Assembly: GCA_039707465.1 (NCBI GenBank)
Contig: CM077645.1
Location: 143,469,503-143,533,502, forward strand
Direction: 5' to 3'
Source of the DNA: Rhabdophis nuchalis
Lineage: Eukaryota; Chordata; Lepidosauria; Squamata; Natricidae
Length of the DNA stretch: 64,000 nucleotides
Shown here: piece by piece, positions 1 through 64,000 of the stretch
Numbering within the stretch: position 1 is the stretch's first letter
Layout: each line of letters opens with the position of its first letter
The notes under the pieces: generated by a model
Told to the model about the DNA's origin: nothing
Seen by the model: only the letters and a program-made list of their open reading frames with translations
The model's database searches: none
Position numbers and translations under genes: made by a program

Positions 1-876
1 CTAAACATTCCTAGTTATGCCATTTAAATCTGAAGCCTTAGGATTGCTCCACATTTTCAGAGCATTTATAACTTTCTTTTCATCTGTTTTTTTTAGGAAA
101 AGTAGTTATCTGGAAAGCATAGATGGATGCAACAAAATTTTACTGCTCAACAGGTCACTGTAAAATGTGAAAAAGAAAATCTACTGTTTGCTTGTTGAGT
201 TAGAGAAAGTGAACAAGTAAACAGCCTTAAATGATGAAATGTTTTGTGCAAATGTGAAATCGAAGATTAGTTCCTGAATGTAATAAGTTGTTTAATGTAT
301 TTGTGTGTAATGAATGTTTTAAAGGATGGTTGTGCTTATTGGAGACATGAATATACATATACCATTGTAGGCAAATGATATGTTGTTGATTGAGAATCTG
401 AATGATTTGAAACAAATATTAGATTGTAGGAAGGATGGAGGGATAGATGGATCTGAAAATTAATGCAACAAAGAACAAGATAGCTGTATATGATATGAAA
501 ATAGGAATAATGGATATAAGATAAATGATGAACAACCAGAACAAAGGTTATGATTTTCACATATACATAATATATTAGAATCATTGTATGTGTTTGTACT
601 CCTGCTTCCTTGTTCTATGGAAAAAAGAGTATGGAGTGTTAATGGAAGCATAAAAGTTGAATGCAACTGAAGTAGATATTTAAAAAGTATGTTTAGTTAA
701 ACAAGATGGTACAAAGTCAAGAATGAAAGGGTATTGAATGAATAAAGACTAAATTGTTAATAACCACTGTGTAAGTTATTTGTTAAGATAATGTGCTCAT
801 ATATAGAGAATGAAGGACAATTACATTGCAAAATAAGTGCTTTGCATAATATTAATTATAATTTTGAATCCATGCA
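1..876. other. Unique AT-rich non-coding DNA
   Basis: No repeat, RNA or exon signal was recognised. Short open frames here lack codon structure and match nothing known. The stretch is most likely intronic or intergenic. Confidence 0.5.
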
Positions 877-1010
877 GTTTTCTAGGTAGCTTTTTCAGCA
901 GTAATTTGCCATTGCCTTCTTCCTAGGACTAAGAGAAAGGGCCTGGCCCAAAGCCATCCAGGTGGCTTTCATGCTTAAATCAGGTTTCTCCACTCCTAGT
1001 GCAGCATGGT
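877..1010. repeat. Old MIR-like SINE/LINE 3' fragment
   Basis: The segment around 905-985 reads like the reptilian MIR-type 3' region (a GCCATTGCCTTC stretch, then a 'tggcccaaagccatccaggtggctttcatg' type pattern). A better copy of the same pattern lies at 59800-59900. It is diverged and has no clear ends. The family name is a guess. Confidence 0.35.
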
Positions 1011-1204
1011 AATCATTAGATCAAAGTGGCTTTTCTGTAATATTGCTACTATTCTTAATATTGCTGTGCAGATGGAGGGGGTAGGGATAAATATTGTATA
1101 GATTTATCCTATTACACTGAAATAATTCTAAAATATGTATTTATTTATTTCTCCTCAGAGTAATGTATGTTCAAGAAATCCAAATACGAAGGACAAAATA
1201 TAAT

Positions 1205-1275
1205 TATCTCTGTATCTATCTATCTATCTGTCTGTCTGCTTGTCTGCCTGCCTGCCTACCTACCTACCTACCTAT
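1205..1275. repeat. Compound tetranucleotide microsatellite
   Basis: Runs of TCTA, TCTG, CCTG and CCTA follow one another, each differing by one base from the last. This is typical of a microsatellite that has accumulated interior point changes. Confidence 0.9.
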
Positions 1276-1377
1276 TATGTAGAGCTGCCCAATAGAAGCA
1301 ATTCTGGAAGGTGTACAACAAACAAATAAAACAACAAATATAGAAATCATATAAAATGAGTATTAAAAAAAACAGAT

Positions 1378-1613
1378 AATAGCAATAGCAATAACACTTA
1401 GATTTATATACAATTTCATAGTGCTTCATAGCCCTCTCTTAAGAGGTTTACAGAGCCAGCATATTTCCCCCAACAATCTGGGTCCTCATTTTATCAATCT
1501 CAGAAGGGTGGAAAGGCTGAATCATCCTTAGGGCAGTCAGTATCAAACTCCTGGCAGTCAGCAGTGAGTTAGCCTGCAGTACTGCATTCTAAGCACTGCA
1601 CCACCACTGCTCT
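1378..1613 (-). mobile_element. tRNA-derived SINE (snake-type family 2)
   Basis: On the minus strand this has a tRNA-like head ('gcagtgg' A-box area, degenerate), the stretch 'gttgggggaaatatgctggc', and a tail ending in repeats of 'attgctatt'. Further copies lie at 8501-8716, 45791-46033, 59142-59372 and 62323-63508. The copy is diverged by roughly a fifth from the others by eye. No target duplication was recognised. Confidence 0.7.
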
Positions 1614-2000
1614 TAATGGAGGATATATGGATGCATATGTAGCATCTGTTGAGAATACTTTAACCTAAGTCCTGAAAAGTGCAAGGATTTGTTCAGATAA
1701 AAATATTTTTTATACTTGATATTACAACCCTATTCAAATGGGTTTTCCAAAATCAATAATAAAAATATTATTTTTGTGGTAGAAAAGAGGAAGGGGAGGA
1801 GCAGGAGGAGGATTAAATTCATATACCCCATGATTTCCAAGGATTATGGGTGGTTCACAAGTTTTTTTAAAAAGCATTAATAAAAGAAAAAGAATATAAT
1901 AATAAACATACCCTAGTTTTTAAGGAGTAAAAGATGATAAAGATGACAAAATCATAAAGGAGTGAAAAGAACATGCCAAGCAATCCAAAATGGGTTTCAA
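1614..2000. other. Unique AT-rich DNA
   Basis: Nothing recognisable, apart from a short purine-rich run at about 1785-1815. Confidence 0.4.
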
Positions 2001-2465
2001 TCATCCTCACCAAAGACTGGACAAATAGACAGTATTCGGGGCTTTTGAAAACATTGGTAGATACTAGGCATCCAAATGTTGGGCAAACCTCATTCCAGAG
2101 AGCTGAAACTGTAATAGAGAAAGTGTGCTTTCAGGATTCCAATAAATAACAATGTTTAATCAAAGAAACACAGAGTGTGCCAACTCTGCCAGATTGAATT
2201 AGCCAACTGGATAGTATGGAAGAGATGCAATCTCATAAGTAACCAGGCCTTCTACCATGTTGAATCATATTTGTTACAACTATACTTGAATCACACTGCG
2301 AAGCAAACTGGCAACCAATGCAGCTCATGAGGCAGAGACATTTACCATCATTGTCCACAATGTTGCATTCTGGACCAGTTGAAGCTTTGGGGTGATCTTC
2401 AAGAAAAGCCCATGTATACCATTTGCAGTAGTCAAGTCATAAGGTGACCAGAGCACAAATTCCTG
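2000..2465 (-). mobile_element. Old L2-like LINE fragment
   Basis: The minus strand matches the 3' half of the L2 frame seen intact at 43782-44954, at low identity. Recognisable points are 'ggcaaccaatgcagctcatg' (reverse of the ELHWLP region) near 2310 and the 'gcagtagtcaagtcataaggtgac' area near 2425, which corresponds to the LDYCN region. It has many frameshifts and is an old copy. Confidence 0.55.
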
Positions 2466-2721
2466 TCTGTGGAGCTTTCTGATATAGAATATGAAGGTAG
2501 GGTGAAATCTCAAATTGTAATGCAGAGAATAAAACAAATATGTTTTAATACCTAAAGGCATTTCATAAATTCAATTTTAACCATATCAAAAGTCTTTTTA
2601 GAATCTAATAAATTGCAAAGCAATTCTGACTCATCCATGGCTTATCCATTTTGTTAACCACCAGGTAAATATTGCCATATGTTTCTCTATTTTTTATAAA
2701 TCCAGATTGAGTTTAGTTTGA

Positions 2722-3290
2722 GTTTGAGTTTATTGGTTTTTTATACCGCCCTACTCCCGAAGGACTCAGGGCGGTGTACAGCCAGAATAAAAACAAATAT
2801 ATAAAAGTTAAAAAAGTTTTTAAAAGACATATTAAACTTTGGCCTGAAAGTGAAAAAAACCTAACCAACCCTGATTAAAATTAATAAAAATTTGAATTTA
2901 AAAATCATGTTTTTTCCAGCCCAGCTTGTTGGAAGAAAAAGGTTTTGAGAGCATGGTGGAAGGTGCGTAAGTCAGGGATAGTTCTTAATTCCAGGGGCAA
3001 TTCATTCCAGAGGACAAGTGCTCCCACGGAAAAGGCTCTCCCCCTGTGTCGCCAGTCGACATTGTCTACATTGACGGCACCATGAGGAGACCCTCTTTAT
3101 AGGAGCGTACTGGCCGGTGGGAGGCTCTCGGTGGCAGAAGGCAATCTCGTAAGTACCAAGGTCCTAAGCCATGGAGCGCTTTAAAGATGGTAACCAACAC
3201 CTTGAATCGCAGCCGGAAAACCACAGGAAGCCAGTGCAGCTCGTGCAGGAGGGGTGTTACATGGGAGCGTCACGTCGCCCCCATAATTGA
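2722..3290 (-). mobile_element. L2-like LINE, 3' part, minus strand
   Basis: Read on the minus strand, this runs from the HVTPLLHELHWLP region (3280-3225) through the C-terminal LWN region and 3' UTR to the terminal GC hairpin (CCGCCCTGAGTCC...GGGCGG type) at about 2740-2775. It matches the 3' end of the L2 at 43782-45231 but is diverged and has no open frame. Insertion was into AT-rich DNA. Confidence 0.8.
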
Positions 3291-5440
3291 GATGGTTATA
3301 TTATAGCATTACTTTCTATAGTTGGTAAATTAATGTTGCTATCGATATTTTAATACCTACGTTGGCAAATGTATTGGTCTATAACCAGCACCCTTGGCAG
3401 GATCTTTCTTGGGCTTTAATATTACTGTGATGTAAACCTCATAAAACATTGAAAGAAAAATAAATTAAATGATTGATTATAGATCTCCAACAACCTAAGG
3501 GCCAGTAGGTCTACACAAATTCTATAGCATCAAGTCCTGATACTTTCCCCAGTATTACAATTTTCAGTAATTTCTTATAATCACCGTAGTTGTAATATTA
3601 AGAAATATATGTTATGTTCCTGGGAAATCTCTTCTATGTAAATATGTACTAGAAAATTAATAATTTGCTATTCAGTTACAAAAATCTCTAATTGATATGA
3701 CTGAATAAAAAAATAATTGTGTTGATTGGTCTATTTTGTTTCATTAATCTGTCATTAATCTGGATCCAGATATGAAGTTTTGTCATTTCTGTGTTTCAGA
3801 AACATAAACAGTGCTATTAGTGTGTTACAAAAGAGAGAAAATGTGACATAGCAGCCCTGGCTGATATTTCACCTCTATTTCCTAAGAAAATCTTTTGACT
3901 TATTTCCTTAGAAAATCTATTGACTGTATCTGAGCTAATATTCTCAGACACAGTTTAGGATTTAGTAAATCTGTATCTGTATTTTACAGAGAAAAGAATA
4001 ATATATTTGGGTGAATAAGTTTATTTTAGATTGTTTCCTGATTCAGTATTTTTCATAGGTAGAAATGCTTGTATATTCATTTGATTATAATAGGTCCAAT
4101 CACATCATGTTTAAATGATAATGTGAAGTTCTAGACAGAAATTCATTTTCATAAAAGGTATTTACTTCTAAGATAAGTACTGTAAATGCAGTTAATTCAT
4201 AGAAGCAACAATCAAAACAGAATAGAGTGCTCAAATCGCTAATTCTTTATTTGCTTAATTAATGCAAGGCTAAACTTATTTGGTTTCTCAGAAGTTCTTT
4301 TGCTGGTTGTTGATTACTAGAGTCCAACTTCAAATAACGTCTTTTAAGTATTCTAACAAAAATCTGTAATGAAATTATATTATTATTTGAATAAGATATT
4401 ATTCATAAGTCTATTATAACCACGTCTATTTGCATTTCTCAGGTTAAAAGAAAGCTAGTTTATGAAACAATGGATAATATATGGTTATAATTAATATTGG
4501 CTTTTGTTTCCTATTTAATAGAGGAAATGTCCATCTTTGAAGTACTTGTCAAAATATTACACCAGCATTTATATTAAAAAAATAATTAAAATCACTGTAG
4601 CAATTTATGAGCATATATACCTCGGAAAAATTCCTAGTGGATTATATATTATAAAATATTCAATCATAAATTAATGCAAGCTATGCTATTAAAGTAGTGT
4701 ATTCATAGTTAAACAAAGAGCACATGAAACATACTTATGCATAATGTTAATACATTTTATGAGTATGTAAAATAGTTATATTTTACAGTATGTGAATGTA
4801 AAATTTGCATTGGATAAAACTAGTGCGTTGGTCTACTATATATGACCTCCTTTATTTCTTCAGATTACTTTCCTCAAAACAAGTGTAGCTATGACAGTGC
4901 TATTTATTTTTTCTTCTTCCTTTTTACTCCCTTCTCCACTGACTGGTATAAATAATTTAAAACATCCTAAATTTCATGATAAAGATCATTATGATATTGT
5001 TAACAAGGCTGTCAGAAAGGCTGCTCACTTATTTTATGTATCATAGTCTACAAATATAGCAAACTAAGGTGACAAAATGCTGAGGTTGTAGAATGAAATT
5101 CATCCCAAGGTATCTCTTTCAAAGACCCAGTTCATCTTTAGAAGCAGAAACATAACTTGTGTAGTTAAACTAATCACTTGAAAATGTGGTCTTCTACTAA
5201 AAAGCACCTCTGGTATCTGGTGTCCTGGTATCTTAGAGCAATAGACAAAATAAACATACATGTATAACTAAAAGGCGTTTCAATTTATTTTATATAATTT
5301 TTGTTCTTTTTCTCACTATCATGTCAAGATTGGCCATCCAGTTGGCCATTCTGCATTGCTTGATACCAGCTTGCAAGCTTGTAAGAGGCAACCCATAAAA
5401 GTCCATTACTATTTCTTTAGTAAACTTTTTAAATATTTAT
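3291..5440. other. Unique AT-rich DNA, repeat-poor
   Basis: About 2.1 kb with no repeat that I recognise and no exon-like open frame. It is very AT-rich with many ATTA/TAAT words. Nothing specific can be claimed. Confidence 0.45.
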
Positions 5441-7400
5441 ACAATACAATAGCAGAGTTGGAAAACCCTATACCATTTCAGACAAATGGCTATCCAACAT
5501 CTTAATCGACAAAATCGATCAGATATGGGACGGGTTAGCCTCCGATTGGACTAGTTCAGATGGGCTAACGGAGGCAGGTCTTGAGTCCATTTTCTGGGAA
5601 GAGTTCGATCCTGTGACTTCCGAGGACATGGACAGGTTACTGGGGCGGCTGAACGCCACCACATGTTTACTGGACCTGTGTCCCTCCTGGTTGGTAATGG
5701 CCTCCCGGGAGGTTACACAAGGCTGGCTCCAGGGAATTGTCAACGCTTCTTTGAGTGAGGGGTTCTTGCCGGCCGCCTTGAAAGAGGCGGTGGTGAGGCC
5801 CCTCCTCAAGAAGCCCTCCCTGGACCTGGCTGTTTTGGCCAACTACCATCCTGTCTCCAACCTTCGCTTTCTTGCGAAGGTTGTTGAGAGTGTGGTGGCA
5901 CGACAGTTCCCCCAGCACCTGGAGGAAACTGTCTATCTAGACTCGCGCCAGTCCGGCTTCCAGCCTGGGCACAGCACGGAAACGGCATTGGTCGCGTTGG
6001 TCGATGATCTCTGGAGGGCTCGGAATAGAGGTTGCTCCTCTATCCTGGTCCTATTAGATCTCTCAGCGGCTTTCGATACCATCGACCATGGTATCTTGTT
6101 GAGCCGGTTAGAGGGGCTGGGGGGCACCGTTTTACGGTGGTTCTCCTCCTACCTCTCTGACAGGTCGCAATTTGTGTTGGCAGGGGGGCAGAGGTCGACC
6201 TCGAGGTGCCTCACTTGTGGGGTACCACAGGGGTCGGTCCTCTCACCCCTCCTGTTCAACATCTATATGAAGCCACTGGGTGAGATCATCCGTGGTTTCG
6301 GGGTGGACTTTCATCAGTACGCAGATGACACCCAGCTGTACATCTCCACCCCGGACCACACCAACGATGCCGCGGAAGTGATGTCCCGGTGCCTGGAGGC
6401 CGTGCGAGTCTGGATGGGGAGGAACAGGCTTTGACTCAACCCATCCAAGACCGAGTGGCTGTGGTTTCCAGCGTCACGACATAGCCAGTTGGTTCCATCC
6501 CTGGCTATCGGGGGCAAGTCATTAGCCCCCATGGAGAGGGCCCGCAACTTGGCTGTCCTCCTGGATACTCGGCTGTCTTTAGACGATCATATGACAGCCA
6601 TGGCCAGGGGGGCTTTTTATCAGGTTTGCCTGATACACCAGTTGTGCCCCTTTCTGGATCGTGATGCTCTACGCACGGTCACTCAAGCCCTCGTTGTTTC
6701 CTGCCTGGACTATTGCAATGCTCTCTACATGGGGCTCCCCTTGAGGTGCACCCGGAGGCTCCAGCTAGTTCAGAATGCGGCCATGCGGGGGATTCTGGGG
6801 GCCTCTAGATGCTCCCATGTAACACCTCTCCTGCGCGAGCTGCACTGGCTGCCTGTGGCCTTCCGGGTGCGCTTCAAGATGTTAGTAACAACCTTTAAAG
6901 CGCTCCATGGCAAGGGACCTAGGTATTTGCAAGACCGCCTCCTACCACATACCTCCCTCCGACCAGTCCGCTCCCACAGAGAGGGCCTCCTCAAGGTGCC
7001 GTCGGCCAGTCAATGCTGGCTGGCGACCCCTAGGGGGAGAGCCTTCTCTGTGGCAGCTCCCGCCCTCTGGAATGACCTATCCCCTGACCTATGTACAATC
7101 ACAAACCTGCGCCTTTTACGCCGAGCCCTGAAAACCCATCTATTTCGTGCGGCCGGCCTGGCATAGATTTAATTTGTTTTATTAGGGTTTTATAATGGTA
7201 TTTTAGAGCAGGCCCACTGTTTAATTTGATTTTAGAACTTTTAGCATATTTATTGGATTATTGGATGTTTTATTGTGGTTTTTTATTATCACCTGTTCAC
7301 CGCCCTGAGCCCCGCAAGGGAGATAGGGCGGTATATAAATATAATTAAATAAATAAATAAATAAATAATAAATTAAAGAGTTCCAGGGTTGGGGCATTCA
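5440..7400 (-). mobile_element. CR1 LINE fragment split by an L2 insertion
   Basis: The left piece (5440-5503) and right piece (7372-7400) read as one continuous antisense CR1 3' segment of the type 'agagttggaa...caaatggctatccaacatctt...ccagggttggggcattcac'. The L2 at 5504-7371 lies between them. The join uses a short repeated TTAA-like word. This establishes the order: CR1 first, L2 second. Confidence 0.6.
5504..7371 (+). mobile_element. L2-like LINE with reverse transcriptase, one stop codon
   Basis: A 5'-truncated non-LTR retrotransposon whose frame stays open from about 5504 to 7166 except for one TGA at 6432-6434. The reverse-transcriptase motifs are visible in order: LDLSAAFDTIDH (about 6057-6092), GVPQGSVLSPLLFN (6220-6261) and the catalytic YADDTQLYIS (6319-6348). 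The C-terminal part carries LDYCNALY, LQLVQNAA, HVTPLLRELHWLPV, KALHG and the LWNDL block typical of the L2/CR1 group. The 3' UTR ends with a GC hairpin (7300-7333) and an AAATA-type tail (to 7371). The stop sits where the related copy at 43782 has a sense codon, which suggests a CGA to TGA change. No 5' UTR, ORF1 or endonuclease domain is present, so it was truncated at insertion. It copied itself by target-primed reverse transcription; this copy is not autonomous. Confidence 0.9.
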
Positions 7401-7617
7401 CTTAGATAAAGTACAGTAGTCATTTAGATAAAGTACAAATATAAATGTTACCTACAGTGCTTCTCAATTATTTTCTGTCAGCCCCCCCCCTAGGAAGAAG
7501 AAAACATTTCGCGCCCCCCCGCGCGACTATAAATAGTATCATTTGTCTATAAAATTGTTATAAGTACACCTCTGCATAACACTGTATCCTTATTAACGTA
7601 TAAGAGAATTAGAAAAA

Positions 7618-7990
7618 GAAAGAAATTTCTTTCTCTTTCTCTCTCTCTCTTTTTCTCTTTTTTCTTTTTCTCTTTTTTCTCTTTCCTTTCTGTCTCTCTC
7701 TTTCTCTCTCTCTGTCTGTCTTTCTTTCTCTCTTTCTTTCTCTCTCCCACTTTTTTCTGTCTTTCTTTTTCTTTCTCTCTCTATCTCTGTCTGTCTCTCC
7801 TTCGTCTGCCCATCTATCACTGTGTGTGTGTGTGTGTGTCTCGCATTCACGCACTTAATCACTTTCTGCATCTCTCTCTTTCTCTCCCTCCCTCCCTCTC
7901 TGTCTCTGTGTGTGTGTCTGTCCCTCTCTGATTCCTCCCTCCCTCCCTGTCTCTCTCTCTGTCTGTGCCTCTCTCTGTCTGTGTGTCGTC
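7618..7990. repeat. CT-rich low-complexity tract with (GT)n
   Basis: Nearly pure C/T on the + strand, with short CTTT, TCTC and CCCT runs and a (TG)9-type run near 7820. It lies inside the hAT-like element at 7455-8420. The long Arg/Glu/Lys frames on the minus strand are products of the repeat and not genes. Confidence 0.9.
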
Positions 7991-8120
7991 GTCCCCGCCC
8001 CGCCCCCACTCCCCGCGGAGTCTCCTCAGCCCGGCTCACCCGCCTTAGCCTGCCCCGGCCGCCCGGCCACCCGCCGTGCTTGATCGCTCGTCAGGCTCCT
8101 TCCAGGAGCTGAGAAGCCTC

Positions 8121-8121
8121 A

Positions 8122-8152
<31 letters not shown>

Positions 8153-8170
8153 CGCGCGTGCGTGTGTGTG
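8121..8170. repeat. (TG)n microsatellite
   Basis: An uninterrupted TG run ending in TGCGCGCG variants, inside the hAT-like element. Confidence 0.9.
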
Positions 8171-8500
8171 AGGAACGGCAGTCCCTGGAAGACGACGAGT
8201 GGCCAGCATGCCGGCTGTGGAGGGAGGGAGGAGGAGGGAGAAAGGGAATCGGCAGAGCCCAGGAGTCAAACCATCGAGGAGGGTGGAAGAGCCAAACTCC
8301 AACAGCGCGAACAGCTCTCCCATGCATTCTGCTCAGGGGGCTGCCGAGGTCAAACGCACCCCCCTTTACAGAGCCTCGCGCCCCACCTGGGGGGCGCGCC
8401 CCACTATTTGAGAAACTCTGCCTTAGAAACATATGATCACCATGCTTGATTTTTGAAGAAAAGTGTGCTGGGTTCTTGGACTTCTACAGAAGCCAATGAG

Positions 8501-8716
8501 GATAGCAATAGCACTTGGACTTCACAGGGCTTTACAGCCCTCTCTAAGCAGTTTACAGAGTCAGCATATTGTTCCCAAACATCTGGGTCCTCATTTTACC
8601 CACTTCGGAAGGATGGAAGGCTGAGTCAACCTTGAGCCAGTCAGAATCAAAGACCTGGAAATCAGCAGAATTAGACTGCAATATTGCATTCTAACTACTG
8701 TGCCACCATGGCTCTT
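8501..8716 (-). mobile_element. tRNA-derived SINE (family 2), minus strand
   Basis: This is the same family as 45791-46033, in reverse. The + strand begins with the 'atagcaatagcacttgga' tail, then 'cagccctctctaagcagttt', 'gggtcctcattttac', and ends with the reversed A-box area 'actgtgccaccatggctctt'. The body is almost complete. Confidence 0.8.
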
Positions 8717-9298
8717 GTCGTGGTGATGTTGATGTTGATAAGGGAATGAGAAAAAATAGCTCAAGTGTAGTAATAGGTATTATTATCATCATTAGGGATA
8801 CCAGATCTGCAAAAAATCCAGACAGACATCAGATGATAGCAAAGAGTTCATGGGGACAACCCTAATCCTAAATATGTTTTCTTCTACAATAATATTTGCT
8901 TGTTAGGTGGTTCAGTTGTTTGTCTTATAGAGTAACTGAAGGATCGAGTGGGGGACATGAACAACAGGACCTGCATTCCAGTTGTTGCTCTGTTCCATTG
9001 CCATCATCTACATAGAAATATAAATGTATTGCAGCATGTGTTTGAATAAGAATCACCAGGAAAAACAATGGAGATATGATTAAAAGGTTCTAGAGCAGTA
9101 GTTCTTAAATTGTAAATAATTACCCCCAACAGGTGTTTGGGGCACATCCTAGGGGATAAAGGAGCCATTGTAATTACTTGTTTGTGAATCAAGAATCCAA
9201 GTTGGGACTGTTGAGGTGTGTAAATACAGACACTTTTTGTGGGTGGTAGTTTGCGTAATGATATTATTCATGACTGGAAAAAGGAATAATTGGGACAA
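8717..9298. other. Mostly unique DNA with a hAT-end fragment
   Basis: No gene is visible. At about 9093-9160 the words 'cagtagttcttaaattg' and 'ggtgtttggggcacat' resemble one end of a Charlie-like hAT element, but the other end is missing. Confidence 0.35.
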
Positions 9299-9400
9299 AT
9301 ACCCCGTTTCCTTGAAAATAAAACCTCCCTGGATAATAAGCTCAATTGGGATTTTGAGCACATGCGCTAAAATAAACCCTCCCCCAAAAATTCAATATTT
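9299..9400. mobile_element. Fragment of 'ACCCTGTTTCC' MITE
   Basis: The sequence from 'accccgtttccttgaaaat' through 'cacatgcgctaaaataaaccctccccc' matches the more complete copy at 32449-32607. Only one end is present here. Confidence 0.55.
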
Positions 9401-10520
9401 CAGTCAGATTTGGAATGATTTTGATTTCTAAAATGAGAACATGTGCTCACAGAATGAAATAACATCATGTATGTATCTTGTCGGGGTAATTTATCTTAAT
9501 TAGTTCATGGTTAGAAAATTTGGTATACAAAAATGGGTTGGATTCTTAGACTGTGTTGGCCTGCATGGCTTTGAAGACAATCATCACCAAAAACTGTGAA
9601 CGGTGTCACAGAATAAAAACCATAGATATTACAACAGTGGGCCTCCTGTGTATCCATTGTGATAGATTCTGCACTTCTAGAATGGAACTGCAGAGCCACC
9701 TCCATATTTACAAATGAACTGCACAATAGTGTGTCTTCTTCAGATCTAAAGGATTACCATATGCATGAAATCCTGGAACTTACCGTATCTGTGCACAAAA
9801 TAATACTTTTGCTTATGATTCACTGACATTTTATGAGTTTTGCATTTTTCACCATTCAGTGTCAAAAGGATTTATCTGCATTTTTTTTCTTGTTCTGATC
9901 TTTTACGTTGCATATTATGTACAATAAAATATGCATTCCAAAAACTATAGGTTAAATTGTACAGCATATCTTTGCTATTATTTTTTGTAAAAGATTCTAA
10001 GAAAGATTCACAATATTATTGTAATGAGGTCTTCTTGACTGATTAATTTTGGCTTAGTGTCTAATAAGCGCTGGTAGTTTTTAAGACTTTTTAAAAAAAA
10101 CTTAAAGGCCAGCATTACAAGAATATAGCACAAGTATTATAATATATATAAGAATTTTAATATCTTTCTCAGCAACGTGCATTTAATATAAAGATGTATT
10201 GTCATACTCTACATTTCTTGGAATGCTTTGTAAAGATCAAAAAAGTATGTAAATAACCATTGTTACTGTAATATTAAAGCTCTTCCCTGAAATTTTTTTA
10301 GATTTTTTTTTCTTTTAAGACTATAATTAGCCGCTTTAAAGGAGGTTAGAGGCAAATTTGTCTTTTTCACACATCATTTCTGGATGCAACTACATTCACC
10401 AAATGTTTTTATTACATGCTCTCTGATGCGGAAGTTCCTACCCATAAAAATTGCAGAACTTTTTCCTACTGTAACAAAGTAACAGATACCATTTAGGATC
10501 ACAACATAAATATGCCATAT
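9401..10520. other. Unique DNA; possible retroelement zinc-finger remnant
   Basis: Between about 9570 and 9717 the + strand reads as a Cys/His pattern (C-x2-C, then CIHCDRFCTSRMELQSHLHI followed by a stop). It resembles the C-terminal zinc-finger tail found in some non-LTR element proteins. There is no upstream domain or tail, so this is a weak call. The rest is AT-rich unique sequence. Confidence 0.3.
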
Positions 10521-10759
10521 CAGAGGTGGGTTCCTACCAGTCCAGACCGGTTCAGCCGAGTAGGTAGTAACTTGGCCTGCCACGCCCCCAAAACCGGTTC
10601 TCTTGGCGCCGGTTCTCTTGCTGCCATCTTGTTTTTTTGCTTCTGCACATGTGCAGAAGCACATATTTAGTACTGTACATGCACGTGTAGTACGCATCAA
10701 GCATGCATGTCCCTGAGTAAACCGGCAGTAGCGGTAGCAGCAGCCAGAACCCACCCCTG
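10521..10759. mobile_element. hAT-like MITE, 239 bp
   Basis: The inverted ends are CAGAGGTGGGTTC and GAACCCACCCCTG. It is flanked by near-identical 8-bp duplications (TGCCATAT / TACCATAT). The interior has repeated ACCGGTTC words also found in the elements at 47612 and 53906, so the three are likely related. Non-coding. Confidence 0.8.
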
Positions 10760-11420
10760 TACCATATGCCTAGTCCTACAGCATAACAACTTTAATAGAT
10801 ATCATGTATAAATCCAAGAAAGAAGAATATAAGCCAAAAAGTTTGGGTGGTTTTTTTTTAAGAAAAGCTATAAGAAAAGCCCTGTCAGGTCTTCCGGATC
10901 TGTATCAGGCTGAAAAAAGTTATTTTTTTCCCAGCACCTGGTACATGTCCTCTGGATGTGGAACTGTAGATAATGATCATCAATAATATTCATTTGTGGA
11001 TCTATACCCCCTGAATTCCTCTAGCTTTTAAAAGTTATTAGATCTGTTTTATGTCATAATGGGTATAGAATACTATATATTGAGCATACTTGAAGAACAT
11101 CAAGTATACTGGAGAAAGCCAGTATTGACAATATTGAGCTCTTATGAATCACTAATCCACCTTTATAAAAGGCAATTGAATTCTTTTAAAAAGCAGAGAA
11201 ACTATTTCTCTAATAGGATAGCCCAACTGTCCTTTTTAGAACTTTTTCCCAAGCATAATGACAGTAATGGAATACTTTAGATGTGTCTTCAGCTAGGATT
11301 GTATAAATATGTGAATGTAGGATAAGATTATAAAAAATTTAGAAAACAATTATTAGAATAAGCACTCTTATCCCAACATACCCCATCTTGTCATTTCTGT
11401 GGTATTTTTGTAATATCTAG
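10760..11420. other. Unique AT-rich DNA
   Basis: No repeat or exon recognised. A 73-codon open frame at 11059-11280 has no known match and an AT-driven composition. Confidence 0.4.
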
Positions 11421-11423
11421 GGC

Positions 11424-11520
11424 AGCCTTTCTCAATTTTTTTCAGCCTGGAGAAATCCTTGAAATATTTTCAGGGCTCAGGGAATCCCTGTTCATTCAAG
11501 CTCAAACATAGGCCACAAGT
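11424..11520. mobile_element. hAT (Charlie-like) end fragment
   Basis: One end (CAGCCTTTCTCAA) is followed by a Charlie-like interior ('agaaatccttgaaatatttt', 'gggaatccctgttcattc'). The opposite end was not found. Confidence 0.45.
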
Positions 11521-11632
11521 TATTAAATTATTAGATTTGTTGGTGCACATACATATACATACACATATACATATATATGTAGGTCTTTGGTTATTCGGGT
11601 TTTCTCCCACGTAGAATTGGAAGTATCTTCAC

Positions 11633-11666
11633 GACGTTTCGATGAAATCTCATTCATCATCTTCAG
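11633..11666 (-). ncRNA. Hammerhead-like motif in Penelope-like end
   Basis: On the minus strand: CTGAAGA, an extra T, a six-base stem GATGAA/TTCATC around TGAGAT, then GAAA and CGTC. This resembles a hammerhead core (CUGANGA, stem II, GAAA, then a palindromic ACGU that could pair between two copies). The extra base between CUGAAGA and the stem is a departure from the standard core. Activity is unproven. Confidence 0.4.
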
Positions 11667-11749
11667 GCTGGTGCTTCCAGCTTGGTGCTTCCAGGAGCAA
11701 TGTGAGATCTCAGCCGGTTCCTCTTTTTAACTGCCAGTGGGAGTGTGAC

Positions 11750-11900
11750 GTGATTGGGTGGGATCTTGGCTGCATTCTGATTGGGTGGAGGTGTGTTCTG
11801 ATTGGTAGGGGGGTTGGCTGTGTTCTGATTGGATGGGAGTTTGGCTGTGCTCTGATTGGATGGGGGCGTGTTCTGTTTGGGTGGGGGCCTGGTTGTGCTT
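11750..11900. repeat. Minisatellite, TGATTGG-type units
   Basis: About six imperfect units of alternating length (roughly 21 and 28 bp), each beginning TGATTGG or TGTTTGG. They lie within the Penelope-like fragment. Confidence 0.8.
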
Positions 11901-12002
11901 GTGTTAGTCCGAGTTGCATATATATATATATATACTTTAGTAGATTTTCACGGGTGTAGGTATGCTGGTATTGCTGTCTTTGGGTGTTTTCCCGTGTAAG
12001 CA

Positions 12003-12292
12003 TGAACTACGCACCATCACCAACCTCCGCCTCTTCCGCCAATGTCTAAAGACATATTTGTTCCAACAAGCCGGCCTAGCCTAACCTCCCATGGGGACTT
12101 TTAGGAAGTTTTTAAATTGGATTTTAAATTTGGTTTTAGCACAGGTGGGAGTGTTTAATATTTATTTTAAATTATATATTTACTTTTTGTACTTCATATG
12201 TTTTTTAAATTTCCTGTGCGCCGTCCTGGGTCCTCCATGGAGAAGGGCGGGATATAAATTCGAATAAAATAAAAATAAAAAATAAAATTGTT
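12003..12292 (+). mobile_element. L2-like LINE 3' end, 290 bp
   Basis: It begins inside the last codons of the L2 frame ('ctccgcctcttccgccaa' region), runs through the 3' UTR and the hairpin 'cgccgtcctgggtcctcc...agggcggg', and ends in an AAATA-rich tail. Strongly 5'-truncated; inserted in Penelope-like sequence. Confidence 0.85.
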
Positions 12293-12350
12293 ATTGCAAC
12301 GTTTTGTCAAGATCTCACTTGCCATCTTCAGGCTTCGGTCTGACCACAAA
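12293..12350 (-). mobile_element. Penelope-like terminal fragment
   Basis: The minus strand has CTGAAGA, T, GGCAAG/CTTGAC around TGAGAT, then AAAA and CGTTGC. This is the same architecture as 11633-11666, with one stem mismatch and the GAAA box changed. It probably continues the element split by the L2 insertion, or belongs to a sister family. Confidence 0.45.
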
Positions 12351-12790
12351 AGTAAAAGGTAAATTAAAACACAACGTACATAAATAGATCAATTCTTAAA
12401 ATCCAATTAAATCAAATTACCCCGTGCTAAAACATTTTAAAATTCTCTAATTAAAATTTATAACTAAAAAGTCCAGATCAAGTGTTTATCCTAGGCCATC
12501 TTGTTGGAATAAATGCATTTTCAGACGCCGGCGGCCCGCCACAGAGAAGGCCCTTCCCCTGGGCATCGCCAACCGGCATTGCCCAGCCGACGGCACCCAG
12601 AGGAGGCCCTCTCTATGGGAGCGGATCGGTCAGAGGGATGTATGGGGGGCAGGATACGGTCTCGCATGTAACTAGGCCCTGAGCCGTGGAACGCTTTAAA
12701 GATGGTCATTAACACCTTGAAGCGCACCCGAAAGGCCACAGGTAGCCAGTGCAGCTCGTGCAGGAGAGGTGTTACGTGGGACTGCCTTGC
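12350..12790 (-). mobile_element. L2-like LINE 3' part, minus strand
   Basis: The minus strand carries HVTPLLHELHWLPVAFRVRFK (12775-12715), a KAFHG-type block, the RSHREGLL and LATPRGR blocks with frameshifts, and then 3' UTR to about 12350. It has a deletion in the QNAA-to-KALHG part relative to other copies. The terminal hairpin is not preserved. Confidence 0.8.
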
Positions 12791-13040
12791 ATTGATGCAT
12801 TGATCTCCGCCCCGCCCCCCCACACTGCCTTTGCAGGTTACTCCTGGGGCCATTGGCGCCAGGGCCAAGCCAGTCCCAGATTTCCTGCACTTGCCTTGAG
12901 GCAGAGCCACCCCTAAAGGCTACTGTGCCTGCAGAAAGACAAACATGCATCTGCAGTTTCTGGCGACTAATCCAGGCCAGCCCCAATTTCCTGCCCCAGC
13001 CCTGAGATGAAGTCTCCAGGAAACTGCACCTACAGAAAGG
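12791..13040. repeat. GC-rich tandem pair, ~107-bp unit
   Basis: Two imperfect copies start at about 12864 and 12971. They share 'ccaRgccagYccca', 'atttcctgc', 'ccctgag' and 'cctRcagaaag' words in the same order. Origin unknown; possibly a satellite or the core of an unrecognised transposon. Confidence 0.5.
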
Positions 13041-13087
13041 TTGATGTTACCAGCAAGGAGAGTCCAGGATGGAGGCTCTGTTAGCAT

Positions 13088-13122
13088 GTCTCTCTCTCTT
13101 TCTCTTTCTCTCTCTCTCTCTT
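13088..13122. repeat. (TC)n microsatellite
   Basis: Interrupted TC/TTTC run. Confidence 0.9.
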
Positions 13123-13480
13123 ATGAGTTATCTCACTACATGATCTTCTTCCCTTGTCCCCTCCTCACTTCTCAACTCAGCTTACTCCTCAGCTTGTTCA
13201 CCACAGCCCATGCATGTTCTGGTATGTTCTAACCTGGGTCTAGGCAACTCCAACCACTCTCCCAGTCAGTTCAACATGAGACAGCTTGATGCAGCCAACT
13301 TACCATGAAACAATTCAACATGGTATATGACTCAACATGAAATAACTCAACTGTTATCCATCACTGTTTCTTCAATATTATTTTTATATTTTGCAATTCA
13401 AATTTCATTTTGTCTCTCCTCCCACATCCTTTCTTTAATGACTTTATTCCACCATTTCTAAAATTACTAAAAGTTTTTAT
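13123..13480. other. Unique DNA with short repeated CAACATGA words
   Basis: Around 13265-13350 the word CAACATG recurs four times at irregular spacing. No family was recognised. Confidence 0.35.
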
Positions 13481-14345
13481 TAAAGGTTTTACCAAAAACT
13501 AATACAAACTAATAAAAATAAAATGCATTAAAAAAAAAGTGCAGAAAGAAAGAAGGAAAAGATGTTTTTGATTTCCTTTGCAGCAAATATCATTAGATAA
13601 TATTCTATGGTTACTAAAGAAAGCTCGCTCTTTTCTATTATCCAAGTATTTTTTTCTAATCATCAAAGTTACAAATCATACAGTAAGATGATCTTTCCGT
13701 CTTTAAAGGGTTTCCAGTCAGCTGTAAATATAAATACTATTTTCTCTCTAAGCAAAGAAGTTCATTTAGCCATTTCTCCAAGTTCCATCACCTTCACCAA
13801 ACTTTCTTCCACTGATGGTATTATGACTTTTATTTTATTTCTTTTAATAATGTTATTAAGGTTATAATGATATAAAATATAAAAGAAAATGAAAATAGAA
13901 AAATGGGAGGGGAAGAAAAAAGGCTCAACTTTTTAATTTTACATGATATGTATTAGCCATTTCTATAACAATAGACTTATCTAATGAGCAAAACTCAGTG
14001 TCATTTTTTCCCCATCTCAAGTACAAATACAGAAATGGTTTCCATGTAGAAACAAAGTTGGATGTATTCTTTTCTTTGATTAAAATAACTAATTTGGCCA
14101 TCTCTGCTAATTGCATTAGTTTTTCCAACCATTCATCCATTGTGGAAAGACTTTTAGCCCATTTTGTCACACATTATTTTACTTGTTCTTCTTCTGTGTA
14201 ATATCTCAACATTGTAGCAATAACATATTCATCATTAGTACATAGTTCTATTTCAAACTCAGTTTTGTTTTGTTCGAAGTCTTTTGTCCACTTTCAACTT
14301 TTTTTCTTAATCGTACATAAGGAAACCATTGACAAGACTATCATT
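13481..14345 (-). mobile_element. L1-like LINE ORF2 C-terminal remnants (two pieces)
   Basis: On the minus strand 14240-13925 reads MLRYYTEEEQVK then, after a stop, KWAKSLSTMDEWLEKL and KEKNTSNFVSTWKPF, like the end of L1 ORF2 in reptiles. A second piece at 13830-13600 repeats the same module as GEMAKWTSLLREK and FTADWKPFKDG. The two pieces are similar but not identical, so they are two insertions or a diverged duplication. Stops break both. No endonuclease or reverse transcriptase remains. Confidence 0.55.
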
Positions 14346-14351
14346 CTTTTA

Positions 14352-14638
14352 CAGGCAGCCCTCAACTTACAACCACATTTGAGCCCAAAATTTCTGTTGC
14401 TAAATTGGTAAGTTAATCTGGCTTCCCAATTGACTTTACTTACTTTGAAGGTCTCCAAAGGTCTCCAAAAGTTATAAATATGAGTAGTCAGTTGCCAAGC
14501 GTCCAAATGTTAATCATGTGACTATGGGAATGCTGCAATGGTTGTAAATTATGAAAAATGGTCACAAATCCCTTTTTTCAGTGCCATTGTAACTTAGAAC
14601 AGTCCCTAAATGAACTGTTGTAAGTCGAGGACTACCTG
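14352..14638. mobile_element. Tc1/mariner-type MITE, TAGTCCTC family
   Basis: It starts TA-CAGGCAGCCCTCAACTTAC and ends GTAAGTCGAGGACTACCTG, an imperfect inverted pair. The left TA is present, the right TA is mutated. The interior has the family's 'tgctgcaatggttgtaa' and 'catgtgactatggg' words. The fuller copy is at 22039-22433. Confidence 0.75.
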
Positions 14639-14883
14639 GGTCAAGTCTTCTCTCAATTAATAGCAAGGGAAATTTTTGTAAATGTGTAATTTTGTTCTGA
14701 GAGTATAGCAGGTTTTTGCCCTAATATGCATTGTTCTTCAGTGGGAAATTATGACTTTGTTACAGTTAGTGGTACCAACTGAATGTCCAAAGTCTGAAGT
14801 TCAAAAAGTGTTACCATCACTGGTAGAAAAAAATCAAGAGAAAGTGCAATAGGAAAACACTTCAGTAGGTGGTACTAGAATAA

Positions 14884-15232
14884 GGTAAAGGTAAGGTTCC
14901 CCTTGCACATATGTGCTAGTCATTCCTGACTCTAGGGGACGGTTCTCATCTCCGTTTCAAAGCCTGTCTGAAGACATCTCAGTGGTCATGTGGCTGGCAT
15001 GACTAAATGCCAAAGGCACGCGGAATGCTGTTACCTTCCCACCAAAGGTGGTTCCTATTTTTCAACTTCTCATCAAAGGTGGTTCCTATTTTTCTACTTC
15101 CCCATTTACATGCTTTCGAACTGGTAGGTTGGCAGAAGCTGGGACAAGTAATGGGAGCTAATTCCATTCCATGGCTGCCAACCTTTCTGATCGATAAGTT
15201 CAGCATCTTAGCCACTGAGCTACTGTGTTCCT
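14884..15232 (-). mobile_element. Sauria-type SINE with perfect 13-bp target duplication
   Basis: A complete tRNA-headed SINE in reverse orientation, flanked by GGTACTAGAATAA at 14871-14883 and 15233-15245. The tRNA-like head lies at the right end, the ACCTTTACCTTA-type tail at the left. Two copies of a ~31-bp segment (AAAGGTGGTTCCTATTTTT repeated at 15043 and 15074) mark an internal tandem duplication not seen in the copies at 23741 and 38221. Non-coding; RNA polymerase III type promoter, mobilised by a partner LINE. Confidence 0.9.
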
Positions 15233-15245
15233 GGTACTAGAATAA

Positions 15246-18200
15246 CATCTCACAAAAGTATTGACTTTCCTTGGAAATGAAAAAGAATCACTGAGAATAA
15301 AGAAATGAAGAACTCATAATAAACTACACTTGTGACTTGGTTGTGGGAATACCATAGTTTTGTTTTTGTCTGTCACACCTAACTATCTATTTAGTTTATC
15401 ATTGATAGATCTCAATTTCTATTGTCAGCATGAATGACCATCCCTTTATGGTCATCAGGCTATTATTTTCCCCCATTGGAAAAACATTGGACTTGCCAAA
15501 TAAGTCATATTTCCTATATAAGTGTAAATTATTTGTGACTGTTTTATTTACTTTTGAATGGATGGATTTGTAGCTACCTAAAAAAAATAATTTGGCTTTT
15601 ATTTTCTGGCTTGAGGAGACTATTCCAAAATGTTGATGACATAATATGCATTTCTCCTTTGAAAAGCAGCAGAACATGTCCGTAACATGACTTTGCACTA
15701 ACTGTATCTAATCTATTTCTGTACTATATTGTCACCAGTTAAAATTGGTCTTGTTCTTCAGTTCCCTTCATTTTCTAAGTGAAAGGGGGAAAGAACAGAT
15801 AAGCTTCAATTTAATTTGTTCTGGCAATTACTGGAAAGTTCCCACTGTGAGGGAAGCCACTGCTTATTGATGTGGAAGGACGCTCACCATACAAGACCCA
15901 AACAAAAGGAGAAGCTGCTTTTCTACAAGTGAATTCAAGCATGTGTTGTCATACTGGCTAACGAAAGAGTCCATATGAACCCTAATAGGAAAGAAAGAGA
16001 AGGAAGAGGGAGAAGAAGAAGGGTAAAAGCTATCCAGAAAGAACTAACTCTGAGGACATGAGCACAAAATGTGAACTGGTGAGAAGGGAATTCATTTTGT
16101 GTACTTACTTCTCTTGTTTATTTCATTTCTTTTATATTTGATTTATAGCTGTCTCAGTACTGCAGAATATAGCTAGTCACTTTAGGCTGAAAATTCTGAT
16201 GACCATTACATGGAAGAAATAGAGTTAGAGTTTTCTATATGTCTCTGGAGTCATGGGCTGAATTTTTTCATCCCAGATACGATAGCAAAAGTAAGTTTTG
16301 GGGGCAAGAGTGAACAGAAGAAAAGAGCACTTTGGGGCAACATACAGTATGGGTTGACTTTTTTTCAGCAAGTCAAGATTTCACACTAATTCTACCTTTT
16401 TTAAAATATGTAAGGATAATATATTTCAGAGATGCTTTCTAAAATAGAACTCTGGCAAAACCCCTTGAAACAGCCTGAAGGTGAAGGCATTATGCTGGAT
16501 GATTTTGAAGAAAGAAACAAGTTGTTTAATGAAGTGCTGAAAGAGCAGATCTTGTTAGACAGGCATTCATGCACATTTACAAAAATGTAACGGTGAAATC
16601 TTTTTTCCCCCCCTGTTTAGCTCTGGGCTCCTAGCAAAATGGTGGGCGCAACTTTTATCTGTGAGATGCTTTTAATAAATTCTTAATGTGTTCTGCTTCT
16701 GCCCAAATTTCCCTTACTTCTTCTCCCTCTCAAGGTTGACAATGGTTCTAGCCATACAGCATCCCAAAATAGTTGTTAGGAAGATGTGTCAAAACTGAGT
16801 TCATGACATATAAGAAACAGGCTCCAGCTGTGCTAATAACATACATTTCAAAAGAGAAGCAACGATGTGAACTGAAAACTAACAAACAGAATCTACCTCG
16901 CCGGGAAACAATCACTGCCTCCAAAAGCTGCCAACATGACAAGGGAAACTTCAATCACGCATTTTGCTCAGAATATTAAGGATTGCAATCTTACAGTAAA
17001 TCGTTCTTTTTCTAAAGAGAAGTGCTGGTGTTTTATGAAAACCCGACAGTACTTTACATGATTGTTAAGGTAACTTCTCCTCTTCCTATAAAGAAAGGCA
17101 TTTCCAAAGGGAGGGAATTGACTAGTTATCTACTACTCATTGTGCAAAGAAGGAGAATCAAACACGCACGCCTTCTGACAAGGCAGAAGAGAACAAGGAA
17201 GGATACAGAGGGTTTTTATTCCCAAATTGCAAGAAGAAATCCAGAGGAAGTAAAACTTATCCTGCTTTTGTCTAAGCTCCTGAATTTAAAGTCCAACTAT
17301 ATGAAACCAGCCCCTTCATTACTATTAATGAAAAGTTTCTCAAGGAGTATTATTTGATATTTTGGAAGGGGAAATCAATGCAATGCCTGCATGTGTATTG
17401 CAGTCTTATAGACACCTGGCATATTTGTTTCAGATTCTGACTGAACTGTATTTAGATACAACATCATCCATAAATAAGTTAAGGACCTGTCTTTCCAACA
17501 CTACAGAAGGTAGAGGATTCTTGCATGTATAGCTTGTCAGAGCAGAGACAGGTAAAGCCCCTGTGTTGAAACCGTCTCTCCTTTACACTTATCTAATGTA
17601 AAAGATTTGTGCTTCCATCATACTTGGTTGTCCCCTAAGTGAGCAATTTTGCATCTTTCCAACTACACAACTGTTTTCCTTTTTACTTTTGTGTTTACTC
17701 TTTCTTTCCCATCATGATCCAAAGAGTATACAGTAATTTAATGGTAATTGCAAGCCTGGATGGTTTTGGGACAGCCTGTTTCCATATTGTTCAGATTGGT
17801 GTTGGGAAGCCGTTATCTCCATGTATGCATTATTCATTTACAATCATCTTGGCATAATAAAACAGTATTCAATTGTTCTCATTGTTCACTCAAGTGGCTT
17901 GTGTGCCATCCGCGTCCTTCTCATGAATGGCAGCTTGTATGGGCCATTGTAGCCATTCGGCATTTAATGCTTGATTGGAAAAGAACTCAAAGTCATCAGA
18001 TTAAAAATTCTCCTGTAGGTATAAGATGATCCTTCCTGCCTGAAAGTCGATGGGTCTTAACTTACAAATAAAATTATTTTTTTATTTTCCCCTTCCTTTG
18101 GGTTAAAGGTACCGTGCGATGGTAAAAAGAGAGAATTGCTGAAGTTCCTGCCTGACAAGCTGTCGAATGAATATCTGCTTTGAACCGTAGCAACATCAAT

Positions 18201-20692
18201 AAGTGACAGGAGAAAAGAAAGAAGGGCAGCACAATAAATCCTTAAAATAAAACAAGCAAAAAGAGCAAAAAGGTATGGTACAAAGCTATTTTTTTTCATA
18301 ATACTATGTGCTCTAAATCTTTTTCTGTTTCAGAAGATAACTTTCTTTAGTGGCATATATACTGACTTTTTATATAAGATCTAAGAGTAATGGTTGGAAT
18401 TGTTCTCTTTATTTTTATATATAAGTGATAATTTTCATGCAGGCTGATCAAGCAAACATGCCTTTAAATAGTTGAATAGCTTGAAGGCTACAAAATAAAT
18501 GTTCTGGGATATATGAAAGAGTATTACCAAATTTGCACTTGTCTCAAAGGAAAATGAGCATTTGGATAGGAAATTGAAGTGCTTTATTATAGGACTGTCA
18601 TTTAACAATTGATTTTATCTTTGAAGCTTAGAAAAAAATATTTCAAAAGTCATAGTATATTTACTTTTGTACTGGGTTACAAAATAGCATAGATATTTGT
18701 GCTTGAGGAGATAAATGTAGATTATGAAAATCCTCTCATTCTTAACTGAAATGATTGCATTATTTCTTATTTTGAGCTATGAAATTTAAATATGTGAATT
18801 AATTTAAATCACTTTCTCAGATCTACCAGATGTCACTGTAGGTGTTCATCATAGTGCCTTCTGCCTTGCAGACAGAGTAATCTAAAGTAAAGAGAAAGGA
18901 TTTATTGGCTGTTTGCTGCAAGCTTAGTGTAATACTATCATGCATTATACTACTAAGTTATAAAAACTCAGTTTAGCAGTGCCAACACCGTGATGGCCTG
19001 GATTCTAGGAATGCAGAGCCCAAAATAAACTTATTAAGTTAGCCAAAACTAGTCATTGTTTTCATGTTTTTTCTAGTAACATGAAAACATACTATTTGAG
19101 GCAAATTATACATATGCTTCATTACTGCATAGTTAAACAAAATTATTAACCCAATCTTATGCGCTTTTTTTAAAAAAGAAAAGAGGAACTCATGCTGCAA
19201 AATACTTACAAAATAGAAGAGTGAAGTTAGTCTAACTGTAAGGAAGTTACATTCCAGGAACTTCCTTACATTGACTATTTCAGAAGAAAAAGTTAAAAAG
19301 GGTATCATAACATTAGAAACCTAACTACCAAATGTCCAGGCCATCATCAATGGAAGACACTGAACTATGATCCTACTTAATGAACAGGAGTAATAGCTCA
19401 AATGAACTGAAAAAGTAAATACCTGCAGAATAATGATTTCTTTTTGGAAAAGATTAAAGTCTCTAATCGGTTTATATATTTAATTACAGCAAATAATCCA
19501 AATTATTGTTGTTTACCTTAATGTCTCAGATAATGTCCTAAAGAACGAATATTGGTCTTGGTCTTCTGTCAATATTTTAATATAAGCGAGGAACATAAGA
19601 AAAGATTGTGTGCTTCTTGGTTTGTTTCTCTTAATCGACAATACCATGAGGCATGAATCAAAGGAAAAAGGAGCATTCAATTCACTTTCTCCAGCATACA
19701 GATTTTATATACATACATCTCTAGCTGACACTTTAGGATTTAAGTAATATTGACTTATCTCATCTTCTGCCCAGATATATTAACTTTGATCAACTACTGT
19801 CTGTGCCACAAAATGTGGCTACTTTATTAGAAAAATATGGATATTTATCCAGCAAAAAAGAAAAATGTGAATTCATCTCTTCCTGGGTTTTTAACAAAAT
19901 AAAAAATAATAATTACAATTATTTTTTTACAAAGAATTACAAAAAAATTACAAAAATTACAAAAAAAATTACAAAAAAAAAACAATGACAACTTCCCTAT
20001 AAAAGGGAAAATATGGAAATATAATGTCTATCTCAAATTCTTCAGTGTCCATCAACAGGCAGACTGAATAAAAGCATGTTTTGATATCTAACTATTAGGA
20101 GGCTGGAAGATAAAGCATTAAACAGTCCCATGCTTTAGGCAAATAAATGATTGAGGTAACCCTCTTCCAATCTTTCTTGGACAGTTAAGTTTGTGAATTA
20201 CATATTAACTATGGTCCTTTTACCATTGTCATAATCCAGAGTATATGGCAGAAGACCCATAGAGTACATCTAAACTTTTGAATAGAGGCTCTTTTCCATC
20301 TAGATTCTTAATCAGCCATCAGAGTAACAGACTTAACCCAACTGCAATAAATAGACAATGAAACCAAGAGTTAAATATTTATATCTAAGCTCACACCACA
20401 TTTGAAACTACAGCCAACCTCCAAGTGTAATTTTGCATTTGGTATGCATAGTGAAGGGAACGATGTCCTCTTAAGTTCAGACTAAACTGTTTCTAATGGT
20501 CTGTAATTCTTATGAGTGCATAAATAGACTATTATGGTTAATGAGCAATCTCTAAAACACATTACACAATGACATTAATAATTAGCTGATTAAGTAAGCA
20601 TGTCAATCAAACTGCTGCAATCCCATATATTATATTACAAAACTTGATTATGCTTAAAGAAATAAAATCACTTGAGTATGAAAGTAGTGTTG
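15246..20692. other. Repeat-poor interval of about 5.4 kb
   Basis: This is the longest stretch without a repeat that I recognise. It has moderate AT content and no exon-like frame. Sub-regions such as 16430-16590 and 17880-18050 have mixed, non-simple sequence of the kind seen in conserved non-coding DNA, but conservation cannot be judged from one sequence. A short AAAAATTAC-type simple repeat sits at 19935-19985. Confidence 0.5.
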
Positions 20693-21070
20693 ATAGTCCT
20701 CCCTTAGCAACAGTAATTGGGATAAGGAAGTCCATTGCTAAGCAATGCAATCGTAAGGCACAATGTTATGCGTCCACAGCAATCTATAGCAGCATTTCTT
20801 GTCATTGTTAGGCAAATCCTGTGTAGTCACAGTGTCCCATGGTCATGGTTATCACCATTTATGATACCTTCTGGCTTCCCTATTGATTCTGCTTGTGAGA
20901 AGCTGAGAGTCACAAAAGGTGATTATATGGCCATGGGGATTCTGTGATGTTGCAACTGTGAGCTGGTTGCTAAACAATCACATAACCATGGGGATGCTGC
21001 AATGGTCACAACTGTGAAGTCCTTCATAAGTTCATCTCACTCAGTGGCACTGAACTTAAGTAAGGAGTAT
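20693..21070. mobile_element. Tc1/mariner-type MITE, TAGTCCTC family (old)
   Basis: The body words 'ttgctaagcaatg', 'gttgctaaacaatcacataaccatggggatgctgc' and a TAGTCCTCCCTTAGC start match the family at 22039-22433. The ends are decayed. Confidence 0.6.
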
Positions 21071-21460
21071 TCATTTATAAATATGAATATTTATCAAAAG
21101 AACATGGAAACTTGTGAGTATTTGGGCTCCATCTAACAACTGAGACACTACCATCAGCTCAAAACTTTTAATTGCAGCTAATCTGAAAGAATCTTAAAAA
21201 TAGTAGCAACAATTTTCTTTTTAACAAGATGTTTAATGTGCTCCTTTCAGAAACCAGTATAGAGTCACTAGAATAGGATGCATGCATATGCATATATGTA
21301 AATAAGTAAGTAAATAAATTATTTTTACTTTGGAAGATGAGTCATAAATATTCATAGAACCTAACTTGCCCATTTAGAATCTCATGCACTTGTCTTAGTC
21401 ATTTCACCAATCTTTTGACTAAAACTGTAACTTTTTTAAAAAATAATTGTTGATCAAAAG

Positions 21461-21861
21461 CAAGGGGGGCTGCGAGGAGTTCATAGGGGTTCAGGAAAAC
21501 CTCTAGCTAAGTTTCTGTGCAGTTCGAAGAACTCCAAAATCCCATTCCTGGCTGGCCTCGCACACCCTGCCCCGCCCTTCCCAGGAATCCCCACGCAGCC
21601 CGTTTTGGATGCAGATAAGTGCAGGGTGCACACAGAGGCTCAGGGAGGGCAAAAAATGGGCCAACCAGAAGTTCGGGAAGGCGTTTCTGGTCTCCAAAGG
21701 GCCTCTCTGGAGACCAGAAAGGGTTTTCGCCTCCCAGAGGCTCAAGGAAAGCCCCCACCATGGTGCAGTTAGCTGACTAGGTCATGCCCACCATTGCCAC
21801 ACCCACCCAGCAGAGAACTGAGCAGAGAACCCCATGCTAAAAATTTTGAAGTCCACCCCTG
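21461..21861. mobile_element. hAT-like MITE, 'CAGGGGTGGACTTC' family
   Basis: The right end is TTTTGAAGTCCACCCCTG; the left end is decayed (CAAGGGGGGCTG). The interior is GC-rich with a self-complementary 'ctggtctccaaag/ctctggagaccag' pair. A second copy in opposite orientation starts at 63580. No clean 8-bp duplication. Confidence 0.6.
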
Positions 21862-22038
21862 AAAAGTTCTTCCTTACAATAGGTTCAGGGACTCATTTCA
21901 TTCCAGTGGTTTTGAGAGACACCTGTACGCACACTGGTATTACTTAGGTACCAAACTGCAAGGCACTGCAAGGGAATGGAAATCCAAAGATTTTTATGAG
22001 GCATTATATGGATAAAGTGTCTACTCTGAAAGGGAATA

Positions 22039-22433
22039 CAGGTAGTCCTCAACTTACAACAGTTAATTTAGTGATTGTTCAAAGTTACAACATCACTGGA
22101 AAAAAGTGACTTGTGACCATTTTTCACGCTTACAACCATTGCAGCATCCTCATGGTTACGTGATCAAAATTCAGACACTTGACAATTGGCATGTATTTAT
22201 GATGGTTGCAGTGTCCTTGGGTTATATGGTCCCCTTTTTCGTGACCTACTGACAAGCAAAGTCAATGGGGAAGCCAGATTCACTTAACAATCATGTTACT
22301 AACGTAACACCTGAAATGATTCACTTAACAACTTTAGCAAGAAAGTTCATAAAATGGGGCAAAATTCACTTAACAACTCTCTCGCTTAGCAACAAAAATT
22401 GCTAAGTTGTGGCCATAAGTCGAGGACTACCTG
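22039..22433. mobile_element. Tc1/mariner-type MITE, complete, TA-flanked
   Basis: 395 bp from CAGGTAGTCCTCAACTTA to TAAGTCGAGGACTACCTG, with TA on both sides (22037-22038, 22434-22435). The ends are inverted copies with one mismatch over 18 bases. No transposase. This is the reference copy for the family in this window (others at 14352, 20693, 24690, 48474). Confidence 0.85.
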
Positions 22434-22580
22434 TAATATGATAGGTCTGTCTGTGTGTAAGACTTTAATATAGAAATTAAACAAAAAGAGAGCCAAAATA
22501 CATCCTTGTTTTATTTGTTATGAGAAGGCTGGCTGCTTCCTGTGTTGTCAAGTAACACTTCCCTAAGTGTTATCATATAG

Positions 22581-22714
22581 CATGGATGTCAAACCTGCAG
22601 TGTCACGTTGTCATCACATGATATTTCATGATGTTTTGTCCCTTTGCGGAGCCAGGGAGGGCGTGGCCTGCGCATGACGCATTCTGCTCGCAGGCCACCA
22701 GTTTGACACCCCTG
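22581..22714. mobile_element. hAT-like MITE, 134 bp
   Basis: The ends are CATGGATGTCAAACCTG and CCAGTTTGACACCCCTG, flanked by TCATATAG / TCATATGC (6 of 8 match). Same family as 54422-54548. Confidence 0.75.
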
Positions 22715-23740
22715 TCATATGCCTTTAGATACTGTAAGCAATAGAAAGCATTTATACATGGAAGTCACTTCAACTTTCTTCCATAGCTTGATGCAACAAG
22801 TTAATTTCATGTCAATAAAGCTTACATACAAGATTTATCCATTCTTTCTCATGTATAGAATTCTGCCTGAAAACTCATTTGTTTGCCTCTGGTCCAGGAT
22901 ATTTATTCATAACACTCAATAGACTAATTGGACAAATTTAGCAGATGTTGCTTTCTTTCCCTTTTTGTAAATTGATACTATGTGCTTTGACCTCAGTCCC
23001 TTAGGAAATTATTGGTCCAGCCTATACTGGGGGGTGGAGGGGGGAGAAACCCTGCTAGGATTGAGCTCAACCAACTGATAGGGGTTTTTTTTCAGTTCCA
23101 AGAATTGAACTGATAGGGGGGTTTTTTCAGTTCCTTTTCCATATTACTCAAGTGCTAGCTTAGTGATATCAATGGATGTAATAAAAGAAAAACCACTGAG
23201 GAAATGATCCAGATTGCAGTCCAATTAAATCATAGGTGCAAAATGTGTTGCAAGAATGGAGAGAAAAAAAAAGAGAAATTTCTCACATCCTGAGACTGGC
23301 ACCTTATAGGTAGTTTCTAATTAGTTGTCAAAAAGTGGTTGGCTTACCAAATGAAGTCCATAATTAACTGCTGCCAAAAGCTTCTTTGGAGATTTTGTTT
23401 TATCTGCAAAAATGTCTCATTTGCTAGATTTTTTTTTCTTTTCCTATAGTGATAAAATGGGGAAAGAATGATTAGTTATCTGCTGCATATAATTTGTTAA
23501 TTCTCTGATACAAATAGTTATTTACAATTAAAACTGATAGTCAAATCAGATTTTGACAACAGTTTTCTTTGGTCCTTTCATATACTTTAAAGTTTAACAT
23601 TTTATAAATATTTAAAATTATGTGGCAGTTTAAAAAAGAATTAACTCCATTGGAAAAGGAACTGATTTATGTATTTATGTATTCTTTCAATCTATCCTGT
23701 GTGGTTTCCTACATATTAAGATCTCTAGTGTAATCTTAAA
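22715..23740. other. Unique DNA with a small local duplication
   Basis: At 23067-23134 the block 'aactgatagggg', a T run, then 'cagttcc' occurs twice about 36 bp apart. Otherwise nothing recognised. Confidence 0.45.
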
Positions 23741-24080
23741 GGGATACGGTGGCTCAATGGCTAAGAGATTGATCTTGTCAATCAGAAAGTCGGCAGTTCG
23801 GTGGTTCGAATCCCTACCCACATAACAGAGTGAGCTCCCATTACTTGTCTAAGCTTCTGCCAACCTACCAGTTCGAAAGCATGTAAAAATGCAAGTAGAA
23901 AAAGAGGGACCACTTTTGGTGGGAAAATAATAGCCTACTTCGTGCCTTCAGTGTTTAGTCATGCCAGCCACATTACTATGGAGACATCTTCGGACAGCAC
24001 TGGCTCTTTGGCTTTGAAACGGAGATGAGCACTGTCCCCTAGAGCTGGGAATGACATACGTGAGGGGAACCTTTATCTTT
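23741..24080 (+). mobile_element. Sauria-type SINE, full length
   Basis: It has an A-box region (TGGCTCAATGG, 23750) and a B-box GGTTCGAATCC (23803-23813), then the SINE body with 'cagttcgaaagcatgtaaaa' and 'tgtttagtcatgccagccac', ending 'gaggggaacctttatcttt'. The flanks AGTGTAATCTTAAA and AGTGCAGTCTTAAA form a 14-bp duplication with two differences. Non-coding. Confidence 0.9.
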
Positions 24081-24410
24081 AGTGCAGTCTTAAATTTGGA
24101 GCAGATACAGGAATTGACAGTAAAATGATTATCAAAATCATATAACCTGTTTGACATGTCCCATCCAGAGCTAAAGATCTAACAGTCAACCTGTGGCTTT
24201 GTTCATTGTCTCATCGTTTCCCACCAGGAAAATGAACATATGTAAAAACAGTTGCAACTGTACTATTCTGGCTGCAGTCTGAACATTTTTGACTAAGTCT
24301 TACAGAGTCCTCTGTTTCCTATACTTTGCTTCCAGTAGAGCAGCAAATCCCTTCACATTTCTAAATCAATGCCTCCAAATCAACTGACAGCAATGTAACA
24401 ATGTCTAGAT
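24081..24410. other. Unique DNA
   Basis: Nothing recognised. Confidence 0.4.
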
Positions 24411-24600
24411 ATCTATGGAGATTCTCAGTCATCCAGGTCATGGTTCTTCCAAAGGTGCTTTTTTCAAGAGGCAACTGGACTTTCTAGTTTTTCTTTGAAG
24501 ACATTTTGCTTTGTGGATGACAAGCAAAACGTCTTCAAAGAAAAACCAGAAAGTCTGGTTGCCTCTTGAAAAAAGCACCTTTTTGGGGCAAGGTCTAGTT
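24411..24600. mobile_element. Head-to-head Penelope-like terminal pieces (foldback)
   Basis: Two copies of the Penelope-like end ('caagaggcaactggacttt', 'tttttctttgaagac') face each other across a GGATG loop at about 24515-24519. Each arm is about 65 bp and nearly identical, running to about 24586 on the right. The join falls inside the loop of the hammerhead-like stem seen intact at 28901-28934. Confidence 0.65.
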
Positions 24601-24689
24601 AGCCACCAGAGGTAAAGAGCTCCCCTGGTCTTTGATGAAACATTTCAATGTCATTCTGAGCAAGAGAATAACTTGTACAAATCATAATA

Positions 24690-25545
24690 TCCCAATAGTT
24701 CTCATTCAACAACTAGTGACCATTCCAAATTACAATGAGTCTGAATAAGGGGGACTTACAACACAGGTCATCTTAGCTCTAGCTATCTCAATATCCTTAT
24801 AGGGAAGGGATGGTGAACCTTTTTCTTACGTTGTGCCAAAATTGCATGTGCGCTATCGCATACGCGTGCCCACACCAATTCAATCCTCCCCGTCCACCTG
24901 TGCATGCATGTGCAACACCTCCCCCCCCTGTGCATGCACACACGACCCCTCCCCAGGCTCCAGATGCTTTCATGAAGGAAGGGAGGGCAAACAGGCCTAA
25001 TGGGCCAACTGGAAGTTTGAGAACGAACTTCCAGTTGGCCCGTTGGAGGCATTTTTCACCCTGTCCAGCTTTCAGAGGCTTTCATGAAGCCTTAAACAGC
25101 CTCCCATGGCCCTCCAGAAGGGCAAATATCAGCTGTCTCGCACATGTATATGTGTCAGAGCTGACTGCTGCCATGCCAGCAAATATGGCTCCGTGTGCCA
25201 CCTGTGGCACGCATGCCATAGGTTCGCCATCATGGTTATAGGGACATATGATTGCCATTTTGGTGCTTGGCAACCTTCTTATCATTATAATGTCACAGCA
25301 TACCGCAATCATGTGATAACCATATTCAACCTTTACTGCAGGCTTCTGAAAACAAAGTCAATGGAGAAGCCAGCAGGAATATGTAAATGTTGATCACATG
25401 ACTGCTGGCTGCAGTGACTGTGTGGGATTCACCTAACAACGGCAACTGGGACTGCCTGAATTGCCCTCAGAAGTCAGCACTGTCATGTTTCACAACTGCA
25501 TTGCTTAGCAACAGAGTTACAGTCCCCATTACCACCAATAAATAA
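24690..25545. mobile_element. Tc1/mariner-type MITE split by a hAT element
   Basis: The left part (24694-24796) has 'ctagtgaccattccaaatta' and the right part (25244-25545) has 'ggtgcttggcaacc', 'aaagtcaatggagaagccag' and 'ttgcttagcaacagag'. In the complete copy at 22039 these follow one another directly. The hAT at 24805-25235 sits between. The outer ends are decayed. Confidence 0.6.
24805..25235. mobile_element. hAT-like element, 431 bp, 8-bp duplication
   Basis: Flanked by TTATAGGG at 24797-24804 and 25236-25243. The ends AAGGGATGGTGAACCT and AGGTTCGCCATCATGG are inverted copies with terminal base changes. The right end 'cacctgtggcacgcatgcca' matches the element at 52160-52810. The interior carries an 'acttccagttggccc' inverted pair. 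Non-coding. Confidence 0.85.
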
Positions 25546-26087
25546 GGGTTATCTTTATTCTTCTGCCTTTTCACAAATCCGATTGAGTTTAAAAGGACAG
25601 CAAGTTCTACAGCATATAGCAATACTGCAAGCAAAACAAGCAAAACATTTTTTTAAAATCACAGTTTTTATTAAAACATCTAGACATCAGGGTTGGAACA
25701 TAGAAGAAAATACTTTAGCATCTACAGGAATATTTATAATAGATATATCCTAACCGTGCTACATCAAGCGATAGGAACATCAAATTGTTATTATGATGAC
25801 CCTGCATCACACAAACGTGACATTCTTATACCCTTATGGTAGCTATATTTTGTACAACAGCAATGAACATGCAACATCTGGTGCGCATCTGAACACTGGG
25901 GATGTTTTCCTCTTTTTAATAACATTTTGCATAATTTTCTGATCATTGAGCACCATAACACTAAAGGATGTAGGCAGAGGCTTTGAATCATCTCCCATTT
26001 CTCTTTAGAATGATTATAACTTTCTATATGTATATAAATATACAGAGAGAGATGAAGCTTTGCTGGAAATATCATCTCCCTTTAAGG
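25546..26087. other. Unique AT-rich DNA
   Basis: No repeat or exon recognised. Confidence 0.4.
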
Positions 26088-26193
26088 CAGGGGTCTCCAA
26101 CCTTTGCAACTTTAAGTCTGAAGGACTTCAGCTCTCAGAAGTCTCGGAGCTGAAGTCCTTCAGACTTAAAGTTGCAAAGGTTGGAGACCCCTG
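26088..26193. mobile_element. Palindromic hAT MITE, 106 bp
   Basis: Almost the entire element is one inverted repeat: arms of 47 bases, identical by eye, around a ~12-base centre. It starts CAGGGGTCTCCAACCTTTGC. Perfect 8-bp duplication CTTTAAGG at 26080-26087 and 26194-26201. The 8-bp target and CAGGGG ends are hAT features. Non-coding. Confidence 0.92.
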
Positions 26194-26354
26194 CTTTAAG
26201 GTATAAATACCTGCAAGCCTATAGTTCAGAATTGTTTGTTTGCTTATTAAATTTATATTCTGTCTTCCTTTCAGGAAATCAGGCAGTATAAACAGAACTC
26301 TCTGTTCCTATTTTTCTCCACAACAGTTCTGTGAGGTAGGCTGATGTGAAAAAA

Positions 26355-27002
<648 letters not shown>

Positions 27003-27052
27003 AAACCCCGCCTCGAGTCCCTTCGGGGAGAGAGAGCGGGTTATACATTCAA

Positions 27053-27133
<81 letters not shown>

Positions 27134-27135
27134 GA
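27003..27135 (+). mobile_element. L2-like LINE extreme 3' end with (TTA)n tail
   Basis: Only the terminal hairpin (CCCCGCCTCGAGTCCC / GGGGAGAG...GCGGG) and 'ttatacattcaaatta' remain, followed by about 78 bases of pure TTA repeat. This matches the end of the L2 at 45098-45231. Confidence 0.85.
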
Positions 27136-27537
27136 AATAATAGAGGGAAACTCAAAATTTTACCCTCTTCATGAATTTTTCTAAATTCTTAGATTTATTT
27201 TCATTTTTGCATCTTTCAGTTCAGCTTCAATTAAATAATAAAAGTCAAAAATAGCATCAAACATATGCTACACTTGTCATGTTCAACTGTTTTGGAAAAA
27301 ATGGCCATTGTTTTATCAGGCCTACAACTTGAGAAAGGACAATTCCAGAACTGGGGAGCAGCCACCAGTGATGTCGATGTATTGGTTTAGTCAAGATTTA
27401 GCTTCATTTGAGTATAGTAACCTACAGAGGTGATTCCTAAAACCTGATTGACAGATGTACATCAAGCACTTGACTTTTGGGTCATTGAAAGTACAACATC
27501 TGAATTATGTATTTGAGGATGCAGATATACATTATAG
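27136..27537. other. Unique DNA
   Basis: Nothing recognised. Confidence 0.4.
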
Positions 27538-27735
27538 CAGGGATCCCTAATCCCCAGGATGCGCAAGGGGTGGGCGAATGGGCATACACAGCTCCACTTG
27601 CACAAGTGACGTGCACCTACTATATGTGCAAATGAAGCTGTGCATGCTTGCACACATGCCTGCCATTCACACAGATCCCTCCTCTTTCCTCCACCCCCCC
27701 ACTGGTCTCTCAAATTGGCAGGGTGAAGACCGCTG
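27538..27735. mobile_element. hAT-like MITE, decayed
   Basis: The left end CAGGGATCCCTAATCCCCAG and right end GGTGAAGACCGCTG are imperfect inverted copies. It is related to the 42108-42313 type. No clear 8-bp duplication. Confidence 0.5.
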
Positions 27736-28814
27736 CCTCAGAGTATTCATAAGCACAGAGAGTATAGTTATGAAAGAAGAGAGTTGTTCAAAAGAAATTC
27801 AGTATGTGCACATATTTCTATGGGTTGGACTGACGGTGCAAAACATGTTTAATTAAGCTGTCATAGATGTGCAAATAGATTACTCGCATCACTTCACGCA
27901 CAGCGAGCAGTTGGTCCATCCTGTGATTTTGATGATTTTGCTGGTACCAAAACAAACAACAAATTTTTAAAAATGACAAAAGGTTAAACTTCAAAATAAT
28001 TATGCAAAATGTTAAAAGGCTATCATCTTGTGCATTTATTATATTATGCAAGAATACATACATTCTCTTTATTCTCCCCATATATGGAGGATCAGGGAGT
28101 GCCATCTAGTGATCATATTCATTGCCAATATCAGTTTTATGTGAAACTCTTAGTAATATTCAGATTGCTTCACTGACTAGACAGTACATGGCTACTCATT
28201 AACAAATATTCTCTTCTTAAGTATCAGAACGTCAATAAAATGTAAAATAAAACAATTAGTCATAAAAACAACAGACTCTTTTAAAGATAAAAGTTTTTCC
28301 TCTTCTAAAGTCGCTACGAAATAGCCCTCACTGTCTTTATACCTTCCAAGCTCTTTGAAACTCCAAAAGTTTTCAGCTGCCTATTCTGGGAATTGCGGTC
28401 CCAATAGATCTTGTTCAGCACCAGATTTATTTTATCAAATGATTTGCTTGTCAAATTTCCACACCATTCATCTCACCTATCTGACTCTGGGAAGTTTCCT
28501 AGAAACATCACATATATACTTACTGAGAAGTCCACCTGTGGATAAACCAAACTGAATTTCTGGAGTGCATTTTGGCATTTTAATTTTTCAGCTTATCAAT
28601 GAGTATATATGATATATTTCACCATTTAACACAAATCAGCCAAATTGCTTGGATTTGTGCACATGTTGAAGTGACCCAACTAAATTATTGTTAAAGCTTT
28701 GGTTCTTTGGTTTTCTTTTTTCCAGGTGGATTCCAGAACTTTTCTGTTGAGAATATGGACTACATGTTTTCTTACTGTAGTGTTCTATGACCTTGGTTGC
28801 TTTCTTGCAAATGT
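27736..28814. other. Unique DNA
   Basis: No repeat recognised and no exon-like frame. Confidence 0.4.
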
Positions 28815-29450
28815 GTTTGGAGATTCTCAGTCATCCAGGTCATGGTTGCCCCAAAGTTGCTTTTTCAAGAGGCAACTGGACTTTATGGTTTTTCTTTGAA
28901 GATGTTTCACTTCTCATCCAAGAAGCTTCTTCAGCTCTGACTGGATGGTGGGGAATGGAAGGATTTATATTCCTTGCAGACAACTGGTCATTTGCATTCA
29001 TTTGGAAAGCTACCTGGAGGTTTATCTGTGTCTCCAGGATTACCTGAGCAGTGCAAATGGGCGTGGAGCCATCTTAAAAGTGCTGAAAAGATTGTGTTGT
29101 AAACTGGAGCTAGATGGTGTCATGACCCTCTCCTTCTATTGAGAGAGGTCTGTTCAATTTTGACATAGATGGCCTCTTTGACCCCTCTTTCAAACCAGCA
29201 GTCCTCTCAGTCCAAAATGTGGACTTTGCTGTCTTCAAAAGAGTGGCCTTTGTATTTTAAATGCAGATTTGTTCCAAATGTTTCATTAAGTAACATCATG
29301 AGGTTAGAACAGTGGGATTTCTTCTCATTTTCTATATTAGTGGCTTGTCCTGTCAGTGTGGGTGAGAATGGTCATGGTAGTTCCTTGATCAGGCTGGTGT
29401 TTATTGTTAGCAGGTATGTCAGATTGATAGTATCTTGATTGGGACATTCT
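28815..29450 (-). mobile_element. Penelope-like retroelement, C-terminal coding and 3' end
   Basis: On the minus strand 29280-29100 reads HLKYKGHSFEDSKVHILD, a stop, EDCWFERGVKEAIYVK and then a SLNR block. This is the conserved end of the GIY-YIG endonuclease domain of Penelope-like elements; the Glu in VKEAIYVK is the likely catalytic position of that family. In-frame stops show it is dead. Downstream on the minus strand come a non-coding region and the hammerhead-like terminal block (28901-28934), then 'aagtccagttgcctcttg' and 'tgacctggatgactgagaat'. The reverse-transcriptase part is missing. The same terminal sequence occurs in the foldback at 24411-24600. Confidence 0.75.
28901..28934 (-). 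ncRNA. Hammerhead-like motif in Penelope-like end
   Basis: On the minus strand: CTGAAGA, an extra A, GCTTCT/AGAAGT stem (one G-U pair) around TGGATG, then GAAA and CATC. Preceding GAG can pair with following TTC as a short stem I. The extra base after CUGAAGA is shared with the motif at 11633-11666. It looks like a hammerhead core, but activity is unproven. Confidence 0.45.
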
Positions 29451-29484
29451 TTTAAATTTTTTATTGTTAATCTAATGTTAACCT

Positions 29485-29750
29485 TGGTGTTTGCTCATAA
29501 AAGATGTTGAGACTCTAGAAAGACTGCAGAGAAGAGCAACAAAAATGATTAGGGACTGGAGGCTAAAATATATAAAGAACAGGAATTGTGTATGTCTACT
29601 TTAATGAATGGAAGGACTAGGGGTGACATGATAGCTGTGTTCCAATGTTTGAGGGGCTGGCACAAGGAATAAAGGGTCAATCTATTCTCTAAAGCACCTT
29701 AAGGCAGGACAAGAAGCCACAGATGGAAACTAATCAAGGAGAGAACCAAT
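29485..29750 (+). mobile_element. CR1 LINE C-terminal fragment
   Basis: The + strand reads TLERLQRRATKMIRDWR, then frame breaks, then pieces like the CR1 'LGVT..LCSNV' and 'HLKAGQEATDGN' tail region. This is the end of the CR1 reverse-transcriptase protein. Stops and frameshifts are present. Confidence 0.7.
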
Positions 29751-29757
29751 CTACACA

Positions 29758-29782
29758 CAAACACACACACACACACACACTC
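29758..29782. repeat. (CA)n microsatellite
   Basis: Short CA run directly after the CR1 piece. Confidence 0.9.
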
Positions 29783-31770
29783 CTAATTGGCAGGGAGCAT
29801 GGAATTCTTAGGCAAGTATCTAATTAGGATCACCTTCCCAAGATGTGCCAGCAACCATCCACAAGCTCTCACCAGTCTGTCCTCATCCCTGAGTAAGCAG
29901 CCAGATTTTGATGGCCATCTAGGAAGCTAAAGAGGTGGGACCCTACAATATTACCAGAGGAGGATGTTGCATAAGATAGGGGCAGCCACAGAAAAGCATA
30001 AAAAATAATTCTGAAGACACTATACATAAGCATTTTGAGTGAGCTTTGGGAAGAAATAAGAAGGGTTGTGCAGTATCAGTCTTTTCTGAAAGAAAATAAG
30101 GGATTATAGCATATTCACTTATAGGATTATAGTGCATTCACTTTGAAGTGCATGACTTGTGTGTATAATTGATCATCCTGACTCAGTCAGTTGTATAATG
30201 CCTTAAATCGCTTTGGTCTACAGCAGAGCTACTGCTGAATAGAAGGAGCAATATATAGAGGTTTCTACACAGAGATTTTGAAGCAGCATTTAAAGCTTCA
30301 GGAGCATCATTTTTTTTTACAACATTAGAGCACTTTTGTGATGAATGAGGTCAAGATACTTTATATTCTTTCGCTTTATTCTTTTAGTCTAAAGGATTGC
30401 TGTCAGGGCCATGGAGTCATATTTTACATTCCCAGGAGTCTTTTGAAGCATGAATGTAAGAGTTATCTGTAGCAACTTAGATAGTTATATATACAGACTC
30501 TTATTCCTTTCCGAGGGTTGATTTCACAGACAGCTGAAAATGTTCTTTATCTCTTTTGGTAAATGGTATTCCTTCCTGGAGTTAAGGCAATCAGTAAGGT
30601 CAAGACCATGTAGCATAGATGTCACTCCAGGCCAGCACTTATAAATGTCAGTTCCAGAAGAAGATAAATTAGCCTTTGGGTTACCACATATTGCAAGACT
30701 TCCAGGATGAGCTAGTAGCAAACCTCAGACTGAGATTCATACACCTTCCCTACATATAAATGTAAGTGCATGAAATAAAATAAGAAACACTATATACAAA
30801 CCACTTGGAAGTTTGCTCTAATCTTGGGGTTCTTAGAAGCACACAGAGTAACAGTTCTGGAAATAGAGATAATCTCTTCCTTCTCCGCCACCTCCATTCT
30901 CTTTTCAAAAAGTAGAGTCTAGAATTGCCAGATTTCCAGTTAGAAATTTTTCCCTATAACTATGAAAGAGAAATCGTTGTGTACCTCCTCCCCATCTACT
31001 GTATTTGTTCTTATAGTGGAGAGATGGAAAAATAGTTAAAAATGGGGAAAAAATTGTTGCTTTATCTTTTTTTTTTTTTAATACCCAAGGTTTATGGGGT
31101 ATTTATCTGAGGTTTGATCATAGTGGTTAGTGATAATGCAGTGGAGCTCTGGTGTAATCTGTTACAAAATAATTCTGTTTATCTTAAGAGCAAGAACTTT
31201 TGGATTGATTGTTACAAACCTATTAAGTGTAAAGATAAATTCACAAAGCCATTCCCTTTAATCTAACGGAGACCTGAGAGAGGAGATGAAGGGATGTGCC
31301 TATATCTAATTATGGTCATTGATATAATGTACAACCCATGGTTTAAGGGAGATAACATTATGCCTGAACTACATCATGTAGAACATTTAAAGGCTTTGTT
31401 TGCCTCCTCTTATTAACAAACTGAATGAAGAATGAGGCATTCTTCGGGTTGATAATTCCACTTGCCTGGAATCGGTTTTATTTATCATAAATGACAAGGC
31501 AAATACTGCTTACAAACCTGGCGATATGTAGCTAGAGTGACAGAACAGTGTGCGTAGCTCGCCTCTGAAATATCTCATCCCTGAAGCTAAAAGTCAAAAA
31601 TGACATCCTTCCAAAGGCTGTGTTTTTCATATGGCCCACAGAACAAAGAAAGAGTAGCTGCAAGAATTTGTCATCAAAATTTTATACTATTTCTCGCTTC
31701 TAGGTAAAACCAGATCCTCTTTTCTTTTTTGCTACTTTGATTCCTTCCTGCCTTTAATCTATGTAATCTA
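29783..31770. other. Unique DNA, repeat-poor
   Basis: About 2 kb without a recognised repeat. The part at 31380-31700 has a more balanced composition than its surroundings and could be examined for conservation. No exon recognised. Confidence 0.4.
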
Positions 31771-31880
31771 TCCTTATAGGCCACAGCGGGGCTGTTGTGG
31801 CACAGTGATTTAGAGAAGGAGCTGCAAATCTCATCTCTGTCATGAACTCACCAGGTGGCCTTAAGTGTATCCCTGTCAAC
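31771..31880 (+). mobile_element. Possible tRNA/MIR-like SINE fragment
   Basis: 'gctgttgtggcacagtgatttag' resembles a SINE tRNA head, followed by 'atctctgtcatgaactcaccaggtggcctt', similar to MIR-like cores. Weak, with no ends. Confidence 0.3.
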
Positions 31881-32362
31881 TTCAACTTCCAATATGAAGG
31901 ATAACCCAAAGTTAATCATATTGTTTTGCCTTAAGAGAAGTTCAGAATATGCAATGGTCTTGAACATTTCTAAAGTGAGGTTATTATTCATCTGGATTTT
32001 ACATATTTAAGCTTTTCAGATTTAAATCATCAGTAATTTCAACTGCTGGTGAATGTGCTATTTTTCTACTTGTCTGCCGAAAGAAATTTGTTTATAGTAG
32101 GGAAAAAAAGTAGATTAAAGGGAAAATATCATCACAGTTGTCAAAAATGCTGGAATTATATTATGGAAAAGATGGCAAGATTGTTATTTGTTATTCCAGA
32201 CTAGAGTAAATGGATGAAACTTGGAGGGAGGCAATTCTTACCTAAAATGTAAAAGGAATTGCATAATGAAAAGATTATTTGACAAAGGAAAAGTTTTGTG
32301 GGCTTGGTGCACTCTCCTTTACTAAAAGTATTTTCTAAATTGGTCAATCTCCTTGCTTGAAT
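31881..32362. other. Unique AT-rich DNA
   Basis: Nothing recognised. Confidence 0.4.
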
Positions 32363-32365
32363 GTG

Positions 32366-32385
32366 CAGTAGTAGTATTAGTAGTA

Positions 32386-32440
<55 letters not shown>
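32366..32440. repeat. (TAG)n microsatellite
   Basis: About 25 TAG units with a few TGG interruptions. Confidence 0.95.
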
Positions 32441-32442
<2 letters not shown>

Positions 32443-32448
32443 TACCCT

Positions 32449-32607
32449 GTTTCCCTCACCAGATAATAAACCCAATTGGGCGTTTCAGCGCATGTGCTAA
32501 AATAAGCCCTCCCCCGAAAATAAGTCTTCCCCCAAAATAAGGCCAAGTGCTTATTTTAGGAGTCAAAATAAGACTCTGTCTTATTTTCTGGGCAACACGG
32601 CAGTAGT
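32449..32607. mobile_element. 'ACCCTGTTTCCC' MITE
   Basis: It begins ACCCTGTTTCCC and ends GGGCAACACGG, an imperfect inverted pair. The interior contains repeated AAAATAAG words in both orientations. Superfamily uncertain. A partial copy is at 9299-9400. Confidence 0.6.
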
Positions 32608-33999
32608 AGCAGTAGCAGCAGATCCAGCAATGAACAGTTTCTCTATTATGCCAAATTTTCTCCAAAATCCAGATGACTAGCTCCATTTTAGAAAATTTAA
32701 GTGGGAAAAGTCACAGCTGCTAAAAAATCATTACATTTTGAAAGTTTCACTCAACAGATCAATCAACATGGAATTGTTGACTGATCTGTTGTTTTAACTT
32801 TATGACATTAGCGTATCCCAAGTTTCAGTATCGTATAGTGATTGTCTATTGTTTTAGAGTAGAATGTGTCCTTTTACATTTTTTACTACCAAAGATACAT
32901 ATATGGTACCTTCAACACATACATCTCTAAATCCAGATATTTCAAATTTTTCTCTCAGCACCCCTCACAATTGTGCCAGGTTGCTGAGACATCTTCAAAC
33001 TATAGTATCTAAATATTCACCATCACTGCACAGATAAATAAATGGACCACTTAGTCATGGAAAGAAGCTGACAGGATTTTTTTCCCTGTTAGGGAAGAAG
33101 AGTCCAGTATTCTGCTTAAAATTGAGTCTGCATGTCAAGACTGAACTGCTTTGCTTCTTTCGAATCTTATCGCTATTCAACTTGCCAATGAACTAGGGGG
33201 AGGGAAGGATGGAATGGAATGCTTAGATTTTGTGCAGGAATCGTGAGAGCCTGGAAACCATCAAGGTTGCTACTGAAGGTACCTCAAAAAGGAAGTGGAT
33301 TATTCCCATAAGAAAAGAATGCCTCATAATCAGACAATGTGAACACCCAGGAGTAGGGAGAAAGGAAAGTTATTGTTTAAATAAGCAAGCATTTGTGTTG
33401 GAAAACCAGAGTTGGTTTTGAATCTTCAGTACCAAAATGGAGTATTCAATAGGTTTTGGGAACTCAAAGCACTTAAGTATCTATTTCTTTTGGGTCCACT
33501 AGTCGGACCATTGACACTGTACCTAGATGCTGAAAAATGGTTCTTTTCAAGATGAATGCTGAAAGTCTTGCAGTTAATAAGCAAAATTATGATATAGTCA
33601 TAAACATAGCAGACTATGTCAACCAAATAAGTTGATCAGCATTCTGTGTCAGTTGGCTTATAAAAATGGCTAAGTTTCAGTTCAACTATATGGATCTAGA
33701 GTACTAGATTTTGTATTCCACAGTGAGTTTCCCCTTTTTGCTCAGCTTTTAAAGTAGTATAAAATCATGGCAATGAATTAATAAGTCTTTGAGGCACTTT
33801 CAAAACCTTTGAGAACATAGAGCTAAACTACATGTCATCAAAAAATCCACAATAATTTTTTGTGCTGTATCTTCAGTGTAAATACAACCCTGATAGGCCC
33901 TGAATTTTAGCCATCATCACCACTTTTTTCCTAATCAGTCTGCGGAAGTTCTGTTTATGTCATGGGCCTGTAAATTTTCATCTGGAACAAGAGTTTTCC
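32608..33999. other. Unique DNA
   Basis: No recognised repeat or exon. Around 32752-32792 a short inverted pair (ACAGATCAATCAAC / TGACTGATCTGT type) could form a small hairpin. Confidence 0.4.
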
Positions 34000-34980
34000 A
34001 ACCAGCAGTATTTATACCACTGTGAATAGGAATATAAGAATAGCTCTTCTGGAGCATGCAAGCCTCACCATAGACCAACATTTTGGTTTTCACAGCAACC
34101 AACCAGATAATCCTGTGGTTCTTGCAAGTAGGAGGTTGGGACATAGACTCTTCCTTCCTTGTGCTCCTACAACTAGAGAAACATGCTGTCCCACTCTCAT
34201 ATGTAACATTGAGGTCTCAAGACCAATAGCCTTTGCAAGATTTATCTTTATTAAGCTCCCTTTTAAAGTCAAATCAGTGGCCATCATCATATCTTGTGGT
34301 AAAGAAATTCCACAATTAGGGTCATTATGAACAAGGGCTTTCTTTTTCTTTTTTTCTTTTAAATCTCCTTAAAAAAGTATCATCAAAGGTACGTACCTGG
34401 TCCTGTTGCTTTAAAAGAAGCAGAAATACTTCCTCCTTGTCCAAAACATCTGCACTATTTTATATTTTATATATATGTTATATATCTCAACCTTGTCAAC
34501 TCTCAACCACCTTTCTTCTCAAGAATCGCACACCGTACAATCTTTCCACATAGCCTCTTGGACATTTCGGTTGTTATGCCCTTTTCCCAGCTTTATTATA
34601 TTCATTTTATATCCAAATGGGGTGATCAGAACTGCACAAATACTACAGTTGTGGATATAATCTAGATTGGTATAAAGTCATTACAGCGTTGACAGTTGTA
34701 CTTTCAGTCCCTATTCTCTGTTCAGTCCTAATTCCATGATCTCTAACAACGAATTTGCCTTTTTCACAGCTGTCGCACGCTGAGCTGACGTCTTTATTAA
34801 GCTATGTACTAGGTCCCCAAGTACTTTTTCTTCCTTAATTTTAATCAGCTCAGAGCAGTCACTATATCTGTGAGGTTAAGAGGTTTTGCACCAATATGCA
34901 CTACATTTGTTTCAATCAAATTACGTTTGCCATTTGATAGATATCCACCTGGTTCTGACATAGCATAGAAATTTGGCTCA
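34000..34980 (-). mobile_element. Old CR1/L3-like LINE, minus strand
   Basis: The antisense pattern of a CR1-type element runs through the block: 'ggccatcatcatatcttgtgg' and 'aaattccacaatta' at 34280-34320, 'ggtgatcagaactgcacaaatact' near 34620, 'tttgcctttttcacagctgt' near 34755, and 'ttaagctatgtac' near 34797. Order and spacing agree with CR1-like antisense copies. It is heavily diverged, with no frame. Confidence 0.55.
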
Positions 34981-35017
34981 GTATACTTTGTGTATGATAA
35001 GAGCTGCTGACATAATT

Positions 35018-35062
35018 CAGACAGATAGATAGACAGACAAACATACAGATAGATAGATAGAT
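35018..35062. repeat. (GATA)n-type microsatellite
   Basis: AGAT/ACAG tetranucleotide run. Confidence 0.9.
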
Positions 35063-36766
35063 ACCCTTATTTAGCAGACTAAACTATGAGAGTATACATC
35101 AACATACAACATACAAAATAACTTTTTAAAAAACAAGTCTGATCCTTACTTATCCTAAAAATCATTTTTGAACTATAGCTGTGCCTATGGACTTGTATAA
35201 AATCCAGGTTTGGGTTTCTCTTAATTTAAGGTTTTAAAACATTAAATCTTGCCTGATTTATGACAGTAAGGAGAGACTTTCTTGGTTTAGATAGAAATTC
35301 CTATTGTTTATTCTAATTTATTATTTTTTAAATACTAACCATTAAAGGTGTTATTAAAATCTTACCAATAATGTGCTAAATTGATGTAAGATTATCTTTG
35401 TACGCAGCACTAATTTAATGTTACTTTGAAAATTCTTACTCAGTTTTGCAAAGCTTATGATAATCAGCCAATTTAAAAAGAGTCTTCTTGAGCGCTTCAT
35501 ACTCACCCACCACTTTGAATACAGATCATTTTGTACAAAGAGCCTCTAGTAGAGCCCCATGGGTTCAATTTTTCTAGCTAATGGATTTTAATTTTTCTTC
35601 CAGCAGAATTCAATAAGACCAATTTTAGCTTAGTCTTCTCTAAGGAATCATGTTGCTGTATCAGGGGTTTTAAAAAAATGCACCACCATCCACCCTAAAT
35701 ACAAGCAGCTACAATACATAGTTCCATAGCAATACACTTTTAAAGCCCTGTGTGGCTGTTCACAGCTGTGCAATTGTATATGTGTGAAAAAGGAATCATC
35801 CATTATTTCCTCACCTGAATGAGATCAAAGGGCCAAGTGTACTTTCTGCATGTTTTAAAAGCCATGTCACCAGAAGTAAAATGTTACCAGAACATATAAC
35901 TCAATAAAAAATAGAAACATGAAAAAAAAAAGTCAGTATAAAATTAGTTTGGAAAGGATAACCTTCAGAAATAGACTAAGAACAATGGTTAATGAATGTA
36001 TCCTGTGGAGGACCTGTGGAAGATATTACATTACCGCAGAAAACATTACTATACGTTAGCTACTATAATAATTGGTTTGCTCATATTCAAAAGCAAAGAG
36101 TACTGCAGTTTATTCATTTTATTTGCAGTCCACATGGAGTTTCTAGGTAAGAATTACAGGTCAATGATCTATAAACATTAAAAGGTATGAAAGAACAGCG
36201 GCAATAAGGAAAGTACTGAAATTAAGTTTCTTAATGAAGAAAAGTACTTACCCCCTGCTCTTATTGTTAAATATTGCAACAAATTAAAAGCCAAAATAAA
36301 CAGCTCCCTTAAAGCAAACTCCACAATTGGCTTCAATTTCTTCCTACTGTGTACATTACCAAGCTGTTTGCTTTCCTTACAGCAGAAGAAGGAAAGATAT
36401 GAAAACTCTTTTCAAAACAAGTGATTATCCACAGAAGACAATCTTCTCTAATAAAATTCCTTCAACACTGTATGTGCTGCTAAAAACTGCTTACTATATA
36501 CGTAGATGTACACAAAAGCAAATCTAAGAATAGATAGGTACATATGCAATTGTATAAATCTAATTGTAGTCCTCTTTCTTTTTCTCACTATTTGCTGAAT
36601 CAGCTCTATATGCCTGATATTTCTCCTTGGGACATATGGCCTATGCGGTAAAGCAAGAGTCCATAAAAATGATGGCATCAAGTATTGGGCCAATGAAAAC
36701 CTCATCCTGATGAATCTAATAATTACTGTCAAGATTGTGTTGGGGAGGGAAAGTTATCCCCTAAAG
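35063..36766. other. Unique AT-rich DNA
   Basis: No recognised repeat or exon in about 1.7 kb. Confidence 0.4.
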
Positions 36767-36901
36767 CAGGGGTCCCCAACCTTTGCAACTTTAAGTCTGA
36801 AGGACTTCAGCTCCCAGACTTCTCCAGCCAGCAAAGCTGGCTGGAGAATTCTGGGAGCTGAAGTCCTTCAGGCTTAAAGTTGTAAAGGTTGGGGACCCCT
36901 G
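36767..36901. mobile_element. Palindromic hAT MITE, 135 bp
   Basis: It starts CAGGGGTCCCCAACCTTTGC and ends with its reverse. Arms are about 60 bases with few mismatches, with CCAGCCAGC/GCTGGCTGG at the centre. Perfect 8-bp duplication CCCTAAAG at 36759-36766 and 36902-36909. Same family as 26088-26193 but with the longer centre. Confidence 0.92.
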
Positions 36902-36909
36902 CCCTAAAG

Positions 36910-38220
36910 TCCCAGATCTGAGGGGAGAGGAAAGGAGATGTGGGGATACACAAGAGCAAGAATCTGCTTTAAAAAAAAACAAATTTTTTTTATCTACAGT
37001 AGCTATGAAATCTTCAATGCTCAAACTGCACTTTAAAATCAGGTTGATCATTCCTATAATTAAAGATTATTTGGCACCTAAATAAATGGAACCATTCTAT
37101 ATTTCATTTCCAGAGTCAAGTATTTGGTACTATACAACTTTAAACTCTTTACAATATACAAAGACCAAACGGAATACCTGATGTTCCTGTCAAGTCAGGA
37201 AGGAGAGACAAAAGTGACTGAGACATTTTGATTTAAAGAGCTGAACTGAGTTTATCAGAGACCAAGTCTCTTAGTGAAAGTAAATATATTATGAGGCAAT
37301 AGTAAAGAGGCAGTAGCATGGAATCATTTTTAGTAGGCTAATAAAAAGAATCATCAATATTCTTTAGCAAATGTAATTCTGAAAGTTGTAGTGTTTTATA
37401 AAATGTGGCTATTGATTGTAAAAGTTATTTTATGGTCACATCAGCAGGAGTTTATTTAATTTGTATTTGTTTGTTTGAATTATATCACACCTTTTCTTGA
37501 GGTACTAAGCAAACATGCATACCACTTCTTCCATTTTTCCTTATAACAACAACCCTGTGTTGTACATTGGGCTGACAGATAGTTACTTGCCCAAAGACCT
37601 AGAAAACCTCTGTGGTTAAGAATGGATTTAAATCAGGATCACCCCTGATTTAATGTCGAAGACATTAGCTTTTATCCTTGTATTGTGACTTAATTGCACA
37701 AGATGGCTAGGGAGAATTATAGAATAAATGAATGGTCACGATTTAGAGAGGATTTTTATAGCAAGAATAGTGGATTGGTAGAGTAGGATTTATGGGTATA
37801 GAGCCATGTGATTTGATCAGCAAGTATGTTTGACTACTAGTTGCCTTACAATAACAGCAAAGAAGTGACTTCCTTCCTCTAAATTACACTGCTGAAATGA
37901 AGCCATCTGGGGGTAACTAGCAATTGACTGCTGTGGGGAAAGATTGTGAGTTGATCAATGAACTTGAATTTGATTTTGTAACAAGAAAGCAAACCTGTCT
38001 ATAATCCTCTTCAGAGCAAGACATTTCAACAAATTCTTTTCAGTACTAATGATAGCCACAATCTTCACCATCTGTCATACAGTTCTTCAGATATTAATAA
38101 AGTATTAACCTACAAATCCTTTTGACACAGTGCCTCTTTCTATGGAGAACAAGTTCTGTTTGTTTTTGAGGCATTTTATTCCATAGAAATGTCTGTAATA
38201 AATGTAACTATATAGCAGTG
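36910..38220. other. Mostly unique; MIR-like fragment at 37450-37690
   Basis: The segment 37450-37690 has the pattern 'atatcacaccttttcttgagg', 'caaccctgtgttg', 'gttacttgcccaaagacc', like reptilian MIR-type repeats. The rest was not recognised. Confidence 0.4.
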
Positions 38221-38558
38221 AAAGGGACGCTCAGTGGCTAAGACGCTGAGCTTGTCGATCAGAAAGGTCAGCAGTTCAAATCCCTAGTGTCGTGTAACAG
38301 AGTGAGCTCCCATTGCTTGTCCCAGCTTCTGCCAACCTAGCAGTTCGAAAGCATGTAAAAATGGAAGTAAAAAAATAGGGACCACCTTGGTGGGAAGGTA
38401 ACAGCATTCCATGGGCCCTCAGTGTTTAGTCATGCCGGCCACATGATCATGGAGACATCTTCTGACAGCGCTGGCTCTTCAGCTTTGAAACTGAGATGAG
38501 CACCTCTCCCTAGAGTTGGGAATGACTAACACATACACTATGTGCTTTACTTTTACCT
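38221..38558 (+). mobile_element. Sauria-type SINE, full length
   Basis: tRNA-like head with 'gctcagtggctaagacgctg' and a decayed B-box (GTTCAAATCCC), SINE body, and tail 'gctttacttttacc'. Flanks TATATAGCAGTG / TATTTAGGAGTG form a 12-bp duplication with two differences. Matches 23741-24080 along its length. Confidence 0.88.
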
Positions 38559-39538
38559 TATTTAGGAGTGGAGGAGGAATCAGGAATTATTTGTCTAGGA
38601 TCTGAGATCCTTTGTCCCACAGAGAGACAAAAGGGTACTATACATTAAGCCCGGTGTTTAGTAAAGGATGGGAAATTTCTACTTGTTCATGAAACCTAGA
38701 AAGAAGGGATAAAACAATGGAGAATTGAAGATGATGATGTCCTATTCTTCTTTGTCACATAATAACAAAAACTGAAAAGGAAGCAAAAACCCCATCTTTA
38801 GTATGGAGATGAAGGACCCCCAAGGTTGTTGGAATCTTACAACCTTGGCTGCATTGTCAGTACATTGAAGTAGACAAGTCAGGAAAATGACTTCACAAGG
38901 ACAACTGTAATTCTACCTTATTGTTGTAGGATTTAACATCAGAATCTTGAATGCCTGGCAGTGTTTCTCTCTCTCTCTCTCTCTCTCCCCACTCACATAC
39001 CAATGAGAATCAATATGGGGCAATTTTAAGTTTCTTTCTCAAACCCCCCCCCCTCTCTTTTGGAACTGAACTAATATGTATGTAATCCCTTTGCATTCCT
39101 TCTTGAAGGTTGTCTTTTGAACTCCTCTACATTTACTCAGGGATGGCAGGGAAGCATCTAGTTGGCAATGTTTCCTCATGAACACCACAACTGATCTGCT
39201 CCTTTGTAAGAAGCATTGTTTTATGTTCTTTCCTGCCTGGTATCACTTATCCTTCCCTACATTCACCCTCGCCCATCGTCTTTTTACCAGCTATAGCTTT
39301 TTGATCATTGTTTATCAGTACAGCAGCATTGTCAGGTTCTTGGCAGCTGTCTAAAACTGTAAGTGATTTTTTTTCCCCCAAGCCCTCACGAGTTCTTTAG
39401 CAAGATTGAGACAAATGAGATAGAAGTACAAGAATTCGCACAACAGTTTTTTTTTTTATTTAGAACCAATGTAACTCCAGATACACCAGGCCAGAAACTT
39501 TCTGGTTTTCTTTTTTAGAGTCTTCCTATGATCTAGTA
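38559..39538. other. Unique DNA
   Basis: Contains a short (TC)n run at 38967-38990. Nothing else recognised. Confidence 0.4.
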
Positions 39539-39673
39539 CAGGGATGTCCAAACTTGGAAACTTTAAGACTTGTGGACTTCAACTCCCAGAATTCCCCAGC
39601 CAGCTATGCTGGCTGGGGAATTCTGGGAGTTGAAGTCCACAAGTCTTAAAGTTCCCAAGTTTGGACATCCCTG
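39539..39673. mobile_element. Palindromic hAT MITE, 135 bp
   Basis: It starts CAGGGATGTCCAAACTTGG. The arms are near-perfect inverted copies of about 62 bases around a CCAGCTATGCTGG centre. Perfect 8-bp duplication ATCTAGTA at 39531-39538 and 39674-39681. A sister subfamily to 36767-36901: ends and centre resemble each other, arms differ. Confidence 0.92.
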
Positions 39674-41479
39674 ATCTAGTAGATATCTTCACTCATAATG
39701 AAAAATCTTGGTCCCAACTATCTGCATAACCATTGCCCGAATGTTTGTCAATCTGAACCAACGTTCATAAGTATTTTAGGGATTCAGCATTAACTTGCTT
39801 GTGTTCTATTTGTGACAAAAAGAGCATGATTAAAGTGTACCACACAGTTTTTCCCTAACTCAGCAGGTTTTATTGACATTTTCAAATTTGTTGGGCCCTT
39901 TGAAAAAAACAATGTCTGGTTCCATTTTGCTTTCCAACTTAGTTTTCTCATCTTTCTCATTTCATCTAACACCACATAAATAACAAACAAACAATATGTG
40001 GAGAAATCACAGCCAAACCAGTTGTTCTGGAATAGAAGAGAGAGTGAAAAAACTTTTTAAATAATTAGTTGACGCTGTAGAACATAACATTCTTCATTAT
40101 GACTGAATTGGCTGACATTTTTCACTGAATATTTCAAGCAAGTGGCTCAGGGTCTGAAAGATTTTGGCCAAAAGGAAAGTCATTGGAAATTCTTGTAAAA
40201 TAAATTAAATGCACTTTCTCTCATTTCATTCAGGTATTTTCATCTGCCCTAATTCATATTGAAAGGCTGTTGGTACCAGTGACGAAGGGGAGAATATAGA
40301 GAGATTGAATACATTGGGGGCAGGGGGTGTCTTAAGGCCTGTATGCATTTAAAGTCAGTGGGCTTTTTTCTGTGTGTGGTCAAAGTTGTGTGGACTTGAG
40401 ATTCATAGCGAGAAAAAGATGAATATGTCTTATTCGGTAGAAGTATAGAGTAAGCATAACAAAGGGTTTCAATAACTGATCTAGAATTGAGAGGGAATCA
40501 TTCCCTAAGATCAGATTTATGATTTGGGGGTATGATTTATGATTTAGATCTTAGATTCCTCAGCTTGCAATTCTCTAAAACAGCGATTTGCAGTTCATCT
40601 AGAGCAGCCATAATTCCAGGGGCATTATCCACCAGTTCCAAAGATTGAAAACTACAGTATATGCAACATAACAGAAGCTTTAATTAAAGTTTTATTAAAT
40701 CCTTAGTACAGATAGAAAAAAGGGATGGATTCTCCAGTTTTGTTCCCTGATCACCATATTGATGGAAAAGCGCTAACATAAAATTAATTTTTATTAGATT
40801 GAACATGGTTATCGCTTTATATGATTGGAAACATTGGCTGCATAGAATTCTCAATCACATGAATCACTGTAACCATGAGGATAAACATTTTATTCCTGTG
40901 TCCCTACAGGCTGTGCTTTTTATATATCTGAACTGAGCTGTGAAACTTTTAGAAAAAAAAGACACAAAGAGGAATAGATTAGCCAGTAATTGCTTTTTAC
41001 TACCTAAGTAAATAGCTCCATTAATCATGCATGCATATGGAGTGCATCTTACCTTTGCTCTGCTAATTAATCAAACCAAGTAAAAGATAATAATGATAAT
41101 GTTGAAAGCATTGGCTCCTGTGATACCAGCAAACATTGGGCATCAAGCACAGCAAGGGATTGAAAGTTACTGCACTGATTCACATTAGCATGCAAACTAC
41201 CCCATGTTTAGCATTTGGCAGGAATGAGAAAATAGTGCACACAATAAGGCAGCTGATTTTTTTTTTTTTAAAGCTGGTATAATCCATTTAATCAAAATTA
41301 ATCTTTTGCTGATTTATTTAGTTTTGCTTATTTAAAACTTTTACATACTTGCCCATCTTATAGCCAACTCTGGGCAGCTCTGAATCAAAAGGTAAACAGA
41401 GAAACATAAAAACCATAAGAAAACTATAAAACTAAACACATTAAAAACAACATAATCTGGTGCTAAGTCATAGTCTCTT
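39674..41479. other. Unique DNA with candidate regulatory stretch
   Basis: No repeat recognised. The part at about 40980-41250 carries clustered homeodomain- and POU-like words (ATGCATGCATATG, CTAATTAATCA, ATTAGCATGCAAA) in otherwise complex sequence. This is suggestive only. Confidence 0.4.
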
Positions 41480-41985
41480 CCCCCAGCACTTGGGTGATTG
41501 TCAGTGCATTACAGAATGCTAGGAGAGTCAAGACCTAAAACACTTCAAAGGGAAGAATGTTCTATACGACAGGGGCCTTCCATTGAAAAGATACACTTCC
41601 TAGCAGGATCCAATCTTGGTCACCAGAAGTTTAGTCTTCCAAACTTTAAACTCATGCTGGAGCCCATCCTCTCTACCGGAATGTGTGTTTTGGGCTATTG
41701 TAGACATTTCTGTGGTGCCTGGTTGAGTGTGGCCTTTGTTGGTTGATAGATGGCCAGCTATTAAGTTACTTCCTAGCATCCATCAGATGGCAATGTTTAA
41801 GGGAAAGGACTAGGAGCAGGCCCGCACTATCTAACCTGGTAGGATTATTAGATATCCTTAGGGAAAGGCAGTCCCATAGATGCTTAGCTCTGTGCCATAT
41901 AAGCCTTTAAAATTGATGTCCAGCATTTTGAATTGCACTCAGAAAGGACCTGGAAAGCAAGGCAGCTCACACAACAGAAGTGCTA
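41480..41985 (-). mobile_element. Old L2-like LINE fragment, minus strand
   Basis: Blocks in the antisense L2 order are recognisable: 'gttctatacgacaggggcc' near 41560, 'gaaagatacacttc' region, 'gccatataagcctttaaaattgatg' near 41894, 'cattttgaattgcactcagaaa' near 41923. Heavily diverged, no frame. Confidence 0.55.
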
Positions 41986-42107
41986 ATATAATTGAATCAT
42001 TTGTATTTCATCATGAAATATTTTTCTGGCAGTAAATTCTACTCTTTTCAGTAGAGGTTGTTCTTAGTAGAATACAGATTTCATGCAATAATTAAGATCC
42101 TCTAGAG

Positions 42108-42313
42108 CAGGGGTCCCCAACCTCTGGGCCGCGGACCGGTGCCGGTCCGTGGCTTGATAATAACCGGGCTGGAGTGAGCCTTGGGTTCTATGTGACCGCC
42201 GAACACGCGCGCTGCCCACGTGACTCGACTCACCCACCGGAGGCTCCCACCGGTCCGCGGAATTTTTTTTACGTGAAACCAGTCCCTGGTGCCAAAAAGG
42301 TTGGGGACCCCTG
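42108..42313. mobile_element. hAT MITE, 206 bp, perfect 8-bp duplication
   Basis: Ends CAGGGGTCCCCAACCTCTGG and AAAAAGGTTGGGGACCCCTG, flanked by CTCTAGAG at 42100-42107 and 42314-42321. The interior is GC-rich (CCGCGGACCGGTGCCGGTCC). CpG content is high against the AT-rich flanks, so the insertion may be fairly recent. Non-coding. Confidence 0.92.
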
Positions 42314-42628
42314 CTCTAGAGTCTAGAATTTGTAGAATCTTCCCTTCTTTTCTGAAAAGATTGGTGCCCACATTTGGTTATTGTTGACAGTGTTTTTTAT
42401 TTCCCTTGAACTACTCAGCATACAGCTTTTATCAACAATAAAATTTCAAAAATGGCCATCTTGTTAATGGAATTATATAGAGTCCAGAATATGGCTGCTT
42501 CTGTGCCATTCCAGCTGGCAGCATGCCTTTGTCATAGTTGCCATCACTTTGATACCTACTACTAGGACAATAGAAGGACCCACTACAAGGACATCTGGAA
42601 GAGTTATCGACAAGGTCATGGTGACCTT

Positions 42629-42629
<1 letters not shown>
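42314..42629. other. Unique DNA
   Basis: No recognised repeat. Confidence 0.4.

Positions 42630-42662
<33 letters not shown>
42630..42662. repeat. (GT)n microsatellite
   Basis: About 14 GT units next to the retrozyme-like block. Confidence 0.95.
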
Positions 42663-42865
42663 CACTTTGCTCCACAACACCCTGTTAGGCCCCAATTAAG
42701 GGAGGAGACATGCTGTTTCCTTTTCAGCTTTTCGGCTCATCACCAGAGACCATCTAGACAGAAAGCCATGAGTTCCGTTGTTGTGTAATTTTTTTATATG
42801 TGTGTTAGGTTTTTTGAGTTGATCAATAAATAAATCAGGGAGACTAATATAGATCTATTTCTAGC

Positions 42866-42946
42866 TTTTTAGCCTTACTGGGATTCGAACCGGGTCTGTA
42901 TTACATGCTAGGCAGATGCCTTAACCACTTGAGCCACCAGGTTCTC
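42866..42946 (-). other. tRNA-like domain of the retrozyme-like unit
   Basis: On the minus strand: A-box-like TGGCTCAAGTGG, a CTGCCTAGCATG stretch in the anticodon-arm position, and B-box GGTTCGAATCCC. It is followed directly by 'agtaagg' and a hammerhead fold whose 5' half has been lost (GAAA box intact at 42858-42861). Confidence 0.7.
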
Positions 42947-43184
42947 TTCCTTCTCTTCCTGCTCAGCTGAGACAGGAGGATAAGTATATACTTTGTTCCA
43001 CAACACCCTGTTAGGCCCCAATTAAGGGAGGAGACATACTGTTTCCTTTTCTGCCTTTCGGCTCATCAGTAAGGCTTTCTGTCTAGATGGTCTTCTGGTG
43101 ATGAGCCGAAAGGCAGAAAAGGAATAATACTTTGTTATGGAACAAAGTATATACTTATCCTCCTGTCTCAGCTGAGCAGGAAGA

Positions 43185-43256
43185 GAACCTGGTGGCTCAA
43201 GTGGTTAAGGCATCTGCCTAGCATGTAATACAGCCCCAGTTCGAATCCCAGTAAGG
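43185..43256 (+). other. tRNA-like domain of the retrozyme-like unit
   Basis: 'ggtggctcaagtggttaagg' (A-box), 'catctgcctagcatgtaata', and B-box AGTTCGAATCCC lead into 'agtaagggtat' and the hammerhead fold at 43261. No introns or clear acceptor pairing. It may act as an internal RNA polymerase III promoter. Confidence 0.7.
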
Positions 43257-43260
43257 GTAT

Positions 43261-43307
43261 GGCTAGCTGATGTGAGCTAAAAAGCTCGAGATAGATCTAT
43301 ACTAGTC
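43261..43307 (+). ncRNA. Hammerhead ribozyme fold, type I, two core changes
   Basis: Stem I pairs GGCTAG (43261-43266) with CTAGTC (43302-43307), with one G-U. The core strand is CTGATGT (43267-43273; standard CUGANGA, so A9 is changed). Stem II is GAGCT (43274-43278) with AGCTC (43283-43287) around AAAA. The second core strand is GAGA (43288-43291; standard GAAA). Stem III is A-TAG (43291-43294) with CTA-T (43297-43300) around AT. The predicted cleavage site is after A43301 (AUA, fits NUH). The sister copy at 43725-43769 has the complementary intact boxes. Confidence 0.7.
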
Positions 43308-43649
43308 TCCCTGATTTATTTATTGATCAGCTCAAAAAACCTAACGTATAGATATATATATATAAAACTAACTAACATATATGTGTGTGTGTGTGTTAGC
43401 TTTATGAGCTGATCAATAAATATATAATTGTTCCACAACACCCTGTTAGGGCCCCAATTAAGGGAGGAGACATACTGTTTCCTTTTCTGCCTTTCGGCTC
43501 ATCACCAGAGACCATCTAGACAGAAAACCATGAGTTCCATTGTGTGATTTTTTTAATATGTGTGTTAGTTTTATGAGCTGATCAATAAATATAATTGTGG
43601 AACAATTATAGATACTTATCCTCCTGTCTCAGCTGATGCAATAAGAGAA

Positions 43650-43720
43650 CCTGGCTGGCTGAATGGCTAAAGGCTCTTGCCTGATATGCAATACAGCCCC
43701 AGTTCAAATCCCAGTAAGGG
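43650..43720 (+). other. tRNA-like domain, diverged copy
   Basis: 'tggctgaatggctaaagg', 'cttgcctgatatgc' and AGTTCAAATCCC correspond to the A-box, anticodon-arm and B-box parts of the copy at 43185-43256. It leads into the hammerhead fold at 43725. Confidence 0.65.
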
Positions 43721-43724
43721 TATA

Positions 43725-43769
43725 GCTAGCTGATGAGAGCTAAAAAGCTCAAAATAGATCTATACTAGT
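43725..43769 (+). ncRNA. Hammerhead ribozyme fold, type I, one core change
   Basis: Stem I pairs GCTAG (43725-43729) with CTAGT (43765-43769). The first core strand is a perfect CTGATGA (43730-43736). Stem II is GAGCT/AGCTC around AAAA (43737-43750). The second core strand is AAAA (43751-43754) where GAAA is required, so G12 is lost. Stem III is A-TAG with CTA-T around AT (43754-43763); cleavage would follow A43764. Catalytic G12 is essential in known hammerheads, so this copy should be inactive. Confidence 0.7.
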
Positions 43770-43781
43770 CTCCCTGATTTG

Positions 43782-45136
43782 ATTGATGATCTCTGGAGGG
43801 CCAGAGATGGGGGTTGTTCCTCCATCCTGGTCCTATTAGACCTCTCGGCGGCTTTCGATACTATCGACCATGGTATCCTATTGCATCGGCTGGGGGGGTT
43901 GGGGGTGGGAGGTACCGTTTTACGGTGGTTCTCCTCCTACCTCTCTGGCCGATCGCAATTTGTGTTGGCAGGGGGGCAGAGGTCGACCTCGAGACCCCTC
44001 ACATGTGGGGTGCCTCAGGGGTCGGTCCTCTCGCCCCTCCTGTTTAACACATATATGAAGCCGCTGGGTGAGATCATCCGTGGTTTTGGGGTAGAGTACC
44101 ATCTATACGCTGATGACACTCAGTTGTATATATCTACCCCAAACCACCCCAACGATGCCGTAGCGGTGATGTGCCAGTGCCTGGAAGCCGTGCGGATCTG
44201 GATGGGAAGTAACGGACTCAGGCTCAACCCGACCAAGACCGAGTGGCTGTGGTTTCCGGCTGCCCGATTCAACCAGCTCACTCCATTGCTGGCCATAGGG
44301 GGCGAACATCTTGCCCCTGTGGATGGGGCGCGCAATTTGGGTGTCCTCCTGGATGCCTGGCTGTCCATGGAAGATCAGGTGACAGCCGTGGCCAGGAGGG
44401 CGTTTTACCAGGTTCGCCTGGTTCGTCAATTGCGCCCCCTATTGGATCGGGACGCCCTTCGCACAGTCACTCACGCGCTCGTGACATCCCGACTGGACTA
44501 TTGTAACTCTCTCTACATGGGGCTTCCCTTGAGTTGCACCCGGAGACTTCAGCTAGTCCAGAACGCAGCCGCGCGAGCAATTATGGGAACCGTCAGGTCT
44601 ACCCATGTAACACCGCTCTTGCGCGAGCTGCACTGGCTACCTGTCGTCTTCCGGGTGCGCTTCACGGTGTTAATTATCATCTTTAAAGCGCTCCATGGCT
44701 CGGGACCTAGCTATCTGCGGGATCGGATCCTGCCTCATACATCCTCACGGCCGATTCGCTCCCACAGAGAGGGACTTCTCCGGGTGCCGTCCACTAGACT
44801 TTGTCAGCGGGCGACGCCCAGGGGAAGGGCTCTCTCTGTGGCGGGCCCGGCCCTCTGGAACGACCTTCCCCCCGATATTAGGACGACCACGGACCTCCGC
44901 TCCTTCCGTCTTAAATTAAAAACTCATCTTTTCTGTCTGGCCGGCCTGGGATAGTCTCTCTGTCTCTGGGGTTTTATTGGGTAGTTTTTAGTATAGTTTA
45001 GTTTTAATGGGGAATTTTAGCGCAGGTTAGGTTTAATTTGTTTTTAAGAAATGTCTGTATATTTTTATTGTTTTTATTCTACCTGTGCACCGCCCCGAGT
45101 CCCTATGGGGAGAGGGAGCGGTTATACAAATATTAA

Positions 45137-45137
<1 letters not shown>
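43782..45137 (+). mobile_element. L2-like LINE, 5'-truncated, open RT frame of 391 codons
   Basis: The frame is open from about 43779 to the stop at 44954. It contains LDLSAAFDTIDHGILL, the SSYLSGRSQFVLAGGQRSTS block, GVPQGSVLSPLLFNTYM, catalytic LYADDTQLYIS, RLNPTKTEW, LDYCNSLYMGLPL, LQLVQNAAARAIMG, HVTPLLRELHWLPVVFRVRF, FKALHGSGPSYL, RSHREGLLRVPS, and the LWNDLPPD end. All active-site residues of the RT palm that can be seen are present. The 3' UTR runs to a hairpin (45088-45121) and a (TTA)n tail. No stop or frameshift implies a recent insertion. It begins mid-RT, so it is dead on arrival. Confidence 0.93.

Positions 45138-45231
<94 letters not shown>
45138..45231. repeat. (TTA)n tail microsatellite of L2
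   Basis: About 31 uninterrupted TTA units joined directly to the L2 3' hairpin. Confidence 0.97.
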
Positions 45232-45232
<1 letters not shown>

Positions 45233-45234
45233 AT

Positions 45235-45291
45235 ATACATACACATACACACACACACACATGCATGCATACACACACACGCATGCATACA
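45235..45291. repeat. (AC)n / ATGC compound microsatellite
   Basis: ACATACAC runs with GCATGCAT interruptions between two L2 copies. Confidence 0.9.
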
Positions 45292-45742
45292 TGGCTCGGG
45301 GCCTAGCTATATACGAGACCGCCTCCTGCCCCATACATCCCTTCACCCGATCCGCTCCCACAGAGAGGGTCTTCTTCGGGTGCCGTCGGCCGGGCAATGC
45401 CGGTTGGCGACACCCAGAGGAAGGGCCTTCTCTGTGGCGGGCCCGGCCCTCTGGAACGACCTACCCCCCGACCTTCGCACAATCTTGGACCTCCGCCTCT
45501 TCCGCCAACGTCTTATTCCAACAAGCCGGCCTAGGATAGCCCCCCGTTTCTGACTTTTTAAGGAAATTTGTAATTTGGTAGGGTTTTTAATATTGGGTTT
45601 TTAGCACGGGTTAATGAATTTAATTACATTTTAATTGATATTTATTATATTTTGTGTTTTTAAGATGCCTGTGCGCCACCCTGGGTCCTAACAAGGAGAA
45701 GGGCGGGGTATAAATTTAATAAAATAAATAAATAAAATACAT
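45292..45742 (+). mobile_element. L2-like LINE 3' end, second subfamily
   Basis: In the right frame it reads GSGPSYIRDRLLPHTS, RSHREGLLRVPSAGQC, LATPRGRAFSVAGPALWNDL, then PPDLRTILDLRLFRQRL. The 3' UTR ends 'tgcgccaccctgggtcct...agggcggggtataaattt' with an AAATA tail. This tail differs from the TTA-tailed copy just upstream, so two L2 subfamilies lie side by side in the same direction. Confidence 0.9.
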
Positions 45743-45790
45743 ACATACAGTTTCTCACTCAGCTATACTAGGAGGGATAACCAAGTCTAT

Positions 45791-46033
45791 GAGCCATGGT
45801 AGTGCAGTGGCTAGAGTGCACTACTGCAGGCTACTTCTGCTGACTGCCAACTGCCTGCAATTCGGCAGATCGAATCTCACCCAGGCTCAAGGTTGACTCA
45901 GCCTTTCATCCTTCTGAGCTAGGTAAAATGAGGACCCAAATTGTTGGGGGCAATGTACTGACTCTGTAAACCGCTTAGAGAGGGCTGTGAAGCACTGTAA
46001 AGTGGTGTATAAGTTTAAGTGCTACTGATATTG
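45791..46033 (+). mobile_element. tRNA-derived SINE (family 2), nearly complete
   Basis: tRNA-like head with TAGTGCAGTGG and AGATCGAATCTC, then the body 'gttgactcagcctttcatcc', 'taaaatgaggacccaaattg', 'gttgggggcaatgtactgac', 'aaaccgcttagagagggctg', and tail 'aagtttaagtgctactg'. This is the best-preserved copy in the window. It resembles snake SINEs I have seen, but I cannot give the family name with certainty. Confidence 0.8.
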
Positions 46034-46194
46034 TTACCATTCAGTTATCACATGTTTGTTTCATTCTACAGTATTTCTATATTAAGAAAATTTGGCCAGA
46101 AAAAAAGCATAAAATCCAATAAACTTTCCAAATATGCATACATTCAACGAGTGATTCTTTCTAATATATTTTTACATAATTTCCTAACGTACAA

Positions 46195-46673
46195 ACCATA
46201 TTTTTTAGAGTATAAGACACACATTTTCCCTCAAAAAAGAGGCTGAAAATCTGGGTGCGTCTTGTACACTGAATACAGCATTTTTTGCCTGCCAAAACCC
46301 TGCCCCCTTTACCAAAATGCCCATGCATAGCCTCTAGGAAGCTTTCAGAATGCTCCTGGAGGCTGGGGAGGGCAGAAATGAGTGAAAAAGCAGGCCTATT
46401 TTTGCTCAATTCCACTCTTCAAACCTCCTAAAGGCTATTCATACTAATTTTTTTTGACACAAAACGGGCCATTTTTTGCTTGTTTGGGGGGGGGGCACCC
46501 CACAGGAAGACTCTACAAGTCTCCTAAAGGCTATTCGTGCCTTTTTTTTAAAAAAAAAATGGGCCTGTTTTCATGAAAAATGGGCCATTTTGGGGAGGTC
46601 TTTTTTTTTTTTCCTCTTCAAAATCTTGGTGTGTCTTATACTCTGGTGCGTCTTATACTCCAAAAAATATGGT
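46195..46673. mobile_element. DNA MITE with 'ACCATATTTTTTAGAGTATAAG' type ends
   Basis: It starts ACCATATTTTTTAGAGTAT and ends ATACTCCAAAAAATATGGT, an inverted pair of about 28 bases. The GTGTGTCTTATACTC block is repeated near the right end. Interior has 'ggaggctgggga' and 'aaaatgggcc' stretches. Target duplication unclear, so the superfamily is undecided. Confidence 0.7.
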
Positions 46674-46714
46674 ACTTGTGCATGTTTTGAGTCATACCAC
46701 AATATTCAGAATAA

Positions 46715-46802
46715 TGCACACAAACATATACATACATATATACATACATATACGGACATGCATACACACACACATACAAATATACATGCATGCATACATA
46801 TA
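46715..46802. repeat. (ACAT)n-type low-complexity
   Basis: ACATACAT, CACACA and GCATGCAT mixed run. Confidence 0.85.
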
Positions 46803-47603
46803 CTGTATACACTAGAACCTGGATCTTCCTATTCCTATGTCAATATCCTAATCACTTTATCATATGATATAGAAATAAAATCAGGATTGCCAGAAAATCC
46901 TAGCATTCTACTCTATGGTGGGAAGTTGAACAATCATGTGATAAAACATTTCTCTGTTACTATCAAGAAAACTACATGGATATGCTTTTGAAGTTACCAA
47001 GCATTAAGATCGATTTGAGCAAGTCTTTACTTGCACTGCTTTATATTTAACCTGAATGAAATTTCTTCAATAACAATGTGGACTTTTGTTGAAAATCCCA
47101 CCAAAGCCATTTTTCTACATTCATGTCTTCTTGGGTGGAAGAATCTGACCAGGCACGCAGAAGTGTGGCCATTAATTTTTTTTCCCTGCAGAAGCAAACA
47201 AATTAAAACCTTCCTTTTCCAATGAGAATTAGTTTAATTCTGGATCATTTATTTTCTTTATTATCTTAAACTTTACTGACATGCACAGATGTTCAGTAAA
47301 CAAGACTGCTTGCAGAAAGATGACAAGCATCTCCTCCTGGTGGCTTATGCTCTTCAGATCCTTGTGTCATGGGATTAGGGTTGTGGATAGGATTTGGATG
47401 AATCCCAAATCCCAAACTGAATTTTGCTGATCCAGAAAGATTTTATGGCTCTCCAAGGTAAGCAGAAGATTGTTTAAAAACTATTTCAAGGCCTCCTGAA
47501 TAATTTGATGCTTCGGAAAGCTGCAAAAAGATAGACAGCAGGACTGCAAAAAATATTATAATAGTAACTAGGTTGTTTTTCCTTTTCTATATATGAAAAA
47601 CAC
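46803..47603. other. Unique DNA
   Basis: No recognised repeat or exon. Confidence 0.4.
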
Positions 47604-47611
47604 CCTTGAAG

Positions 47612-47787
47612 CAGTGGTGGGTTTCAATTTTTTTAGAACCTACTCTGTAGGTGTGGCCTATTTTGTGGGCGGTGCTTGGCAGTCATGTGACAGGGTGGGA
47701 GTGGCCACATTTTAAAATGTGGTGAAACTCATTTAACAACGCTCTTGCTTAGCAACCAAAATTTTCGACTCAATTGTGATGATAAAT

Positions 47788-47839
<52 letters not shown>

Positions 47840-48018
47840 TCCTTCCTTCCTTCCTTCCTTCCTTCCTTCTTTCCTTTCCTTTCCTTCCCGTTGTGTCACT
47901 GGCAGCGGCAGGCCAGATTTACTTCCAGGTACGCTGGTGGAACCCCCTCTAACCGGTTCTCTAAATTTCACCAACCGGCTCTTGCGAGTAGGTGCGACCC
48001 TGCAGAAACCCACCACTG
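47612..48018. mobile_element. hAT MITE, 407 bp, with captured mariner piece and (TTTC)n
   Basis: Ends CAGTGGTGGGTTTCAA and CAGAAACCCACCACTG, with a perfect 8-bp duplication CCTTGAAG at 47604-47611 and 48019-48026. The interior at 47722-47780 ('aactcatttaacaacgctct', 'tgcttagcaaccaaaatttt', 'gactcaattgtg') is the same sequence as part of the mariner-type MITE family (22360-22420). A ~105-base TTTC/TTCC microsatellite follows. The sister copy at 53906-54251 has both features. Confidence 0.92.
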
Positions 48019-48026
48019 CCTTGAAG

Positions 48027-48473
48027 TCTTGAAAAAAGAAGTGTGGGATTCCAATTGAATGGTTGTTCTTTCTTGTTTGAGTCAAAGACCAGCAGTTTAT
48101 TTGTGATTTTCATCAATGACTGATTGATACATTAATCTAATAATTACAAGAAACAGTTTAACAAGAGGTATCCAGGCACAATAGAAGGGGATTGGCTCTT
48201 ACATCAAGCTTTACTGTTTCTTGTTCTGTTTTGTTTATTATTCTCAACCAATTTAGAAAGATTTGGTAGAGAGGAGTATTTTTATGGCTTCCTGATTGCT
48301 TGTTCATTCTAGCTAGTCCTCATTCTTCTGACAGGTCCTTCCAATTTTCTAGCCCATCTCTTCCAATATGACATTTGGAAACAAATTCTTCCACCATTCT
48401 TCATCATGTTATTATTATATCAATAAGTTATTCTTATCATTAGATTTTTATTTCCATCACACACAGGTAGTCC
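48027..48473. other. Unique DNA
   Basis: Nothing recognised. Confidence 0.4.
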
Positions 48474-49118
48474 TCAACTTACAACCACAATATCCCATGC
48501 TGTCCTGCCATGTTCACAAGCTGGTTAGAGATTGGGGCTTGTACCAGAGTCATCTTCAAAGATACCTCCAGAATGCTCGAGCTTTTCAGTGCCTGAAGTG
48601 TGTGGAATACTATTCTTGGGTTTGCTATCCACACTTGAACCTTCAGAATTTTGGGGAGAATTGGAGACTTCCCCTGTTCTGAAACTTGCAACTTTCTCCC
48701 CATCTCTGGCAAAACTATTCCATTCATTTTTGTACTGCGAAAATGAAATCCAAGGACTGTGAACATTTTTTTTTTTTAAAAGAAGAGATAGGAAAGTGCA
48801 GGACATTAGTGAGTTTTGTCTCATTTTATGACTTTTCTTGCTGCAGTTGTAAAATGAATCAGTTGTTAAGTTAGTATGATTGTTAAGTAAATCCAGGATC
48901 CCTTTTGACTTTGCTTGTCAGAAGGTCACAAAAGGTGATCATGTGACCTCTCAACACTACAGCCATCATAAATATGAACCAATTGCCAAGTATCCAAATT
49001 TTGAACACGTAATCATGGGGATGCTGTAAAGGTCATAAGTGTGGGAAATGGTCATAAGTCATTTTTTTCAGTGATGAAACTTTGAATGATCATTAAGCAA
49101 ACTATTGTAAGTTGCCTG
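48474..49118. mobile_element. Tc1/mariner-type MITE with internal insert
   Basis: Starts CAGGTAGTCCTCAACTTACA and ends GTAAGTTGCCTG before TA; the right end has a short deletion. The family body is clear at 48830-49110 ('tttgcttgtcagaaggtcac', 'tcatggggatgctgtaa'). At 645 bp it is about 250 bp longer than the copy at 22039; the extra part (about 48500-48810) is not family sequence and was not identified. Confidence 0.65.
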
Positions 49119-49120
49119 TA

Positions 49121-49553
49121 CAGTGGTACCTCGGTTCACGAACGCCTCTGTTCATGAACAACTCGGTTCACGAACAGAAAAGTTCATAAAAATATGCTCC
49201 GGTTCACAAACTCCGCTTCTGTTCACGAACTCCGCCTCGGTTCACGAACTCCGCCTCAGGTCACAACCAATTTGGTTCGCGACCAGAGTCAGTTCAAGAA
49301 TTAAAACCAAAAGAAAGATCAGAACGGATTAACCAGATTTACATTAAACCCTATGGGAAACTGTGCCTCGGGTCACGACCAATTTGGTTCGCGACCAGAG
49401 TCAGTTCAAGAATTAAAACCCCAAAAAAAAGATCAGAACGGATTAACCGGATTTACATTAAACCCTATGGGAAACTGTGCCTCGGTTCGCCACCAATTCG
49501 GTTCGCGACCAGAGTCAGTTCACGAATTAAGTTCGTGAACCGAGATACCACTG
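49121..49553. mobile_element. Tigger/pogo-like MITE, 433 bp, TA-flanked, internal tandem
   Basis: Starts CAGTGGTACCTCGGTTCACG and ends with its reverse with one mismatch over 23 bases; TA on both sides (49119-49120, 49554-49555). The interior has the block 'ggttcgcgaccagagtcagt' at 49274, 49386 and 49500, a tandem with a 112-114 bp period. TA target and CAGTGG ends fit the Tc1/mariner superfamily, pogo branch. Inserted at the TA that flanked the element at 48474. Confidence 0.88.
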
Positions 49554-49555
49554 TA

Positions 49556-49968
49556 CTAAATATATTTTATTAATTTATTTTTCTTTTATTTATATGATAC
49601 ATGATTAATAGTTTAGAAACAATGGTGTAAATAACTTAATTTAAACTAGCACCATTACTGTCATTAATGAATAATAATTTAGGATTTATTATTGATTCAT
49701 ATCAGTTTGTGCGATGGGAATCTACATGATACCCCTCTGTTATTTATCATTTGTTATTTATCTGTTATTTATCATTTGTTCTCCATGTTTTTCAGTCATT
49801 GGCTCTTTTCAATTCATGTTTATGTTATCAGATAATATCAAATGCCATCTAAATCAAAATAGTTATTCCAATTTCTTGGTTGAGAAAGCTTTCTAAAAAT
49901 TGTTTTAGCCCTATAAGTGCTAAATGTCAATGACATAACGTCTGGTTATATGAATTTATGGAATATAG
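49556..49968. other. Unique AT-rich DNA
   Basis: Nothing recognised. Confidence 0.4.
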
Positions 49969-50690
49969 ATAATAGAATAGAATTCTTTATTGGCCAAGTG
50001 TGATTGGACACACAAGGAATTTGTCTTTGGTGCATATGCTCTCAGTGTATATAAAAAGACAAGATACATTCGTCAAGAATCATAAGGTACAACACTTAGT
50101 GTCGCCGCCCTGGGTCCTCTGTGGAGAAGGGCGGGATATAAATATAAATAAATAAATAAAATAAAAAAATAGTGATAGTCATAGGGTACAAATAAGCAAT
50201 CAGGAAACAATCAATATAAATATAAATCAAAGCAATGCAAACAACAAAGTTACAGTCCTGCAGTCATAAGTGGGAAGATATGGATGATAGAAACAATGAG
50301 AAGACTAATAGTAATAGTAATGCAGCCTTAGTGAATAGTTTGACAGTGGTGAGGGAATTATTTGTTTAGCAAAGTGATGGTGTTCCGGGAAAACCTGTTC
50401 TTGTGTTTAGTTGTCTTGGTGTGCAGTGCTCTATAGTATCGTTTTGAGGGTAGGAGATGAAACAATTTATGGCCAGGATGCAAGAGGTCTGTAAATATTT
50501 TCACGGCCCTCTTTTTGACTCATGCAGGGTACTGGTCCTCAATGGAAGGCAGGTTGGCAGTAATTGTTTTTTCTGCAGTTCTGATTATCCTCTGAAGTCT
50601 GTGTCTGTCTTGTTGGGTTGAAGAACCAAATCAGAAAGTTATAGAGGTGCCGATGACAGACTCAATAATTCCTCTGAATTACAATTTAGG
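49969..50690 (-). mobile_element. CR1-group LINE 3' end, minus strand, with nested L2 tail
   Basis: On the minus strand it ends '...acttggccaataaagaattc' plus an ATTCT-type terminal repeat, as CR1 elements do. The 50690-50390 part encodes a broken C-terminus recognisable as IIESVIGTSITFWF, then the TQTSEDNQN and KKEGRENI areas out of frame. A 67-bp L2 3' end (50102-50168) is inserted in it. Confidence 0.75.
50102..50168 (+). mobile_element. L2-like extreme 3' end nested in CR1
   Basis: Only the terminal hairpin (CGCCGCCCTGGGTCC ... AGAAGGGCGGGATATAAAT) and an AAATA tail. A very short 5'-truncated insertion, flanked by TAGTG words on both sides. Confidence 0.8.
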
Positions 50691-51659
50691 GAATGAATGA
50701 AAAAATAAATAAAATACCAAACTCTCATTTTAACAAAATATGTTAAGGAATAGAAGTTATATATTAAACAAGTGATCAGTTAACTATAATCCATCATGTT
50801 CTTTAATCATTTTTTTACCCTCTGCTTCACATTTACAATATTCTAACATTTACAGAATTTCCAATTGCCTAATCCAGTGGTTATGAAGTAGATTAAAGAG
50901 AAAAGAAGAAAAAATGAACATTTATAAGGGATACAACATACCATTAATAAATGCTACATGGATTGAATAAACCATACCTATCTAAAATTTATAAAAGACA
51001 ATGAACTCAAATCTACATTGGAAGAGGAGGTTTTTAAAATTATGATAAGATTTCAACTGAAAGAAACAATGGTGATTAGATATTTTGAATTAAAACTATT
51101 ACATCATTTAGAAATCTAATATAATCAGTGACATACATTGTTGGCACTCTATAAACCCAAGCTAAACTATTGGGCATTGTCAGAAACATGAAATACAACA
51201 TGTGGCTCCAGGAAGCTACTAGCATAATATTTTAACATCTATTGTTATCTAGTCAATGGTTCCACTATGAAAATGTAATAAGATTAAAACCTTGCTAAGC
51301 AAAAGCCATGATATTAAGCTCTGCAAATTGAAAAACACTTCCTGGAATCTAAAAGCAAATAGCTTACTACATTTTTCTCTCCAGATTTTGTTGCCTGGTG
51401 CAATTAAATAAAAAATTAGTTTCCAGAGCATGAACATTGTTAAGTTTATATTTAGCAGAAATCAGAGATCTCTATTACTTGTGAGATGAATGGAATATAT
51501 AATTAACAATGTTTCAATTTTTCTAAAGATAACTTTATCTTAATTATCTTATAAAGTTGTCTCTAAAGAGAACTAATCAAATATCTTTGGAAGCTTTCAA
51601 TTAGGAGATGGGGATATATACCTCTTTGATAATTTTTTCCTTGCAAATGATATTTGGAA
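50691..51659. other. Unique AT-rich DNA
   Basis: Nothing recognised. Confidence 0.4.
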
Positions 51660-51960
51660 GCATGCTATTTCCAACCTAGAAGTAACACCAAGTTTTGGAC
51701 CCATGATGCCAATAGAAGGGTCCCCCATGAATGTATCTCATTCTATTGAAAAGCATCCAAGTTAGTCGCCATCACCATTCATGTGATAATGAATTCCATG
51801 GTTCGGTTATTTGCGAGGTGAAAAACTGCTTTCTGTTAGCAAAACTCCTCCCAATTAGCTTCACTGGACAATTTTATGCTATACCTAAATACAGAATACA
51901 GTATGCCAGAGATAGGCCACAAAGAAAGATGTCAGCCTATTCATAACCATACCACTGTCA
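51660..51960 (-). mobile_element. Old CR1-like fragment, minus strand
   Basis: 'ccaagttagtcgccatcacc', 'gataatgaattccatggttc' and 'cctcccaattagcttcactgga' follow the order of antisense CR1 copies, as in 34250-34320. Diverged. Confidence 0.55.
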
Positions 51961-52159
51961 TATTCTTAAACGTAGTGACCAATTACATCAATTCCTTATA
52001 TGATATTCTGATGCCCATAGACTTATCAAAAGATTTAAGCCTTTTTCAACCATATGCAGTAGATTTGAAGACAAAGCCAAAAGTGCATACTAGGCTCATC
52101 AACTTTAAGTCCATATTCAGGCTACGGAGAGTAGAGTTGGGATCCCAAATCTGCTAGGA

Positions 52160-52810
52160 CAGCGATGGCGTGCCATAAGTGGGGGGAGTGCAAGGGGATT
52201 GTGCATGGGCATGCCGCAGCCGTAATGCAATGCACGACCTCCCCAGTGCACATGCACGCACTACAGACACAACCCCCATTTTTTGCATGCTCTTTTCACT
52301 CTCCCCAGGGTCCAGAGGCTTTATAGGAGCCTGGGGAGGGCGAAAACAGCCTCCCCGCACCCCCGGAGGCTCTCCGGAGGCTTCAGCGACCTTCAGGAGG
52401 TTTCCCTGAAGCCTCTGGGGCACTCAAAATGATGCACCACAGAAACCGGAAGTGGCGTCCGATTTGCTTCGAGCATCATTTTCAGTGGTCAGGAGGCTTC
52501 CCTTAAGGAGGCTTCAGGAGGCTTCAAGAGGCTTCCCTTAAGCCTCCGGACCACCCAATATGACATTCCAAGCAAATCGGAAGGGAAGTTCATGAAGCCT
52601 CCGGAGGGCCTCCAGGGGGCGGGGGGGCTCTTTTTGCCCTCCACAGGCTCCTATAAAGCCTTTGGAGCCTGAGGAGGGTAAAAAAGGGCGAATTCAGCTA
52701 GCCTACACGTGCATGTGCACTGGCCAGCTGAGAGGGTATTGCCTCATGTGCCCTTAGAGATGGCTCCATGTGCCACCTGTGGCACGCGTGCCATAGGTTC
52801 GCCATCACTG
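52160..52810. mobile_element. hAT element, 651 bp, perfect 8-bp duplication
   Basis: Ends CAGCGATGGCGTGCCATAAG and ATAGGTTCGCCATCACTG, flanked by TGCTAGGA at 52152-52159 and 52811-52818. The interior is GC-rich with repeated 'ggaggcttc' words and long self-complementary stretches around 52300-52680. The longest member here of the family also seen at 24805-25235. No transposase frame. Confidence 0.9.
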
Positions 52811-52818
52811 TGCTAGGA

Positions 52819-53905
52819 GATGCACAAAACTTCAGCATTCTCTTACCTCAAGGGAAAGCAAATCAAAGGCAGGTGACTGGCCATATTCAACAACTCAAGA
52901 ACCAAGAAAATGTGCAAGGTTTGCCATACCAAAGATCTCTGATAACCCAAGAGTTTGATGAGGTGTTGAAACCCACTGATCAGCTATACAGGTCAGTGTC
53001 AGAGAGCACATCACTTCATGTCTCATCTCTTACCAAACTTTAGCATTCTCCCTATGTGAAGTGAAATTGTAGTATTATATTGTATATTGTTTGTAAGAAC
53101 CACAGAAGCGGTGGAAAAGCCATCAAATCTTTGAAGCCATCTGCTTTGATTTGCTGCGTTGACTGAGTGTCTGTTTCAATTCATAAATCTGCTTCAATAG
53201 AGGCAATCTGATCCGATCCTCTTTGAATTAAAGCATTCCTTTGAAGTTTTGTATAGTCCTAATAGTTTGGAAGGGGAGGAGATAAGAGAAGAAAAGAGAG
53301 ATCTATATTACTGTGAATCATATCATATTTTGACAGTTCTGTCAGAAAATGAATTGGTAAGACTTACTAACTTGTGTTGTTGATAAAAGAATCAAAATAC
53401 TTGGACATTTCTAATATAGTTACAAATCTGAAGTTTTAAACATGTGTGGCTCAACACAACTTGTCTGTGTTCACAGATATGGAAATTGGACGTTTTTACA
53501 TTTCACCTTCAAAACTCAGACCATTAATTCTGCCTCGTGGCAGCAGCTAGCACACAGCAGCACAAAACAACCTAAATCACAGGTTTAGATGATGAAATGT
53601 TCGACCATAGGAGTTGTTTTCATCATAGCTGCAGTAGCCTTAGGTTAAAAGAATGGGGGGAAATTCCAGGTTGCAACCAGAAATATTAATACATTTCCAG
53701 AACACATGTTGAATGCATTTCCTCTTCTTACTGTTCTTCTGTTTACAAAATATATTCAGCAATATTTAATCAACAATGATTACAATTGATTTTTTTCCCT
53801 ATTAATTGGACTTGTCGCTTTTTCTTTTAAAGGCAATATTATGACTTTCAGTGCCCATTCATCTACTAACTTTTCATGCCTGTAAAATATGATTAGGCTA
53901 CCAGT
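52819..53905. other. Unique DNA
   Basis: No recognised repeat or exon. An open frame at 52768-53043 overlaps the hAT end and has no known match. Confidence 0.4.
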
Positions 53906-54251
53906 CAGTGGTGGGTTTAAAATTTTTTAGAACCTACTCTGTAGGTGTGACCTATTTTGTGGGCTTGGCTTGGCAGTCATGTGACAGGGTGGGAGTGGCC
54001 ACCTTTTAAAATGTGGTGAAACTCATTTAACAACGCTCTTGCTTAGCAACCAAAATTTTGGACTCAATTGTGATGATAAATTCTTTCTTTCTTTCTTTCC
54101 TTTCTTCCTTTCTTTCCTTCCCATTGAGTCACTGGCAGCGGCGGGCCAGATTTACTTCCAGGTACGCCAGTGGAACCCCCTCTCACCGGTTCTCTAAATT
54201 TCACCAACCGGCTCTCGCGAGTAGGTGCGAGCCTGCAGAAACCCACCACTG
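53906..54251. mobile_element. hAT MITE, 346 bp, sister of 47612-48018
   Basis: Same ends (CAGTGGTGGGTTT / AAACCCACCACTG), perfect 8-bp duplication CTACCAGT at 53898-53905 and 54252-54259. Same captured mariner segment at about 54015-54072 and the same GC-rich right half. The (TTTC)n tract is about 45 bases here against about 105 in the sister. Confidence 0.92.
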
Positions 54252-54421
54252 CTACCAGTTCTACTTACATATATGCATGTTTCCAGAGTAGTATAACAAT
54301 TTCACAATAATATTTGGGGGGTGGGGGGTAAGTTACATAAAAGCAAAATAGGATTGGCTAATTCTCTTTTCATTTATCTAGTTAAAATAATTCAACTGTT
54401 AGTCAAATCAGTAACCTAATT

Positions 54422-54548
54422 CAGGACTGTCAAGCTCGCAGCCCAGATGCATCACATGCTGGCCATGCCCATGCCCAGTTTAGCAAAGAGGAAAAAAGTC
54501 CAGATATGTCATGTGACACTGTCGTGATGATTGAGTTTGACACCCCTG
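54422..54548. mobile_element. hAT MITE, 127 bp, perfect 8-bp duplication
   Basis: Ends CAGGACTGTCAAGCT and AGTTTGACACCCCTG, flanked by ACCTAATT at 54414-54421 and 54549-54556. Same family as 22581-22714. Confidence 0.88.
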
Positions 54549-54556
54549 ACCTAATT

Positions 54557-55563
54557 CATAACAGAGAGTAGAGTTCGATCTTTGTGGACTTTAAAAAAAA
54601 CTATCTTTCTTGAGAATGTGTTTAACCCCGAAAAATACAAAGTTTAACACTTTTGCCCCAAAAGAAGAATGTTCTTGAATTACACTGACCAAGTAAAAAT
54701 TGCAAGGCAACCTCATTAAGTCCATCAAAACAGTGAAAGAAAAGACTGTCACAAAGCAAGTCCTGAATAAAGTTTCAAACTAATTTAACATTAAAAAAAA
54801 ATAGTGAGACATCCTCTTACAGAGATCAGTATTGCTTGCTCCAAATTAGTCTTTCAGATTCAAGGAGGAAGAAAATTTGTTGACTCACTAAGGACTATGC
54901 CCACAACTATATGCATTGGAAGTATGGGGAAAAGTTTCTTTCAGTATTAGGACATTATTTTGGATAATACAATGATTAACCAACCATTCAAAACTCCAGA
55001 AATGTTGCATTAGCATATGACACTGATTTTTCAAAAAAAAACCAATCCAAAATGTGAAGCTGGCTTAAAGCGGTTGAAGGTTGACTGCTAAAAAAATAAT
55101 GAAAGTGAAAAATAGATGGCAGCTGCTAAATTTAAATCAAAGTGTTATAATATCACTGATCAAAAAAATGTTGTAGGTGACAATGAACATGTTGCAGTAG
55201 TCAAATGAGGAGAGGGAGAGAAAGAGAAATCATTGCATAGTTATTAGTTATGAATTATAATTTATACGAACAGAATTTCTCCTTGTAACTACTATCAAAG
55301 ACATTGGTCATAAATATTTCCAAAGAAAATACCTGTTAACCCAAGTCAATTAATAATACATTGAAATCCAGCAGTTCTCCTAGCGAGGTCTTCCTCTCTA
55401 GCTAGTCAATTATTACCTTCATTTCAAACGAGAAGCTTCCTTTATATGCAATAGGCCTACATTTTTATGAGGGAGATCAAATACTCCATGGCTCAGCTTT
55501 CTTTTTTTTAAGAAGGTTTTCCCCCCCAAAAAAGCTGATAGCAGATCTTCTTTAACTTTACAG
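54557..55563. other. Unique DNA upstream of the cadherin exon
   Basis: No repeat recognised. It ends in a polypyrimidine tract and AG (TCTTCTTTAACTTTACAG, 55546-55563), the acceptor for the exon at 55564. A branch point could lie in this last 50 bases but was not pinned down. Confidence 0.5.
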
Positions 55564-55670
55564 GATATTATTCTCCTTTAAGGTGCTTGCCCGGTATCAC
55601 TGAAAGGCTTTATTTGGAAGGTTCGCGGATCTATCTATTGGATTCTTTAGAGGACAATCCTCATATGAAA
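55564..55670 (+). other. CDH20: 5' UTR part of CDH20 first coding exon
   Basis: The exon begins after the acceptor AG at 55563. These 107 bases carry no in-frame stop, so the reading frame is open up to the acceptor. No in-frame ATG occurs before 55665. Confidence 0.7.
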
Positions 55671-55907
55671 ATGCGGACATCAAGCAGAATGGATAATGCA
55701 AAGAAGTGGCTTGGATTCAGTTTTTGTTTTATGATGAACCTCATTACAACTGTATTATCTGGAACTAGCAGACCTCCAAGCAAAGGCCAAGGACAAAGTC
55801 TCTCAGACAACTTGCTTCTTCATCAACGAATGAAGAGGAGTTGGGTGTGGAACCAGTTCTTTGTTCTGGAAGAATACACGGGAACAGATCCTTTGTACGT
55901 TGGGAAG
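55671..55907 (+). CDS. CDH20: Cadherin-20, first coding exon (partial, 79 codons)
   Basis: This exon starts a type II classical cadherin, a calcium-dependent homophilic adhesion protein of the plasma membrane. Residues 1-7 read MRTSSRM, followed by NAKKWLG and a hydrophobic signal segment (about residues 14-30). A short prodomain ends at RMKR (residues 53-56), a furin site. The mature chain begins [20 protein letters not shown]; its Trp2 and Trp4 are the pair that insert into the partner EC1 in type II cadherins. The N-terminal pattern (SxRMxNAKxWLG, TTVLS, LSD, HQRxKRSWVWN) is that of cadherin-20, not cadherin-7, whose EC1 start is the same. Start chosen at 55671 (A at -3) because it aligns with the known CDH20 start; ATG 55665 would add two residues and has a poor context. 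The exon ends VGK with donor GTAAGG at 55908, phase 0. The next exon is not in the window. Confidence 0.9.
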
Positions 55908-58900
55908 GTAAGGAGCTGGATGCGGGATGGGGAATCAGAGATCTACTATAGTCATGAGATGGTTAATGGTTTAAAGAATATTAGAATGTTTGTTGTGAAT
56001 TTCACAAAAGAGGGTTTTTTTTTCTAGTTGAGAGAGATGAGAGAATATAGGATTTCTGTTCTGTTCTCCAGCAAAATATATATATTTGTGGACATCTGAT
56101 TTATATCTGAGAGCTTCCTGTTCATGTCACTCTGAACTGAGCGTAATGGCTGTGTTGAAAGACTGTCAATGGTTTGCCTTTTTCCTAAAGATCAGCACTG
56201 ACAATTACCAACTGTAATTGACATCTTCCTAACAAAATCTCTGTCAGCATTTATTTGAACTGTCTCAGTGTCAGTGCACAGACTGGTACAGATTGATAAA
56301 GAGAGAGTGGGGACAAAGAGAGATTGCAGAAGCTTATTTTGGCTTCCTTCTGAAGGTCTTTGAACAAGGACTGTTTCTGTATTCAAAACTTATTTCCCAA
56401 CCATTGCCCAAGTATCTGTAGCCAATGCTGAAGTGAAATAAAAATCATAGTATCCTAAATATTAATTGGTGGTGAAAGCAGGAATTAATTTTTCCTCGTG
56501 CCTATTTGTTGATTTGTACGTTCCCCTGTTCCTAAACAATGGCAAACAACAAATTGCAACAAATTTGGGGTCATCTATTTGCGTTATAATATGAAAGGTT
56601 CTCGATCATATTAGAACACAAATAGATGGTCCCAGAGAGTAAAAGAAGAGGAAATTAATCATATCATTTAAGCCTTTTGCATAAGGTATGTTTTCCAAAT
56701 AATATAATTCACCCAGGATTTTAAGCTAGTTTTTATTTACAATATTGTTGCTGAATAGGACTGGGTGATCCAACCAGATTATTAATTTTTTAGAAAACGA
56801 GTTCTCTGTTTTGAGACTCAGCACTGGCATAATGTACTAATAGTAAAACATCTTATACTCATTTTTCTTTCAGTGTCAGGGTTAGGTTAAATTCATGATA
56901 TTCCCATTTTTCCATATTTATTATACTGTTTAGGTTCTGCATCTATTTAATCATCTACTCTTTAACTTATTTAATTTCTGTGTAATATTTCAGTATCGGC
57001 TTGTAACAAGCTCTGCAAAGTTTTCAGAGTTCTGTGTTACAAGTCATATTCAGTCCAAGTATTTCTGCCCTGTTTTTGCAATTCCTTTTGAACTATACTG
57101 CTTATTTCAAGATGACTCTGGCCATTGTGAAGAGAGAGTCTTAAAGGATTTCATCTTTGTCTTATTAAAAATTAGGAATTCATTATTCTGTATGAATAAT
57201 TCTCTCTCCCCTGCTTACATTTTTGTATATTCACCTTCATTAAAGAAATATTTAACACTGAGGCAAGGCCAATGAATCTGGGCTCCCTCTTTTTCTGTGT
57301 TTATTCCATAGTTTTAATCTGCTGCTTTTGACTGAATAATGTATTATAGTTTTTGCATTTCTATTTCTATAAACTACAGCTATTTATGCAAGCTGTCTGG
57401 AAGTCCTGCTCTCTCAGTAGAAGTAACCCAGACATAAGGTTATAAAATCCAGTCTGTGGTGTAAGTTAGAACATGGCTTGGTAGTTTTGTACGAGATTTC
57501 ATACCACAAATAGAAAATTAAAACTTGGTATTTTTGCTACTGCTGTTCTTCCAGGACACTGTTAATATATGTTAAATAAATTTAATATAATTTTAATTAT
57601 ATTTTTCTAAGTCTGGAAGTCATTTTTCTTTTACAAATATTCATTGTTTTTATTAAGTGAGTTCCAAGTACTTAATTGCTTTAAGGGTAATACATTTGCT
57701 GCAAATGTTGCTTTTCTTCTTTAGGGAAACTCCATTTTGGTGTTGTTCTTATTAATTAATTCAATATCCTTACACCAAACCATATTAATTCCAAAGAATC
57801 CCTTGGATGAATAATTGTAAGTGCAACTTCACCTGCATACAATATGTAGTTAAAATATGTAGTTCTTAATTTTCCAGTTTGTTTCCTGATTTTTTTTTCT
57901 TTGTCACCTCTTCCTTGCAAAAGTCCCATGCAAGAAAATCCCTACTGTTCATCAGTATATTTAATATTGTGAACATAAAAGGCCACTCAAAATTATCAAA
58001 GACATTTTCCACAATAAGAAAAATCTTAAACCATTTTCTAGTTTGTATCATTTATATTATCAACAGCATTCAAAGTATATCTGATACTGTTCTTTATGTA
58101 TCTTTTTTTAGAAACAAAATCCAATAGGATTGGGATATATATTGTGTTAGTTAAAAAGCAGGATGGATGGATGGCTGAATGAATCAATGATTCAATGAAA
58201 GGTTACAGCCTACAAACAACTGAATTGTGTATTTTGAGAATAACATCCATTGATTGAAAACCTCTAGGAATTGCTGCTCTATGTGGGTGGGTCAGCTTTT
58301 CAAAACCAAGTGTCTTCCAAATGTGCTGGATTGCAACTCCTATTAGCCATGCTATGTACAAAATATGAAGTTAGATCTTCATCAAATGTAGAAAGTACCA
58401 GTTGGGAGTGACTAGGATTTCCTGGTTTTTCATCAACCTGCAATTATTTTATCTACCATATCATTTACACTGTAGTTAAATCTACATTTGAAATTATATT
58501 TTCTCTTAAAATACTTGTTTCTGTCAAATTTTTAAAATGTATTTCAAAACTGCCCGTATGGGAACTGTATGGGCTACTCAATAATTAAGAGTTTATTTGC
58601 AACTAACTGGGAGTTATGAAGCAAATTAGTTCAAAACGAGGTTTGCAAAGAATTATTTTAGCAATCTCGCTTTAGATGTACAAAATGGGGAATTTCAAAG
58701 GGCCTTTGCAGCCAACTATTTTGCAGTCCAATAAAACATGCAATCATTACTAATTTGTGCAAAATTGAGCTATCTTCTTTGCAGTAGCAGCATCTTGTGG
58801 ATATGTCAATAGTGGAGAAATGTAATTTGTAATCATTACTAGAAGTGTGTTGTTACTGGGAGTGACTCTACTCAACTAGTTCACATTACTGCCAATCAGC

Positions 58901-59141
58901 TTCAATTTTAACCTCTTATTCTGAGGCATTGAAGAATAAGTTGCTTGTTTGCAAAGTTTTCTGGTACAAAACATTCATATACTTAATCACTTTTTGTAAT
59001 TCCAGTAATCTGGTCACATAATAGATATGCCCAAAGAACACTATTAAACAATGTGGTTTTGGTCATTTTACAATATGATCCTAGTATTTTCCCAAAGCAA
59101 CCCTTTCATATTTGCTCTGTGTTTTTTTAACATATAATTGA
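55908..59141. other. CDH20: CDH20 following intron, repeat-poor part
   Basis: It begins with the donor GTAAGG. No transposon was recognised in the first 3.2 kb, unlike the rest of the window. The stretch at about 58560-58830 has complex sequence with AATTA, TTTGCAAAG and CAATCATTA words and could be conserved regulatory DNA. No second cadherin exon is visible. Confidence 0.6.
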
Positions 59142-59372
59142 GAGCTGAGATGGTGCAGTGGTTAAAGTGCAGTACTGCAGACTACTTCAGTTGATTGCTA
59201 GTTGCAGTTAAGCAGTTCAAATCTCACCAGGTTGACTCTTCCTTTCATCCTTCTGAGATGGATAAAATGAGGACCCAGATTGTTGGGGGCAATATGCTGA
59301 CTCTGTAAACCACTTAGAGAGAATTATAAAAAGCACTATGAAGTGGTATATAGGTCTAAGTTCTATTGCTAT
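59142..59372 (+). mobile_element. tRNA-derived SINE (family 2)
   Basis: 'gagctgagatggtgcagtgg' head, AGTTCAAATCTC B-box area, body 'gataaaatgaggacccagat', 'tgttgggggcaatatgctga', tail 'taggtctaagttctattgct'. A short deletion precedes 'ggttgactc'. It lies in the cadherin intron. Confidence 0.8.
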
Positions 59373-59539
59373 AATAAAGTGAATCTCTTCACTAAAAATC
59401 ATTGCATTATTTATATAATATCAATACAAAAAGAACAGGATATAGACAACAATTTAAGATATGCCTGTGAGTTTAAGAATAACCTGTGAGATTTTTGTTC
59501 CTATCATAACCCCAATAAATTGGTATCTCCATTCTGAAA

Positions 59540-59940
59540 TAAGATTTATTTTATTTGTATCCCACCTTTATTGTTTTTTTTAGAAATAACTGAAGGCAGC
59601 TAACAGATTAATAGATTAAAAGAGTTGGAAGGGACCTTGCAGGTCATCTAGTCTAACCCCCTGCCCAAGCAGGAGACCCTACATCTGCCTCTACCTAGGA
59701 TTCCCAACCTCCTGATTGGGAGGCAAGAGCTCCACCTCTAGGCCACAGCAGCAAATCTAACAGATCATTTTGCCTCCTATTTTCCCTACACCAACCCTGT
59801 CAGGTGAGTTGGGCTGAAAGAGAGTGACTAGTCCAAGGTCACCCAGCTGGCTTTCATGGTTAAAGTGGCACTAGAACTCTTAGTCTCCCACTTTCTAGCC
59901 TGCTACCTTAATCTCTTGTCTAAACTAGAACAAAGTAACA
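59540..59940. mobile_element. MIR/L2-like repeat carrying a CR1 fragment
   Basis: The outer parts (59540-59605, 59765-59940) have 'atcccacctttattg' and 'agtccaaggtcacccagctg', a MIR-type 3' pattern. Between them, 59606-59690 is an antisense CR1 piece ('gagttggaagggaccttgc', 'aggtcatctagtctaacccc'). Confidence 0.55.
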
Positions 59941-60463
59941 GTGTCGTAAACTGGAGATCATTTCCACAGTCACAACTCAGCTCACAGGTGATTCCTTAGA
60001 GCTTTAAAAGTCCTTCAGAGTTACCTATAAATCATTTCTTAATGGTGGATTTCCCACACTTAAAATAAACATTTTTGTGGTTGCATGTGAATATTACAGT
60101 GATTTCCTCAGTGTATTGTTTCAGATCCAAGATTTCTTGAGTAGCATTTCCAGTTAAAAGAGATTGGAAAGGAAAGCCTGGGAGAGCTGTAGTCCCTCAA
60201 AGTAGAGGGTACCAGATTACATGGATTAGTGGTCTGAGTCAATTCATATGTAATTGAGAAAGGGGTGCTAGAAAGGTGGAGGATGGGTCCTGATCTACTA
60301 AATTTTCCAAAATCAAAGAGGTCAGCTGTAAGAATTATATTCCAACCTTGACTGTGTATTTCTGTGGTGTGCAGGCAGTAAGAGAAGAATGCTATCGCAA
60401 AATAAACTTTTTTAATCACTCATTAACAATGCTAACAGTCTTTAACAAGCATGCATAAACATA

Positions 60464-60690
60464 TTCCGCCCCGAATCCCTTCAGGGAGAGGGGGCGGGGC
60501 ACATCACTGCCCCGAGTCCCTTCGGGGAGAGGGGGCAGTTTAGAAATTTAATAAATTATTATTAGTATTAGTATTAGTATTATTAGTATTATTAGTATTA
60601 TTAGTATTATTAGTATTATTAGTATTATTAGTATTATTAGTATTATTAGTATTATTAGTATTATTATATTATTATATTATTATATAGTGC
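60464..60690 (+). mobile_element. L2-like 3' end, hairpin duplicated, with (TATTATTAG)n
   Basis: Two copies of the terminal hairpin (CCGAATCCCTTCAGGGAGAG and CCGAGTCCCTTCGGGGAGAG) stand in tandem at 60466-60538. Then 'tagaaatttaataaatta' and a ~145-base repeat with 9-base period TATTATTAG, a derivative of the TTA tail. Confidence 0.85.
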
Positions 60691-60782
60691 ATTACAAAGG
60701 TCAATTTCCCAAAAACTACACATCTTGTAAAACTTTTTACTTATCTACACCAAAACCTTTTGTAAGAAACAATATTTTAAGA

Positions 60783-60905
60783 CAGGGGTCTGCAAAGTCG
60801 GCTCTTTTAAGACTGGTGGACTTCAACTCCCAGAGTTCCCCAGCCAGCGTAGCTCTGGGAGTTGAAGTCCACCAGTCTTAAAAGAGCCGACTTTGCAGAC
60901 CCCTG
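60783..60905. mobile_element. Palindromic hAT MITE, 123 bp
   Basis: Starts CAGGGGTCTGCAAAGTCGGC and ends with its reverse; near-perfect arms of about 55 bases, one arm about 10 bases shorter near the centre. Perfect 8-bp duplication TTTTAAGA at 60775-60782 and 60906-60913. Confidence 0.92.
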
Positions 60906-60913
60906 TTTTAAGA

Positions 60914-61542
60914 CATTATAGTAAAGTACAATAATGCTACTAAATTCCTTAATGGGGCATATTCTCTTTCCAAATTACTTCCCAGATAGTGTTATGGATT
61001 TTAAACTGATTGTTCTTCTAAATCAGAAGATGAACATGAGCTTTTTGTTTCAATGTTTTAAGCGTCCCAACAAGATATACATACGTCAGATATATGTATA
61101 AATTTAAATTTGATTTTTTTTATGTGGTATCTAAATTGTTATAAAAAGTAATTTTCTATATCTATAATTTTCATCTACAAGTGAATTATATGAAAGGGAT
61201 CCCAATTTTAAAGAAATGAGAGCATTTTTATATAGCAACATATAGGCATAGGTGGCTGCATATGGATTAAAACCACCACAGAGAGTTTAGAGTAGTCCTG
61301 ACTTGCATCTAACAGATGTGACCATATGTAGAAAAAGAAGAGATACAATTCTAGGTTCCATCCTTTAGTTCAAGGGTTGCAAATCATCACAAGAGCTGTC
61401 TGAGGATTAATTCATTAGCCTGAGGGCCACAGTGCTGAAGACTTTTCATACATTGATCAAAGAGTCACTAGTGAATTGAAAATGAAGAGTATCACAGCAG
61501 GCCATTTGACGTATTTATTTTAAAAACTCTACTGTGAATCAG
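60914..61542. other. Unique DNA
   Basis: Nothing recognised. Confidence 0.4.
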
Positions 61543-61665
61543 CTTTATATCTTTCTCTTTCCTTATTTCTTTATTTCTTTCTATCTTTCTTTCTCTTTTT
61601 CTTTCTTTCTTTCTTTCTTTATTTCTTTCTATCTTTCTTTCTCTTTCTTTCTTTCTTTCTTTTTT
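61543..61665. repeat. (TTTC)n microsatellite
   Basis: TTTC units with TATC and TATTTC interruptions; two similar ~55-base blocks suggest an internal duplication. Confidence 0.93.
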
Positions 61666-62170
61666 GCATTTTTTTGGGACATTTATCTTACAACATTTTT
61701 CATTCACCAGGACAGCAACATAAAACCCTTGAACCTAATCATCTGAAACCTGGCAGATTTATCTCCTCAGAAGAGTCAACTGTGCTTCAACATTATTTTC
61801 AATTCTGCCAGGAAATAAAATGTTATTGGAAAATCTCTCCGACGACAAAAAAAACCAACCCATGTTTTGTCTTCAATTTGGCATGTGTTGCAATCTCATG
61901 AGAGGCTATAATTCTGCAAATTTAGTTCAATTTCAGATTGCTTTTAATGGCATGTGGGCTGAAAATTGATTAAATAGATGCGGTATCACATATGAGAAAA
62001 CAAAAGCAATTGCCATTTGTTGTCTTTTTAGTCATAATTAGTGGAAAGCACAGTGATTTTAAGAGTTTGAATCAAGTTAAGATTTGAGTCTACGCCCCAC
62101 CTATTACGTTCATCTCAGGTGGAGTAGAAACCAGAATCAACCTCCTTGGGATAGGGAGCAGTGCTTAAAT
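61666..62170. other. Unique DNA
   Basis: No repeat recognised. The stretch 61900-62060 is complex AT-rich sequence that could be checked for conservation. Confidence 0.4.
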
Positions 62171-62296
62171 CAATGTTTCCCAAACTTAATAACTTTAAGA
62201 TGTGTGGACTTCAACTCTCAGAAATGCTTGCTGACTTTAGAATTCTGGAAGTTGAAGTCCATATATTTTAAAGTTGCCAAATTGAAAAAACACTTG
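62171..62296. mobile_element. Palindromic hAT MITE, old copy
   Basis: 'actttaagatgtgtggactt' and 'gttgaagtccatatatttt' are decayed inverted arms of the family at 39539-39673. Flanks GCTTAAAT / GTTTAAAT are a probable 8-bp duplication with one change. Confidence 0.7.
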
Positions 62297-62420
62297 TTTA
62301 AATTATCCTTAGATATGCATATGAGCTATGGTGGTGCAGTGGTTAGAGTGTAGTACTGCAGGCTACTTCTGCTGCCTGCAGGCTTCCTGAAATTTGGCAA
62401 TTCAAATCTCACCAGGCTGA

Positions 62421-62640
62421 GAGAAGAGGAGAGAATGAAAGGAAGACGAGGGAAAGAAGAAAGAGGTAAGGAGAGTAGGATGGAAGGGAGAGAAAGAGAA
62501 GGAGAGAGGGTAGGAAGGGAAAGAAGAAAAGTAGTAGGAGAAAGGAAGAAGAAAGGGGAAGGAGAGGAGGAAGGAAGGAAGTAGAGACAGGAGGAAGGGA
62601 GAAAAGAAAGGGAAAACAAGGTGGTGTTGCAATAGGAGGA
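62421..62640. repeat. Purine-rich (GGAAA/GAAGG) tract
   Basis: About 220 bases of nearly pure A/G on the + strand, inside the split SINE. Long Ser/Leu/Phe/Pro frames on the minus strand are products of the repeat. Confidence 0.93.
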
Positions 62641-62681
62641 AGGGATGGTAAATAAAGCATCCCAAACTGTATATTATAACC

Positions 62682-62907
62682 CAGGGGTAGTCAACCTTTT
62701 TATACTTACCACCCACTTTTGTATCCCTGTTAGTAGTAAAATTTTCTAACCGCCCACCAGTTCCACAGTAATGGTGATATATAAAGTAGGGAAGTCAATT
62801 AAATTAAAAAAAGGAAAGTGCTTCAGTATCGGACAAAACCCCTACCGCCCACCATGAAAGCTGGAACACCCACTAGTGGGCGGTAAGGACCAGGCTGACT
62901 ACCACTA
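62682..62907. mobile_element. hAT MITE, 226 bp, perfect 8-bp duplication
   Basis: Ends CAGGGGTAGTCAACCTTTTT and CCAGGCTGACTACCACTA, flanked by TTATAACC at 62674-62681 and 62908-62915. The interior has CCGCCCAC near both ends. Confidence 0.88.
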
Positions 62908-62923
62908 TTATAACCTATTAAAT

Positions 62924-63011
62924 CAGAGGTTCCCAAACAAGCATAGCTGGCTGGAGAATTCTGGGAATTGAAGTCCACAAGTCTTAAAGTTACCAAGTTT
63001 GGGAACCTCTG
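62924..63011. mobile_element. Palindromic hAT MITE with one arm deleted, 88 bp
   Basis: Perfect 8-bp duplication TATTAAAT at 62916-62923 and 63012-63019. The right arm is complete, but the left keeps only the 15-base end (CAGAGGTTCCCAAAC) before jumping to the centre. It abuts the previous hAT copy with no spacer. Confidence 0.88.
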
Positions 63012-63034
63012 TATTAAATGAAATAATAAATGTA

Positions 63035-63274
63035 CAGTAATCCCTCGTTTTTCGCGGTTAATGGGGACCGGAACCTTCCGCGGAAACTGAAAAACCACGA
63101 AGTAGGATTCTGTATATCTATACCGGAAACTTGAGTTGGTGGACATCGTTTAAAGCAAGCACTAGGGGGCGCTTGCCTCCTACCAATGCATTTTTTTTCT
63201 ATTCTGTATTTTTGAAAAACCCACAACACACTGAAGCCGCGGAACATGAAGCCGCGAAAAACGAGGGATTACTG
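63035..63274. mobile_element. Tc1/mariner-type MITE, 240 bp, TA-flanked
   Basis: Starts CAGTAATCCCTCGTTTTTCG and ends with its exact reverse (23 bases identical), TA on both sides (63033-63034, 63275-63276). Non-coding. Confidence 0.9.
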
Positions 63275-63579
63275 TATACGAATGATAAATGTAAAGAAGA
63301 ATAACAATCATGTGAATGTATACTTAAAATGGTATGTAAGAGAATTTAAAAAATTAAAAAATCTTTGGAAATAAAAGCTCAAAGTTGACCCAGCCTTCCA
63401 GCCTTCCGAGGTGGGTAAAATGAGGGGCAATATGCTAACTGCATACACCACTTAGAGAGGGCTTTAAGCACTGTAAAGTAGTATGTAAGTCTAAGTGCTA
63501 TTGCTATAAAAACATATGGGGTTTTTAAATATGTTTTCTCAATCACAATTGAATTCAGGAGTGGCCAAACATAGATTTA

Positions 63580-64000
63580 CAGCTGGGGTGGCCTTCAAAA
63601 ATTTTAGCTACAGATTCTCTGCCCGGTTGCTGAGTGGGCATGGCCATGGTGGGTGTGTCAACCTCCTGCACCACGGCGGGGGGGATTTTCACCCTCTCAA
63701 GTCTCCGGAGGTTTTCCTTGAGCCTCCAGGAGGGCAAAAACGGCCTCACCTGGGCTCCAGAGCCTCCCTGGAGGCCAGAAATAGGCCCATTTCTGGCCTT
63801 TCAGAGCCTCTGGGAGGCCCATTTTTCCCTCTCCCTGAGCCTCCATGCAAGTCCTGCACTTACTTGGCATCCAAAATGGGCAACATGGAGACTCCTGGGA
63901 GGGACAGGGCTGGGTGGGTGGGGCCAGTCAGGAGTGGAATTTGGGGGTTCACCAAAACACGCAGAATCTTCCCTAGAGGATCGCCCAATCCTGGGTGAAC
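63580..64000. mobile_element. hAT-like MITE, 'CAGGGGTGGACTTC' family, cut by window end
   Basis: Starts CAGCTGGGGTGGCCTTCAAA and shows in reverse the sequence of the copy at 21461-21861 ('ggtgggtgtgtcaacctcc' against 'cacacccacccagc'; 'agaatcttccctagagg' against 'cctctagctaagtttct'). GC-rich with Gly/Ala/Pro-type frames that are not genes. Confidence 0.65.

Follow-up and report, generated by a model that had tools for sequence, protein, structure and literature searches.

Sequence evidence makes it probable that positions 42658-43791 of the window, i.e. the whole 64-kb stretch of DNA analysed here (C3:143469503-143533502 of a 1.918-Gb genome assembly in 348 contigs), hold two head-to-head insertions, both broken, of a non-autonomous retrozyme that occurs in high copy number, bears a tRNA-like head and is mobilised by Penelope-like elements (PLEs). 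The genome harbours a family of such units: matches to the ribozyme core are numerous, compensatory changes have preserved the hammerhead, some copies stand in tandem, 3' ends recur and many copies form head-to-head pairs. The first-pass annotation of this DNA had proposed a retrozyme-like or ribozyme-bearing SINE family, which fits the 336-nt units, tandem copies and weak stem III described below. Head-to-head structure, fixed ends and the link to PLEs go beyond it.

Arrangement of the copies in the window

The unit of the family (approximately 336 nt) consists of a tRNA-like block with A and B boxes, a type I hammerhead and other sequence. Unit positions are numbered from u1, the first base after the predicted cut. 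The feature, annotated at first as one block, is in fact composed of two head-to-head inverted pairs of arms (Table 1). Letters and coordinates given earlier for the hammerhead parts of two forward copies and one reverse copy are correct. This concerns copy 1 (CTGATGT and GAGA within 43261-43307), copy 2 (CTGATGA and AAAA within 43725-43769) and the reverse copy in arm 1, which retains GAAATAGATCTATATTAG and lacks the CTGATGA strand. The cores of all three hammerheads are broken. The predicted cuts would fall after 43301 in copy 1 and after 43764 in copy 2. A tRNA-like block lies upstream of all three copies, as had been noted; its counterpart in arm 1 occupies 42938-42870 (-), and the A and B boxes of arm 2 are 45 nt apart, start to start.

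The 3' end of arm 1 runs into (GT)n (42630-42659, detected by TRF). Arms 2 and 3 are placed tail to tail with an (AT)n/(GT)n stretch between them. The right end of arm 4 adjoins a LINE reading frame, which we take to be CR1-like from its motifs.

This reverse-transcriptase frame (43758-44954, +, 398 aa open) starts inside the right end of the retrozyme, and a second, presumably CR1-like frame of the same kind is located at 5433-7166 (+). The frame at 55542-56027 (+) is presumably a type II cadherin exon, and positions 49253-49530 contain a 114-bp tandem repeat (2.5 copies, 93% matches). A candidate second hammerhead at 43069-43042 (-) is probably due to chance, since CTGATGA is present there in one of four window copies and absent from the old L019 subfamily.

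Table 1. Retrozyme and PLE features in the window
Feature	Position	Strand	Remarks
Retrozyme arm 1	42658..43068	-	from u104 round to u189, exceeding one full lap
Retrozyme arm 2	43073..43345	+	4 nt from arm 1, in head-to-head orientation
tRNA-like block of arm 2	43193..43248	+	A box TGGCTCAAGTGG from 43193; B box AGTTCGAATCC at 43238-43248
Hammerhead copy 1, extended stem I	43255..43311	+	core CTGATGT..GAGA, two core changes
Retrozyme arm 3	43390..43591	-	two pieces: 43390-43425, 43416-43591
Retrozyme arm 4	43595..43791	+	3 nt from arm 3, in head-to-head orientation
B box of arm 4	43701..43711	+	AGTTCAAATCC
Hammerhead copy 2	43718..43774	+	core CTGATGA..AAAA; G12 to A, CpG-type change
PLE fragments	11576-11998 and 12282-12333	-	11576-11918 = p2157-2499 of L073, 97%

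A large family with intact hammerheads

A query of 134 bases (tRNA-like block plus hammerhead) yielded, among the matches listed, 42 with 94-100% identity, 40 of 2,286 candidates being scored; copies are scattered over many contigs. The exact core pattern, written for one arm family only and with the first stem II pair left free, occurs 6,916 + 7,106 = 14,022 times in the genome, whereas its reversed version does not occur at all (0). The first-pass annotation had staked its reading on an excess of CUGANGA/GAAA cores and on compensatory changes in stems I-III, both of which were found. Among the core matches listed (the first on contig C1), the cleavage base is A or C only.

For closer analysis, loci were picked that resemble either the window copy or a PLE fragment. 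The first 31 of them gave 80 hammerhead rows, of which 11 were shorter than 60 nt, 5 could not be parsed and 4 were doubles from overlapping loci. Core and cleavable base are intact in 45 of the 64 parsed hammerheads, a proportion that is not a random sample because the loci were chosen by similarity. AAAA replaces GAAA in 10 of the 19 non-intact hammerheads, as expected from CpG decay of CTCGAAA. In ten further loci, most rows carry an intact hammerhead too.

Tandem copies are present in L024 and L007. In a tree of 74 copies, a star-like, short-branched group sits on older subfamilies arranged as a ladder; 45 of the 70 inner branches lack resolution. The family shares with metazoan retrozymes the type I hammerhead with intact core, broken in the window copies, and its 336-nt unit, tandem in these two loci, falls within their range of approximately 170-400 nt.

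Exclusion of a chance fold

When the window was scanned, no exact core was found; at one core mismatch copy 2 alone was detected, and at two mismatches copies 1 and 2 alone. Twenty simulated 64-kb sequences, serving as controls for zero and one mismatch, gave 0.0 matches at both levels. In 1,035 Mb of simulated sequence, read on one strand, an exact hammerhead arose 5 times and one with at most one GAAA mismatch 48 times. From the latter, approximately 0.006 are expected in the window on both strands. Scaled to a genome of this size, the simulation predicts about 18 exact hammerheads, with a looser fold than that of the count pattern. Window scan, simulation, genome count and the covariation described below together rule out a chance fold.

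Rfam reports nothing at gathering level across the window. Its Hammerhead_HH9 model (RF02275) describes a type I hammerhead similar to that of the unit. Copy 2 scores 24.5 bits against it, and the best family members 35.2 bits in five loci and 36.8 bits at L002, all below the gathering value of 52, so membership in HH9 was rejected. A separate hammerhead at L001 (C1:378970325-378970406) exceeds the HH9 cut-off with 88.7 bits. Pattern search of viral contigs gave 0 matches.

Compensatory changes and the predicted double hammerhead

In an alignment of 48 copies (A1), 97.0% of cells pair and both sides have changed in 6 of 18 base pairs; double-changed cells number 19, compared with 3.5 +- 1.6 after shuffling. 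In an alignment with older subfamilies (A2; 39 rows, 30 distinct), 8 of 18 pairs are affected, with 55 double-changed cells against 15.2 +- 3.8 in shuffles and at most 10 in slid controls. Kinship of the sequences inflates the shuffle tests and is retained in the slid controls; the counts take stem III with a fourth pair, which a hairpin could not close. The number of further pair types does not rise above shuffles in A1 (13 vs 11.4, 87/500 shuffles as high) or in A2 (17 vs 18.0, 486/500 as high).

Across old and young subfamilies, compensatory changes are seen in all three stems. Stem I occurs as CTAG/CTAG, CCAG/CTGG and CTAT/ATAG, stem II as GAGCT/AGCTC, AGGCT/AGCCT, GGGCT/AGCCC and GGACT/AGTCC, and stem III as TAGATCTA or TGGATCCA. 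N7, the sole free position of the core, can be T, A, C or G, while the remaining core positions deviate in 4 of 39 rows. Judged by its sequences, this hammerhead repeat is real and large, and is kept by selection in its source lineages.

Stem III had been described as 4 bp with a 2-base loop. ViennaRNA rejects such a hairpin; the monomer would have a 3-bp stem III with the palindrome GAUC as its cap, a form that the folding model hardly populates. Two molecules of the commonest sequence cofold into a double hammerhead with a shared stem III of 10 bp (-41.0 vs 2 x -15.5 kcal/mol). The double form is predicted for 27 of the 40 natural rows without gaps (out of 48) and not for the other 13; the shared stem III is also formed by the three oldest rows, which are outside the 40. 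In this model, stem III lacks the strength to serve a monomer, but its palindrome gives a predicted double hammerhead. The whole-monomer fold is unremarkable (z -1.53). For axolotl and newt repeats a double form was reported, dimers cleaving better than monomers (available text of PMC7229834).

The tRNA-like block

A and B boxes of tRNAs are spaced by approximately 44 nt. Of 74 copies of the family, 46 have box starts 45 nt apart and 11 have them 44 nt apart, i.e. the spacing seen in tRNA-derived SINEs, and the B box reads GGTTCGAATCC in 36 copies. Both boxes together with the core are retained in 25 of the 74, according to our own patterns. A recognisable tRNA, expected of a tRNA-derived SINE, was not detected: Rfam found none in 2 kb of the window and five loci, and ARAGORN made a single call across 30 loci. 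The internal RNA polymerase III promoter proposed in the first-pass annotation has the support of box sequence and box distance (44-45 nt). We infer that the block may be transcribed by Pol III. TTTT is absent from the sense unit of L024, which contains five runs of at least four A.

Recurrent 3' ends and head-to-head pairs

Ends of copies were collected from 39 loci with a total of 120 segments; excluded were L001, L014 and L026 (which overlap) and any segment touching a locus end. 5' ends are scattered, whereas 3' ends recur: 56 lie in u44-67, 28 in u178-194, 3 at the ribozyme site and 33 elsewhere. Thus 84 of 120 fall into two ranges that were picked from the data (as was u35-67, used for pairs below). 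A binomial estimate for such concentration in 41 of 336 positions is 1e-48, a value that ignores relatedness and uses these data-chosen ranges. Microsatellites follow 74 of the 84 hot-spot 3' ends and 16 of the 36 others, and precede 27 of 120 5' ends. Some ends at u188 run into (GATA)n (L007:2135 and L027:836).

The ribozyme site is crossed by 83 of 120 segments, a count favoured by the choice of loci that hold a hammerhead, and 29 are longer than 336 nt. 5' ends show no trend towards the cleavage site that would indicate cellular cutting: 3 of 96 are no more than 1 nt away from u1, and two of these represent the two sides of a single junction in L011. Since 3/120 3' ends and 3/96 5' ends coincide with the ribozyme site, cleaved linear RNA is not the usual template. 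The L011 junction (L011:1245-1455) is a head-to-head join exactly u1/u1, at the predicted cleavage site, where CTAG is a palindrome.

Among neighbouring segments within 60 nt, 38 head-to-head, 13 tail-to-tail and 13 same-strand arrangements were counted. The outer ends of the 38 head-to-head pairs fall into u35-67 or u178-194 on both sides in 18, on one side in 18 and on neither in 2. Head-to-head copies whose outer ends lie mostly at two fixed internal sites and pass into microsatellites, not at the ribozyme site, are a new observation.

Penelope-like elements share the insertion signature

L019 contains a reverse-transcriptase fragment beside an old unit. We take it to be Penelope-like on the basis of its motifs and of long frames found afterwards, up to 1011 aa in matching loci. 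A genome search with this fragment produced 839 candidates; the 150 matches that were scored have 91-100% identity, with the query itself on top. Pfam returned E 0.029 at best for the fragment, under all cut-offs, and 0 families for five homologues. PDB matches to the fragment are 0, and its homologous proteins comprise 17 matches without names. One PLE, L073, is a tandem with a period of 2972 nt: all of the 900 bases compared are identical, and three matches occur at this interval. It encodes the 1011-aa frame and carries its own hammerhead-like motif near the frame start, as does the Anolis PLE.

PLE 3' ends recur as well. Within p2380-2700, a range picked after seeing the L073 data, 7 of 21 lie at p2488-2500 and 11 at p2525-2532, and the head-to-head PLE pairs of L037 and L059 have one end at each site. 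The PLE fragment in the window has its 3' end at a recurrent site and contains a hammerhead-like motif (11666-11637). Within 40 nt, PLE pieces join head to head 10 times, tail to tail once and on the same strand twice; the corresponding unit joins number 43, 11 and 9. PLE and unit are joined to each other tail to tail in 5 cases, on the same strand in 6 and head to head in 0. Of 29 PLE loci (approximately 3.3 kb each), 14 contain unit pieces, and of 39 unit loci, 8 contain PLE pieces; core matches amount to about one per 137 kb of genome, and the 64-kb window has one unit cluster.

These counts replace those of a looser run, in which query flanks of L045/L047 were labelled PLE, the window and L003 entered as two places, and same-strand PLE joins were skipped. 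The looser run gave 19 head-to-head and 3 tail-to-tail PLE joins; 48, 12 and 10 (same strand) unit joins; 12 tail-to-tail, 10 same-strand and 1 head-to-head PLE/unit joins; and 15/29 and 12/39 loci.

Simple-repeat ends are usual in SINEs. An ordinary tRNA SINE, mobilised by a LINE and carrying a hammerhead by chance, would share such ends as well as the boxes at tRNA-like spacing; CR1-like LINE frames are at hand in the window, and twin priming of LINE type could yield head-to-head pairs. This origin is unlikely: 3' ends recur at two distinct places within a unit that is circularly permuted, the 29 segments above extend beyond one lap, and PLEs of this genome have the same pair habit.

The unit might instead be a piece of the PLE control region (pseudo-LTR) and not an independent element. 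In L019, the PLE fragment (match ending at 377) is directly upstream of the old unit (beginning at or before 381) on the same strand, and six PLE/unit joins share this relative orientation. However, tandem L073, which provides one full PLE unit, has no match to our unit and its hammerhead-like motif is different, and five PLE/unit joins are tail to tail. This origin we regard as very unlikely. The notion of a satellite spread by DNA recombination and DNA rolling circles, with the hammerhead as a relic, accommodates tandem copies and inverted clusters, but it is highly improbable given copies dispersed over many contigs, recurrent 3' and scattered 5' ends as in reverse transcription, and a hammerhead maintained through compensatory changes.

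The purified PLE protein of Anolis cuts and extends both strands and uses two adjacent internal starts in an AC-rich stem loop (PMC11167929, available text). The u49 site of the unit is AC-rich like this start site. Two internal 3' ends and priming from both strands, the insertion signature of that PLE, are likewise found in unit copies, as judged from the available text of PMC11167929. No frame with reverse transcriptase plus GIY-YIG, as expected of a PLE itself, is present inside the 336-nt unit; PLE frames reside in separate elements. Since Anolis hammerhead mutants still insert in vitro, insertion may not require the ribozyme; no RNA reads end at the hammerhead site (PMC11167929, available text).

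For a PLE-mobilised retrozyme, the following route can be envisaged. RNA polymerase III would transcribe tandem units, such as the TTTT-free sense unit of L024. Two hammerheads within one multimer would pair via the palindrome and then cut. Circles or uncut multimers would be reverse transcribed by a Penelope-like protein of the same genome, starting at two internal sites and priming from both strands of a break, and priming from both strands would produce head-to-head pairs that end in microsatellites. Several results count against this reading: few ends lie at the ribozyme site, the Anolis PLE is indifferent in vitro to its hammerhead, L073 does not contain the unit, Rfam did not score the tRNA-like block as tRNA in the sequence scanned, further pair types do not exceed shuffles, and 13 of 40 rows do not give the double hammerhead. 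That the family is a live vertebrate element, a Pol III tRNA-hammerhead hybrid whose multimers self-cut to circles and are copied by PLEs priming from broken microsatellite strands, is a tentative proposal, possible if not quite probable.

Comparison with known elements

SMalpha of Schistosoma possesses a Pol III promoter. This SINE-like element has a type I hammerhead and an example copy of 335 bp (PMC8490949, the available text of which has 0 mentions of a Pol III promoter); it belongs to another host and is likened to our unit by description only. Squamate SINEs Squam1-3 have a tRNA-like head, many copies and derived satellites (available texts of PMC7983390 and PMC10702118), a likeness also by description. 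Hammerhead, ribozyme and retrozyme are unmentioned in the available text of PMC10702118, as is hammerhead in that of PMC7983390.

Close in design are metazoan non-LTR retrozymes, particularly the axolotl families of 330/350 nt, which share the type I hammerhead, unit of approximately 330 nt, tandem arrangement and high copy number, as well as a weak stem III whose loop is palindromic and which functions in dimeric form (available text of PMC7229834). Unlike them, our unit has a tRNA-like block, an amniote-like genome as host, recurrent internal ends and head-to-head pairs. PMC7229834 names PLEs as a strong candidate for retrozyme mobilisation and leaves the mover open; the main text available makes no mention of Anolis, snake, coelacanth, reptil or Xenopus.

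Hammerhead retroelements were placed in animals up to lower vertebrates, with few intronic hammerheads in amniotes (PMC6155905, available text). A known reptile case is the hammerhead-bearing PLE of Anolis, Poseidon, with two internal starts, an AC-rich start and both strands cut and extended (PMC11167929). Poseidon is protein-coding, and our unit has another hammerhead. The available text of PMC11167929 does not mention tRNA, SINE, non-autonomous, retrozyme, snake or microsatellite. No publication on a non-autonomous squamate hammerhead element was found in the literature searched, which excludes most subscription journals and all preprints.

Implications

A squamate survey reported ATAG repeats as expanded in snakes, without elements enriched alongside (PMC6050309, available text). 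The unit repeat could be a source of these expansions.

With more than 14,000 core matches, this non-autonomous family would be a large addition to known amniote hammerheads, and its tRNA-like head is a testable promoter. Because one genome contains both a retrozyme family that includes young copies and a large number of similar PLEs, with one insertion signature common to both, the question of mobilisation becomes testable. We know of no earlier direct genomic evidence for the mover of animal retrozymes. If the live Pol III tRNA-hammerhead element is real, it would provide the first such evidence, and would represent a source of microsatellite clusters.
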